Assembly: GCA_944325905.1 (NCBI GenBank)
Contig: CALVBY010000007.1
Location: 1 to 44,702, forward strand
DNA: 44,702 nucleotides
Direction: 5' to 3'
Origin: Candidatus Gastranaerophilales bacterium
Lineage (GTDB): Bacteria > Cyanobacteriota > Vampirovibrionia > Gastranaerophilales > Gastranaerophilaceae
Below, in pieces: positions 1-44,702 of the stretch. The notes under the pieces are model-generated. The model saw only the letters and a program-made list of their open reading frames with translations. It searched no databases and was not told where the DNA came from. The first letter of the stretch is position 1, and each line of letters opens with the position of its first letter. The position numbers were made by a program, and so were the translations under genes.

Positions 1-75
1 ATATTTCTTATCTTTGATTTTGAGCTTAAATTTGCTTCTGAATTTTGATTGCGCAAGTTTGTCTAAAATATCCAT
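1..75 (-). CDS. DUF4186-like protein, N-terminal fragment
   Basis: An open frame starts with ATG at 75 on the minus strand and runs off the window edge, giving 25 residues that begin MDILDKLAQSKFRSKFKLKI. The SKFRS-F-L-K-KD pattern resembles the start of DUF4186 family proteins from memory; the family function is unknown. A TATAAT box lies upstream at 100-105 on the same strand. The fragment is too short for a firm call. Confidence 0.45.
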   Translation of the reverse strand, partial: MDILDKLAQSKFRSKFKLKIKDKKY

Positions 76-154
76 TGAGTTAAATATTATTTTAGTTTCA
101 TTATAGTACTAATAAGGTTTTACAAAATTAAAAAATAATAAAAAATTAAAAAAC

Positions 155-546
155 TGGAGACGGTGGGACTCGAACCCACGTCCAAAATGGACCAACATAA
201 GCCTCTACGAGTGTAGATACTTATTCTCTCGACAAATTCAGGAAAGTATCACTACCCTTAAATTTGCCAAAGTACTTTTTGCGGAAGTACTTAACCTTCA
301 ATGGTTAGCTTGATATGTCTACCATCATCAACATACTGCGTCTTGCATAGTGGACCCCAACAGCCGGCAAGCTGGGCTATTGAAGTGGCTGACTGCTATT
401 AAGCAGCTAGAGCGTATGCTCTAGAAAAATCAGCTTTAATTACGTTATCTTTAGCATTTAATTTGCTTAGCTCGTTGATAACCGAGAACAGCGCTCGGAC
501 TCGCAACCTATATTAATCAAACATCCTGTCAAATCCGGACGTCCCC
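155..546 (-). ncRNA. ssrA: transfer-messenger RNA (tmRNA)
   Basis: The minus strand begins GGGGACGTCCGGATTTGACA and ends with a T-arm (GGTTCGAGTCCC) and CGTCTCC. The first and last seven bases pair as an acceptor stem with one G-U pair, followed by discriminator A at 155. CCA is not encoded and must be added afterwards. The RNA rescues ribosomes stalled on broken messages by acting as tRNA-Ala and then as mRNA. The tag frame reads from 455 down to 399 and encodes AKDNVIKADFSRAYALAA, ending in TAA TAG. The YALAA end is the usual degradation signal. The 392-nt length fits a one-piece tmRNA. The resume codon GCT at 455-453 is inferred from the frame. Confidence 0.96.
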
Positions 547-571
547 ATATTTTCAATGTTCTGTATTATAT

Positions 572-599
572 ATTATAACGTTAATTCTATAAATTACAA
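572..599 (-). promoter_or_regulatory. promoter of ssrA
   Basis: On the minus strand a TTGTAA -35 (594-599) and a TATAAT -10 (572-577) are separated by 16 bases. They lie 26 bases before the mature 5' end of tmRNA, which leaves a short leader for RNase P removal. Confidence 0.6.
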
Positions 600-784
600 G
601 CCTGATTTTTACGTATTTGTTACAGAATGTAAATCTGATTTTGCTTCCCTGAAAGTCCCTGAAATTCTGAATTTTGGCTCAATTTATAAAAAAATGCCAA
701 ATTTTATATTCAAGAAAATATTAAAACGTGCCGAATAAGGGGAATATAGAAGGTTATAATGTGTACCACGAAAGGAGAAACTCA

Positions 785-2482
785 ATGGGCGATTTTGGTT
801 TTAACCCAAGTTGGATGAAAAAAGACGATGTGGCTCGTAAAAATTATGTTGAGATAACGCCTGAAGAACAGGCTGCGATTGACAAGGCTAATGCTGAAAC
901 AAAAGCTGCTCTTGAAAAGGAAGCTTTAACTCAAGGTTTGAGTGGTAATAATAAAAAAGACTTGGATAAGGGTATTTCTATTCAAAAACAAGATACTATA
1001 AGAACTAATACGGGTAACGGAGTTATTAAGGTTACTCATCCTGATGGCTCCGTAGAATTTGAATTGGATTATGCTAAAGGCTATGACGGTTCTCCCCAAT
1101 TGTTTGCTGAGGGTACTAAGGTTACTGTTTTGAATGCTCCTGAAGAGCCTAAAAAAGGTTTTTGGCAAAAATTAGGCGATGTGATTGCTAATGTTAATGA
1201 TTGGGGTAATCGCGTTACGGGAGGGCAAATTAGAGGCCTTGGGCGTGGTGTTGCTACAATGGGTGTAGTTGCTGGAAGTGCTACGCTAGCCTCTGCCGCA
1301 ACAGGTGCTGCTGCAGCTACAGGTGCTGTTAAAGTAGGTGGTGGAGTTTTGGCGGCTACTTCGCTTGCAAGTTGTAACAAAATGGAGATTCCTGAACCAC
1401 CTGGAGCGCATGTATCAGTAAGTAATAAGGATATGGCTGATTATATAGTCAATTATTTGAATGACCCAAATAATGAACAAGGTTTCATTCCTGAAACTCC
1501 TGACGGGGTAGACTTTAAATATGGTTATGATTATAATTCTCAAAATGATATTGTTCGACCATACATTGATTTTGGTAATGGTTTGAAACTATATATCAAT
1601 ACAAATCCGTTACAAGACTTAACGGTTGATAATGTTGTTGATTATATTGATATAATTGGCGATGAATTAATTACCAACGATGGTGTTCAGTATGACTTTA
1701 CGGCTGAAGGTAATAAGGCTAATGTTAACTTTGGTAATGGTTTAATTCATACGGTTGGAGATGATGTAACGTTGAATGAGAACGGAACAACTGCAAGACT
1801 ATACTCAATCCTTGATAAGGTTGGATTTGCACAGCCTGCTCAAAGTTCGGAAATTGTTATGGACCTAAGTGCAAATGAAGGTTCTTACGGCAACGGAGTG
1901 CCCGGTTTTGCTATGGGTATTGTTACTCCTGCAAACTTGAAAGATATTACTTCAGGTAACCCTGTTATAAAAGGTAATATTGGCACTTATAATTTCCACG
2001 GTAAAGCTGAGAAAGCTGATGCCGGTGAATTTACACTTGAAGCAAACGGTCAAACCAAGTCAAATTCTGCTGGTGGTATCCATATTGTGAATAACAATGG
2101 TGATGAAATTTATATGCAGTATGAAGAAGGTTTTGATCTTCAATCTGTATGGGATGAACCGGGACAAAACTTATGGGATGGTACAATCGTATATGTTAAA
2201 GAAAAAGGTTCAGATGTCTTTAAGGAACGTTATATCCTTTCTAAATTTGACGAGTCCAATACTGATATTGGATTGATTGATAGATCTGAAAATGGTACTA
2301 CTCTACAACATTACCCAAGTGATATAATCACATTTGATACTCAGGGTGCAATTGATGCGGATAATTACTATAATGAAAAGCAAGATAACTTGCACGAAGC
2401 TCATGTTACGGCGGATTCAAATTATAGATATATGAATCAATGGCACTTTGGAGCTGATGCTGAAGTTAATATAAAACAATAA
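785..2482 (+). CDS. large hypothetical protein with internal lipobox-like segment
   Basis: The 565-residue protein is unrecognised. ATG 785 is chosen because AAGGAG stands eight bases upstream; an in-frame ATG at 728 has no such site. A TATAAT box at 755-760 is a likely -10. Residues 1-150 are polar. Residues about 155-195 are rich in Ala, Gly and Val and end LAATSLASC at Cys197, which would be an ideal lipobox if it sat near the N-terminus. The rest is acidic, with repeated D/N-G turns suggesting an extended beta-rich domain. It ends at a strong terminator. It may be a surface protein with a long cytoplasmic or removed N-terminal extension, but that is inference. Confidence 0.8.
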   Translation: MGDFGFNPSWMKKDDVARKNYVEITPEEQAAIDKANAETKAALEKEALTQGLSGNNKKDLDKGISIQKQDTIRTNTGNGVIKVTHPDGSVEFELDYAKGYDGSPQLFAEGTKVTVLNAPEEPKKGFWQKLGDVIANVNDWGNRVTGGQIRGLGRGVATMGVVAGSATLASAATGAAAATGAVKVGGGVLAATSLASCNKMEIPEPPGAHVSVSNKDMADYIVNYLNDPNNEQGFIPETPDGVDFKYGYDYNSQNDIVRPYIDFGNGLKLYINTNPLQDLTVDNVVDYIDIIGDELITNDGVQYDFTAEGNKANVNFGNGLIHTVGDDVTLNENGTTARLYSILDKVGFAQPAQSSEIVMDLSANEGSYGNGVPGFAMGIVTPANLKDITSGNPVIKGNIGTYNFHGKAEKADAGEFTLEANGQTKSNSAGGIHIVNNNGDEIYMQYEEGFDLQSVWDEPGQNLWDGTIVYVKEKGSDVFKERYILSKFDESNTDIGLIDRSENGTTLQHYPSDIITFDTQGAIDADNYYNEKQDNLHEAHVTADSNYRYMNQWHFGADAEVNIKQ

Positions 2483-2489
2483 ATAAAAA

Positions 2490-2517
2490 AAGAACCCTTT
2501 AAAGGGTTCTTTTTTTT
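2490..2517 (+). terminator. Rho-independent terminator
   Basis: AAGAACCCTTT pairs perfectly with AAAGGGTTCTT and is followed by a run of T. It ends the 785-2482 gene and overlaps the promoter region of the next gene. Confidence 0.9.
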
Positions 2518-2521
2518 ATGA

Positions 2522-2527
2522 TATAAT
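2522..2527 (+). promoter_or_regulatory. -10 box for a leaderless start
   Basis: TATAAT, preceded by TGa (extended -10), stands exactly six bases before ATG 2534. There is no Shine-Dalgarno sequence between them, so transcription should begin at or next to the A of the start codon. Confidence 0.6.
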
Positions 2528-2533
2528 CCTTTT

Positions 2534-2938
2534 ATGAAAGAGACTTTAGCACAGTTTGTACAAAAGAAAAGAGATGATTTGGGGCTTTCTCCAAAGGGTT
2601 TAGCGTCAAGGACAAATTTGGATTTATCTTTGATAGAAGATATTGAAGCGGGGAAAGAATTATTCTTATCTGTTACAGTGCGTCAAAATTTGGCTAAAGG
2701 TCTAAAATGTCATCCGGAAGAAATAAGGCGGCTTGAAAAAGATTTTAGAAATGACTTTGTTTCTCTGCAAATAATTGAAAGCTTAAAAGAATTAATTTTA
2801 AATGGTGCGGGTGGCTTAAAATGTCCAAAGTGCGGTGCCCCCTTAGCTACTAAAGTTGAGAGGATGTATGATTTGGAAGACAATCTTGTCTTACATCCAA
2901 AAGCCCATTGTACAAAATGTGTTTTTCAAATACATTAG
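2534..2938 (+). CDS. HTH (XRE-like) regulator with C-terminal zinc ribbon
   Basis: The 134-residue protein has an N-terminal cro/C1-type helix-turn-helix (about residues 5-60, with LSPKGLASRTNLDLSLIEDIE matching helices 2-3). A C-terminal four-cysteine zinc-ribbon-like part follows (CPKC near 98 and CTKC near 129). The combination suggests a DNA-binding protein whose second domain binds a metal, nucleic acid or a partner. It is a single gene bounded by terminators on both sides. The start appears leaderless. The target is unknown; the neighbouring lipobox-bearing genes are possible but unproven targets. Confidence 0.75.
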   Translation: MKETLAQFVQKKRDDLGLSPKGLASRTNLDLSLIEDIEAGKELFLSVTVRQNLAKGLKCHPEEIRRLEKDFRNDFVSLQIIESLKELILNGAGGLKCPKCGAPLATKVERMYDLEDNLVLHPKAHCTKCVFQIH

Positions 2939-2948
2939 CAAATAAAAA

Positions 2949-2975
2949 AGCACCTGTGTAATCAGGTGCTTTTTT
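2949..2975. terminator. bidirectional terminator
   Basis: AGCACCTG and CAGGTGCT pair around a six-base loop, with an A run on one side and a T run on the other. It can end both the HTH/zinc-ribbon gene (plus) and the convergent gene ending at 2992 (minus). Confidence 0.88.
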
Positions 2976-2991
2976 ATATTAATTTATTGGT

Positions 2992-3864
2992 TTATTCTTC
3001 TGTTTCTTTAGTGCTGTCATTTAATATGTCTTGTATTTCATCTTTAGTGATGGCTTTTCCGGCAACTTCTATATAGTGATCTTCAGTTGGAGGGTAATCA
3101 GGAGTTCCAGGTGATAAAAATCCTACCAAAAGGACGTTATCGCCAAATTGATCTTTGTCTAAGTAACCTCTGCCAACGACACCTTTTTGAACGTATTTGC
3201 CGTTGTATTCGCCTTCTGTTGCTTTAGGATAAACATAGATGGAATCTTTACCATTTGAGTGTGCAAATGTTTTGTATCCGTCTTCATTGAACATCAAACC
3301 GCTTACATTATCAGTCATTGTTCCATCAGGTTTTACAATAGTTATTTCACCTGGGTTAACTTTAGTAATTCTTATGTCATTTTCGATATCTTCGCCAATT
3401 TTGTGGTTATAACGAGTTTCATATTTATTTGATAGCGGAAGATTCAACTCAATATTTTCCAGTTTGTTGAAATCCCACTGTCTTTTACCTTCGGCGTAAC
3501 GAAGAGCCTTATCTTTTTTATTTCCATCAACACCATCAATTGGGATATCTAGATAATCATTGCCCCAAGTTAAGAGAGAATCTTGTACTGACCAATCTAA
3601 ATCGATTTCTTTATCAGGAGGGCATGGCGGATATCCCATATCCACACCGGCATGCGCGCTTACTTCAAATTTATCAGTGCAAGCTGTTGGTGCAACTGCA
3701 ACCGGTACCATAAACATTACAGCAGCAAGTGGACCTGACAATTTTTTCATAAAACCTTCGCTTGTAGGTGTTGTTGTTTGAGAAAGACTATTTTTTTCAG
3801 CCTTTTTATTTCTTCGTCCTTCAAAATTGACGTTACTGAATGAATTGATAGCATTTACTTGCAT
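2992..3864 (-). CDS. hypothetical protein with INF.G-like N-terminus and lipobox-like segment
   Basis: The 290-residue protein is unrecognised. ATG 3864 is chosen because AGGAGG stands seven bases upstream; longer in-frame starts lack spacing for a ribosome site. TATAAT at 3887-3892 is the likely -10. The N-terminus reads MQVNAINSFSNVNFEGRR. A hydrophobic stretch at about residues 43-61 follows two lysines and ends PTAC at Cys62, so it resembles a displaced lipoprotein signal, though Pro at -3 is poor for a lipobox. The remainder is polar with no motif I know. It shares with the 785-2482 product the plan of polar extension, hydrophobic segment, Cys and long exported-looking part. Confidence 0.75.
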   Translation of the reverse strand: MQVNAINSFSNVNFEGRRNKKAEKNSLSQTTTPTSEGFMKKLSGPLAAVMFMVPVAVAPTACTDKFEVSAHAGVDMGYPPCPPDKEIDLDWSVQDSLLTWGNDYLDIPIDGVDGNKKDKALRYAEGKRQWDFNKLENIELNLPLSNKYETRYNHKIGEDIENDIRITKVNPGEITIVKPDGTMTDNVSGLMFNEDGYKTFAHSNGKDSIYVYPKATEGEYNGKYVQKGVVGRGYLDKDQFGDNVLLVGFLSPGTPDYPPTEDHYIEVAGKAITKDEIQDILNDSTKETEE

Positions 3865-3961
3865 AATCATGCCTCCTATTTTTATGATTATACTAAAAAC
3901 AAACACAATAAAGTTTGTTATTTATAAAAAATTGGCTTTACATTTTTTTACATTGCTCTGA

Positions 3962-4978
3962 TTATTGTTCAGCGAGCTTTTCTCTTACTAAGCGTTCAAC
4001 CTCTGCCAAAATATCAGGGTTTGCTGATAAAAATTCTTTAGCCTTATCTCTGCCTTGACCCAACTTTTCATCATTAAAGCTGAACCAAGCACCTGCTTTT
4101 TTAACTATATCAAGATTAACTGCCACATCAAGAATATTACCAATCTTGCAAATTCCTTTACCAAAAATAATATCAAATTCAGCAGTTCTAAAAGGCGGAG
4201 CTACTTTGTTTTTTAGAACTCTAACTCTTACATGGTTTCCAACATCACCATCTTCACCTTTCAAGCCTTCAACACGTTTAATTTCCATTCTAACGCTTGC
4301 ATAATATTTCAAAGCATTACCACCGGTTGTAGTTTCAGGGTTCCCATACATAACGCCTATTTTCATACGTAATTGGTTAATGAATATTACAGTTGTATTT
4401 GTTTTTCCTATAACACCTGTAAGTTTTCTTAATGCTTTTGACATTAAGCGTGCTTGCAAGCCCATTTGCTGATCTTCCATAGAACCTTCAATTTCGGCCT
4501 TTGGAACAAGTGCTGCAACTGAGTCAACAACAACAACATCTACCGCACCAGATCTTACAAGTTCTTCTGTTATATCAAGAGCCTGTTCTCCAGTGTCAGG
4601 TTGTGAGATTAGAAGATCATCAATTTGAACACCTAAATTCTTTGCATATTCAGGATCTAGAGCATGTTCGGCATCAACAAATGCTGCAATACCTCCTCTT
4701 TTTTGGCATTCTGCAACTATATGTTGTGCTAAAGTTGTTTTACCTGAACTTTCTGGCCCATAAATTTCTATAATACGGCCGCGTGGAATACCGCCAATAC
4801 CCAGTGCAACATCAAGTGCCAGAGCTCCCGTAGGGATTGCATCGACATTAACTGTTGCTTTATCACCAAGCTTCATTATAGATCCTTTGCCAAAATCTTT
4901 TTCAATTTTTTCTATGGCAAGTTTAAGTGCTTTATTTCTCTCTTCTATATTTGTTGTTAATTCTTCTTTTACGGCCAT
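3962..4978 (-). CDS. recA: recombinase RecA
   Basis: RecA forms filaments on single-stranded DNA, drives strand exchange and triggers LexA self-cleavage where LexA exists. The 338 residues match family length. The Walker A loop is GPESSGKTT (residues 74-82), a hydrophobic Walker B strand ends [10 protein letters not shown] near 150, and loop L2 carries INQLRMKIG followed by GNPETTTGG. The start [10 protein letters not shown] is preceded by a purine-rich AAGGGAAAAGAG. It lies alone on the minus strand downstream of the MerR-like gene. I could not find a clear SOS box in the 113 bases upstream. Confidence 0.98.
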
Positions 4979-5091
4979 CTCTTTTCCCTTTATATTTTGT
5001 TATTTTATTTGAAATTACTGCAAAATAAGAATAATTTTATGGATTTATTTTGCAGCATACGTGTTCATTCTAAGCTTCATTGAAAAACTTA

Positions 5092-5574
5092 TTATTCCCA
5101 AGCATGACGTTCTTTTTTCTTGTATAACCCTAAACCTATCGGTTTGTAACTATTTAAATCATTCTTCAGTTGATATAGTTCTTTATTTAGGTCAATAATT
5201 TTTTGTTTTAAAGTTTCGTTATCTGTCTTACAACGAATAAGTTCAACTACAACTTCATCCATACCTTCAAGTTTTTCGTCTATAACTTTAGCAATTTTAT
5301 CGCTAAGAGTTGTTTCCATATTACGAATTGAAGTAAGTATGCTTGCGACAGCTGAGGTACTTTTTTCAGCAGGATATGCCATTGGTTTTTGAGCTTGAAT
5401 TTGTCTCAGGTGCTTTACTTCATCGTATGAAAAATATGTTTGCCCTTTAGAATTTTTCTTTGGCAAAATAGATGCACGCTTGCAAAGTTCAACTATCTCT
5501 TTATTATCAGCTTTAAGAATACTTCTAACTTCTTGTGGTGATAAAGTTTTAGCTCCTGTATCTTCTTTCAACAT
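5092..5574 (-). CDS. MerR-like HTH protein with coiled coil
   Basis: The 160-residue protein begins with a MerR/excisionase-type winged helix (about residues 10-60; LSPQEVRSILKADNKEIVELC followed by TYFSYDEVKHLRQIQ). A linker and a long predicted coiled coil (about 85-140, ending LNKELYQLKNDLNSY) follow. This suggests a dimeric DNA-binding protein without an effector domain. AAGGGA lies before the ATG, and TATAAT at 5600-5605 is a likely -10. It precedes recA on the same strand with a 113-base gap, so co-transcription is possible. The specific role is unknown. Confidence 0.65.
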   Translation of the reverse strand: MLKEDTGAKTLSPQEVRSILKADNKEIVELCKRASILPKKNSKGQTYFSYDEVKHLRQIQAQKPMAYPAEKSTSAVASILTSIRNMETTLSDKIAKVIDEKLEGMDEVVVELIRCKTDNETLKQKIIDLNKELYQLKNDLNSYKPIGLGLYKKKERHAWE

Positions 5575-5682
5575 TTTTATATCCCTTAAAATTTCCCCAA
5601 TTATATTCTAGTAAATTTAAGTTAAAAAAACAAATAATTACATGTTTTCTTGTTACATCGCTTAATAAAATATAGGCAAAAC

Positions 5683-5713
5683 AAAAAACGAGCCATTTTA
5701 TAGCTCGTTTTTT
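5683..5713 (-). terminator. terminator of rpmB
   Basis: AACGAGC and GCTCGTT form a stem with a nine-base loop, flanked by A and T runs. It lies just after the rpmB stop codon on the minus strand. Confidence 0.85.
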
Positions 5714-5731
5714 GAAATAAATTTTTAATAA

Positions 5732-5923
5732 TTAAACAGCTTTTTGAACTTTGCCTGCTCTTAAACAAGATGTGCAAACTTTAATTCTTTTTGTTTGACC
5801 GTTAACTACAGCCTTTACTGACTGCAAGTTAGGCTCTTGAGTGTGAACAATTTGTTTATGTGAGAAGGTTAACTTCGCTGCTTTAATCGGTTTTTTACCG
5901 CAAATTTCACATTGTTTTGACAT
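5732..5923 (-). CDS. rpmB: 50S ribosomal protein bL28
   Basis: The 63-residue protein is a structural component of the large ribosomal subunit. It is the zinc-binding (C+) form: CEIC at residues 5-8 and CTSC near 51-54. The family core is visible as N-terminal Cys-x-x-Cys-G-K-x-P and TKRIKVCTSCLRAGK. AAAGGAATAAAATT before the ATG supplies a ribosome site. It is monocistronic with its own terminator. Confidence 0.95.
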   Translation of the reverse strand: MSKQCEICGKKPIKAAKLTFSHKQIVHTQEPNLQSVKAVVNGQTKRIKVCTSCLRAGKVQKAV

Positions 5924-6024
5924 AATTTTATTCCTTTTCTAGCTAGTTGTGTAATTTAATAATATATTAAAAATCAAAATAATCAAGTGACATGTTAAAA
6001 TTGGTTAAGTGGGGCAGTTTTTGT

Positions 6025-6594
6025 TTAGCGAATTTTTCTACCCAAAGAAAGTCCTGCCGGTAAGTTGAGGACTACATTTTCATAATCAGGGTTTCGGTTT
6101 ATTGCATTGATGAAGGTTTGAGTTTTTTCTTTGTGTGACAGTACATTATCACATGCTATGAAGCCCCCGACCTTTAAATGTGGGTGTATTAATTCAAAAT
6201 AATCAATATATTCCTTTTTATTTGCATCAACAAAAGCAAGATCAATTTCAAAATCCTGGGGTAATTCTCTCAAAATATCACAAGCTGAACCTTGAACGAT
6301 TGTGATTAAATCATCGACACCGCATATTTTAAAATTTTCACGTGCTATGACAAAACGTTTTTCCCAAAATTCTATAGTTGTAAGATGTCCTTGAGTTTCC
6401 TTTAATGCTTTACCAAGCCAAATTCCGGAATATCCGTTTGAAGTTCCTATCTCAAGAACATTTTTGCAGTTTGCTGATTTTACCAAGGTATAAAGAAATT
6501 CGCCGGTAACTCTCGAAATATTCCAAAAATTTTTCTGAGTTTCTTCGAGTTTTGCCAATGTTTCTTCTGTTGTTTCATCAAAATATTTTATCAT
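6025..6594 (-). CDS. SAM-dependent O-methyltransferase (caffeoyl-CoA/COMT type)
   Basis: The 189-residue protein has the class I methyltransferase fold. The glycine loop VLEIGTSNGYSGIWL (near residue 46) binds S-adenosylmethionine, TIEFWEKR supplies the acidic ribose-binding residue, and DLAFVDANK plus GGFIACDNVL match metal-site regions of the O-methyltransferase family 3. The substrate is unknown. Its ATG overlaps the stop of the upstream beta-propeller gene by four bases (ATGA), so the two are translationally coupled at the end of the grpE-dnaJ operon. Confidence 0.85.
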   Translation of the reverse strand: MIKYFDETTEETLAKLEETQKNFWNISRVTGEFLYTLVKSANCKNVLEIGTSNGYSGIWLGKALKETQGHLTTIEFWEKRFVIARENFKICGVDDLITIVQGSACDILRELPQDFEIDLAFVDANKKEYIDYFELIHPHLKVGGFIACDNVLSHKEKTQTFINAINRNPDYENVVLNLPAGLSLGRKIR

Positions 6595-8018
6595 TTTATC
6601 TTATTTACCTTATCTGTAACAACTATAGTTCTTATAGGTACTTCTATTGGATTTGTTTTTATAATCTGTTTTTTAGTCATATCCAATATACAGTAGATTG
6701 AGGCTCTTGAATCTGAAACTATAGCGAAATTGGTATTATCTATAAGGTTAAGATTAGTAGAAAAACCGTTTGTGTTTAAATATATTGAATCAGTTATTTC
6801 ATCAGTTTTTGTATCCACTACTTGTATAACGTTATCTGCTGCACCAAGGATGAAAAGGTTGTTTTCATAAGCCAGCATATCAATAGGTTTTGTGGTAATT
6901 CCAATTTCAGCAATCAAACCATTTGTTTCGTAATCAATTATAGCAAGATGATTTTTAGTGCGGCTTGTTATATATAATTTGTTGTTATTAAAAGCAATTT
7001 TAGAAACGTTAGGGAATTTGCCTATATCTTTTAAAAGATAATTATTATCAAGTTCTATAGCCCAGATTTCATTTGTTTTTTTGTCTACATAAAATAATTT
7101 TGTGCCGTCATCACTTAGGGTTAATCTTTCGCACATACCGTTTATTTTTATTTGTTTTGAAAGGGTCATAGTTTCAAGATTAACTATATAGATGCTTGAA
7201 TCTTCAGGGCTTGATACATATGCTATATTTTTCTCATTATCGATTAAAATTTCGTCAGGTTTTGTGGTAAACATAATTTCTTTAATTGTTTTTTCATCTG
7301 CAAGAGAAATTACGTCTAAAGAATTGCTTCCAAAAGATGTAACTAAAAGGAACTTATTGTTATATTCTTTCATGCAATTGGGTACATGATTTTGTGAAAG
7401 CGCGTATGCAGGTGTTTTATTTTCAGAATTTACGACTTGGATGTTTTTTGAATAACCTGTTGCAATATAAAAAGTTTTGTTTTTTAACTGCGGTATTGGA
7501 GTTGTGATATTTGTACTTTTATTTACTTTGTTCTGCGGAACTTCAATTCTTAAATTTGGGTTTTCTGCAAGTGTAATATCAAGATTGCCTATTATTCCTT
7601 TTAAAGTTTCCGGTATTATTAAACCACTCGGAACAAGCATGTCTTGAGGCAAAAGCCCATTTCTTACCTCATCAGGAATATTTGTTGGGGCCAATACTGT
7701 TTTTTTACCGTTTTTGTCGTTTATAACTTTTAGTAAAACATAATCGTTATTGAAAATTACAATATCAGGCTTGTCAGATAATTTTTTATTTGCAGGTACT
7801 GTTGATTTAATTTCAATTTTTTCAACATTTATTGGTTTTGCAGGAAACAAAGGTAAGTATAATGTGGAATCAGGAAGTATTATGACTCCGTCAAAACGAA
7901 AATCTGTTTTTGGGAAAGAAGTTTCAACGTAATTTTTCAATTCTGCAGGAACTTGTGCAGCGAAAGATATATTCGTTGTAACTAACAAAAACAGTAATAA
8001 AAGAATAAACTTACGCAT
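6591..8018 (-). CDS. exported YVTN/YncE-type beta-propeller protein
   Basis: The 475-residue protein starts with a signal peptide (MRKFILLLLFLLVTTNISFA, probable cleavage in FAA-QV). An N-terminal region of about 170 residues is followed by repeating blades with the pattern (D)E-x-I-L/A-YVSS...I-x-V-x-N/D-x-x-T, typical of YVTN beta-propellers. These repeats usually scaffold ligand or protein binding at the cell surface or in the periplasm; no enzyme motif is visible. Its start overlaps the dnaJ stop by eight bases, placing an envelope protein inside a chaperone operon. Confidence 0.8.
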   Translation of the reverse strand: MRKFILLLLFLLVTTNISFAAQVPAELKNYVETSFPKTDFRFDGVIILPDSTLYLPLFPAKPINVEKIEIKSTVPANKKLSDKPDIVIFNNDYVLLKVINDKNGKKTVLAPTNIPDEVRNGLLPQDMLVPSGLIIPETLKGIIGNLDITLAENPNLRIEVPQNKVNKSTNITTPIPQLKNKTFYIATGYSKNIQVVNSENKTPAYALSQNHVPNCMKEYNNKFLLVTSFGSNSLDVISLADEKTIKEIMFTTKPDEILIDNEKNIAYVSSPEDSSIYIVNLETMTLSKQIKINGMCERLTLSDDGTKLFYVDKKTNEIWAIELDNNYLLKDIGKFPNVSKIAFNNNKLYITSRTKNHLAIIDYETNGLIAEIGITTKPIDMLAYENNLFILGAADNVIQVVDTKTDEITDSIYLNTNGFSTNLNLIDNTNFAIVSDSRASIYCILDMTKKQIIKTNPIEVPIRTIVVTDKVNKIK

Positions 8019-9141
8019 TGTTAAAAACTCCTTTTACCTTAGACATAATAGATTCTTGGGGTTTTTTATTTGTGTTAAGTTCATATAATCTTTTGTATAA
8101 ATTTCTTTCTTCATCGGATAATTGAGTTGGGGTTTTAACAGTTACCACAACAATGTGGTCACCTCTTTGTGAAGGTCTTGAAATCACCGGGACACCAGCA
8201 CCTTTAATTTTAATAGTATTTCCGCTTTGGATTCCGGCATGAATTTGAATTTTTTGTTCACCGTCAAGTGTTTTAATTGTTATTTCATCACCCAAAACAG
8301 CTTGCGCAGGAGAGATTTCAAGCATAGTAAAGACATTCAATCCGTCACGTTGGAAATATTCAGATGGTTTTACATGCAAAACCACAAAAAGATCCCCTGC
8401 AGGTCCACCATTTATTCCGGCATCTCCTTCTCGAGAAACTCTTATTTTTGACAAATTATCAACACCTGCCGGAATTTTTACTTCAATTTTCTTTTCTTTT
8501 TCTACTCTGCCTAAGCCTTTGCATTTAGGACATGGGGTTTCAATTTTTTGTCCTTTACCGTGGCAATCAGGACAAACACTTATTTGCGTAAAAGCACCAA
8601 GAGGCGTTCTTGTTACTGTTTGAACCTGGCCTGAGCCACCGCATGTTCTGCAGGTAACGGGAGTTGAACCTTTTGCTGCACCTGTACCATTACATTCTGT
8701 ACAAGTTTCAAGGTGGTCAAACTTTATTTCCTTGTTAATTCCGAAAATAGCCTGTTCAAATTCTATTTCAACGTCAAGCCTTAAATCATCTCCACGTTGA
8801 GGAGCATTTGGATCTTGATGCCCTCCGCCAAAGCCAAAGCCCATTCCGCCAAAGAAAGAATTGAATATGTCATTCAAGTCGCCAAAGCCGCCTGCGAAAG
8901 GTCCGCCTGTATCAAAACCTGCATTTTTTAATCCGTCTTCGCCAAATCTGTCATAAGTGGCGCGTTTATTATCATCCATCAAAGTTTCATAAGCTTTACC
9001 CAATTCTTTGAATTTTTCTTCAGCATCAGGGGCTTTATTAACGTCAGGGTGATATTTACGAGCCATCTTTCTGAAGGCTGATTTTATCTCGTCTTTGGTT
9101 GCGTTTTTTGATACTCCAAGTATTTCGTAATAATCTGTCAT
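8011..9141 (-). CDS. dnaJ: chaperone DnaJ (Hsp40)
   Basis: DnaJ delivers unfolded proteins to DnaK and stimulates its ATPase. The 376-residue protein has all type I domains: a J domain with HPD (YHPDVNK, near residue 32), a Gly/Phe-rich linker (about 78-112), four zinc-binding CxxCxGxG repeats (CTECNGTG, CRTCGGSG, CPDCHGKG, CPKCKGLG) and the C-terminal substrate-binding region. It follows grpE after 22 bases and overlaps the next gene, forming one operon. dnaK is not adjacent but lies about 32 kb away in this window. Confidence 0.98.
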   Translation of the reverse strand: MTDYYEILGVSKNATKDEIKSAFRKMARKYHPDVNKAPDAEEKFKELGKAYETLMDDNKRATYDRFGEDGLKNAGFDTGGPFAGGFGDLNDIFNSFFGGMGFGFGGGHQDPNAPQRGDDLRLDVEIEFEQAIFGINKEIKFDHLETCTECNGTGAAKGSTPVTCRTCGGSGQVQTVTRTPLGAFTQISVCPDCHGKGQKIETPCPKCKGLGRVEKEKKIEVKIPAGVDNLSKIRVSREGDAGINGGPAGDLFVVLHVKPSEYFQRDGLNVFTMLEISPAQAVLGDEITIKTLDGEQKIQIHAGIQSGNTIKIKGAGVPVISRPSQRGDHIVVVTVKTPTQLSDEERNLYKRLYELNTNKKPQESIMSKVKGVFNNA

Positions 9142-9163
9142 TCTTCCTCAAGTCTTTCGGCTA

Positions 9164-9736
9164 TTACTCTGCTGTAGCTACATTTACAAGTGCAGGACGC
9201 AAAACTTTATCGCCCATCTTATAACCTTTCTGGAGTACGTTTATTACTGTATGCTCTGAATGGTCACTTGTAGGTGTTTGCATTACTGCTTCATGAAAAT
9301 TAGGGTCAAATTCTTTTCCTTCAGCTTCAATCTCTTCAAGCCCAAGTTTTTGAAGTGTTTCGATAACTTGTTTGTGTATTAAATTGAAACTGTCTTTAAT
9401 TTGTTGACAATCTTCAACATTTTCTAACGCTTTTTCACCACGTTCAAAATTATCTAAAATTTCAGCCATCTTTTTAAGGGCATTTTCGGCACCATATCTT
9501 AAGAGATTTTCACGTTCTTGTTCTTGTCTTTTTCTGTAATTGTCAAAATCTGCAGCAAGTCTTATGTACTGTTGATTTAATTTATCATATTCTTCTTGAA
9601 GCTTGTTATTTTCAGTATTTTCTTCAACTTCTTCTATAATTGTTTCTTCTTTTTTATCTATTTCAGATTGTTCTTTATTGCAAACTTCAGGTTCTGCATC
9701 TTTTTTAAACGGATTATTATTATGTTTGTGACTCAT
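9164..9736 (-). CDS. grpE: nucleotide exchange factor GrpE
   Basis: GrpE releases ADP from DnaK. The 190-residue protein has a charged, disordered N-terminus, a long coiled coil (about 40-110, with LAADFDNYRKRQEQERE, a GrpE hallmark) and the C-terminal beta domain ending VLQKGYKMGDKVLRPALVNVA. ATG 9736 is preferred to an in-frame ATG at 9760 because GGGG stands seven bases before it and the upstream ATG lies inside the promoter -10 region. It is the first gene of the grpE-dnaJ-propeller-methyltransferase operon. No CIRCE repeat is visible upstream. Confidence 0.95.
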   Translation of the reverse strand: MSHKHNNNPFKKDAEPEVCNKEQSEIDKKEETIIEEVEENTENNKLQEEYDKLNQQYIRLAADFDNYRKRQEQERENLLRYGAENALKKMAEILDNFERGEKALENVEDCQQIKDSFNLIHKQVIETLQKLGLEEIEAEGKEFDPNFHEAVMQTPTSDHSEHTVINVLQKGYKMGDKVLRPALVNVATAE

Positions 9737-9758
9737 AGTTTTTCCCCTTACTCTTAAC

Positions 9759-9786
9759 ATTATAAGTTATCAAAAGGAATAAACAA
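9759..9786 (-). promoter_or_regulatory. promoter of the grpE operon
   Basis: On the minus strand TTGTTT (9781-9786) and TATAAT (9759-9764) are separated by 16 bases, just upstream of grpE. This is a housekeeping-type promoter. No heat-shock operator is recognisable. Confidence 0.5.
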
Positions 9787-9811
9787 GTTAAATTTATTAT
9801 TTTTTAATATT

Positions 9812-10402
9812 TTAATTTTTGCGTAAAGCATTATTGATACTTTTGATGATAGTTGCCAAATAATTTGCGCCACCTTTAACAATGTCCGGATTGTGCATTG
9901 TTTCAAGAATATCGTCATGATATTTTAGAGGAAGTTCTTTATTCCCAAATAGTCCTATAGTACCGTATGTACTGTCAATATATCTATCAAAATCGTCATT
10001 GTATATTAACCCAAAATGACAATCATCGCTTTCAATGTATGACTTATTTACGACAAAATCTTTTCTATCTTGATTTTTAATTTTATTTACAGTCTTTTCT
10101 ACAAAATTCCAAACGCTTTTGTCATTGTCGGTTGGATTAAGCAATGTTCCATTTAATTTCATGAGAATATGATTTTCGTTTCCGAATGTGTCAGTTTGAA
10201 ACTCGATGTTTGCAAAATCGCTTGCAATTTCATTTTTGTATTCCGGAAATTTTCTAATTAGATTTCTGTACTCTTTTTTATTTTCTTGAGTAAATTGTGT
10301 ATTCAAGTTGATTTTCATTAGTTTGTGGTCATTGATAGTGTTAGTTACCCAGCAATAACCAGTATTTTTTATTCCTGTAAAATTTATAGCTGAAGTTTTC
10401 AT
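9812..10402 (-). CDS. hypothetical protein with N-terminal INFTG
   Basis: The 196-residue protein starts MKTSAINFTGIKNTGY and is otherwise soluble, polar and without signal peptide or membrane segment. The INFTG near the start recalls NVNFEG and NINFSA in two other hypotheticals of this window. No catalytic motif is recognised; acidic and aromatic residues are spread through the centre. It is monocistronic, with AT-rich DNA on both sides and no clear ribosome site. Confidence 0.7.
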   Translation of the reverse strand: MKTSAINFTGIKNTGYCWVTNTINDHKLMKINLNTQFTQENKKEYRNLIRKFPEYKNEIASDFANIEFQTDTFGNENHILMKLNGTLLNPTDNDKSVWNFVEKTVNKIKNQDRKDFVVNKSYIESDDCHFGLIYNDDFDRYIDSTYGTIGLFGNKELPLKYHDDILETMHNPDIVKGGANYLATIIKSINNALRKN

Positions 10403-10571
10403 ACAAATTTTAATGCACGTGAAAATATTTTTTGCTAGTCTTAATTTAAAATTTTTACATATAATAACAAATTACAATATTCTTTGTTTACATATTTTAA
10501 AATATTTACATCATAATATTGTCGTTGTATTATTATTTTATTAAGCAATTACAGACTTTGAGGAAAAATAA

Positions 10572-11894
10572 TTGGTAGAAAAATTTTATATAAAAGGCGG
10601 AACACCCCTAAAAGGTGAAGTTTCAATAGGCGGAGCAAAAAATTCGGTTCTTAAACTTATGGCTGCTGCACTTTTAGCAAAAGGTGAATCTAAGATTTAT
10701 AATGTGCCTGAATTGACAGATGTTGAGATAATGCTTCAGGTTATAAACAGTTTGGGTGCCAAAACTTCTTATGATAAAGAAGAAAAGTCCCTTACGATTG
10801 ATGCTACGGAAATCACGAATATTACGGCTAAGTATGAATTAGTAAGCAAAATGAGAGCATCATTCAATGTTTTGGGTGCACTTGTGTCCCGTTGCAAGGA
10901 AGCAATTGTTGCGTTACCAGGCGGTTGCGCTATAGGTGAAAGACGTGTTGATTTCCACATAAAAGGGTTAGAAGCACTAGGCGCTAAAATCAAGATAGAA
11001 AACGGTTATGTTCATGCAAAAGCAAATAAGCTTGTTGGTGCAGAGATATGTTTAGATTTGCCTTCAGTGGGTGCGACTGAAAACTTAATGCTTGCAGGTG
11101 TTTTTGCGGAAGGTTCAACAAGAATTCAAAATGCTGCTCAGGAGCCTGAAATTGTTGATTTGGCTAATTTCTTGAATGCTATGGGTGCGGATATTATTGG
11201 TGCAGGTACTTCGGAAGTTGTTATAAATGGCGTTAAACAAGAAGATGTTCATCCTATTGAATATACGACTATTCCTGACAGAATTGAGGCCGGAACATTT
11301 ATGGCTGCAATTGTAGGTACAAAAGGAAAAGCCGTCATAAGAAACATTTATCCGGCACATTTGTCATTTTTTACTGATAAATTATTGAAAATGGGCGCAA
11401 ATATAAAACTTGTTGATCCTACATCAATCGAAGTTGCATGCAAAAATCGTTTAAATTCAATAAATTTTGTGACCCAACCTTATCCCGGTTTTCCTACTGA
11501 TTTGCAATCTATGGCTATGACTTTATTAACAACAGCCAATGGGGTGGGTATTATTACAGAAAGTCTTTATGAAAACAGATTTATGCAGGTGCCGGAATTG
11601 AGACGAATGGGTGCTGATATTCATCAAGACAGAAACCATGCAATAATAAAAGGTGTAAAAAAGCTTACGGGAGCAACTCTTACTGCAAGTGATTTAAGAG
11701 CAGGTGCCGCTCTGGTGGTTGCTTCATTAATGGCCGAAGGCAATTCTGTTATTGAAAAATTACATCATATAGATAGAGGATACGAAAATTTTGAAAATAA
11801 GATAAGATTGTTAGGAGGCAAAATAGAGAGAAAAGATGAAATAGTATCTCCTGTTGAGCTTACGGAGGAAATACGAAATGAGTCCTACATATAA
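10572..11894 (+). CDS. murA: UDP-N-acetylglucosamine 1-carboxyvinyltransferase
   Basis: MurA transfers enolpyruvate from phosphoenolpyruvate to UDP-GlcNAc, the first committed step of peptidoglycan synthesis in the cytoplasm. The 440-residue protein shows the EPSP-synthase-like double fold: GGAKNSVLKLMAA near the start, the catalytic loop PGGCAIGERRVDFH with Cys119 (the fosfomycin target in this family), and the C-terminal LRAGAALVVASLMAEG. Translation starts at TTG 10572 after GAGGAAAAATAA. The 3' end overlaps the next gene by 17 bases. Confidence 0.97.
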   Translation: MVEKFYIKGGTPLKGEVSIGGAKNSVLKLMAAALLAKGESKIYNVPELTDVEIMLQVINSLGAKTSYDKEEKSLTIDATEITNITAKYELVSKMRASFNVLGALVSRCKEAIVALPGGCAIGERRVDFHIKGLEALGAKIKIENGYVHAKANKLVGAEICLDLPSVGATENLMLAGVFAEGSTRIQNAAQEPEIVDLANFLNAMGADIIGAGTSEVVINGVKQEDVHPIEYTTIPDRIEAGTFMAAIVGTKGKAVIRNIYPAHLSFFTDKLLKMGANIKLVDPTSIEVACKNRLNSINFVTQPYPGFPTDLQSMAMTLLTTANGVGIITESLYENRFMQVPELRRMGADIHQDRNHAIIKGVKKLTGATLTASDLRAGAALVVASLMAEGNSVIEKLHHIDRGYENFENKIRLLGGKIERKDEIVSPVELTEEIRNESYI

Positions 11895-12216
11895 ACGTTG
11901 GTATGATCATGACCCGTTATTATTAGAAGTTATTGAGCTTTTAAGAAATTATCAAACAGAATTGAGAGCTCAAGCTGAGGTCTTTTTACAAAAGATTGAA
12001 GAAAAAGTTTCAAAAGAGACAGTTGATAAGTTTTATGCGATGGTTAAGCCTGTAAATGCTAATAACCGTTGGTATGATAAGGATCCGGTTATATCAAGAA
12101 CCGTTGAGATTTTGCGTATTGTACCACCTGAAGCTCAAAAGATTTGTGCTCAAAATTTCATCAAGACTCTTAAAGATATGGGAATTGATTATAAGAGTCC
12201 TAACTCTCAACAATAG
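11878..12216 (+). CDS. small protein with duplicated RWYDxDP domain
   Basis: The 112-residue protein is unrecognised. It contains two copies of one unit: RWYDHDPLLLEVIELLRNYQ (from residue 7) and RWYDKDPVISRTVEILRIVP (from about residue 63). Each is followed by a helix with Ala/Gln and a Phe, so it looks like an internal domain duplication. ATG 11878 is chosen for its GGAGG nine bases upstream, inside the end of murA. It is followed two bases later by mfd, so it is expressed in a murA-mfd operon. No signal peptide is present. Confidence 0.75.
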   Translation: MSPTYKRWYDHDPLLLEVIELLRNYQTELRAQAEVFLQKIEEKVSKETVDKFYAMVKPVNANNRWYDKDPVISRTVEILRIVPPEAQKICAQNFIKTLKDMGIDYKSPNSQQ

Positions 12217-12218
12217 AA

Positions 12219-15200
12219 ATGTTAGATATTGATTGTTTATCCGGTGAAAAGTTTTTAGAATATAGAGATTACGTGAAAAAATCGTGGTCTTTTGCTGTTA
12301 CCGGGTTGACCTCACTTTTGAGGTTATTGCTTGTCAAAAATGCTTTGGAGTATTCAAAGAAAAAGATTTTATTCATAACTTCATCCGAACAAAGTGCCTT
12401 GAAGTTTCAGAATGATTTTAAAAGAGCTTTTGATGTTGACGCTTCTTTAATCCCGTTTCAGAATATCTCAATGTATGAAACAATTTCGCCTAATTTGTAT
12501 GAGTATTCAGAACAAATAAGAATATTGCGCGAAAGGCCTAATCTGGTTATTTGTCCTGTAAAGACTTTGCTTGAAAAATTTCCTGCTGAAGAATTTTTCC
12601 AAGAAAATTCCTTGAATATAAAAATAGGTGATGAAGTTAATTTAAAGGAATTGACTCAAAAACTTGTAAATTTAGGTTACAAACGTGTAACTATGGTTAG
12701 TGATGTTGGAGAATTCAGCATAAGAGGCGATATCGCAGATATTTTTTCACTCGATGAAAACCCTGTTAGAATAGAGCTTTGGGGGGATGAAGTTGTCGAT
12801 ATAAGATATTTTAATAACGAAACTCAAAAATCGATTGAGAAAATTAAATTTGTAGAAATTCTACCGGTTTATAAATTTGTTCTTAATGAAAACAGTCCCA
12901 AATTAGATCCTGAGGATGATGGTTATTTTGAAGGAATAGAAGTCTATCAAAGTTATTTTAGTGATAATTTAGTAAGTGTTTTGGATTATTTTAAAGATTA
13001 TACCATTATATTTGATGAAACCTCTGAGATTTATTCCAAATATGAGTTTGTTGCGGAAAATTTTGAAAAACAACTTGAAGAAAACCTTAAGTTGGAGTTG
13101 CTAAAACCGCTAAAGAGCAAAAACCATTTTACATTTGAGGATTTTTTAAGAAAAACTTCATATTTTATAAAAATTGGCATGAATAATTTTATCGATGGAG
13201 AAATGGACGATATAATCGAATTTAATGCCATGCCATTACAAAATTTTGAGGCTAATCTTGATTCAATTGCTGATTTTATAAAATCCAAAAAAGATTACAA
13301 AATTATTATTGCGACCGATTATCCTGAACGTGTCAAGCAAATTTTAGGCGAAAGAGAAATATTTGACGTTTCTTATTCCGGAAGTATCGCAAGTGCAGGT
13401 TCAATCCTTGAGGATTGCAAGACAATTGTAATGACGGATAGGGAGCTTTTTAATAAGCGTTCTAAAGAAATAACCTCATCAAAACGTTCTTATTACAAAG
13501 AAAAACCGGAATACATAGAAAATATAAATGATATTCAAGAGGGTGAATATGTTGTCCATACAATTCATGGTGTAGGAATTTATAGAGGTCTGACACAACA
13601 GGAAATAGACGGACAGCTTAAGGATTATCTTACAATTGAATATGCGGCTAAAGACAGGCTTCACATACCTGCAGAGCAGATTAATATGCTCTGCAGGTAT
13701 CGCGGTTCAGGTTCAATAAAACCCAAACTTTCACGCATGGGCGGAAAAGATTGGGAAAATACAAAAACTAAGGTTAAAAAAGAAGTTGAAGCTGTTGCAT
13801 ATGATCTTTTGAGGCTTTATGCAAGACGTAAAATGCAAAAAGGAATTCAATTTTTGCCTGATACAACCTGGCAGGTTGAAATGGAAGAGGCCTTTGAATT
13901 TGTTGAAACACCTGATCAAATGCGTGCAATAAATGAGGTTAAGGCTGATATGGAAAGTGATCAGCCGATGGATAGGCTTATTTGTGGTGACGTTGGATTT
14001 GGAAAGACCGAGGTTGCTATGCGTGCAATTTTCAAGGCGGTAACTTCAGGCAAACAAGTCGCGGTAGTCGTGCCGACGACAATCCTTGCACTGCAACATT
14101 TTCAAACTATTTCAGAAAGGTTCAAGCCTTTCGGGGTTCAAGTTGAACTTATGTCACGCTTTAGAAGTAAAAAAGAACAGAAAGAAACTGTCAAAAATCT
14201 CGCAACTGGTGCTTGTGATGTTGTAATAGGTACGCACAGGTTGCTGCAGGATGGTATAGTTTTTAAAGACTTGGGACTTTTAGTAATTGATGAGGAACAC
14301 AGATTCGGTGTCAAACATAAGGAAAAACTTAAACAATTACGTGAAAATATTGACATCATTACTATGTCTGCCACACCTATTCCAAGAACTCTATATATGT
14401 CACTTTCAGGAATTAAAGATATGTCTGTAATTAATACTCCTCCTAAAAACAGACTTCCGATAAAGACTTATGTTGGCGAGTGGAATGAAAATATGGTTAA
14501 AAATGCCATTATTCATGAATTGGATAGGGAAGGTCAAGTATTTTACCTTTATAATCGCGTTGAAACTATTGAAGAATTTAAATTTCATCTCCAAAAACTT
14601 GTGCCTAATGCAAGAATTGCAGTCGGGCATGGTCAAATGGATGAAAAGCAGCTTGAACAAGTTATTGTTGATTTTGCAAACCATGAATATGATATACTGC
14701 TTGCTACAACAATTATTGAAAACGGTATTGATATACCAAATGCAAATACCATGATTATTCATGACGCAGATAGGTTCGGTTTGGCACAATTGTATCAATT
14801 AAGGGGACGTGTAGGGCGTTCTCAAAGACAGGCCTATTGTTATTGTTTTTACAGAAAAAGTAAAGAAATTACAAAAGATGCAATTCATAGGTTAAAAGCA
14901 ATAAAAGAATTTACAACGCTCGGGAGTGGTTACCAAATTGCTCTTAGAGACGTCGAAATAAGAGGCGTTGGAAATATTCTTGGAACAAAACAACATGGTC
15001 ATATGATTAATGTTGGGTTTGATACCTATTGCCAACTTTTGGAAGAGACTGTTAATGAGTTGCAGGGGCACTATGTTGAAAAATCTTCTCCGACAATTGT
15101 TGATATAAATGTAACAGCATTTATCCCTGATGAATGGGTAGGTTCGGCTGAGCAAAAGATGATAGAATACAAACGCTTGGCGGATGTAAAATCACAACTT

Positions 15201-15563
15201 GAGCTCGATTATATAACAGAGGAGTGGAAAGACAGGTTTGCAAAACCTCCGGAAAGCGTTGAAAATTTGATAAAATTAATTAAAATAAGACTTGCGGCAA
15301 CAGATGTTAAGATTCCTTTGATTAGGGAGACTTCTGAAAATATAAGAATTTATACTCCTTTCTTACAGCCTGAGTGGAATATTATTCAAAAGAATTTGCC
15401 CGGTAATATTTTAAAGCGCATAAAATTTACATTGGCGCCAAAGTCTTGTGAGGAAGGAAATTCTATTATTTTGTTAAATAACTCGTATATGAATTTTGAT
15501 GAAGTATTTAACATTTTGACAGATTTGTTTTATTATATTTATAAAATTAGTCACGAGTATTAA
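12219..15563 (+). CDS. mfd: transcription-repair coupling factor Mfd
   Basis: Mfd pushes stalled RNA polymerase off damaged DNA and recruits UvrA. The 1114-residue protein (E. coli form 1148) has a UvrB-like N-terminal part, the RNA-polymerase interacting domain (EGEYVVHTIHGVGIYRGL near residue 440), RecG-like translocase motifs (Walker A GDVGFGKTE, Walker B VIDEEHRFG, motif III TMSATPIPRTLY, QLRGRVGRS) and a C-terminal D7 region. The start is two bases after the preceding stop, indicating translational coupling. Confidence 0.97.
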   Translation: MLDIDCLSGEKFLEYRDYVKKSWSFAVTGLTSLLRLLLVKNALEYSKKKILFITSSEQSALKFQNDFKRAFDVDASLIPFQNISMYETISPNLYEYSEQIRILRERPNLVICPVKTLLEKFPAEEFFQENSLNIKIGDEVNLKELTQKLVNLGYKRVTMVSDVGEFSIRGDIADIFSLDENPVRIELWGDEVVDIRYFNNETQKSIEKIKFVEILPVYKFVLNENSPKLDPEDDGYFEGIEVYQSYFSDNLVSVLDYFKDYTIIFDETSEIYSKYEFVAENFEKQLEENLKLELLKPLKSKNHFTFEDFLRKTSYFIKIGMNNFIDGEMDDIIEFNAMPLQNFEANLDSIADFIKSKKDYKIIIATDYPERVKQILGEREIFDVSYSGSIASAGSILEDCKTIVMTDRELFNKRSKEITSSKRSYYKEKPEYIENINDIQEGEYVVHTIHGVGIYRGLTQQEIDGQLKDYLTIEYAAKDRLHIPAEQINMLCRYRGSGSIKPKLSRMGGKDWENTKTKVKKEVEAVAYDLLRLYARRKMQKGIQFLPDTTWQVEMEEAFEFVETPDQMRAINEVKADMESDQPMDRLICGDVGFGKTEVAMRAIFKAVTSGKQVAVVVPTTILALQHFQTISERFKPFGVQVELMSRFRSKKEQKETVKNLATGACDVVIGTHRLLQDGIVFKDLGLLVIDEEHRFGVKHKEKLKQLRENIDIITMSATPIPRTLYMSLSGIKDMSVINTPPKNRLPIKTYVGEWNENMVKNAIIHELDREGQVFYLYNRVETIEEFKFHLQKLVPNARIAVGHGQMDEKQLEQVIVDFANHEYDILLATTIIENGIDIPNANTMIIHDADRFGLAQLYQLRGRVGRSQRQAYCYCFYRKSKEITKDAIHRLKAIKEFTTLGSGYQIALRDVEIRGVGNILGTKQHGHMINVGFDTYCQLLEETVNELQGHYVEKSSPTIVDINVTAFIPDEWVGSAEQKMIEYKRLADVKSQLELDYITEEWKDRFAKPPESVENLIKLIKIRLAATDVKIPLIRETSENIRIYTPFLQPEWNIIQKNLPGNILKRIKFTLAPKSCEEGNSIILLNNSYMNFDEVFNILTDLFYYIYKISHEY

Positions 15564-15579
15564 ATAAGGAGACATTTAT

Positions 15580-16710
15580 ATGAAGGGAAAAAAATTACTT
15601 GCAACACTTGCGGTTTCTGCTGTATTGTTTGCAGGATGCGGTTTGAAATCACAAGAAGCTGTTATCAAAGTAAATGATAAAGTGATTACTCAGGCACAGT
15701 TTGATAAGGCGTTCGATAAGCAGGCTGATAATTCTGTTTTTGCCAAAATGGGTATCAAAATTAAGGAAAACCCAAACGGTTTTATGTATTTGATGATTAA
15801 AGAAAGAGTTACAAATGAGTTAATTATCAAAGCACTTTTGGAAGAAGAAATTGCTAAGCGTGGCATAAAAGTTACAAAAGATGACGTCAATGAAGCCCTA
15901 AAGGATATTGTTGACAAGGTTGGTTCAAAAGAACAATTGAATTTAATCTTGAAACAAAACGGTATATCTAATGCGCAATTCAAAAAAGATTTGGTAGAAG
16001 AAGTTAAAATGAAAAAGCTTGCTTTGCAACTTGGTAACAGTGAAGTTTCTGATGCTGAGGCACAAAAATTCTACAAAGAAAATGTTGATAAGTTTAAATA
16101 TCCTGAAAAAGTAAGAGCTTCACATATTTTGGTTTCTGCAAACCCTGTAGAAATTGAAGAAGTAATTACCTCAGATCCTAAAAATAAAGATTTAAAACCG
16201 GAAGAGATCAAGGCAAAAGTAAACGAAGAATTGAATGCAAGAAAAGCAAAAGCAGACAAGTTGTATAATGAGGCAAAGGTTGATTTAAATAATTTTGCAA
16301 AACTTGCAAAAGAAAATTCTGATGATACAACATCAGCAGTGAAAGGCGGAGATTTAGGATTCTTTGCAAAAGAAGAAATGGTTCCTGAATTTTCAAAAGC
16401 AGCATTTGCTCAACGTCCAAATACAATTTCTCCGGTTGTTAAATCTCAATACGGTTATCACATTATCCTTGTGACTGATAGAATGGAAGCTGGACAAGAA
16501 CCTTTTGAAAAAGCAAAAAATAATATCAAAAATTACTTAACTAATCAAAAACAATTAAAATTGATTGATGATTTAACAGAATCTTTGAAGAAAAATGCTA
16601 AAATTGAATATGTAAATTCTGAATATGATCCAAAAACTATTCAAGATAAACTTCAAAAAGAGGTTAAACAACAAGTAGAAAACGCAAAACCAAAAACGAA
16701 TAAAAAATAA
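15580..16710 (+). CDS. parvulin-type peptidyl-prolyl isomerase lipoprotein (PrsA/SurA-like)
   Basis: The 376-residue protein helps fold exported proteins. It begins with a lipoprotein signal, LFAGC with Cys20 as the modified residue. An N-terminal SurA-like chaperone region is followed by a parvulin domain (about residues 178-300: VRASHILVSA, GGDLGFFAKEEMVPEF, SQYGYHIILVTDR). A lysine-rich tail ends the protein. AAGGAG stands before ATG 15580. It follows mfd by 16 bases and ends at a strong terminator, so it probably closes the murA-mfd operon. Confidence 0.93.
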   Translation: MKGKKLLATLAVSAVLFAGCGLKSQEAVIKVNDKVITQAQFDKAFDKQADNSVFAKMGIKIKENPNGFMYLMIKERVTNELIIKALLEEEIAKRGIKVTKDDVNEALKDIVDKVGSKEQLNLILKQNGISNAQFKKDLVEEVKMKKLALQLGNSEVSDAEAQKFYKENVDKFKYPEKVRASHILVSANPVEIEEVITSDPKNKDLKPEEIKAKVNEELNARKAKADKLYNEAKVDLNNFAKLAKENSDDTTSAVKGGDLGFFAKEEMVPEFSKAAFAQRPNTISPVVKSQYGYHIILVTDRMEAGQEPFEKAKNNIKNYLTNQKQLKLIDDLTESLKKNAKIEYVNSEYDPKTIQDKLQKEVKQQVENAKPKTNKK

Positions 16711-16728
16711 TATTTTGATGTTAGAATG

Positions 16729-16756
16729 AAAGGCACCACTTATGTGGTGCCTTTTT
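16729..16756 (+). terminator. terminator after the parvulin gene
   Basis: AAAGGCACCAC pairs with GTGGTGCCTTT around a four-base loop and is followed by T residues. Confidence 0.92.
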
Positions 16757-16834
16757 GTTGCCAAAATATACGAATTTGATATTATTGTATAAAAACAAGG
16801 AGAAATGAAATGAAAATAGTCGGAAAAAGTGAAC

Positions 16835-16843
16835 GGGGGGGGG
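16835..16843 (+). repeat. G9 homopolymer tract
   Basis: Nine consecutive G bases in otherwise AT-rich DNA lie inside the leader ORF, 30 bases before a perfect promoter. Tracts of this kind slip during replication and often underlie phase variation. Confidence 0.8.
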
Positions 16844-16873
16844 CATCTCTTCTAGGTAGAAATAGCAATATGC

Positions 16874-16902
16874 TTGACACTTTTAGTGGTAAAAACTATA
16901 AT
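16874..16902 (+). promoter_or_regulatory. consensus promoter, leaderless pilin start
   Basis: TTGACA (16874-16879) and TATAAT (16897-16902) are perfect consensus with 17-base spacing. The -10 ends exactly six bases before ATG 16909, and no ribosome site intervenes. Confidence 0.8.
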
Positions 16903-16908
16903 TTATAT

Positions 16909-17592
16909 ATGAAGAATTATAGTTCAAAAGAGGGTTTTACTTTAGCAGAAGTATTAATAACATTAGGTATTATTGGTATAGTTGCAGCTTTGACAATTCC
17001 GACACTTGTAGCTAAATTTCAAGAAAAAGCACTTGTTTCACAGTTTAAAAAAACATATTCAATGTTAAATCAGGCCTTGCAATTGGCAAATTATGAGAAT
17101 GGTGTGGAATATAAATGCTATACAAGAGACACAATAGATGATGCCGGTACCTACTATGAATATTCTCAATGTGGTGCATTTTGGTAGACTTTTTTAAAAG
17201 AACTTAAATATATCAAGTCTGAAAGTGTTAATAGCTTACCGTATAAGAGTAAGGACCAAGTTTTAGCCGAAGGTGGTGGCGTGACAAATAATTCTTGTTC
17301 TTTTAGTCTGAATAGCGGGACTCGTAAATACTATTTAACAGATGGCAGTGTAATTTACGTAAATCCTGTAAGTGGTAGTGCGATAACGTTGTTTGTGACC
17401 GTAGATATAAATGGAGACAAGGGCCCTAATAAATGGGGATATGATGCATTTTATCTTACGCCGACCAAAAGAAAAAATGGTTCATTTAGGATAAATGAAG
17501 GTGTTTGTACAATCTGGGAAAAAGGTGGCAAAAGAGCCTTTAATATCCTTAATGATACTGATGAAGTTATTGATAAAGGGTTCTTTGATTAA
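16909..17592 (+). pseudogene. type IV pilin-like gene interrupted by one in-frame TAG
   Basis: The start MKNYSSKEG is followed by FTLAEVLITLGIIG, a class III prepilin signal: cleavage after Gly, Phe at +1, Glu at +5, then a hydrophobic helix. Such proteins are exported, cleaved by a PilD-type peptidase and assembled in pili or pseudopili. The frame is broken only by TAG at 17185-17187 (codon 93, context GAFW-stop-TFLKELK). It continues in the same frame to 17592 with the conserved motif VDINGDKGPNKWGYDAF and no second lesion. A CAG-to-TAG change would explain it. TAG is used as a true stop elsewhere here (glyA), so recoding is not assumed. Confidence 0.75.
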
Positions 17593-17607
17593 GATTATAT
17601 AATCAAA

Positions 17608-17636
17608 TTGCCCCTGTTTTTAATTTATGCTATAAT
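17608..17636 (+). promoter_or_regulatory. promoter of glyA
   Basis: TTGCCC (17608-17613) and TATAAT (17631-17636) are 17 bases apart, with TGc before the -10 (extended form). Confidence 0.75.
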
Positions 17637-17659
17637 CTTCCAAAAAAGGGGGAGTGGGA

Positions 17660-18898
17660 ATGAATTTAGAGCATATAAAAAAAGTTGATCCGGTTGTTGC
17701 TGAGCAGATTGAATTAGAACTTAAACGTCAACAGGAAACTATAGAGCTTATTGCAAGTGAAAATATAACGTCTCTTGCTGTAATGGAGGCTGCAGGAAGT
17801 GTTTTGACCAATAAATATGCAGAAGGTAAACCTCATAAGAGATTTTATAACGGTTGTGAGCATGTTGATGTTATAGAAGAAATAGCACAAAAACGTGCGT
17901 GTGAACTTTTCCATATGGATCATGCAAATGTTCAACCGCACAGTGGCGCACAAGCTAACATGGCTGTGTTTATGTATTGTTTAAAACCTGGTGACAAGAT
18001 TTTGGGTATGGATTTGTCAAATGGCGGTCACCTTTCTCACGGTTCACCGGTTAATTTTTCAGGACTTTATTTTGATGTTGCAAGCTATGGTGTTGATGAA
18101 AATGGCAACATTGATTATGACGATGTTTTAGCAAAGGCAAAAGAGCACAAACCTAAATTAATAGTTTGCGGTGCAAGCAATTATTCTAAAATAATTGACT
18201 TTAAAAGATTTAAAGAAATTGCAGATGAAGTCGGGGCATTGCTTTTGGCTGATATTGCGCATATTGCCGGACTTGTTGCGGCAGGACTTCACCCATCTCC
18301 TGCACCTTATGCGGATTTTGTTACTACAACAACGCATAAATCATTGAGAGGCCCTCGCGGAGGTATAATTATGTGTAAAGAAGAGCACGCTATGGGCATT
18401 GATAAAGCTGTGTTCCCCGGTATTCAAGGCGGTCCTTTGGAGCATATTATTGCCGCTAAAGCTGTTGCTCTTCATGAAGCATCACAACCTGAATTCAAGA
18501 AATATGCTGAACAAATAATCAAAAATGCTAAAGCTTTGGTACAAGGTTTGATGGATGAAGGTATGGATATTGTTGGCGGAATGACAGAAAATCACTTGAT
18601 GACCTTAGATTTGCGCAGGACAGGTAAAACCGGTAAAGATATGGCAAATGTTCTTGAAAGAGTTGGAATTACAGCTAACAAAAATACGGTTCCAAATGAT
18701 CCGCAGAGTCCTTTTGTAACTTCAGGTATAAGACTTGGAACACCTGCTGTTACAACTAGAGGATTTAAGGAAGATGATATGGTTGAAGTTGCAAAAATTA
18801 TTGCATCTGCAATATATGCTTCAGATAATGAGCAAGGCTTAAAGAATTTGCGCGAACGTTCCTTGAAGCTTTGCAAAAAGTATCCGCTATATCAATAG
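17660..18898 (+). CDS. glyA: serine hydroxymethyltransferase
   Basis: GlyA is a pyridoxal-phosphate enzyme that converts serine and tetrahydrofolate to glycine and 5,10-methylene-tetrahydrofolate, the main source of one-carbon units. The 412-residue protein has [10 protein letters not shown] near the start, [23 protein letters not shown] and the cofactor lysine in [17 protein letters not shown] 17660 is preferred to GTG 17654, which lies inside the GGGGGAG ribosome site. The gene ends in TAG. It appears monocistronic with its own promoter. Confidence 0.97.
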
Positions 18899-18939
18899 GA
18901 ATAAATAAGATATTTTGTGTACATTTTCGTTTTATTTGG

Positions 18940-18945
18940 TATAAT
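18940..18945 (+). promoter_or_regulatory. extended -10 box
   Basis: TATAAT preceded by TGg lies 36 bases before the transferase start. No convincing -35 is present at the usual spacing. Confidence 0.5.
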
Positions 18946-18980
18946 AAAAACGAAAAGGGAGAATAGTTATTATTATCAGA

Positions 18981-20006
18981 TTGACACATGCTCATATAAT
19001 CGGTACGGTAATTGCCTATATATTAGGTGTATTTTTGGTGCCTTTGGTAATAAGTTTTTCAAAAAAAGAAGGGCTTGTGGATGTTCCAAATGAAAGAAAA
19101 ATTCATACTAAACCTATTTCAAGAATAGGTGGTGTTGCAATTTGGACAAGTACAATGTTGACTTTCTTATGCTTAGTATTTTTGAGCTATTATCCATATG
19201 GTAGTTTATTATCTGGTATATTGCTGGGTAGCTCCTTGATGTTTTTGCTCGGGCTGGTTGATGATGTTTATGGTCTGGGTGCAAAATTCAAGCTATTTAT
19301 TCAAGTTGCGATTGCAACTTTGGTATATTTGCTTGGGGTACAGATAAATGAAATTCCTCTTTTTGGAGGTATTGATTTAGGTTTGCTTTCTTATCCTATA
19401 ACTTTGTTATGGATTGTTGGTATAAGTAATGCAGTTAATTTCATTGATGGTGTTGACGGTTTAGCAGGTTCGGTTGTGACTGTTAATGCCATAACTCTTG
19501 CGATTATTGCTGTTGCAATGACTCCGTCCAGTCCTATTAGTGCATTGATAGGATTTATTTTGGCAGGAGCTATGCTTGCATTTTTAACTTATAATTTTAA
19601 TCCTGCAAAAATTTTCATGGGTGATAGCGGTGCTTTATTTTCAGGATTTTTGCTTGCTACGATTTCAATAACCGGTGTTATGAAGGCTGCAACTTTGGCG
19701 ATTATTCTTCCTTTTGTAGTTTTGGCTGTACCAATTATGGACATTACTTATTCTTCATTGAGAAGAATTTCAAAGGGACAATCACCTTTTGTTGCTGATG
19801 CTGAACATATTCATCATAAATTATTGCATGCTGGATTTTCTCAAAAGAAAACGGTTGTTATCTTGACATCTGTTGCAATTATAGCCGGAGCGTTGGCGTC
19901 ATTATTTATGGGATCAAACACAATTAAGCACTATTTTGTATATATTCTTGCAATTGTGTTAATAATGTTTGCGTTAAATTTAGTTAAAGTCTTGACAAAA
20001 AAGTAG
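18981..20006 (+). CDS. WecA/TagO-type undecaprenyl-phosphate sugar-1-phosphate transferase
   Basis: This membrane enzyme moves a HexNAc-1-phosphate from its UDP form to undecaprenyl phosphate, starting envelope polysaccharide synthesis. It has about ten hydrophobic helices and the family motifs GLVDDVYGLG (paired Asp), NAVNFIDGVDGLAG, KIFMGDSGALFSGF and HIHHKLLHAGFSQ. The HIHH motif separates it from MraY. TTG 18981 is the listed start, but the ribosome site GGGAG (18958-18962) is about 19 bases away. An ATT codon at 18969 would be better placed, so the exact start is uncertain. Confidence 0.9.
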   Translation: MTHAHIIGTVIAYILGVFLVPLVISFSKKEGLVDVPNERKIHTKPISRIGGVAIWTSTMLTFLCLVFLSYYPYGSLLSGILLGSSLMFLLGLVDDVYGLGAKFKLFIQVAIATLVYLLGVQINEIPLFGGIDLGLLSYPITLLWIVGISNAVNFIDGVDGLAGSVVTVNAITLAIIAVAMTPSSPISALIGFILAGAMLAFLTYNFNPAKIFMGDSGALFSGFLLATISITGVMKAATLAIILPFVVLAVPIMDITYSSLRRISKGQSPFVADAEHIHHKLLHAGFSQKKTVVILTSVAIIAGALASLFMGSNTIKHYFVYILAIVLIMFALNLVKVLTKK

Positions 20007-20020
20007 TTTTGGTTTATAAT
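19992..20020 (+). promoter_or_regulatory. perfect consensus promoter with long 5' leader
   Basis: TTGACA (19992-19997) and TATAAT (20015-20020), spaced by 17 bases, overlap the end of the transferase gene. The nearest start codon is 20153, giving a 5' leader of about 125 bases that contains a hairpin. Confidence 0.8.
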
Positions 20021-20101
20021 CCCAACAAAGATTTAATTACTCAGTTTTAAATAGTATTTATTTAGAATATTTAAGTGTAAATCTTGCCATATTTGAGAGT
20101 A

Positions 20102-20126
20102 TTAGAACTTAGTTCAAAAGTTCTAA
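20102..20126 (+). promoter_or_regulatory. 5'-leader hairpin
   Basis: TTAGAACTT and its exact complement AAGTTCTAA form a nine-base stem around AGTTCAA. It lies 26 bases before ATG 20153 and has no T run, so it is more likely a regulatory or stabilising stem, or a protein-binding inverted repeat, than a terminator. Confidence 0.55.
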
Positions 20127-20152
20127 ACGGTAGACGTATAAGGGTTTATATT

Positions 20153-20551
20153 ATGAAAGTAAATAGTGTAGAACAACAAAATAAATCTAGTTTAGGACAT
20201 GGTATTAAATCAGCATTAATAGGCGGTGTAGTTGGTTATGCCGCAAAATATGCATTACCTCTTACAAGTCAGGAAATGGACGCAGATTATAAGCAAGTTA
20301 TAAGCTTAATTAAGAAAAATGCAGTAAAAGCAAGAGGCGAATTTTTCAATGAAATAAAAGATTTGCCTACAAGATCATTGGCACATGATACTTATATTAA
20401 TTCAGCAAAGAAATTTGCAAAACACAATATTTGTGCTTATGATACTGCATTGAAAAAAATACGTCCGGCAGCTCCGTTTGTAATTGCAGGTGCTGTTACA
20501 GGGCTCGTTGGTTCATTTGTTCATAATGTTTTTAAGACAGATGTAAACTAA
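20153..20551 (+). CDS. small hypothetical membrane protein
   Basis: The 132-residue protein begins MKVNSVEQQNKSSLGHG. It has two hydrophobic segments (about residues 20-38, rich in Gly/Ala, and about 106-126) around a soluble helical, lysine-rich middle of about 65 residues. ATG 20153 follows AAGGG; an earlier in-frame start at 20084 has no ribosome site. The protein is unrecognised. Its strong promoter and structured leader suggest it is well expressed and possibly regulated after transcription. Confidence 0.7.
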   Translation: MKVNSVEQQNKSSLGHGIKSALIGGVVGYAAKYALPLTSQEMDADYKQVISLIKKNAVKARGEFFNEIKDLPTRSLAHDTYINSAKKFAKHNICAYDTALKKIRPAAPFVIAGAVTGLVGSFVHNVFKTDVN

Positions 20552-20557
20552 GCTTTT

Positions 20558-21331
20558 TTATCTAAACATTTTTTCACGCTGAGATTTTATTTTTGAAATT
20601 GTCTCAGCGTAATTTTTGCATGTCAAATCACCCATAGATTTGTATAGTTTTAATATTGCATTTTGAATATTTTCTGCATTCATATTTACCATATCTGAGG
20701 CCATTTCTTCATTCGACATAGCAAGTCTTGTCATATCGCGAAATCCGCTTGAAGCTATATCCAACGCGAGTTTATTTTCACTTGCGGCTAAATATATTGC
20801 TTGGGCAACGACCATCGGCATATGTGAAATCAATGCAACAGCTTCATCATGTTCTTTAGGTGTTGTTATGATGGGTTCTGCTCCAAGTTCTTTAATGAGT
20901 TTTTCTAAAGTTTGTCGCGCTTCTTTTGGGACAATAAAACAAGGTGTAATAACCCATTTTGCATCCTTAAAAAGCCCGTCAAAGGAATTTTCAAACCCTT
21001 TGTGTTCGGTCCCTGCCATAGGGTGTGAGGGGATGAATATATAAGGGCGATCCTTTTGGCATACAAAAGTTTTTAAGCTGCAAACATCTGTCACAATTGT
21101 TTCCGGCGATAGAATATGTTCAAGAGTATCCAAAACCTCTAGCGCCTTATTCATGGCGGTACAGACAAAAACAACTTCGCAATCTTTTAAAGTATTATAG
21201 TCTGCACTAATATTGGGCAAAATTCCCTGCATTGAATTTGACACCGCACAAACATCATACCCGAGCGCTGTGAGTGATTTAAAAATCGACCCGCCAATAA
21301 GACCTAAACCTACAACTCCTATTTTTTTCAT
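20558..21331 (-). CDS. tyrA: prephenate/arogenate dehydrogenase
   Basis: TyrA oxidatively decarboxylates prephenate or arogenate on the route to tyrosine. The 257-residue protein has an N-terminal Rossmann fold (IGVVGLGLIGGSIFKSL), then IPSHPMAGTEHKGFENS with the active-site His, and a helical C-terminal domain. Which substrate or cofactor it prefers cannot be read with confidence. There is no regulatory ACT domain. TACAAT (21338-21343, extended -10) stands six bases before the ATG, so the message is probably leaderless. Confidence 0.9.
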   Translation of the reverse strand: MKKIGVVGLGLIGGSIFKSLTALGYDVCAVSNSMQGILPNISADYNTLKDCEVVFVCTAMNKALEVLDTLEHILSPETIVTDVCSLKTFVCQKDRPYIFIPSHPMAGTEHKGFENSFDGLFKDAKWVITPCFIVPKEARQTLEKLIKELGAEPIITTPKEHDEAVALISHMPMVVAQAIYLAASENKLALDIASSGFRDMTRLAMSNEEMASDMVNMNAENIQNAILKLYKSMGDLTCKNYAETISKIKSQREKMFR

Positions 21332-21368
21332 AAAATCATTGTAGCATATTTTTTGTGTATTTCAAACT

Positions 21369-21581
21369 TTATTTGAAATTTTCAAAAAGAATATAGGGTT
21401 CGGTTTTTAGAGCTTCGCAGATTGCAAAAACGGTCGTGATACGAACTTTTCTATTTCCTTGTTCTAAACCTTTAAGATATATAACGCTTTTATTAATCTT
21501 CGCAGCGAGCTCTTTTATACTTACATTTTGTTCTTCTCTTAATTCCTTAACTTTGTTTCCAAAAAATTCGTTGATATTCAT
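21369..21581 (-). CDS. XRE-family HTH regulator (70 aa)
   Basis: The whole protein is one cro/C1-type helix-turn-helix (VKELREEQNVSIKELAAKIN, then YLKGLEQGNRKVRITTVFAICEALK). AAAGG precedes the ATG. It is divergent from a second XRE gene 62 bases away, and the gap carries inverted GTTCT/AGAAC half-sites, one overlapping the likely -10 (TATATT). Autoregulation is likely. No toxin or phage genes lie next to it. Confidence 0.85.
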   Translation of the reverse strand: MNINEFFGNKVKELREEQNVSIKELAAKINKSVIYLKGLEQGNRKVRITTVFAICEALKTEPYILFENFK

Positions 21582-21593
21582 TGTTGCCTTTCT

Positions 21594-21623
21594 GTTCTAA
21601 TATAAGAACAACTTTGTTCTTAT
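21594..21623. promoter_or_regulatory. operator array between divergent XRE genes
   Basis: ATAAGAAC (21602-21609) and GTTCTTAT (21616-21623) form an eight-base inverted repeat with a six-base centre. A third half-site GTTCT stands at 21594-21598. The three half-site centres (21596, 21607, 21618) are exactly 11 bases apart in alternating orientation, one helical turn, as expected for cooperative repressor dimers. Confidence 0.7.
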
Positions 21624-21643
21624 TTTAGTACATAATAAAAAAT

Positions 21644-21907
21644 ATGCAAGACAAGAAAGAAATTTTAAAAAGTATATTATCGAAAAAAATAAAAAAATAT
21701 AGGGAAATTTCTAATAAATCTATTAGTTTAATCTGCAACGAAATTGATTTATCAAAATCTATATGGTCTGATTTAGAAAAAGGCATCAAAGACCCTCAAT
21801 TTTCGACATTATGGCGGATAGCGGAGGGTTTAAATATTCCGTTATCTGAGATAGTTATTGAGATTGAGCAGGAACTAAAAGGTAAAATAAATTTTATTGA
21901 GAATTAG
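21644..21907 (+). CDS. XRE-family HTH regulator (87 aa)
   Basis: A second cro/C1-type helix-turn-helix (KKIKKYREISNKSISLICNE, IDLSKSIWSDLEKGIKDPQF, LWRIAEGLNIPLSEI) with a short charged tail. No ribosome site is visible. CATAAT lies seven bases before ATG 21644, suggesting a leaderless message. It is divergent from the 70-residue XRE gene, with which it shares an operator region, and it overlaps the end of proA by four bases tail to tail. Confidence 0.82.
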   Translation: MQDKKEILKSILSKKIKKYREISNKSISLICNEIDLSKSIWSDLEKGIKDPQFSTLWRIAEGLNIPLSEIVIEIEQELKGKINFIEN

Positions 21908-23154
21908 TGCAAATCCTTGTGATGGAATTGTTTTGTGCCGTCGACATAATCTTTTACGATATGACCGTTTCCGATTAGTTTATATTTGTAAATAGTTAAC
22001 CCTTCAAGTCCTACGGGGCCTCTTGCGTGAGTTTTGTTGGTAGAAATTCCGACTTCTGCCCCAAAACCGTATCTGAAGCCGTCTGCAAATCTGGTTGAGG
22101 TGTTGAAATAGACCCCTGCGGAATCAACTTTGTTCATAAATTTTTCGGCGTTTTCAAGATTTTTTGTGATAATACTATCGGTATGACCGGAACCGTACGT
22201 ATTTATGTGATTTATGGCTTTGTCAAGATTTTTAACTTTTTTAAAGGCAAGCGTGGTGTCACCATGTTCAAATGCCCAGGAATCGGGATTATCTACAAGT
22301 TTTATTTCCGCTAATTGCAATGCTGCCAAAAGTTTTTCTGTTTCAGGAAAGTTTTCGTGAATTAAAAGCGTTTCAACTGAATTACATGCACTTGGGTATT
22401 GAGTTTTTGCATCAATAATAACTTTTATTGCCAAATCCAAGTCGGCTGTTTCATCTGTAAAAATATGGCATATACCGTCAGCGTGTCCCAAGACCGGAAT
22501 TTTGGTCTTTTCTTTGATGAATTTTACAAGTTTGTTGCCGCCTCGCGGGATAATAAGGTTGATATATTTATCACATTTTAGCATCTCCGCCACATCATCA
22601 CGTGTAAATACTTGCTGCAAAACATTTTTAGGAAAGCCTTCAATATTATCTAAGGTTTCGTTAATGATTCCAAGAATTGCTTTATTTGTATTAATTGATT
22701 CTTTGCCGCCTTTTAATATAACAGCGTTTGCAGATTTTATTGCAAGGGATGAAATTTGTGCAATTACATCAGGTCTTGCCTCAAAAATTATTCCCAAAAC
22801 CCCTATAGGACAACTTACTTTGTATAAAGTAAGCCCTTCATCAAGTTCACGTACGAAAAGTTTTTTGTTGACAGGATCTTCAAGTGCTGCAACATCACGA
22901 ATTCCCTGAAGCATATCACGCATTTTGTTTTCATCAAGTTTTAAACGGTTGAATGTGGATTTTGAAAGTTCACCTTTGGCAACAAGGCCCTCTGCTTCGG
23001 TTAAATCTTTTTTATTTGCTGCAAAAATTTCTGTTTTATTTTTTTCAATATTATTTGCAATAGCTAAAAGTGCTTTGTTTTTTATATCAGCAGATAAGTC
23101 AGCAATCTTCAGTGCTGCTTTTTTTGCAGATTTTGCAATACTTTCAAAATCCAT
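21904..23154 (-). CDS. proA: gamma-glutamyl phosphate reductase
   Basis: ProA reduces gamma-glutamyl phosphate with NADPH to glutamate semialdehyde, the second step of proline synthesis. The 416-residue protein is full length for the aldehyde-dehydrogenase-like family. Visible motifs are PIGVLGIIFEARPDVIAQIS, LKGGKESINTN, the catalytic Cys in TQYPSACNSVETLLIH and the C-terminal ARGPVGLEGLTIYKY. AGGAGAAATT precedes the ATG. It follows proB after eight bases in one operon. Confidence 0.97.
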   Translation of the reverse strand: MDFESIAKSAKKAALKIADLSADIKNKALLAIANNIEKNKTEIFAANKKDLTEAEGLVAKGELSKSTFNRLKLDENKMRDMLQGIRDVAALEDPVNKKLFVRELDEGLTLYKVSCPIGVLGIIFEARPDVIAQISSLAIKSANAVILKGGKESINTNKAILGIINETLDNIEGFPKNVLQQVFTRDDVAEMLKCDKYINLIIPRGGNKLVKFIKEKTKIPVLGHADGICHIFTDETADLDLAIKVIIDAKTQYPSACNSVETLLIHENFPETEKLLAALQLAEIKLVDNPDSWAFEHGDTTLAFKKVKNLDKAINHINTYGSGHTDSIITKNLENAEKFMNKVDSAGVYFNTSTRFADGFRYGFGAEVGISTNKTHARGPVGLEGLTIYKYKLIGNGHIVKDYVDGTKQFHHKDLH

Positions 23155-23162
23155 AATTTCTC

Positions 23163-24305
23163 CTATAAAATCGTAATGTTATCTCGGGTAATTATTGCAT
23201 CGTAATTTTTAAATCCGAGAATTTTTAAAATATTATCGGAATGGTGTCCGATAAGCTTTTGACAAGATGTTGAACTGTAATTGACAATTCCTCGCGCAAA
23301 TTCTTTTTTGTTTTCATCAAGAATTGAAATTACGTCTCCTTTGTTGAATTCATTTATTACCTCTAAAATCCCTATAGGCAAAAGGCTCTTTTCTTGTTCA
23401 ATTAAGGCTTTTTTTGCACCGTTATTGACTACAATTTTCCCAATAATGTTAGTTGCATAGCCAATCCAACGTTTCTTATCAGGAAGGTTTGCTGATTGAG
23501 GTAAAAACATTGTGCCGTAATCTTCTCCTGCGAAAATTTTTCTTATAATATAAGGCACTGTACCGTTTGCAATAAGCATTTTGCCGCCAAATCTTGTTAC
23601 CATTCTTGCGGCCATAAGTTTTGTTTCCATTCCGCCTCTGCCACCTTCGGAAACACCTGAGGCTAAAGACATTATGTCATCTGTGACTTCATCAACTTCT
23701 TTTATTAATTTTGCGTCAGGATTATCTTTCGGATTGGTGTCAAATAATCCGTCAATGTTTGATAATATTACCAAAAGATCTGCATCAAGTTCACTTGCCA
23801 CCAAGGCAGAAAGTTTGTCGTTATCAGAAAAACATACTTGCATGTTTTCATATCTTGGAGCTATTTCTATAGTTGAAACAGTATCATTTTGGTTGATTAC
23901 AGGTACTACTCCAAGTTCCAAAAGTTTATTTAAAGTTGTTCTCAAGCTAAGGTAGCGTGTTCTGATTGAAAAATCGTCTTCTGTTAATAATATTTGAGCT
24001 GCAACGAGTCCATAGGTATCAAAGCCGCTTTCGTATAAAGACATTAATTTTCCCTGTCCTATGGCAGCACAGGCTTGTTTCATCGCAGTACCTTCAGTGC
24101 TTTCTAATCCGAGTCTTTTTTTGCCCAGTCCGACTGCACCTGATGTGATAACAATTACTTCTTTTCCTGATTTTACAAGTGTAGAAATATCTTCAATGAA
24201 TGAAAAAATTCTTGGCATTGAAACATTTCCGTCACTATTTCTAAGAATATTTGTCCCTAACTTAATTACAATACGTTTTGCATCAATAAATTCTTTTCTG
24301 TCCAT
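23163..24305 (-). CDS. proB: glutamate 5-kinase
   Basis: ProB phosphorylates glutamate with ATP to start proline synthesis and is usually inhibited by proline. The 380-residue protein has the amino-acid kinase domain (KRIVIKLGTNIL, VITSGAVGLGKKRLG, INQNDTVST, FSDNDKLSALVA, GGMETKLMAARM) and a C-terminal PUA domain (about 285-370). The start MDRKEF at 24305 is chosen because TATAAT (24312-24317) with a weak TTGTGT -35 (24335-24340) ends six bases before it; the longer in-frame ORF would begin inside or upstream of that promoter. Confidence 0.95.
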   Translation of the reverse strand: MDRKEFIDAKRIVIKLGTNILRNSDGNVSMPRIFSFIEDISTLVKSGKEVIVITSGAVGLGKKRLGLESTEGTAMKQACAAIGQGKLMSLYESGFDTYGLVAAQILLTEDDFSIRTRYLSLRTTLNKLLELGVVPVINQNDTVSTIEIAPRYENMQVCFSDNDKLSALVASELDADLLVILSNIDGLFDTNPKDNPDAKLIKEVDEVTDDIMSLASGVSEGGRGGMETKLMAARMVTRFGGKMLIANGTVPYIIRKIFAGEDYGTMFLPQSANLPDKKRWIGYATNIIGKIVVNNGAKKALIEQEKSLLPIGILEVINEFNKGDVISILDENKKEFARGIVNYSSTSCQKLIGHHSDNILKILGFKNYDAIITRDNITIL

Positions 24306-24311
24306 AGTTAA

Positions 24312-24340
24312 ATTATAACAAAAAATGAATATACACACAA
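24312..24340 (-). promoter_or_regulatory. proBA promoter, leaderless
   Basis: On the minus strand TTGTGT (24335-24340) and TATAAT (24312-24317) are 17 bases apart, and the -10 ends six bases before the proB ATG. Confidence 0.6.
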
Positions 24341-24352
24341 TAATTTTTGTCA

Positions 24353-24358
24353 TATACT
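24353..24358 (+). promoter_or_regulatory. alr -10 box, leaderless
   Basis: TATACT ends exactly six bases before ATG 24365, with no ribosome site between. It lies back to back with the proB promoter. Confidence 0.5.
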
Positions 24359-24364
24359 TTAGTT

Positions 24365-25486
24365 ATGAAAAATTTAAGGCAAACGAATATAAATACACAT
24401 CGGGATGCTTGGGTAGAAGTTAATGTAGCAAATCTTGAACATAACATAAAAGAAATTAAAAAATATGTTCCGGATGATACAAAACTATTGGGTGTTGTGA
24501 AGGCAGATGCTTATGGCCATGGTTCTGTAATGCTTGCTCCAACTATTCTTGCAAGTGGAATTAACATGCTTGGCGTAGCTTCTATAGATGAAGGTGTTGA
24601 TTTAAGAAAAGCTAAAATTAATTGTGAAATTCTGGTTTTGGGTGCAGTTCCTGTTTGGGCCGTTGAGAGTGCTGTTAACGCTGATTTGAGCATATCAATT
24701 TTTTCAAAAGGACATATTGAGGCTTGTAGGCAAGCTTTTGAAAGAACTGGTATTAAGCCAAAAGTCCATATTAAACTTGATACCGGAATGAATAGAATCG
24801 GAGTTTCTGTAAGTGACGCTATAGAGTTCATAAAAGAAGTGCAAAGTTCTGACTTTATAAATCTTCAAGGAATTTTTACCCACCTTGCTATGGCAGAAAA
24901 TATTGAAGAAACCCAAAAACAATTCGACAAATGGAATAAAGTAATATCACAAATTAATACGGATGGCCTGCTATTGCACGTCCAAAATACTGCGGGTACC
25001 TTGAGCTATAACATTCCAGGTACTAATATGCGTCGAGTTGGAATTGCATTGTACGGTTTGGCTCCGGATTATCCCCCTTGCATAGAAAAGAAGCCTGAGT
25101 TAAGACCATTGATTTCATTAAAAGGTCGTATTGTGAATATCCATGAAGCTCATGACGGTGACGGAATAAGTTATTCATATACTTATAGAGCAAAAGGTAA
25201 CAGAATAATTGCAACTTTACCAATAGGTTATGCAGATGGAGTTCCGCGTGCTTTATCAAACAAGATTTATGGTATATTAAATGGCCGAAAAGTACCGCAA
25301 GTCGGTAATATTACAATGGATCAAATGATGTTTGATATTACAGGTGTTAATGCTGAACTTGGGGATATAATAACGCTCTTAGATGAGGAAAATTCTATTG
25401 ATAATTGGGCTGAAATGTTAGGCACGATTAATTATGAGCTTACATGTAGATTAAAGGTGAGATTGCCTAGAGTTTATACGAGGTAA
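24365..25486 (+). CDS. alr: alanine racemase
   Basis: Alr interconverts L- and D-alanine with pyridoxal phosphate and supplies D-alanine for peptidoglycan. The 373-residue protein has the cofactor lysine in VVKADAYGHG (Lys46), HIKLDTGMNRIG, the catalytic tyrosine region ISYSYTYRA and MDQMMFDIT. ATG 24365 is chosen over an upstream in-frame TTG because the -10 box lies between them. It starts a tight alr-lpd-lipA operon. Confidence 0.96.
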   Translation: MKNLRQTNINTHRDAWVEVNVANLEHNIKEIKKYVPDDTKLLGVVKADAYGHGSVMLAPTILASGINMLGVASIDEGVDLRKAKINCEILVLGAVPVWAVESAVNADLSISIFSKGHIEACRQAFERTGIKPKVHIKLDTGMNRIGVSVSDAIEFIKEVQSSDFINLQGIFTHLAMAENIEETQKQFDKWNKVISQINTDGLLLHVQNTAGTLSYNIPGTNMRRVGIALYGLAPDYPPCIEKKPELRPLISLKGRIVNIHEAHDGDGISYSYTYRAKGNRIIATLPIGYADGVPRALSNKIYGILNGRKVPQVGNITMDQMMFDITGVNAELGDIITLLDEENSIDNWAEMLGTINYELTCRLKVRLPRVYTR

Positions 25487-26743
25487 ATGATGGATAATGA
25501 ATTTGATTTTGGAATTATAGGTTCTGGACCTGCCGGTTACACAGCTGCATTAAGTGCAGCCTCTATAGGTAAAAAAGTAGTTTTGTTTGAAAAAGATTTA
25601 ATCGGTGGAGTTTGTTTGAATCGTGGTTGTATACCGACAAAGACGATGCTTCATTCCGCTGAAATTTATGAGGCTGTTAATAATTCGCTAGATTTTGGGA
25701 TTTGTGTGGATAATTGTCAGGTTGATTTTTCAAAAATAATTGCCAGAAAACGTGCTGTTGTTGAAAAGTTGAGAAATGGTTTGGAAAGATCTTTTAAAAA
25801 TTCAGGAATTATGACAATTAATTCAGAGGCTAGAATTATTGATAAAAATACGATTGAAGCCGATGGTAAGGTTTACAAGTGTGAACAGATTATTGCGGCA
25901 GTTGGTTCCAGTCCGCGTGTTATAACGGGTATGGAATATGATCACAAGTTTGTTTTATCATCAGATGATGTGCTTGATATGGAAAAACTTCCCGAAAGTA
26001 TGATTGTGATAGGTTCCGGTGCTATTGGTGTTGAATTCTCCAGAATTTTTAAAGCTTTTAATGTTCAGGTTACAATAATTGAAATTGCTGAAAATCTTTT
26101 GCCTCTGGCGGATGTAGAAGTTTCAAAGCGTGTTGAGAGAATATTTAAGGCTCAAGGTATTGAGTTTTATACAAAAACTTCTGTTGAAAAAATTGAGAAA
26201 CAAGAAAGTTTTGTTAAAGTTCATGTTTCAAACGGCAAAATTATAGAAGCAGATTGTATTTTATTAGCTGTTGGTCGTGTTCCAAATGAAATTGAAAAAA
26301 TTGATGGAGTTACATATATTGGTGATGTTGCCGGATCTATTCAATTGGCACATTTTGCAAGCAAACAGGCTCTACAAAAAATAGTTGAAATACCTTTTGA
26401 TGAAACTCTTGTTCCGTCTGTTGTATATGGTAATCCTGAAATAGCTTGGATAGGTAAACGTGAACAGGACTTAGAACTTGGTACTTATCAGAAAGCGATG
26501 ATTCCAATTTCTGCATTAGCAAAATCTCAGTGCGACAACGCTTTAGATGGTATGATGAAAATACTTGTTCAAGAAAACAAAATAGTCGGGGCGCATATAG
26601 TTTCAAAAGAGGCGTCTTCTCTTATTCAACAGCTGGTTATTGCAATGCAGGCAGGCATTAATGTTGAACAATTGAAGTCGGTTTGTTTTGCACACCCAAC
26701 TTATTCAGAAGGTATTTTAGAGTGTCTTATGAGGTTAAAATAA
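25487..26743 (+). CDS. lpd: dihydrolipoyl dehydrogenase (short form)
   Basis: The FAD enzyme reoxidises dihydrolipoamide of 2-oxoacid dehydrogenase or glycine cleavage complexes. Visible parts are the FAD loop GSGPAGYTAALSA, the redox disulfide GGVCLNRGCIPTK, the NAD loop VIGSGAIGVEFSRIF, the second FAD motif YIGDVAGSIQLAHFA and the C-terminal AHPTYSEGILE with the catalytic His. The 418-residue length is below the usual 460-480; the region before the second FAD motif is compact. ATG 25487 follows the alr stop with no gap. lipA follows, which supports a lipoate role. Confidence 0.9.
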   Translation: MMDNEFDFGIIGSGPAGYTAALSAASIGKKVVLFEKDLIGGVCLNRGCIPTKTMLHSAEIYEAVNNSLDFGICVDNCQVDFSKIIARKRAVVEKLRNGLERSFKNSGIMTINSEARIIDKNTIEADGKVYKCEQIIAAVGSSPRVITGMEYDHKFVLSSDDVLDMEKLPESMIVIGSGAIGVEFSRIFKAFNVQVTIIEIAENLLPLADVEVSKRVERIFKAQGIEFYTKTSVEKIEKQESFVKVHVSNGKIIEADCILLAVGRVPNEIEKIDGVTYIGDVAGSIQLAHFASKQALQKIVEIPFDETLVPSVVYGNPEIAWIGKREQDLELGTYQKAMIPISALAKSQCDNALDGMMKILVQENKIVGAHIVSKEASSLIQQLVIAMQAGINVEQLKSVCFAHPTYSEGILECLMRLK

Positions 26744-27585
26744 TGAGAGAAAGACTGCCTGAGTATTTAAAACGTCCTATTATAGATACGGATAAAACAC
26801 GTACAGTGAGAAAAATTCTAAAAACTAAGTGTCTGAATACTGTATGTGAAAATGCTCGCTGTCCTAATAAGAACGAATGTTACACAAAAAACACTGCAAC
26901 CTTTTTGATTATGGGTAACAATTGCACCAGAAATTGTCGGTATTGCAATATTTCTTGCGCAAAACCCGAACCTTTGGATTTGGACGAACCTCGTCATGTT
27001 GCAGAGGCGGTTGAGGCTTTAGGATTGAAATATGCGGTTATAACATCTGTCACTCGGGATGATTTGTCGGATGGTGGTGCTGAACATTTTGCAAATTGCA
27101 TAAAGGAGATCCGTAGATTATCTCCCGAAACAAAAATTGAAATACTTACACCGGATTTTAAGGGTGATAAAACAGCTTTAGATACAATAATTGAGGCTGC
27201 ACCTGAAGTATTTAATCATAATATTGAGACGGTGAAGGCACTTTTTAAAGTAGCAAGACCACAGGGCGATTATGGCTGTTCGCTTAAGGTTTTAGACTAT
27301 GTCAAAAAAAATAGTAATATAGTAACAAAATCAGGCCTAATGGTTGGTCTGGGTGAATCGGAAGAACAAATCCAAGAAACTTTAGAGGATTTGCATTCTG
27401 TAGGCTGTGATATAGTAACTATCGGCCAATATATTCAGCCGTCAAAACAACATTTGCCAGTTGCTAAGTATTATTCGTTTGAAGAATTCGAGGCACTAAA
27501 AAACTTGGCTCTAAATGCGGGGATTAAACACTTTCAGATAGGACCGCTTGTTAGAAGTTCATATAGAGCTAGTGAATTACTTTGA
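26743..27585 (+). CDS. lipA: lipoyl synthase
   Basis: LipA is a radical-SAM enzyme that inserts two sulfur atoms into protein-bound octanoyl groups. The 280-residue protein has the auxiliary cluster motif (Cys35-x4-Cys40-x5-Cys46), the radical-SAM motif CTRNCRYC (Cys61, 65, 68) and the C-terminal RSSYRASEL. The ATG overlaps the lpd stop by one base (TAATG). A longer in-frame ORF from 26683 overlaps lpd and lacks support. Confidence 0.96.
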   Translation: MRERLPEYLKRPIIDTDKTRTVRKILKTKCLNTVCENARCPNKNECYTKNTATFLIMGNNCTRNCRYCNISCAKPEPLDLDEPRHVAEAVEALGLKYAVITSVTRDDLSDGGAEHFANCIKEIRRLSPETKIEILTPDFKGDKTALDTIIEAAPEVFNHNIETVKALFKVARPQGDYGCSLKVLDYVKKNSNIVTKSGLMVGLGESEEQIQETLEDLHSVGCDIVTIGQYIQPSKQHLPVAKYYSFEEFEALKNLALNAGIKHFQIGPLVRSSYRASELL

Positions 27586-27795
27586 TTTTTTTTCTACGAT
27601 TTTAAGTTCATAGCCAAGGTAATCTAACAATTCTTGCACCAATTTAAAGCGAATGCTTCCTGAAATGAACATTTTTGAAAGATTGCTCGGAAATGGCACG
27701 TTGTGTCCTTCAGCTTTCATCTTTTTCAGAACTTTACTCATAGATTTCCCGTTTCTTACGAGAATTACTTTTATTTCTTCATATATATTTAGCAT
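27577..27795 (-). CDS. small HTH (XRE-like) protein
   Basis: The 72-residue protein resembles small phage-type HTH proteins: IKVILVRNGKSMSKVLKKMK, then PSNLSKMFISGSIRFKLVQE and LLDYLGYEL. The NLS-K-x-x-x-G pattern fits a recognition helix. It overlaps the end of lipA by nine bases in the opposite direction. The upstream DNA is a TA-rich TATATATACT stretch that reaches the ATG. No ribosome site is present. It is a plausible solitary regulator. Confidence 0.6.
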   Translation of the reverse strand: MLNIYEEIKVILVRNGKSMSKVLKKMKAEGHNVPFPSNLSKMFISGSIRFKLVQELLDYLGYELKIVEKKSK

Positions 27796-27977
27796 AGTAT
27801 ATATATTATTTCATAACTCCAGTCTTGACAAAATTCACAATATCGTTATTCAATAGTATAATTATTATATTATGTATAATAATAAAAATTAAGCATAAGT
27901 CATTTGGTGGATGCTCTTGTAGATAAAAATTTTTTATGCTAGCATATGCTTTGTGAAAAGTTAAAGAGGAATTGATT

Positions 27978-28637
27978 ATGCAAGCGCGTAGAGCAGCAAG
28001 AGAATTGGCATTTATATTGTTTTCCCAGTTCGATAAAAAAATAACAAAATATTCAAAAGATGATTTAGAAAATATAATATTGAAATCCGTAAGAATACTT
28101 ACAAGCAATGCAAGTGATGAGTTAAAGATATCAGTTGGTGCTTTAGTTGATATGAAAAACCGCATCGATGATTATGAAGCTGAACATGAGATAAATCTCA
28201 ACAGACCTTTAGAGGTTGCTAACCTTCCGGTGCCATTGCCTATGACATCTGATATGACAGGTCGTATAGATGAAATGATAGAAATTGCCGAGAAAGCATT
28301 GTTAGCACTTGAAATTGCGGAATTTACGACATTGGACTCGCAAAATGATGTAAAAAATTATGCAATTCAAATTGCTGAATTGTTCCAAAGAAATCATGAA
28401 GAGGTTGATAAGCTTATCCAAAAATATTCAAAAGGTTGGGATATTGACCGCTTGGTTAAGATGGACAAAGATATTTTACGCATAGCGATTGTCGAATTAC
28501 TTTATATAAAAGATGCTCCAATGAAGGTTGTTGTTGATGAGGCACTGGAACTTGCCAAAAAATATTCAACTGACGACAGTTCAGCATTTATCAATGGTAT
28601 TTTGGCTAAAGTTATTATTGATAACGGATTGAATTAA
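27978..28637 (+). CDS. nusB: transcription antitermination factor NusB (long cyanobacterial-type)
   Basis: NusB with NusE binds boxA RNA and aids rRNA antitermination. The 219 residues exceed the usual 130-150. The N-terminal RRAARELAFILFSQ and the C-terminal WDIDRLVKMDKDILRIAIVE with ELAKKYSTDDSSAFINGILAKV are the NusB core, separated by an extra helical region of about 80 residues, as in cyanobacterial NusB. ATG 27978 has AAAGAGGA upstream. It begins the nusB-ftsY-peptidase operon. Confidence 0.9.
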   Translation: MQARRAARELAFILFSQFDKKITKYSKDDLENIILKSVRILTSNASDELKISVGALVDMKNRIDDYEAEHEINLNRPLEVANLPVPLPMTSDMTGRIDEMIEIAEKALLALEIAEFTTLDSQNDVKNYAIQIAELFQRNHEEVDKLIQKYSKGWDIDRLVKMDKDILRIAIVELLYIKDAPMKVVVDEALELAKKYSTDDSSAFINGILAKVIIDNGLN

Positions 28638-29551
28638 TGTTTAAATTCTTTTCTGACAATTTCGATAATTTCAAAAAGAAGATATCAAATACGGCGTCTG
28701 CCCTAGTTGGTAGTGTTGTGGATTCGATATCGGTTGAGGAAGAATTTTCGGAATTTGTTCTTGATGATATGGAGGATTTACTCATAAGTGCTGATCTTGG
28801 AGTCAATTATTCTGCTGAACTTGTTGATAACTTGAGAAATCAGGATAAAATTAAACCTTCAGAAGTAAAAAGTTACCTTAAAAATGAGTTTGAAAAAGTT
28901 TTGAATGATGCAGGCAGCACGATACTTAATTTTCGAGACGGAGAATTAAATATTTACTTTATCTCGGGGGTAAATGGTGTTGGAAAGACTACATTAATTG
29001 GGAAATTAGCATACAGGTTTAAAAATTCAGGTAAAAAAGTTCTGATTGCAGCGGGTGATACATTTAGGGCAGCGGCGGAAGAACAGCTTGATATATGGTC
29101 AAAACGTGCGGGTGCTGATATTGTAAGACGAGATAAAGCGGATCCTGCCTCTGTAGTTTATGAAGCTATACAAAAAGCTAAAAATGAAAATTATGATGTT
29201 TTGTTGATTGACACAGCAGGACGTTTGCAAAACAAGTATAATTTAATGGAAGAATTATCAAAGATAAAATCAGTTATTGACAAAAATGCTCCTGATAATT
29301 TGCGCGAATGCATGCTTGTTTTGGATGCGAATACCGGCCAAAATGGCTTACAGCAGGCAAAAGTTTTTGCTGACGCAATTAAGCTGACATCTGTTGCACT
29401 GACTAAATTGGATGGTTCTGCAAAGGGTGCAGTAGTTTTGGCTATTGCTAAAGAATTGAAGCTTCCGGTAAAGCTTGTTGGTGTTGGTGAAAAAATGGAA
29501 GATTTAAAAGATTTTGATTCAGATGAATTTATACAGGCATTGTTTGAGTAA
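28637..29551 (+). CDS. ftsY: signal recognition particle receptor FtsY
   Basis: FtsY is the membrane-associated GTPase that receives SRP-ribosome complexes for membrane protein insertion. The 304-residue protein has the N domain (about 15-95) and the G domain: GVNGVGKTTLIGKLA (G1), the DTFRAAAEEQL insertion, DTAGRLQ (G3), TKLDG (G4) and GVGEKMEDL. The acidic A domain of E. coli is absent. The start overlaps the nusB stop by one base. Confidence 0.96.
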   Translation: MFKFFSDNFDNFKKKISNTASALVGSVVDSISVEEEFSEFVLDDMEDLLISADLGVNYSAELVDNLRNQDKIKPSEVKSYLKNEFEKVLNDAGSTILNFRDGELNIYFISGVNGVGKTTLIGKLAYRFKNSGKKVLIAAGDTFRAAAEEQLDIWSKRAGADIVRRDKADPASVVYEAIQKAKNENYDVLLIDTAGRLQNKYNLMEELSKIKSVIDKNAPDNLRECMLVLDANTGQNGLQQAKVFADAIKLTSVALTKLDGSAKGAVVLAIAKELKLPVKLVGVGEKMEDLKDFDSDEFIQALFE

Positions 29552-30171
29552 TGAAAATTTTAAAAGAGACAGTTACAAAATCAGGGAATAAAATTCAGCT
29601 TATAGGTAATGAAATTAACAAGAAAATACTTGTTATAGGTGTGTTTCATGGTGATGAACCTCAAGGGAAATTTTTAATAGAAGAATATTTGGATAAATAT
29701 CCTGATACAAAACTTTTTTTTATCCCATGTTTAAATCCGGACGGAATGAGTTTAGAGACGAGAACAAATGCAAATGGAGTTGATTTAAACAGAAATTTCC
29801 CAACTAAAAATTGGGAGTTGACAGAAAAAAATGAATCTTTTGGCGGTGAATTTCCGGCCTGTGAAATCGAAACCAATTTTTTGATTGATGTTATAAATGA
29901 AATCAAACCAGATATTATACTAACCTTGCATGCACCATTTAAGGTTGTAAATTACGATGGCCCTGCTCAAGATATTGCAAAAAAAATTAGCGAAATAATT
30001 TATTATCCTGTTGAGGCAAGTATAGGATATCCAACTCCGGGGAGTTTTGGTACATATTGTGGAATTGAAAAAAATATCCCGACAATTACTCTTGAGTTAG
30101 ACGAAGAATGTCCGGCTCAAGATTTAATTGAGCCGGTACACAAAATCTTTAATTTACTTGAAAATTATTGA
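29551..30171 (+). CDS. M14-family zinc carboxypeptidase (MpaA-like)
   Basis: The 206-residue protein has the zinc and catalytic residues of M14 peptidases: GVFHGDEPQG (His-x-x-Glu), the substrate-binding NANGVDLNRNFP, the third zinc His in TLHAPF and the catalytic Glu in TITLELDEECP. Small cytoplasmic members such as MpaA cleave murein peptides during wall recycling, so that is the most likely role. It lacks a signal peptide. The ATG overlaps the ftsY stop by one base, so it is co-expressed with nusB and ftsY. Confidence 0.8.
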   Translation: MKILKETVTKSGNKIQLIGNEINKKILVIGVFHGDEPQGKFLIEEYLDKYPDTKLFFIPCLNPDGMSLETRTNANGVDLNRNFPTKNWELTEKNESFGGEFPACEIETNFLIDVINEIKPDIILTLHAPFKVVNYDGPAQDIAKKISEIIYYPVEASIGYPTPGSFGTYCGIEKNIPTITLELDEECPAQDLIEPVHKIFNLLENY

Positions 30172-30777
30172 TTACCAGAATTTCCACCAAGGTTTGTTAG
30201 CTTTTTCGAAGTATTTTTCAGCTTCTTTTTTATATCGTTCTTCTGCGGCTAATTGTTCATCGGTTCTTATATCAATAATCAGTCGACCTTTATGACCCTT
30301 AGCATTGACTACTTCTGCGGCAATTATACCACCTTCTGTAGCATCGGCTGCAGGTACAGTATTAGGGATATGATGTCCTTCTCGATCTAACATGTAGCCT
30401 GCTGTCCATTGATCAAGTTTATATCCTGATTTGGACTTTTGAAGTGCTTCTTTCGCAGTATCTGCGTAGCCTGCACCATTCAAGTCTTCTTCATCTAAAT
30501 AATTTTTGTAACCGCTACAATCATTTTTGCCTGCAGCTTCGATAAGTGCTGCTTGGTAACGTGTTACTTCCAATGTATTATCTTCAATTGTTTTTCCGTC
30601 TTTATCGTAAACTTTTCCGTCTTTGATTGTCCATGATGATTCATTACCGGTTATTCTGGCATTTTTAAAGTTGATTACAAAAGATTTGCCGGAATCTTTA
30701 TCTTTAACCTTAACGGGTGTATAACCATCAACATTACCATAAGGTGTTACTTTAGATACTGTTCCATCATTTGCCAT
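30172..30777 (-). CDS. hypothetical protein with WWKFW C-terminus
   Basis: The 201-residue protein is unrecognised. It has no signal peptide or membrane helix, is rich in Lys, Asp and Gly, contains a DKDSGK/DKDGK turn pattern in the N-terminal half, and ends with a charged helix and the aromatic tail KPWWKFW. AGGAG precedes the ATG at normal spacing. It is convergent with the M14 peptidase, with the stop codons adjacent. The aromatic tail could be a membrane-surface or partner-docking motif; that is speculative. Confidence 0.7.
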   Translation of the reverse strand: MANDGTVSKVTPYGNVDGYTPVKVKDKDSGKSFVINFKNARITGNESSWTIKDGKVYDKDGKTIEDNTLEVTRYQAALIEAAGKNDCSGYKNYLDEEDLNGAGYADTAKEALQKSKSGYKLDQWTAGYMLDREGHHIPNTVPAADATEGGIIAAEVVNAKGHKGRLIIDIRTDEQLAAEERYKKEAEKYFEKANKPWWKFW

Positions 30778-30907
30778 AAAAAATCTCCTCGCTTTTCTAT
30801 ATGTTATTAAACAAATTTTTTTATTCGAAATTGTCCTTTACTTTTATAAACTTTACAAAACTTTTTATTTTATTTGTAGTAGAATTATAAAAAAAGGCGG
30901 AGCTACT

Positions 30908-32281
30908 ATGAAATTACACAATTCTTATACCAATCAAATAGAGGAATTTAAACCAATACAGGATAATAAAGTTAAAATGTATGTTTGCGGGCCTACCGTA
31001 TATGATTATGCGCATTTAGGTCATGCAAGATGTTACATAACTTGGGATGTTTTATATCGTTATTTGAAATTTAAAGGATACGATGTAACCTATTGCCGTA
31101 ATGTCACAGATGTAGACGACAAGATTCTGAAAAAGGCAGAAAAAGAAGGAAAGACTCCGGAAGAGGTTTCACAGTATTGGTATAAGCAATTCGAAAATTC
31201 AATGAAAGCCTTGAATACACTAAAACCTGATGTTGAACCTTTTGCAACAAAGACATTAGGTGAGATGATATCAATTGTTAAAGATTTAATAAAAAACGGA
31301 TATGCCTATGAGGCAAATGGTGATGTATATTTTAGGGTTAAAAAATTCCCTAAATACGGGTATCTTTCAAAACAGCCTATCGACCAGTTAGAAAGCGGGG
31401 CAAGAATAGAAGTTGGGGAACATAAAGAGGATCCTCTGGATTTTGCATTGTGGAAAAAAGATGAAAAATTCGGCTACAACTCACCTTGGGGTGTTGGCAG
31501 ACCCGGATGGCACATAGAATGTTCTGCAATGAGCAGAAAATATTTGGGCAAAACTATTGATATCCACGCTGGTGGTGCGGATTTGATTTTCCCTCACCAC
31601 GAGAACGAAATTGCACAGTCTGAATGTGCCAATGGATGCAAATTTGTAAATTATTGGCTACATAATGGTTTTGTAACTATTAATAAAGAAAAAATGTCCA
31701 AATCTTTGGGTAATTTCTTGACTATAGATGATTTATTGAAAAAATATGATGCAAACACAATAAGATTTTTCATTCTGACTAATCATTACAGAATGCCTGT
31801 TGAGTTTTCGGATGAAGCTTTGACATCAGCTCAGGCAGGTGTTAAGCGTTTACTAAACGCTAAGCGTACAAAGATTAATGAGGACTTGGATATTACAAAA
31901 ACTGATGAATACAAGCAATTTGTCGAAGCTATGGATGATGATTTGAATACATCTAAGGCCTTGGCAGTGTTATTTGAGCTTGCTAATAAAGCGAACAAAG
32001 ATGCTAAAGATGCTTTTACAGTTTTGTATAAGTTGGCATCAGTTTTAGGTTTTAGTTTTGATAAGGCTGAGCTTTCAAAAGAAGAACTTGAAAAAGCTGT
32101 TGAACATGTTTCAAGTGTTTTGGGCGAAAAATTCAATTCAATGGAAGAATTAATTGAATTCCGTAAAAAAGCCCGTGAGGAAAAGAATTGGGCAGTGGCT
32201 GATAAAATTCGTATAGCGCTTGATGAGGTTGGAATTCTGGTTAAAGATTCCAAAGACGGAACAGTGCTTGAGGCAAAGTAA
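30908..32281 (+). CDS. cysS: cysteinyl-tRNA synthetase
   Basis: CysS charges tRNA-Cys. The 457-residue class I enzyme has the zinc Cys in MYVCGPTVYDYAH, the HIGH-type motif HLGHAR, GWHIECSAMS, the zinc-binding HHENEIAQSE and the KMSKS loop EKMSKSLGNF, then a helical anticodon-binding end. GGCGGAG precedes the ATG. It is monocistronic and ends at a strong bidirectional terminator. Confidence 0.98.
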   Translation: MKLHNSYTNQIEEFKPIQDNKVKMYVCGPTVYDYAHLGHARCYITWDVLYRYLKFKGYDVTYCRNVTDVDDKILKKAEKEGKTPEEVSQYWYKQFENSMKALNTLKPDVEPFATKTLGEMISIVKDLIKNGYAYEANGDVYFRVKKFPKYGYLSKQPIDQLESGARIEVGEHKEDPLDFALWKKDEKFGYNSPWGVGRPGWHIECSAMSRKYLGKTIDIHAGGADLIFPHHENEIAQSECANGCKFVNYWLHNGFVTINKEKMSKSLGNFLTIDDLLKKYDANTIRFFILTNHYRMPVEFSDEALTSAQAGVKRLLNAKRTKINEDLDITKTDEYKQFVEAMDDDLNTSKALAVLFELANKANKDAKDAFTVLYKLASVLGFSFDKAELSKEELEKAVEHVSSVLGEKFNSMEELIEFRKKAREEKNWAVADKIRIALDEVGILVKDSKDGTVLEAK

Positions 32282-32290
32282 ACTTATAAA

Positions 32291-32329
32291 AAAATAAGGT
32301 TGGGCATAATAAATTCCAACCTTATTTTT
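32291..32329. terminator. bidirectional terminator
   Basis: AAAATAAGGTTGG pairs over 13 bases with CCAACCTTATTTT around a 12-base loop. It lies between the convergent cysS and the second pilin gene and can serve both. Confidence 0.88.
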
Positions 32330-32330
32330 A

Positions 32331-33083
32331 TTAATAATCCATTTTCCAGCCTTGATCAAATATTCTTCCTGCACAGGCAAACCCGCCGTAATCATTTTCA
32401 GCTTCACTGCAGCCCCAATATGACCAATTCTCAGACTTACCATATACGGTAGTGGCTCCGTAAGGATATACTTTCCCGTATCCATCAATTTCAAAAGCAA
32501 AAAAATCCCTACCTTCCTTGTTTGGTCCTTTTTTCCCATTAATATCTATACGGACGTGTCCGATAGAAGAACACATGCTTCCACCTTCACTTTTTATTTC
32601 GTTACAATGAGTTTCTCCAGTAAAACTAGCTGTTTTTCCCATTCCATTAAAATAATAAATTGTACCATCTGCCATATATATTTGTAAATCTCCGCCCCTA
32701 TTCGTTGGTGTATTTATATCTTCAACTAAGTCGGAGTATTCAATATTATGACATCCATTTGAGAAATCCATGCCGTAGCATACTTTTTGAATTTTTATAT
32801 ATTTGCCAAGTTCTGATACAAATTCTTTTTGGTCATAATCATTTAAGAAATTATCACCATTGATGCTTCTTATTAAATTTGTATTTTGTAAAAGATCTAC
32901 GGAATCTTGAGCCATAGCAAGTTTAAAAACTTGTTAAAGTTGTGCATATGCCCTTTGCAGACCCGTGACGTAAGTTTTTTTCTGGTAATTGTTAACAAGT
33001 GTAGGTATTGTTAAAGCTGCTACAACACCAATAATACCTAAAGTAATTAAAACTTCTGCAAGAGTAAAACCTATTTTCTTCAT
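32331..33083 (-). pseudogene. type IV pilin-like gene interrupted by one in-frame TAA
   Basis: From ATG 33083 the frame reads MKKIG then FTLAEVLITLGIIG, a clean prepilin signal with Gly at -1 and Glu at +5. At codon 50 (32936-32934) TAA interrupts LQRAYAQL-stop-QVFKLAMAQD. The same frame then stays open to 32331 with VRIDINGKKGPNKEGRDFF and a cysteine-rich C-terminal part ending GWKMDY. No frameshift is present. A TCA or AAA codon changed by one base would explain it. The reading from ATG 32915 alone would lack any export signal. Confidence 0.8.
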
Positions 33084-33107
33084 TTTTAATAAGCTGTCCT
33101 TTCTTTA

Positions 33108-33136
33108 ATTAAAAGTTATTATTCAAGTTTTGTCAA
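33108..33136 (-). promoter_or_regulatory. promoter of the second pilin gene
   Basis: On the minus strand TTGACA (33131-33136) and TTTAAT (33108-33113) are 17 bases apart. The downstream leader has AAAGGA, so unlike the other two pilin loci this one is leadered and has no G/C tract. Confidence 0.7.
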
Positions 33137-33178
33137 GATTGTTATTTTTAGTTAATTAATTAAGTACAATGTTTGTCA

Positions 33179-33184
33179 TATAAT
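33179..33184 (+). promoter_or_regulatory. -10 box of spoIID-murJ-tsaC, leaderless
   Basis: TATAAT ends exactly six bases before ATG 33191, with no ribosome site between. Confidence 0.6.
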
Positions 33185-33190
33185 GTTTAT

Positions 33191-34912
33191 ATGGAAAAAA
33201 AGGTTTGGGTTTCAATTTTATCATTAAGTTTAATATTTTTAGGGCAATTTGTATTGGCAAGCGTTCCTGAGACAACATTACAAATCGCACGTGAAGCAGA
33301 AATCAGAGCGGCATTTGAAAAGCCAAAATCAGAAATTGTCCGTGTCGGAATTGGCGACAATTCATTTAATAAATATGATTATGATAACACCGGAATTTTT
33401 GCAACAGCGGAAATGACTGTATTGGATGGAAGCGATTTTGTTGCAAGTATTCCGGCGTACAAGACGGTTAATATAAAATTATCATCTGATATGTTTGTTC
33501 TAACTTACGATAATGGCGAAGTAATTGATCAAATTAAGGGTCCTGTTAGATTTTTATCTCCAAATGGCAGGTTAGGGGTTAAAAATTTAAAACGAGTCGG
33601 GAGTCAGGCGCTTTATAGGGGTGAAATTGAAATTACAAAATACAACAAAAAACTCGGAAGGTTCCACATTGTTAACGTAATTGAGGTTGAAGATTATCTC
33701 AAAGGGGTTGTGCCAAATGAAATGCCGGTTCATTTCGGACTGGAAGCTTTGAAAGCTCAAAGTGTTGCCGCAAGAAATTATGTATTATCTCCAAGAGTGA
33801 AAGCTTATGATGCTTTTGATGTTGTAGATAGTGTTGCTAGTCAAGTTTATTTTGGTGCAGGTTCTGAAAAAGATTTGGGAACCCGTGCTGTTGAAGAAAC
33901 AGAAGGTGTGGTTGCATTGTACAATTGGGATTTGATATTGGCTCAATATTCCTCAACCGCAGGCGGGTATACGGAGAGTTTTGCAAATGTATTTTCGGAT
34001 CCGAAAACAAAGGCTTTTCCCTCTGTTTCAAAACCTTATTTAATTGCAAAACCTGATATACTTAGTCAAAAACCATTGAATGTGGAAGCGGATGCTGCTT
34101 TATTTTATAAATCAAAACCGGATTCTTATGATATGAAATCTCCTTATTACAGGTGGGAAAAAACTTGGACAAAAGATGAATTGCAAAAAGCTTTGCAAAC
34201 CAATCTTCCGTCCCAATCCGCAACGGGGTTTGTTCATCCTGCACTTAATAAAAATGATAAACTTAGTGATGTTGTTAAAATTGAGGTTAAAAAACGAGGT
34301 GAATCGGGCAAGATTATTGAGCTTGAGATTATAACAAAAACTCAAACGTATAAAGTCTACAAAGAGCTTGTCATAAGACGCTTATTTACCAATAACGGTA
34401 AGGCTTTACCAAGTGCTAATGTTGTTTTCGAGCCTCAATATGACAACGATGGAAATTTGTTATCGCTTAAGGCATATGGCGGCGGCTACGGGCATGGTGT
34501 CGGTTTAAGCCAATATGGTGCGGGATTTATGGCAACAGAATTAAAAATGCCTTATGAAAAAATATTAAAACACTATTATTCTGATATTACGCTTGCGACA
34601 AAACCTATAATACTTTCACCAACTAACGGAAAAAAGGTTGTGGTTCAATCTTTTTATACTAAAAATAAACACGCGGAACTTATTGTAGATAATAAGTATC
34701 AATTATCGCATTTTTTGGTTAATATAAATGGTAAGGAAAAGGATATTGAACTTTCTAAAAATTTCTTTAATAGAGTGGAAAGGATTGATATTTCGAAATT
34801 TATTAAAAACGGAAGAAACACGATAACTTTTTATTATCCTGAAGATGAAGACAATAATAAGGGTTTGAGGTTATTTGTGGAATTGGTAGGAAAAGATGAC
34901 AACTTGTTCTGA
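33191..34912 (+). CDS. SpoIID/LytB-domain protein (peptidoglycan glycan-strand lytic type)
   Basis: The 573-residue protein starts with a signal or anchor sequence (MEKKVWVSILSLSLIFLGQF) and carries the SpoIID domain: VVPNEMPVHFGLEALKAQSVAARNYVL, SSTAGGYTES and YGHGVGLSQYGA. In spore formers SpoIID cleaves denuded glycan strands; non-sporulating bacteria including cyanobacteria also have relatives acting in wall remodelling. ATG 33191 is placed by the -10 box; a TTG at 33173 lies before it. Its end overlaps murJ by 17 bases. Confidence 0.88.
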   Translation: MEKKVWVSILSLSLIFLGQFVLASVPETTLQIAREAEIRAAFEKPKSEIVRVGIGDNSFNKYDYDNTGIFATAEMTVLDGSDFVASIPAYKTVNIKLSSDMFVLTYDNGEVIDQIKGPVRFLSPNGRLGVKNLKRVGSQALYRGEIEITKYNKKLGRFHIVNVIEVEDYLKGVVPNEMPVHFGLEALKAQSVAARNYVLSPRVKAYDAFDVVDSVASQVYFGAGSEKDLGTRAVEETEGVVALYNWDLILAQYSSTAGGYTESFANVFSDPKTKAFPSVSKPYLIAKPDILSQKPLNVEADAALFYKSKPDSYDMKSPYYRWEKTWTKDELQKALQTNLPSQSATGFVHPALNKNDKLSDVVKIEVKKRGESGKIIELEIITKTQTYKVYKELVIRRLFTNNGKALPSANVVFEPQYDNDGNLLSLKAYGGGYGHGVGLSQYGAGFMATELKMPYEKILKHYYSDITLATKPIILSPTNGKKVVVQSFYTKNKHAELIVDNKYQLSHFLVNINGKEKDIELSKNFFNRVERIDISKFIKNGRNTITFYYPEDEDNNKGLRLFVELVGKDDNLF

Positions 34913-36488
34913 AGATAAAACAACCAGCGTATTAAAAGCAGCTTGGCTTATTGCTATTGTTACGATATTTAGTAAGCTAATAGGCTTTATAAGAGATGTT
35001 ATTATTGCAAAATATTATGGGACATCTCTTGTATCAGATGCTTATTTTTATGCGTATCAAATTCCGGCACTTTCGATAATATTATTAGGCGGTGTTGGCG
35101 GGCCGTTTCATAGTGCTACAGTAGCTGTTTTTTCCAAACTTATTCCAAATTTAAGAGAAAAACCGGCAGACGAAGTCAGAAAGTTGTTTTCTACGTTTAT
35201 GACAACAACTATTTTGTTCTTCACTGTTTTGGCGGTTATATGTTACTTTTTTGCACACCCTATTATGAGTGTTATTGCATCAGGTGGTAGTGCAGAATTG
35301 GTTAATTTGGCGGCAGAACACTTGAAGATAATGTCACCTGTTTTGATAATTGGCGGGATTGTCGGAATTTATTACGGAATTCTTGTTACTTACAGATATT
35401 TTATGTTGCCGAACTTGTCACCGATTATTATGAGTTTGGTTATTATTGCAATGGTTGTTACTGCAAAAAGCGATAATGCAGGTGTTATTCTTGCATGGGC
35501 AACTACAATAGGTGCGGTTTGTCAATTTATACTTCAATATCCAAAAGTAAGACAATTGGGATTTAAATTTGTTCCTAATTTGGATGTTTTAAATAATGTA
35601 CAGTTTAAAAATATATGTGAGCTCCTTTTCCCTGCTGTTTTGAGTTCTACTGTCGGACAAATACACATATATGTCGATATGTTTTTTGCATCATCTTTAA
35701 AGGAAGGTGTTTGGACTGCAATAGGTTATGCAAACAGAGTTTTTCAGTTTCCTGTTGGAATTTTGGTTACGGCATTTTTGGTACCGTTATTCCCGATTTT
35801 TTCAAGACTTGTTGCTGATAACGATATGCAGGGAATAAAGAATTATTTTAACAAAGGTGTAGGTGTTTTATTTTTTGGTGCAATACCTATAATAATCGGG
35901 ATTTTGGTTCTTGGTTTTGATGGCATAAGATTGATTTTTGAAAGAGGTGCATTCGATGAGCGCGCAACGTATATGGTAACTGAGGCATTGTGGTTTTTGT
36001 CCTTTTCAATAATTCCTTATGTCTTTAGAGATAGTATAACAAGGGTTTATTATTCGTTTAATGATTCTGCAACACCTTTTGTTATAGCTTTTTCATCAAT
36101 TGTTTTAAAAGTTTTTATGAATATTATACTGATAAATGTTTTGCATATGGGAATTGGCGGAATTACACTTTCAACTTCACTTGTGACATTGTTTAATGCG
36201 TGTATGTTAGGCATTCTGATTTCTAAAAAAATAAAGTTGGATTACGGTATTTTGTTTAAAAATCTATTCAAGATGTGTATTGCTGGTTTTATAGTTTTTG
36301 TAATATGTACCGTAGCAGGCAACATTTTTGATTTATTTGTTGTTTTACCGAAATATGTATTTGAGATAACTAAAATCGCAATTGTTGGTGCAATTTGTTT
36401 GATTACTTATATTTGGTTAAATTTACTTTTAAAAATGGATTATGCGATTGAATTGTTTGATAGAGTAAGGGCTAAGATATGCAAATAA
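34896..36488 (+). CDS. murJ: lipid II flippase MurJ
   Basis: MurJ moves lipid II across the inner membrane for peptidoglycan assembly. The 530-residue protein has about 14 hydrophobic helices of the MATE/MOP fold and the family signature near the start, TIFSKLIGFIRDVIIAKYYG, followed by VSDAYFYAYQIP. FERGAFDERAT is also typical. It overlaps the end of the SpoIID gene and the start of tsaC, forming a wall/translation operon. Confidence 0.95.
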   Translation: MTTCSEDKTTSVLKAAWLIAIVTIFSKLIGFIRDVIIAKYYGTSLVSDAYFYAYQIPALSIILLGGVGGPFHSATVAVFSKLIPNLREKPADEVRKLFSTFMTTTILFFTVLAVICYFFAHPIMSVIASGGSAELVNLAAEHLKIMSPVLIIGGIVGIYYGILVTYRYFMLPNLSPIIMSLVIIAMVVTAKSDNAGVILAWATTIGAVCQFILQYPKVRQLGFKFVPNLDVLNNVQFKNICELLFPAVLSSTVGQIHIYVDMFFASSLKEGVWTAIGYANRVFQFPVGILVTAFLVPLFPIFSRLVADNDMQGIKNYFNKGVGVLFFGAIPIIIGILVLGFDGIRLIFERGAFDERATYMVTEALWFLSFSIIPYVFRDSITRVYYSFNDSATPFVIAFSSIVLKVFMNIILINVLHMGIGGITLSTSLVTLFNACMLGILISKKIKLDYGILFKNLFKMCIAGFIVFVICTVAGNIFDLFVVLPKYVFEITKIAIVGAICLITYIWLNLLLKMDYAIELFDRVRAKICK

Positions 36489-37069
36489 AAAATGAAAAAG
36501 AGATTGTTGAAGTATTAAATCAAGGTGGAGTTATAGCTTATGTAACAGACACGGTTTGGGGTTTGGGATGTCTGCCTCAAAATGAAAAAGCTGTGAAAAA
36601 AATCTATGAAATTAAAAAACGTGAAGCGCAAAAACCGCTTATATTGATGTCTAATGAGGTTTATAATCTCTTGGATTACGTTGAACCTATGCCTAAAATT
36701 GCTTGCAAGCTTATAAAAAAATATTTCCCGGGTGCTTTGACGTTGGTAGTGAAAAAGAGTAAGAATACGCCTGATTATATAACCTCCGGAATGGATACTG
36801 TCGGAATAAGGGTTCCGGATAATGAAGTTTTTAAAAGGATTTGTGAGATTATCCCTGGGCATGTGCTTGCAACAACCAGTGCAAATCTTTCACATCAACC
36901 TTCAGCAAAAACTTATGAACAGGCTTTTGAGAATATGGATGGCCTTGCGGACCTTGTCATTGAAGATTACGGTTGTAAATGTAAAGGGATGGAATCTACG
37001 GTTTGTGGTGTTTTCGGTGATGATTTGAAAATTTTCCGACAAGGTGCAATTAACATTTCGTTAGATTAG
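36479..37069 (+). CDS. tsaC: L-threonylcarbamoyladenylate synthase (Sua5/YrdC)
   Basis: TsaC makes threonylcarbamoyl-AMP from threonine, bicarbonate and ATP for the t6A modification at tRNA position 37. The 196-residue protein is a YrdC domain without the extra Sua5 part: VIAYVTDTVWGLGC, IKKREAQKPLILM, PGALTLVVKKS, VGIRVPDNE and ATTSANLSHQPSA. The usual YPTDTVYGLG motif has Val, Thr and Trp variants. It overlaps the end of murJ by ten bases. Confidence 0.93.
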   Translation: MQIKNEKEIVEVLNQGGVIAYVTDTVWGLGCLPQNEKAVKKIYEIKKREAQKPLILMSNEVYNLLDYVEPMPKIACKLIKKYFPGALTLVVKKSKNTPDYITSGMDTVGIRVPDNEVFKRICEIIPGHVLATTSANLSHQPSAKTYEQAFENMDGLADLVIEDYGCKCKGMESTVCGVFGDDLKIFRQGAINISLD

Positions 37070-37130
37070 GCAATTTTTCCTTTTAAAAATTCTTTATATA
37101 AATATAGGGGATTAATAAAAGGGGAATGTT

Positions 37131-38099
37131 TTGGCCAACGTAGCTAAAATAGGCGGTCTTGTTACAAAGGCTTTAAAATCATCAAATGCTCGGCAACTGG
37201 TTTATTCGACAGGAGGGAACCGAGGAATATTTTTTGATGCTTTTAAGGAGTTTAATTCAAGACCTCATATGGCAAAGAAACTCAGTAAGGATATTTTTGC
37301 CGCATCCGGAAAGGTTAAAGCTAATGCAGATGCTATATTGAAGCCTATTTGTGACGATTTGGGTGAATTTGGAAGCAGGTTGAAAAAAATTCCTAAGATA
37401 AACGGTAAAATTCCTAAAGCTATGAGTGAGCTGACGTTGGATGAATTTAAGGAATATTTAATGCTTGGCAAAGTGACTAACCTTATGGGGGACGGTTACG
37501 GTGCAAGGATTATAATAAATAATCCAAAGGATGTTCCAAAACTTATAAAACGTTTGATTAATCTTCATAATGAAGGTAAGATAAAAATTTCACTCGTTGA
37601 GAATTACAGAGGCAATAATATCAACCCTTATATAAACGGAAATTTTTTAAGGCAATTCGAAGAGTTGTCCTATAAAAGCATTGAAGGATTGGAACGACAT
37701 GTCAATGTTTTAAATAAGGTCAAAAAAGCCGGATATACAAGGGCGAATATGGATATATTTATCAATGGAGTAAAAACAGAGTTCCAAATCGGCGGGAAAT
37801 ATACAACCCGCTTTGGCGAAGTTGAGCATTATCTCTATGATATGCGAGGTTTTGGCAACCCTGATTTGAGTAAATTATCAAGTGAGCAAAGACAATTGTT
37901 CGATTTGATGAAAGAAAAATACATTCTTGTTGCTAAAAATAAGAAAACAGATAAAATTTATAATGATTATTTATCTGATATATGGAACAGGTTGAAGAAT
38001 GCTGAGGAAAAAGGTTTGCTATTCCCGGAATTGCCGGATCCGACTGAGGGTATTCCTAAAATTTTATCTATAAAAAATTTATTTAAACTGGATCATTGA
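37131..38099 (+). CDS. divergent RelA/SpoT-fold nucleotidyltransferase-like protein
   Basis: The 322-residue protein is not a standard alarmone synthase, but its centre follows the order of RelA/SpoT motifs: basic SRLKKIPK (82-89), DGYGARIII (121-129, the D-x-x-G-x-R signature), GYTRAN (201-206, like GYRSLH), EFQIG (217-221, like E-I-Q-I-R-T) and EVEHYLYD (230-237). The N-terminus (1-70) and the C-terminal helices are unknown, and there is no hydrolase, TGS or ACT domain. Translation begins at TTG 37131 after AAAGGGG. It is followed by a small gene with its own promoter; a toxin-immunity relation is possible but unproven. Confidence 0.5.
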   Translation: MANVAKIGGLVTKALKSSNARQLVYSTGGNRGIFFDAFKEFNSRPHMAKKLSKDIFAASGKVKANADAILKPICDDLGEFGSRLKKIPKINGKIPKAMSELTLDEFKEYLMLGKVTNLMGDGYGARIIINNPKDVPKLIKRLINLHNEGKIKISLVENYRGNNINPYINGNFLRQFEELSYKSIEGLERHVNVLNKVKKAGYTRANMDIFINGVKTEFQIGGKYTTRFGEVEHYLYDMRGFGNPDLSKLSSEQRQLFDLMKEKYILVAKNKKTDKIYNDYLSDIWNRLKNAEEKGLLFPELPDPTEGIPKILSIKNLFKLDH

Positions 38100-38112
38100 T
38101 TGTAACAAATTG

Positions 38113-38140
38113 TTGCTATTGTGTTCAAAAAAAATATTCT
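38113..38140 (+). promoter_or_regulatory. candidate promoter of the INFSA gene
   Basis: TTGCTA (38113-38118) and TATTCT (38135-38140) are 16 bases apart. The -10 touches the palindrome that follows. Confidence 0.4.
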
Positions 38141-38160
38141 CGAACTTTTAAAAGTTCGAG
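38139..38160. promoter_or_regulatory. perfect 22-bp palindrome overlapping the ribosome site
   Basis: CTCGAACTTTT is followed directly by its exact reverse complement. The right arm supplies most of the GAGG ribosome site of the gene at 38167, so it is placed to act as an operator or as an RNA hairpin that hides the site. No T run follows, so a terminator role is unlikely. Confidence 0.65.
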
Positions 38161-38166
38161 GTATTT

Positions 38167-38538
38167 ATGATAAATAATATTAATAACAATATAAATTTTT
38201 CGGCAAATGCAATAAATAATGTTAAACAAGCATGTACAGAGTTAAGTAGTAAGATTGGAAAAGATACTCATCCAAATGTTTCATTTGATGTTGTAGAATT
38301 GAACGGCAAAGCATTTTTATCAGTCCAACAACTTTTAACAAACAGAAATAAAGGTTTATTTTTAAAAATTATTAAAGGTAAAGATTCGGCATCTTCGATT
38401 ATTGCAGTCGGTGATGATGATAAGTTGAAAAGAATTATTCCAAAATCTGAAGAATTTGTAAGAGCAAAGCTAAAAGAGCTTGTTTCTGTTATGAAAAAAG
38501 CTGATACTAATGAAGCTAAAAGTTTAACAGATTTTTAG
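38167..38538 (+). CDS. small hypothetical protein with N-terminal INFSA
   Basis: The 123-residue protein starts MINNINNNINFSANAINN, an Asn/Ile-rich leader resembling the INFTG and NVNFEG starts of other hypotheticals here. A mixed alpha/beta part follows with a lysine-rich helical tail (FVRAKLKELVSVMKKAD). No signal peptide or membrane segment is visible. The ATG follows GAGG from the palindrome. It is tail to tail with mtnA. Confidence 0.65.
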   Translation: MINNINNNINFSANAINNVKQACTELSSKIGKDTHPNVSFDVVELNGKAFLSVQQLLTNRNKGLFLKIIKGKDSASSIIAVGDDDKLKRIIPKSEEFVRAKLKELVSVMKKADTNEAKSLTDF

Positions 38539-38541
38539 TTG

Positions 38542-39600
38542 TTATCTTTTAAATGCCTCTGCAATTGATTTTTGATAATCCGGTCTTAATATTCCAACTT
38601 CTGTTATAATTCCGGTTATTAGTTCGTGTGGTGTAACATCAAATCCAGGATTGATTATTTTTACCCCATCTGCACATATTGATTTTCCGTTTATGTGTGT
38701 AACTTCATCGTGTGAGCGTTCTTCAATCGGAATTTCATCACCTGTTTTGATGCTTGTATCTATTGTAGATAGTGGTGCTGCAATATAAAACGGAATATTG
38801 TGGTATTTTGCGGCAATTGCAACTGTATAGGTGCCAATTTTGTTAGCGGTATCACCATTTGCAGCAATTCTATCTGCACCAACAACAACCATATCAATCA
38901 TTCCTTTTTTCATAAAATATGAGCACATACCGTCAGTTATCAAGGTTGTGGGAATTCCATCCATTGTAAGTTCAAGAGTAGTGATTCTTGCACCTTGTTG
39001 ACGTGGACGTGTTTCGTCTGCAAAAACTTGTATTGTAGGATCATTTGCAAATGCTGAACGGACTACGCCTAATGCTGTTCCATAACCTACAGTTGCAAGA
39101 GCACCTGCATTGCAGTGGGTAAGGATTGTTGCACCTTTTGGAACAACTTCTGCACCGTAATCACCTATTTTTTTGTTTATTTCAATGTCTTCATTTTCAA
39201 GTTTTATACCGTTTTGTTTTAATTCTTCTATTATGCCTTTTATGTCCGATTTTGAATTTTTGATTACTTCTTTTTGCTTTTCTACAGCCCACATTAGGTT
39301 TACGGCTGTTGGACGAGATGTTGCCATATAATCAGCTTTTTCAAGTAGTTTTTTTACAAAATCTTCACGAGACAAACTTTCCTTGGCAATTTCTTGAGCG
39401 TAAAGTACAACGCCATGAGCGCCTGCAATTCCGATTGCCGGTGCTCCTCTTACAATCATGGTTTTTATTGCGTCAAACATTTCTTGGCCTGTTTTTATGT
39501 CAACGTATTTAAATTCATATGGAAAAAGAGTTTGATCCACCATTCTTGAATAATTGTCAATCCATTGTATAGTTCTTATTTTTGATTTGAATTCAGTCAT
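38542..39600 (-). CDS. mtnA: S-methyl-5-thioribose-1-phosphate isomerase
   Basis: MtnA converts methylthioribose-1-phosphate to the ribulose form in methionine salvage. The 352-residue protein has the eIF2B-like isomerase fold: RGAPAIGIAGAHGVVLYA, RPTAVNLMWAVEK, THCNAGALATVGYGTALGV with the catalytic Cys, DETRPRQQGARITTLEL and VVGADRIAANGDTANKIGTY with the catalytic Asp. GAGGAAATA precedes the ATG. Other salvage genes are not in the window, so the in vivo pathway is unproven. Confidence 0.93.
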   Translation of the reverse strand: MTEFKSKIRTIQWIDNYSRMVDQTLFPYEFKYVDIKTGQEMFDAIKTMIVRGAPAIGIAGAHGVVLYAQEIAKESLSREDFVKKLLEKADYMATSRPTAVNLMWAVEKQKEVIKNSKSDIKGIIEELKQNGIKLENEDIEINKKIGDYGAEVVPKGATILTHCNAGALATVGYGTALGVVRSAFANDPTIQVFADETRPRQQGARITTLELTMDGIPTTLITDGMCSYFMKKGMIDMVVVGADRIAANGDTANKIGTYTVAIAAKYHNIPFYIAAPLSTIDTSIKTGDEIPIEERSHDEVTHINGKSICADGVKIINPGFDVTPHELITGIITEVGILRPDYQKSIAEAFKR

Positions 39601-39607
39601 TATTTCC

Positions 39608-40081
39608 TCACTTTAATTTAAAATGTTCATCTTCGTCTTTTTGGTTTAACATTTGGAAAAAATCAATACCGTAGTACGTTAAAAATCCCGAGAAAGCATT
39701 TATTGTTGCAGAAAGCACTCCCATAAATATAACAAGAACTGTAATCAATCCAAAACTTGCATTGCTTAGTGCCATTGAAACTCCGTAATTTGGATAGATT
39801 TGAAGTAATTTTGCAAGAGCAATAATCAAAGGCATATAAAATACTGAAAATCCGATAAATGCGACAAATCCAATGATTGCACCTAAAACAGCACTTTCTT
39901 GAACTGTATTAATCTTCAACATCTCAAGTTTTGTCATAAAAATGATTACAATTGTTGATGAAATACACATCAAAATCCAAAAAGCAATATCTCCTATGTA
40001 TGGAATTGCCGTAATAACACCCAGCGCTGCCCCTAAAAATAAACTAAGCAAGCAAATCTTTTTTAAAACATTCTTGTTCAT
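39608..40081 (-). CDS. four-helix integral membrane protein
   Basis: The 157-residue protein is unrecognised. It has about four long hydrophobic segments (near residues 10-30, 33-50, 65-95 and 108-135) and a short acidic cytoplasmic-type tail (NQKDEDEHFKLK). Its ATG overlaps the ruvC stop by four bases (ATGA), so it is translated with ruvC, and mtnA follows seven bases later. No transport motif is recognised. Confidence 0.75.
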   Translation of the reverse strand: MNKNVLKKICLLSLFLGAALGVITAIPYIGDIAFWILMCISSTIVIIFMTKLEMLKINTVQESAVLGAIIGFVAFIGFSVFYMPLIIALAKLLQIYPNYGVSMALSNASFGLITVLVIFMGVLSATINAFSGFLTYYGIDFFQMLNQKDEDEHFKLK

Positions 40082-40548
40082 ATATTACTCCTTGTGTGAC
40101 AAATTGCAATTGCAATAGAGTCAACAGTGTCATCAAGTTTGGGTAAATTATCAATTCCAAGTGACAATTTTACCATATGTTCAACTTCTTTTTTGTCAGC
40201 TCTGCCGTATCCGGTTAATACTTGCTTGACCTCCATTGGAGTGTATTCGTATATGGGTATTCCATACTTTTCAAGTACGGTTAAAATAACCCCTCTGGCA
40301 TGTGATACGGGCATAACGGTTGTTTGATTTTTAAAATAAAACAACTTTTCAATAGCAGCCTCGTCAGGTTGATATTTTTCGACAATTGTTTCCATATCCT
40401 CAAATATTTCTAACAATCTTTTAGATTCCCTGTCGTCTTTTGATGTTTGAATTGAACCGGAATGAAGCAGCTTAACATTTTCACCATCAAAATCTACGAT
40501 GCTGTAACCTACAATTGCCATACCAGGATCTATACCTAAAATCTTCAT
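40078..40548 (-). CDS. ruvC: Holliday junction resolvase RuvC
   Basis: RuvC cuts Holliday junctions after RuvAB branch migration. The 156-residue protein has the RNase H-like active site: GIDPG (Asp near 6), IEKLFYFKN (Glu) and the C-terminal acidic pair in KLDDTVDSIAIAICH. ATG 40548 is chosen because TATACT (40555-40560, extended -10) ends six bases before it; a longer in-frame ORF from 40587 would start upstream of that promoter. Confidence 0.95.
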   Translation of the reverse strand: MKILGIDPGMAIVGYSIVDFDGENVKLLHSGSIQTSKDDRESKRLLEIFEDMETIVEKYQPDEAAIEKLFYFKNQTTVMPVSHARGVILTVLEKYGIPIYEYTPMEVKQVLTGYGRADKKEVEHMVKLSLGIDNLPKLDDTVDSIAIAICHTRSNI

Positions 40549-40580
40549 AAAGTTAGTATAACATAAAAAGTTATGAAATT

Positions 40581-41330
40581 TTACCAAGGATAATCATCCG
40601 CAAATTTCCAGCCGTCAATTTGAACTAAAACTGTACAATATAAGTTATCGTAAATATTACCTTCAGGATTTTTACTACATTTTTCAAGCATTGTGTTTCG
40701 ATTACTACCTGATCCACAGGTTGTTAACTTATTTTTAGATGTAGATAATTGTACCATATAGAAGTCTCGACCAAGTATATTAGGTCCTGTTGTACCATTT
40801 ACGTCAATATAAATTATTGGATCTGTAATGTATTTAGTAGTTGTACCATCTACTTCTGTTCTGCCACCATTATACCCAAAGAATAAAGTACATCCGTTAT
40901 TCAATTCTACAGTGTAAATTTCCAGATTATCGTTATAATATGTCCGGCCATCTTTGCTTTTATAACCAGAATAACCTGCATCTTTTATTTTAATCCAACC
41001 ATAGTTTTTGGCAACTTTGAGGTATGGCAAAAAATATTTTTCAGCATATTGTTTTACATATTGTGAATTATTGCCACCTGGTGCGATGGTTGTCCCATAA
41101 TTTTTTTGATAACTCCAAGTTGAGACATCTCCATACTCAACTTGTGCCATTTTAACGGCATTAGATAGTACACCGAAAGTTTGGGATAGTCTTGATGCGA
41201 ATTCACGTTTTTGATAATTGACAATTAAGGTCGGAATTGTCAAAGCTGCAATAATTCCAATTATAGCTAAGGTAATCAAAACTTCAGCAAGTGTAAAAGC
41301 ATGAAAATGCTTAAATTTATAATTCATCAT
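40581..41330 (-). CDS. type IV pilin-like protein
   Basis: The 249-residue protein has MMNYKFKHFHA before FTLAEVLITLAIIG, a prepilin N-terminus with Phe +1 and Glu +5, but Ala instead of Gly at -1. The soluble part has IYIDVNGTTGPNILGRDFYM, the motif shared by all three pilin genes here, and late cysteines. The last part reads VQIDGWKFADDYPW. ATG 41330 (or the adjacent ATG 41327) is six bases from a perfect promoter; a GTG at 41354 lies inside that promoter. It is the only uninterrupted pilin gene in the window. It may be a minor pilin or pseudopilin; no assembly genes are nearby. Confidence 0.85.
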   Translation of the reverse strand: MMNYKFKHFHAFTLAEVLITLAIIGIIAALTIPTLIVNYQKREFASRLSQTFGVLSNAVKMAQVEYGDVSTWSYQKNYGTTIAPGGNNSQYVKQYAEKYFLPYLKVAKNYGWIKIKDAGYSGYKSKDGRTYYNDNLEIYTVELNNGCTLFFGYNGGRTEVDGTTTKYITDPIIYIDVNGTTGPNILGRDFYMVQLSTSKNKLTTCGSGSNRNTMLEKCSKNPEGNIYDNLYCTVLVQIDGWKFADDYPW

Positions 41331-41336
41331 ACCAGA

Positions 41337-41365
41337 ATTATAGTTATGGTTCACGAATTTGTCAA
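41337..41365 (-). promoter_or_regulatory. consensus promoter, leaderless pilin start
   Basis: On the minus strand TTGACA (41360-41365) and TATAAT (41337-41342) are perfect consensus with 17-base spacing, ending six bases before the pilin ATG. The layout is identical to that at 16874-16902. Confidence 0.8.
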
Positions 41366-41377
41366 GTCGTGTAAAAC

Positions 41378-41443
41378 CTAAAGACCGGGCACGAATCGGG
41401 GGGGGGCGACTATCTGAACCGCTTTTGTATCAATCGTTTTCAT
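41378..41443 (-). other. Shine-Dalgarno-led leader ORF with C9 tract, out of frame with the pilin
   Basis: ATG 41443 follows AAAGGAG with six-base spacing. The 21-codon frame reads MKTIDTKAVQIVAPP and ends at TAG (41380-41378). A run of nine C bases lies at codons 13-16. Adding one C (or losing two) would shift the frame into an open path through to the pilin. This is the same plan as the leader at 16810-16908, where nine G bases give an in-frame fusion. Confidence 0.5.
41398..41406 (-). repeat. C9 homopolymer tract (G9 on plus strand)
   Basis: Nine identical bases lie inside the leader ORF, 32 bases before the pilin promoter. It is the second such tract in the window, and both are upstream of pilin genes. 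Confidence 0.8.
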
Positions 41444-41494
41444 ACAAATCTCCTTTCCCTCTATTAAAGATTATTTTGCATATTTTGTCAAGTA

Positions 41495-41525
41495 AAAAGG
41501 CAGGTTTTTTAAAACCTGCCTTTTT
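41495..41525. terminator. bidirectional terminator after dnaK
   Basis: AAAAAGGCAGGTTTT pairs with AAAACCTGCCTTTTT. It lies just past the dnaK stop on the minus strand and separates dnaK from the pilin leader. Confidence 0.9.
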
Positions 41526-41542
41526 CGTTATTGTTTTAATCT

Positions 41543-43384
41543 TTATTCTTTAGTATATTCAGCGTCAATTACGTCATCGTCTGAATTTTTTGTTTCTTCT
41601 GATGAAGCATTTTCACTGTTTGCTGATTGAGCGTTTTCGCCTTCTTTTTGAACCGCTTCGTAAGCCTTTTGAGAAATACCAAACATTGTTTGTTGCAATT
41701 CATCTGATAATTTCTTCAATTCATCAGCAGGTTTGTTTTCATCAATTGCTTTTTGAAGAGCTTCTTTTTGTTCATTCAATTTGGTTTGATCAGCTGGGTC
41801 AATTTTGCCTTCGAAATCTTTTACAATTCTTTCAGCTGAGCTGATTAAACTTGCTGCATTGTTTTTAGTTTCAGCTTCTTCTTTTTTCTTCTTATCTTCA
41901 GCAGCGTTAGCTTCTGCTTCTTTAACCATCTTATCAATATCTGCTTCAGAAAGGTTAGAAGAGTTTGTGATTGTAATTTTTTGTTCTTTATTTGTAGCTT
42001 TATCTTTAGCTGAAACGTTTACAATACCGTTTGCATCGATATCAAATGTAACTTCGATTTGAGGCAAACCTCTCATTGCAGGTGGAATACCGTCAAGTCT
42101 GAACATACCTAATGATTTGTTATCTCTTGCCATTGGTCTTTCACCTTGAAGTACGTGAATATCAACGGCAGTTTGGTTGTTTTCAGCTGTTGAGAACACT
42201 TGTGATTTAGAAACAGGGATTGTTGTGTTTCTTGGAACCAAAGGAGTCATAACGCCACCCAAAGTTTCAATACCTAATGTCAAAGGTGTTACATCCAACA
42301 ATACAATGTCTTTAACTTCACCGGCCAATACTCCTGCTTGAATTGCAGCACCTACTGCAACTACTTCATCAGGGTTAACTGATTGGTTAGGCTCTTTGCC
42401 TGTGTATTCTTTAACCAACTGTTGAACAGCAGGGATTCTTGAAGAACCACCAACCAATACAACTTCGTTGATATCAGCTTTTGTAACGCCTGCATCTTTC
42501 AACGCATTTTCAACCGGTGTTTTACATCTGTTTAACAAATCACGGCTCAAGTCTTCGAATTTGGCTCTTGTTAAGTTCAAATCCAAGTGTTTAGGGCCGT
42601 TTGCATCAGCTGTAATGAATGGCAAGTTGATATTTGTTTCCATAACTGATGACAACTCGCATTTTGCCTTTTCAGCAGCTTCTTTTACACGTTGCATAGC
42701 TTGTTTGTCGTTACGAAGATCAATACCTTCTTGTTTTTTGAATTCATCGCACATCCAATCCATAATCTTTTGGTCGAAGTCATCACCGCCTAAGTGAGTA
42801 TCACCTGATGTTGAAAGAACTTCGTGAACACCATCACCGATTTCAAGGATAGATACATCGAATGTACCGCCGCCTAAGTCAAATACCAAAACTTTTTCAG
42901 ATTTTTCTTTTTCAAGTCCGTAAGCCAAAGCAGCTGCGGTTGGTTCGTTTACGATACGTAAAACGTCTAAGCCTGCAATTTTACCTGCATCTTTTGTTGC
43001 TTGTCTTTGAGCATCATTAAAGTAAGCAGGAACTGTGATTACGGCAGAAGTAACTTTTTCTCCCAAGTATGCACTTGCATCATCTGCTAATTTTCTCAAA
43101 ATCATTGCAGAAATTTCTTGTGGAGTATAGTCTTTTCCGTCAATATTTACTTTATAATCATCGCCCATGTGTCTTTTAATTGATGCGATTGTTTTATCAG
43201 GATTCAAGATAGCTTGACGTTTTGCAAGCTGTCCGACAAGTCTTTCGCCTGTTTTAGAAAAACCAACGATTGAAGGGGTTGTACGAGAACCTTCTGCGTT
43301 GGCAATAACGGTTGGTTTACCACCTTCCATGACAGCTACAACTGAGTTTGTTGTACCTAAGTCAATACCTATTGTTTTTGCCAT
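41543..43384 (-). CDS. dnaK: chaperone DnaK (Hsp70)
   Basis: DnaK binds and releases unfolded proteins through an ATP cycle with DnaJ and GrpE. The 613-residue protein has the nucleotide domain ([43 protein letters not shown]), the linker [14 protein letters not shown], the substrate domain and a lid ending in a low-complexity tail with [27 protein letters not shown] precedes the ATG. It is monocistronic, separate from grpE-dnaJ, and no CIRCE operator is visible upstream. Confidence 0.98.
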
Positions 43385-43488
43385 AATTTATCTCCTTTTC
43401 ATGTAATTTGTCTTTTTATATTATCGTTATAACATCGTTTTTTTTAAATCATTAAAAAATAAACAAAAAATTAATATTTTTATAATGT

Positions 43489-43512
43489 AAAAAGACTCTG
43501 CTTTTGCAGAGC
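43489..43512 (-). terminator. terminator of the small lipoprotein gene
   Basis: CTCTGC and GCAGAG pair around a four-base loop, and on the minus strand TCTTTTT follows. Confidence 0.8.
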
Positions 43513-43520
43513 CTTTTGCG

Positions 43521-43832
43521 TTATTCTAAGATTTCACCTTCCATGGCATTTTCTCCCGGTAAACAAACTCCAAATTGGCAATTAGAATTGTAGTCTTGTG
43601 TGCTCTGAGGTGGAGTTGTATTAATTAGTTCGTTGTAATATGGTTTTGTATATCTTGGTTGAAAAGCATCTGTTTTCTTTAATTCATCAAGGTTATCAGG
43701 ATCGTAGCGTTCTTGAAGTGTATCTTTATCCAACACGGATGCTGTGCATGGTTCGTTTGAATCGATACTGCAGGATGCAATTGCAGGTTGTGTTAATAAA
43801 ATAATTGTAAGTAATATCAGAAAATTTTTCAT
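43521..43832 (-). CDS. small secreted or lipid-anchored hypothetical protein
   Basis: The 103-residue protein has a signal sequence (MKNFLILLTIILLTQPAIAS) followed at once by Cys. IASC fits a relaxed lipobox, so it may be a lipoprotein; plain secretion with Ala-x-Ala-type cleavage is the alternative. The mature part is acidic, Pro/Tyr-rich and has three further Cys. GGGGGA precedes the ATG. It is unrecognised and monocistronic. Confidence 0.7.
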   Translation of the reverse strand: MKNFLILLTIILLTQPAIASCSIDSNEPCTASVLDKDTLQERYDPDNLDELKKTDAFQPRYTKPYYNELINTTPPQSTQDYNSNCQFGVCLPGENAMEGEILE

Positions 43833-43916
43833 ATATGTCCCCCAGTTGTTATATATGCAGAATAACTTATTGGGGGAGGTTTTACATTGCCAAAAAGTAG
43901 TGTCTTTTAATTTTAA

Positions 43917-44336
43917 TTATCTTAAATTCATTTTTTTAGATAGTTTGTTTATAACTTCTTTAAAGGGGACAATAGGTTCCATTTTATATCCGCAGTCATC
44001 AGAGAGGGCTCCGCCCATGGAGAATAATTCTTCTTGAGGGTATCTCCTGCATATGCCGGGACGCCAGAAGTGAACTTTGCATTTGTGGGTTATGGGGTCT
44101 AGGTTTTGGCATTCAAAAATAAGACCGATTTCGTCTTTGCCTATTACTTTTAAATTTTTGTAGAAACTATGCAGATATTGAAGTTTTTCGAATTCTTTTT
44201 CGTCTTGGAGTACGTGTTTGTAATGTTTTACGTAGATTTGTGTGCAGCATTTGCCGCAGGCTTTGCATTTGCCGGTTCGGTAGTATTTTTTCTTTAATAT
44301 TTTAGATAAAAACCATTTTTTTATTTTTAGGAACAT
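43917..44336 (-). CDS. YkgJ-family cysteine-cluster protein
   Basis: The 139-residue protein has the YkgJ (zinc- or iron-chelating, CxxCxxCC) pattern: GKCKACGKCCTQI, then LIFECQNLDPITHKCKVHFWRPGICRRYP and a late SDDCGY. Members are thought to bind metal; the function is not established. ATG 44336 is preferred because TATAAT (44343-44348) ends six bases before it, and the longer in-frame start at 44351 lies upstream of that box. Confidence 0.85.
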   Translation of the reverse strand: MFLKIKKWFLSKILKKKYYRTGKCKACGKCCTQIYVKHYKHVLQDEKEFEKLQYLHSFYKNLKVIGKDEIGLIFECQNLDPITHKCKVHFWRPGICRRYPQEELFSMGGALSDDCGYKMEPIVPFKEVINKLSKKMNLR

Positions 44337-44342
44337 AATAAC

Positions 44343-44348
44343 ATTATA
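44343..44348 (-). promoter_or_regulatory. -10 box, leaderless start of the YkgJ-family gene
   Basis: TATAAT on the minus strand ends exactly six bases before ATG 44336, with no ribosome site. The remaining DNA from 44349 to 44477 is AT-rich, and I see no gene in it. Confidence 0.5.
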
Positions 44349-44477
44349 CATTCTTAATTATTAATTTTTGTAAACATTTTTTTGTTATAAGGCAATATAA
44401 AATCTTCAGGAAAATTAAAAAATATGCAAAAAGAAACTGACATAATACTATATATAACCTAAAAAATAACCAACCTT

Positions 44478-44503
44478 GACCTCTGTATAGGAGGTCTTTT
44501 TTT
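44478..44503 (+). terminator. orphan plus-strand terminator
   Basis: GACCTC and GAGGTC pair around TGTATAG and are followed by seven T. No plus-strand gene precedes it in the 127 bases after the YkgJ-family gene, so the transcript it ends is unknown; a small RNA is possible. Confidence 0.6.
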
Positions 44504-44510
44504 GTCGCTC

Positions 44511-44702
44511 GAGCAGAGGCACGAGCGGAGCGAGAGACGAGCATCAACAACGCAAACGTTGAGTTTGCGGAGGTGATGAGAGCGTTGCCGTTTAATGCGA
44601 GAGCGAAAAGCGAGAGCAGAGGAGTGAGCGGAGCGAGAGACGAGCATCAACAACGCAAACGTTGAGTTTGCGGAGGTGATGAGAGCGTTGCCGTTTAATG
44701 CG
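44511..44702. repeat. 103-bp tandem repeat, GC-richer than its surroundings, cut by the window end
   Basis: The segment from GAGCAGAGG at 44511 recurs at 44614, exactly 103 bases later. Apart from CAC/AGT at 44520-44522 versus 44623-44625, the copies match to the last base of the window. Each unit holds a hairpin (CGCAAAC, GTTGA, GTTTGCG). The purine-rich GAGCGGAGCGAGAGACGAGC part is unlike the neighbouring AT-rich DNA. Short ORFs across it are not conserved in frame because 103 is not a multiple of three. Confidence 0.85.

Follow-up and report, generated by a model that had tools for sequence, protein, structure and literature searches.

Most of the well-known examples of slippage switching come from pathogens. 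In the fimbrial subunit genes of Bordetella, a poly-C tract lies in the promoter and provides a spacing-based control, and pilE of Neisseria gonorrhoeae is associated with a G-quadruplex and silent copies. The closest described case to the loci reported here is that of a gut commensal, Bifidobacterium breve, where slippage at an intragenic G tract was shown by deep sequencing to turn sortase-dependent pili ON and OFF (Penno et al., 2022; PMC9187656). There, as here, the length of the tract decides whether two ORFs of one pilin gene are fused. The B. breve system consists of sortase pili encoded by one or two clusters per genome, with a second ORF that has no active start (PMC9187656), whereas our loci encode type IV pilins, number about 20 to 40 in the genomes examined closely, and often have a predicted consensus promoter and leaderless ATG ahead of the second ORF. 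The phasomes of Campylobacter and Neisseria likewise contain many G/C homopolymer tracts that switch frames within ORFs; they affect a wide variety of surface and modification genes (PMC8355987; PMC5953494), whereas those of the genome studied here concern essentially pilins only. In Streptococcus gallolyticus, a phase-variable repeat within a short leader ORF precedes the pilin operon of pil1, a layout that our loci share (Danne et al., 2014; PMC3894217).

As in pilE, which undergoes antigenic variation (PMC3547852), our loci have a G-rich element close to a pilin gene, and pilin segments are exchanged among paralogues. A lone run of nine Gs is nevertheless too short for an intrastrand quadruplex of at least three tetrads, and every pilin copy has its own start, unlike the silent copies of pilE. 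The Bordetella fimbrial genes resemble our loci in that a run of C precedes a pilus subunit gene close to a promoter, but here the tract lies inside an ORF and is separable from the promoter. We found no paper in the open-access literature on Gastranaerophilales and phase variation or on this switch in that order, nor any that links poly-G tracts, phase variation and cyanobacteria. In kind, the mechanism is known from the pili of Bifidobacterium; what appears new is its scale, its use for type IV pilins and the internal promoter.

The window analysed here is a stretch of 44,702 nucleotides from a Candidatus Gastranaerophilales bacterium (contig CALVBY010000007.1). Its minus strand encodes a type IV pilin-like protein (40581..41330, ATG at 41330) with the N-terminal methylation motif FTLAEVLITL (Pfam PF07963, 24.7 bits for a cut-off of 21.2) and a hydrophobic helix. 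The residue before the F of this motif is A rather than G. PF07963 was the sole domain found, so that the protein does not qualify as a sortase-dependent pilin. Ahead of it on the same strand lies a leader ORF (41378..41443) that begins at ATG 41443 behind the Shine-Dalgarno (SD) sequence AAAGGAG (41450..41456), reads MKTIDTKAVQIVAPPRFVPGL at the C9 length of its tract and stops at codon 22 (TAG, 41380-41378). A promoter-like site, P1 (TTGACA-N17-TTTAAT, 41463..41491, minus strand), is found upstream in a form that recurs before other pilins and would serve the leader ORF. Frame reading places the C9 tract (41398..41406), also recovered in a genome-wide search for runs, +1 out of frame with the pilin. 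The stretch from the tract to the pilin ATG (41331..41397, ending in PIRARSLGFTRLDKFVNHNYNSG) is open in the pilin frame, an openness that is under selection in the 52 G-type loci described below. This stretch contains a second promoter, P2 (41337..41365), which matches the consensus at 12/12 positions: TTGACA at 41365-41360, 17 bases, TATAAT at 41342-41337, six bases and then the pilin ATG. In silico, one added C places leader and pilin in a single open frame. An earlier note on this DNA had located the SD, ATG 41443, C9, the TAG at codon 22, the promoter and the pilin ATG just where we find them, and our frame reading bears out its claim that one extra C would fuse leader and pilin. The tract-to-minus-35 distances it gave are also correct, at 32 bases here and 30 in the parallel locus around 16797.

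At this parallel locus, on the plus strand, an SD sequence (16797..16802) is followed by the leader MKIVGKSERGG (16810..16843), whose G9 tract (16835-16843) is in frame with the pilin (ON), by a P2 of the form TTGACA-N17-TATAAT (16874..16902), seen in the sequence and in the promoter search, and by a pilin (16909..17187) that is broken by an in-frame TAG at 17185-17187 and whose frame runs on to 17592. The sole locus of the window that is ON at G9 therefore looks broken downstream. A third pilin of the window (minus strand, start at 33083) has no tract and contains an in-frame TAG at 32934-32936, near codon 50. Recoding of TAG in these two pilins is unsupported; 5 of 30 genes in the window terminate in TAG.

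Pattern searches of the whole genome to which the window belongs (G000; 92 contigs, 1.6 Mb in total, in which 48 pilin starts can be recognised) provide the background for these loci. It contains 24 G/C runs of at least 7, of which 20 have length 9 and four have length 10, and we estimate from base composition that about 0.4 runs of at least 9 would be expected. When the surroundings of all were read, 22 of the 24 proved to be fused in one open frame to a pilin that follows after 9 to 84 codons, and to lie 5-12 codons past an SD-ATG; the SD-ATG (in a few cases GTG) stands 18 to 37 bases ahead of the run in nearly all loci. The tracts are thus far beyond chance in length and placed at the 5' end of, or inside, an ORF, as in contingency loci. 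Of the two remaining runs, the one on contig C62 is unfused, with a pilin 250 bp downstream; the other, at the end of contig C28, closes a C-type leader, and its locus probably continues at the start of contig C19. C19 and C28 both terminate precisely at a C9/G9 run (C19:1-9 and C28:1-9) with flanks of one type, and mixed tract lengths may have broken the assembly at this point. Perfect TTGACA-N17-TATAAT promoters number 24 in the same genome (0 in the control), and 20 of them precede pilins. Since 22/24 runs and 20/24 promoters are found at pilins, both elements are pilin-specific in this genome. The pattern of a G run, 65-95 bases and a pilin motif matched 13 of the 16 genomes of the genus and gave 0 with the reversed control. 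Chance origin of the tracts and promoters is ruled out by the run counts, the empty reversed control and the promoter enrichment, and a poly-G artefact of the sequencer by the occurrence of C runs on the coding strand, the conserved contexts and the agreement of independent assemblies.

The stretch between tract and pilin shows what has been conserved. No stop in the pilin frame occurs between the tract and the ATG in any of 52 G-type loci from three genomes, whereas shuffled spacers (n=2000) left a mean of 20.8 and a maximum of 31 loci open; the other two frames meet a stop 3-6 codons past the run in most loci. Codon positions 1, 2 and 3 of this stretch vary about equally, and to judge from these alignments its amino acids are free to drift while the frame is conserved. 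Such drift would fit an extension that is translated and then cut off with the prepilin leader. Dispersed repeats of the GTCATCCTGAACTTG.. type are inserted in frame between tract and pilin in L047 and L051 (contig C44) and L034 (C26) of the window genome and in L102 of G001, the last giving the longest N-terminal extension, of 131 codons. These patterns support placing the tract within the pilin ORF, at its 5' end, as in phase variation of translation, and not in a promoter spacer. We also considered a hypermutable leader, as orthologous leaders of G009 and G013 differ at 3 of 27 bases; this is only moderately above the 6% seen over the whole 1.25 kb alignment, and unconstrained drift therefore suffices.

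Most loci are out of frame as assembled: 15/21 in G000, 20/23 in G004, 20/21 in G012, 24/26 with the C-type leader and 15/16 in G006, counts in which loci are not independent, as paralogues share ancestry. The G000 value is indistinguishable from a random two thirds and the other sets lie above it. One added base nearly always restores the frame (+1 class), although the register also depends on the leader family, that of G015 needing -1/+2. A one-base change turned the truncated product into a full-length one in silico at all loci. ON alleles have G10 or G7 in G000, G004, G012 and G001 and C7 in one C-type locus; a further route to ON is a G9 combined with a leader of different length. The length of the tract differs between near-identical copies, these being copies within genomes rather than between strains: tandem copies in G052 (L197) with the identical leader MTKINLGHAH have G10 and G12, paralogues in G003 have G11 (ON) and G12 (OFF), and those in G005 have G10 and G11. 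The modal length is 9 in G000, G004 and G012 and 10 in G006, with lengths of up to 12, all of them consensus values from one assembly per species, which may hide or misstate variation; the caution voiced for B. breve, that tract lengths in databases are sometimes incorrect (PMC9187656), applies to them too. The mode at exactly 9 is tighter than we expected from neutral slippage and counts against a switch.

We consider it likely that each tract, lying within the 5' part of a type IV pilin ORF, is a contingency switch operated by slipped-strand phase variation. The anatomy, the selection for an open frame, the default-OFF register, the ON alleles and the near-identical copies of different length are observed, and from them we infer slippage in living cells, expression and cleavage by the peptidase. 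Translation would begin at the SD-ATG of the short leader, and at the usual tract length the ribosome would be out of frame and, in most loci, halt a few codons past the tract (OFF). Slipped-strand mispairing at replication, by adding one base or removing two, would join leader, linker and pilin (ON), and the prepilin peptidase would remove the N-terminal extension together with the prepilin leader. P2 would provide a second start, as a sigma-70-type promoter giving a leaderless pilin mRNA.

A G9 or C9 run might instead be a slippery site at which a fixed share of ribosomes or RNA polymerases would slip, giving a constant low amount of pilin from an unchanging DNA sequence. Such a programmed frameshift would agree with the exact length of 9 and the +1 register that most loci share in several species, and with the stop codon shortly past the run. 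It is nonetheless quite unlikely, because the shift needed varies, being +1 in G000, G004 and G012 and -1/+2 in G015 and in some loci of G005 and G006, because tract length and its mode vary by species, a species-specific mode being an argument against a fixed frameshift signal, and because ON alleles exist at the DNA level and C runs work as well as G runs. Variation in length and register across species and leader families thus favours slippage of the DNA. It is very improbable that the tract acts, as in Bordetella fim, by setting how far P2 lies from an activator site upstream, and so tunes transcription rather than translation: P2 does lie 30-32 bases past the tract at both loci of the window and is conserved at the DNA level, but many tract loci have no P2, P2 is also found without a tract, and there would be no need to keep the leader frame, the SD and the openness of the linker.

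Attenuation through the leader peptide, as in S. gallolyticus pil1, where GCAGA repeats control a transcription attenuator (PMC3894217), would have the tract alter the travel of the ribosome and thereby open a terminator or free a second start. In its favour, the pilin gene is preceded by a short leader ORF with a variable repeat, and a CTCC/TCCT motif that can pair with the leader SD occurs in the first 16 bases past the G tracts of G000, G004 and G012 loci. Own pairs match better than swapped ones in G000 (36/5000), whereas in G012 they do not, and the SD/anti-SD hairpin is suggestive but inconsistent between genomes. Leader and pilin share one frame, which attenuation does not need, and, unlike at pil1, they would be fused directly; no terminator was found between them in 41240-41560, where the only one detected was that of dnaK (41494-41525). 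We regard attenuation as very improbable. That the runs are recombination joints, each being the 5' edge of a pilin cassette swapped between slots, is unlikely as the main explanation. Paralogues are indeed alike only from the run, (AAC)G9, onward and unrelated before it, as in the C5 and C25 copies, which share 367 identical bp after unrelated leaders, one copy being ON and the other OFF, and the dnaK-ruvC and glyA slots contain, by species, different tract pilins, tract-less pilins or none. Turnover of this kind accounts for the edge, but not for the conserved open frame, the register or the SD-ATG, and unconstrained leaders would yield an equally sharp edge. Recombination joints are compatible with phase variation, and both can hold.

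In addition to the tract, about two thirds of the tract loci of the window genome have a built-in P2. Pairwise identity in G000 is 0.84 for the -35 hexamer and 0.93 for the -10, and 0.53 for the spacer, and in G000 and G004 paralogues the hexamers are far better conserved than the 17-base spacer, synonymous positions included: the third base of the codon within TTGAC is C in 50/52 loci and TATAAT is near-invariant. Most P2 loci read TTGACA-N17-TATAAT-N6-ATG, the spacing of a leaderless unit; with the -10 six bases before the ATG, transcription is predicted to start at the A of the pilin ATG and to give a leaderless mRNA. Three perfect promoters precede pilins without a tract (C48, C2:48149 and C4:31347), the upstream frame being closed or shifted in the first two and the tract decayed in the third. 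Conversely, C15, C20 and C22:21873 of the same genome have a tract and open frame without P2, as do most of the loci read in G001 and G052. P2 and the tract are thus separable, which makes P2 a second, separate means of expression. The least certain step of our reading is that P2 would supply a basal level of pilin independently of the tract, so that the switch would be between high and low; with this predicted leaderless transcript, OFF may mean low rather than none. As P2 is predicted to make pilin in both states, a strict on/off reading is weakened. Perfect TTGACA-N17-TATAAT sites number 137 in G003, against 4-29 in other members of the genus.

Within the order, short-spaced tract-pilin fusions were found in 49 of 117 genomes (control 0), all but one in the family of the window (95 genomes), and about half of the sampled genomes of the family have tract-pilin fusions. 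The earlier note had proposed looking for tracts ahead of pilins in relatives: this enrichment is near-total in the window genome and present across the family, and gives strong support to the note's view that the arrangement is a conserved module and not a product of chance. Tract and promoter are both linked to pilins, but they do not form one obligatory module, since each occurs without the other. Of its observation that two unrelated leaders share one plan, the plan indeed proves common, but the leader at 41443 is not unique, being a conserved C-type leader (M...KAVQIV-C9) for which other Gastranaerophilales-type assemblies have 28 sites. Cassette turnover explains the same plan behind unrelated leaders.

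In this uncultured relative of cyanobacteria from the gut, nearly all G/C homopolymer tracts appear to serve type IV pilins, and, if this is true, a separate pilus combination is possible for each cell lineage. Combinatorial switching of at least 20 pilins would yield a large surface diversity in one clone, which could matter in the gut for adhesion or for evading phages or the immune system. More tentatively, the whole family might have a dedicated pilin phasome, with tens of dispersed cassettes per genome that are one base off by default and rarely ON, a combinatorial coat, and a strong leaderless promoter that gives a basal level and whose upstream supercoiling may make slippage or recombination at the tract more frequent. 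For most such pilins in these genomes, automatic annotation will give a wrong start or only fragments.

G runs of at least 9 occur in 67 of 78 genomes of the family, with up to 133 per genome. In at least one other genus, that of G105 (L199-L205), runs of G9-G11 lie in non-pilin ORFs whose translations, judged by eye, are epimerase-like, methyltransferase-like or a membrane protein, so that the family employs poly-G runs more widely than in pilins; these genes are candidates for a different set of switches within the same family. In G052, the poly-G tracts are of one orientation within most of contigs C1-C6, which perhaps follows the direction of replication.
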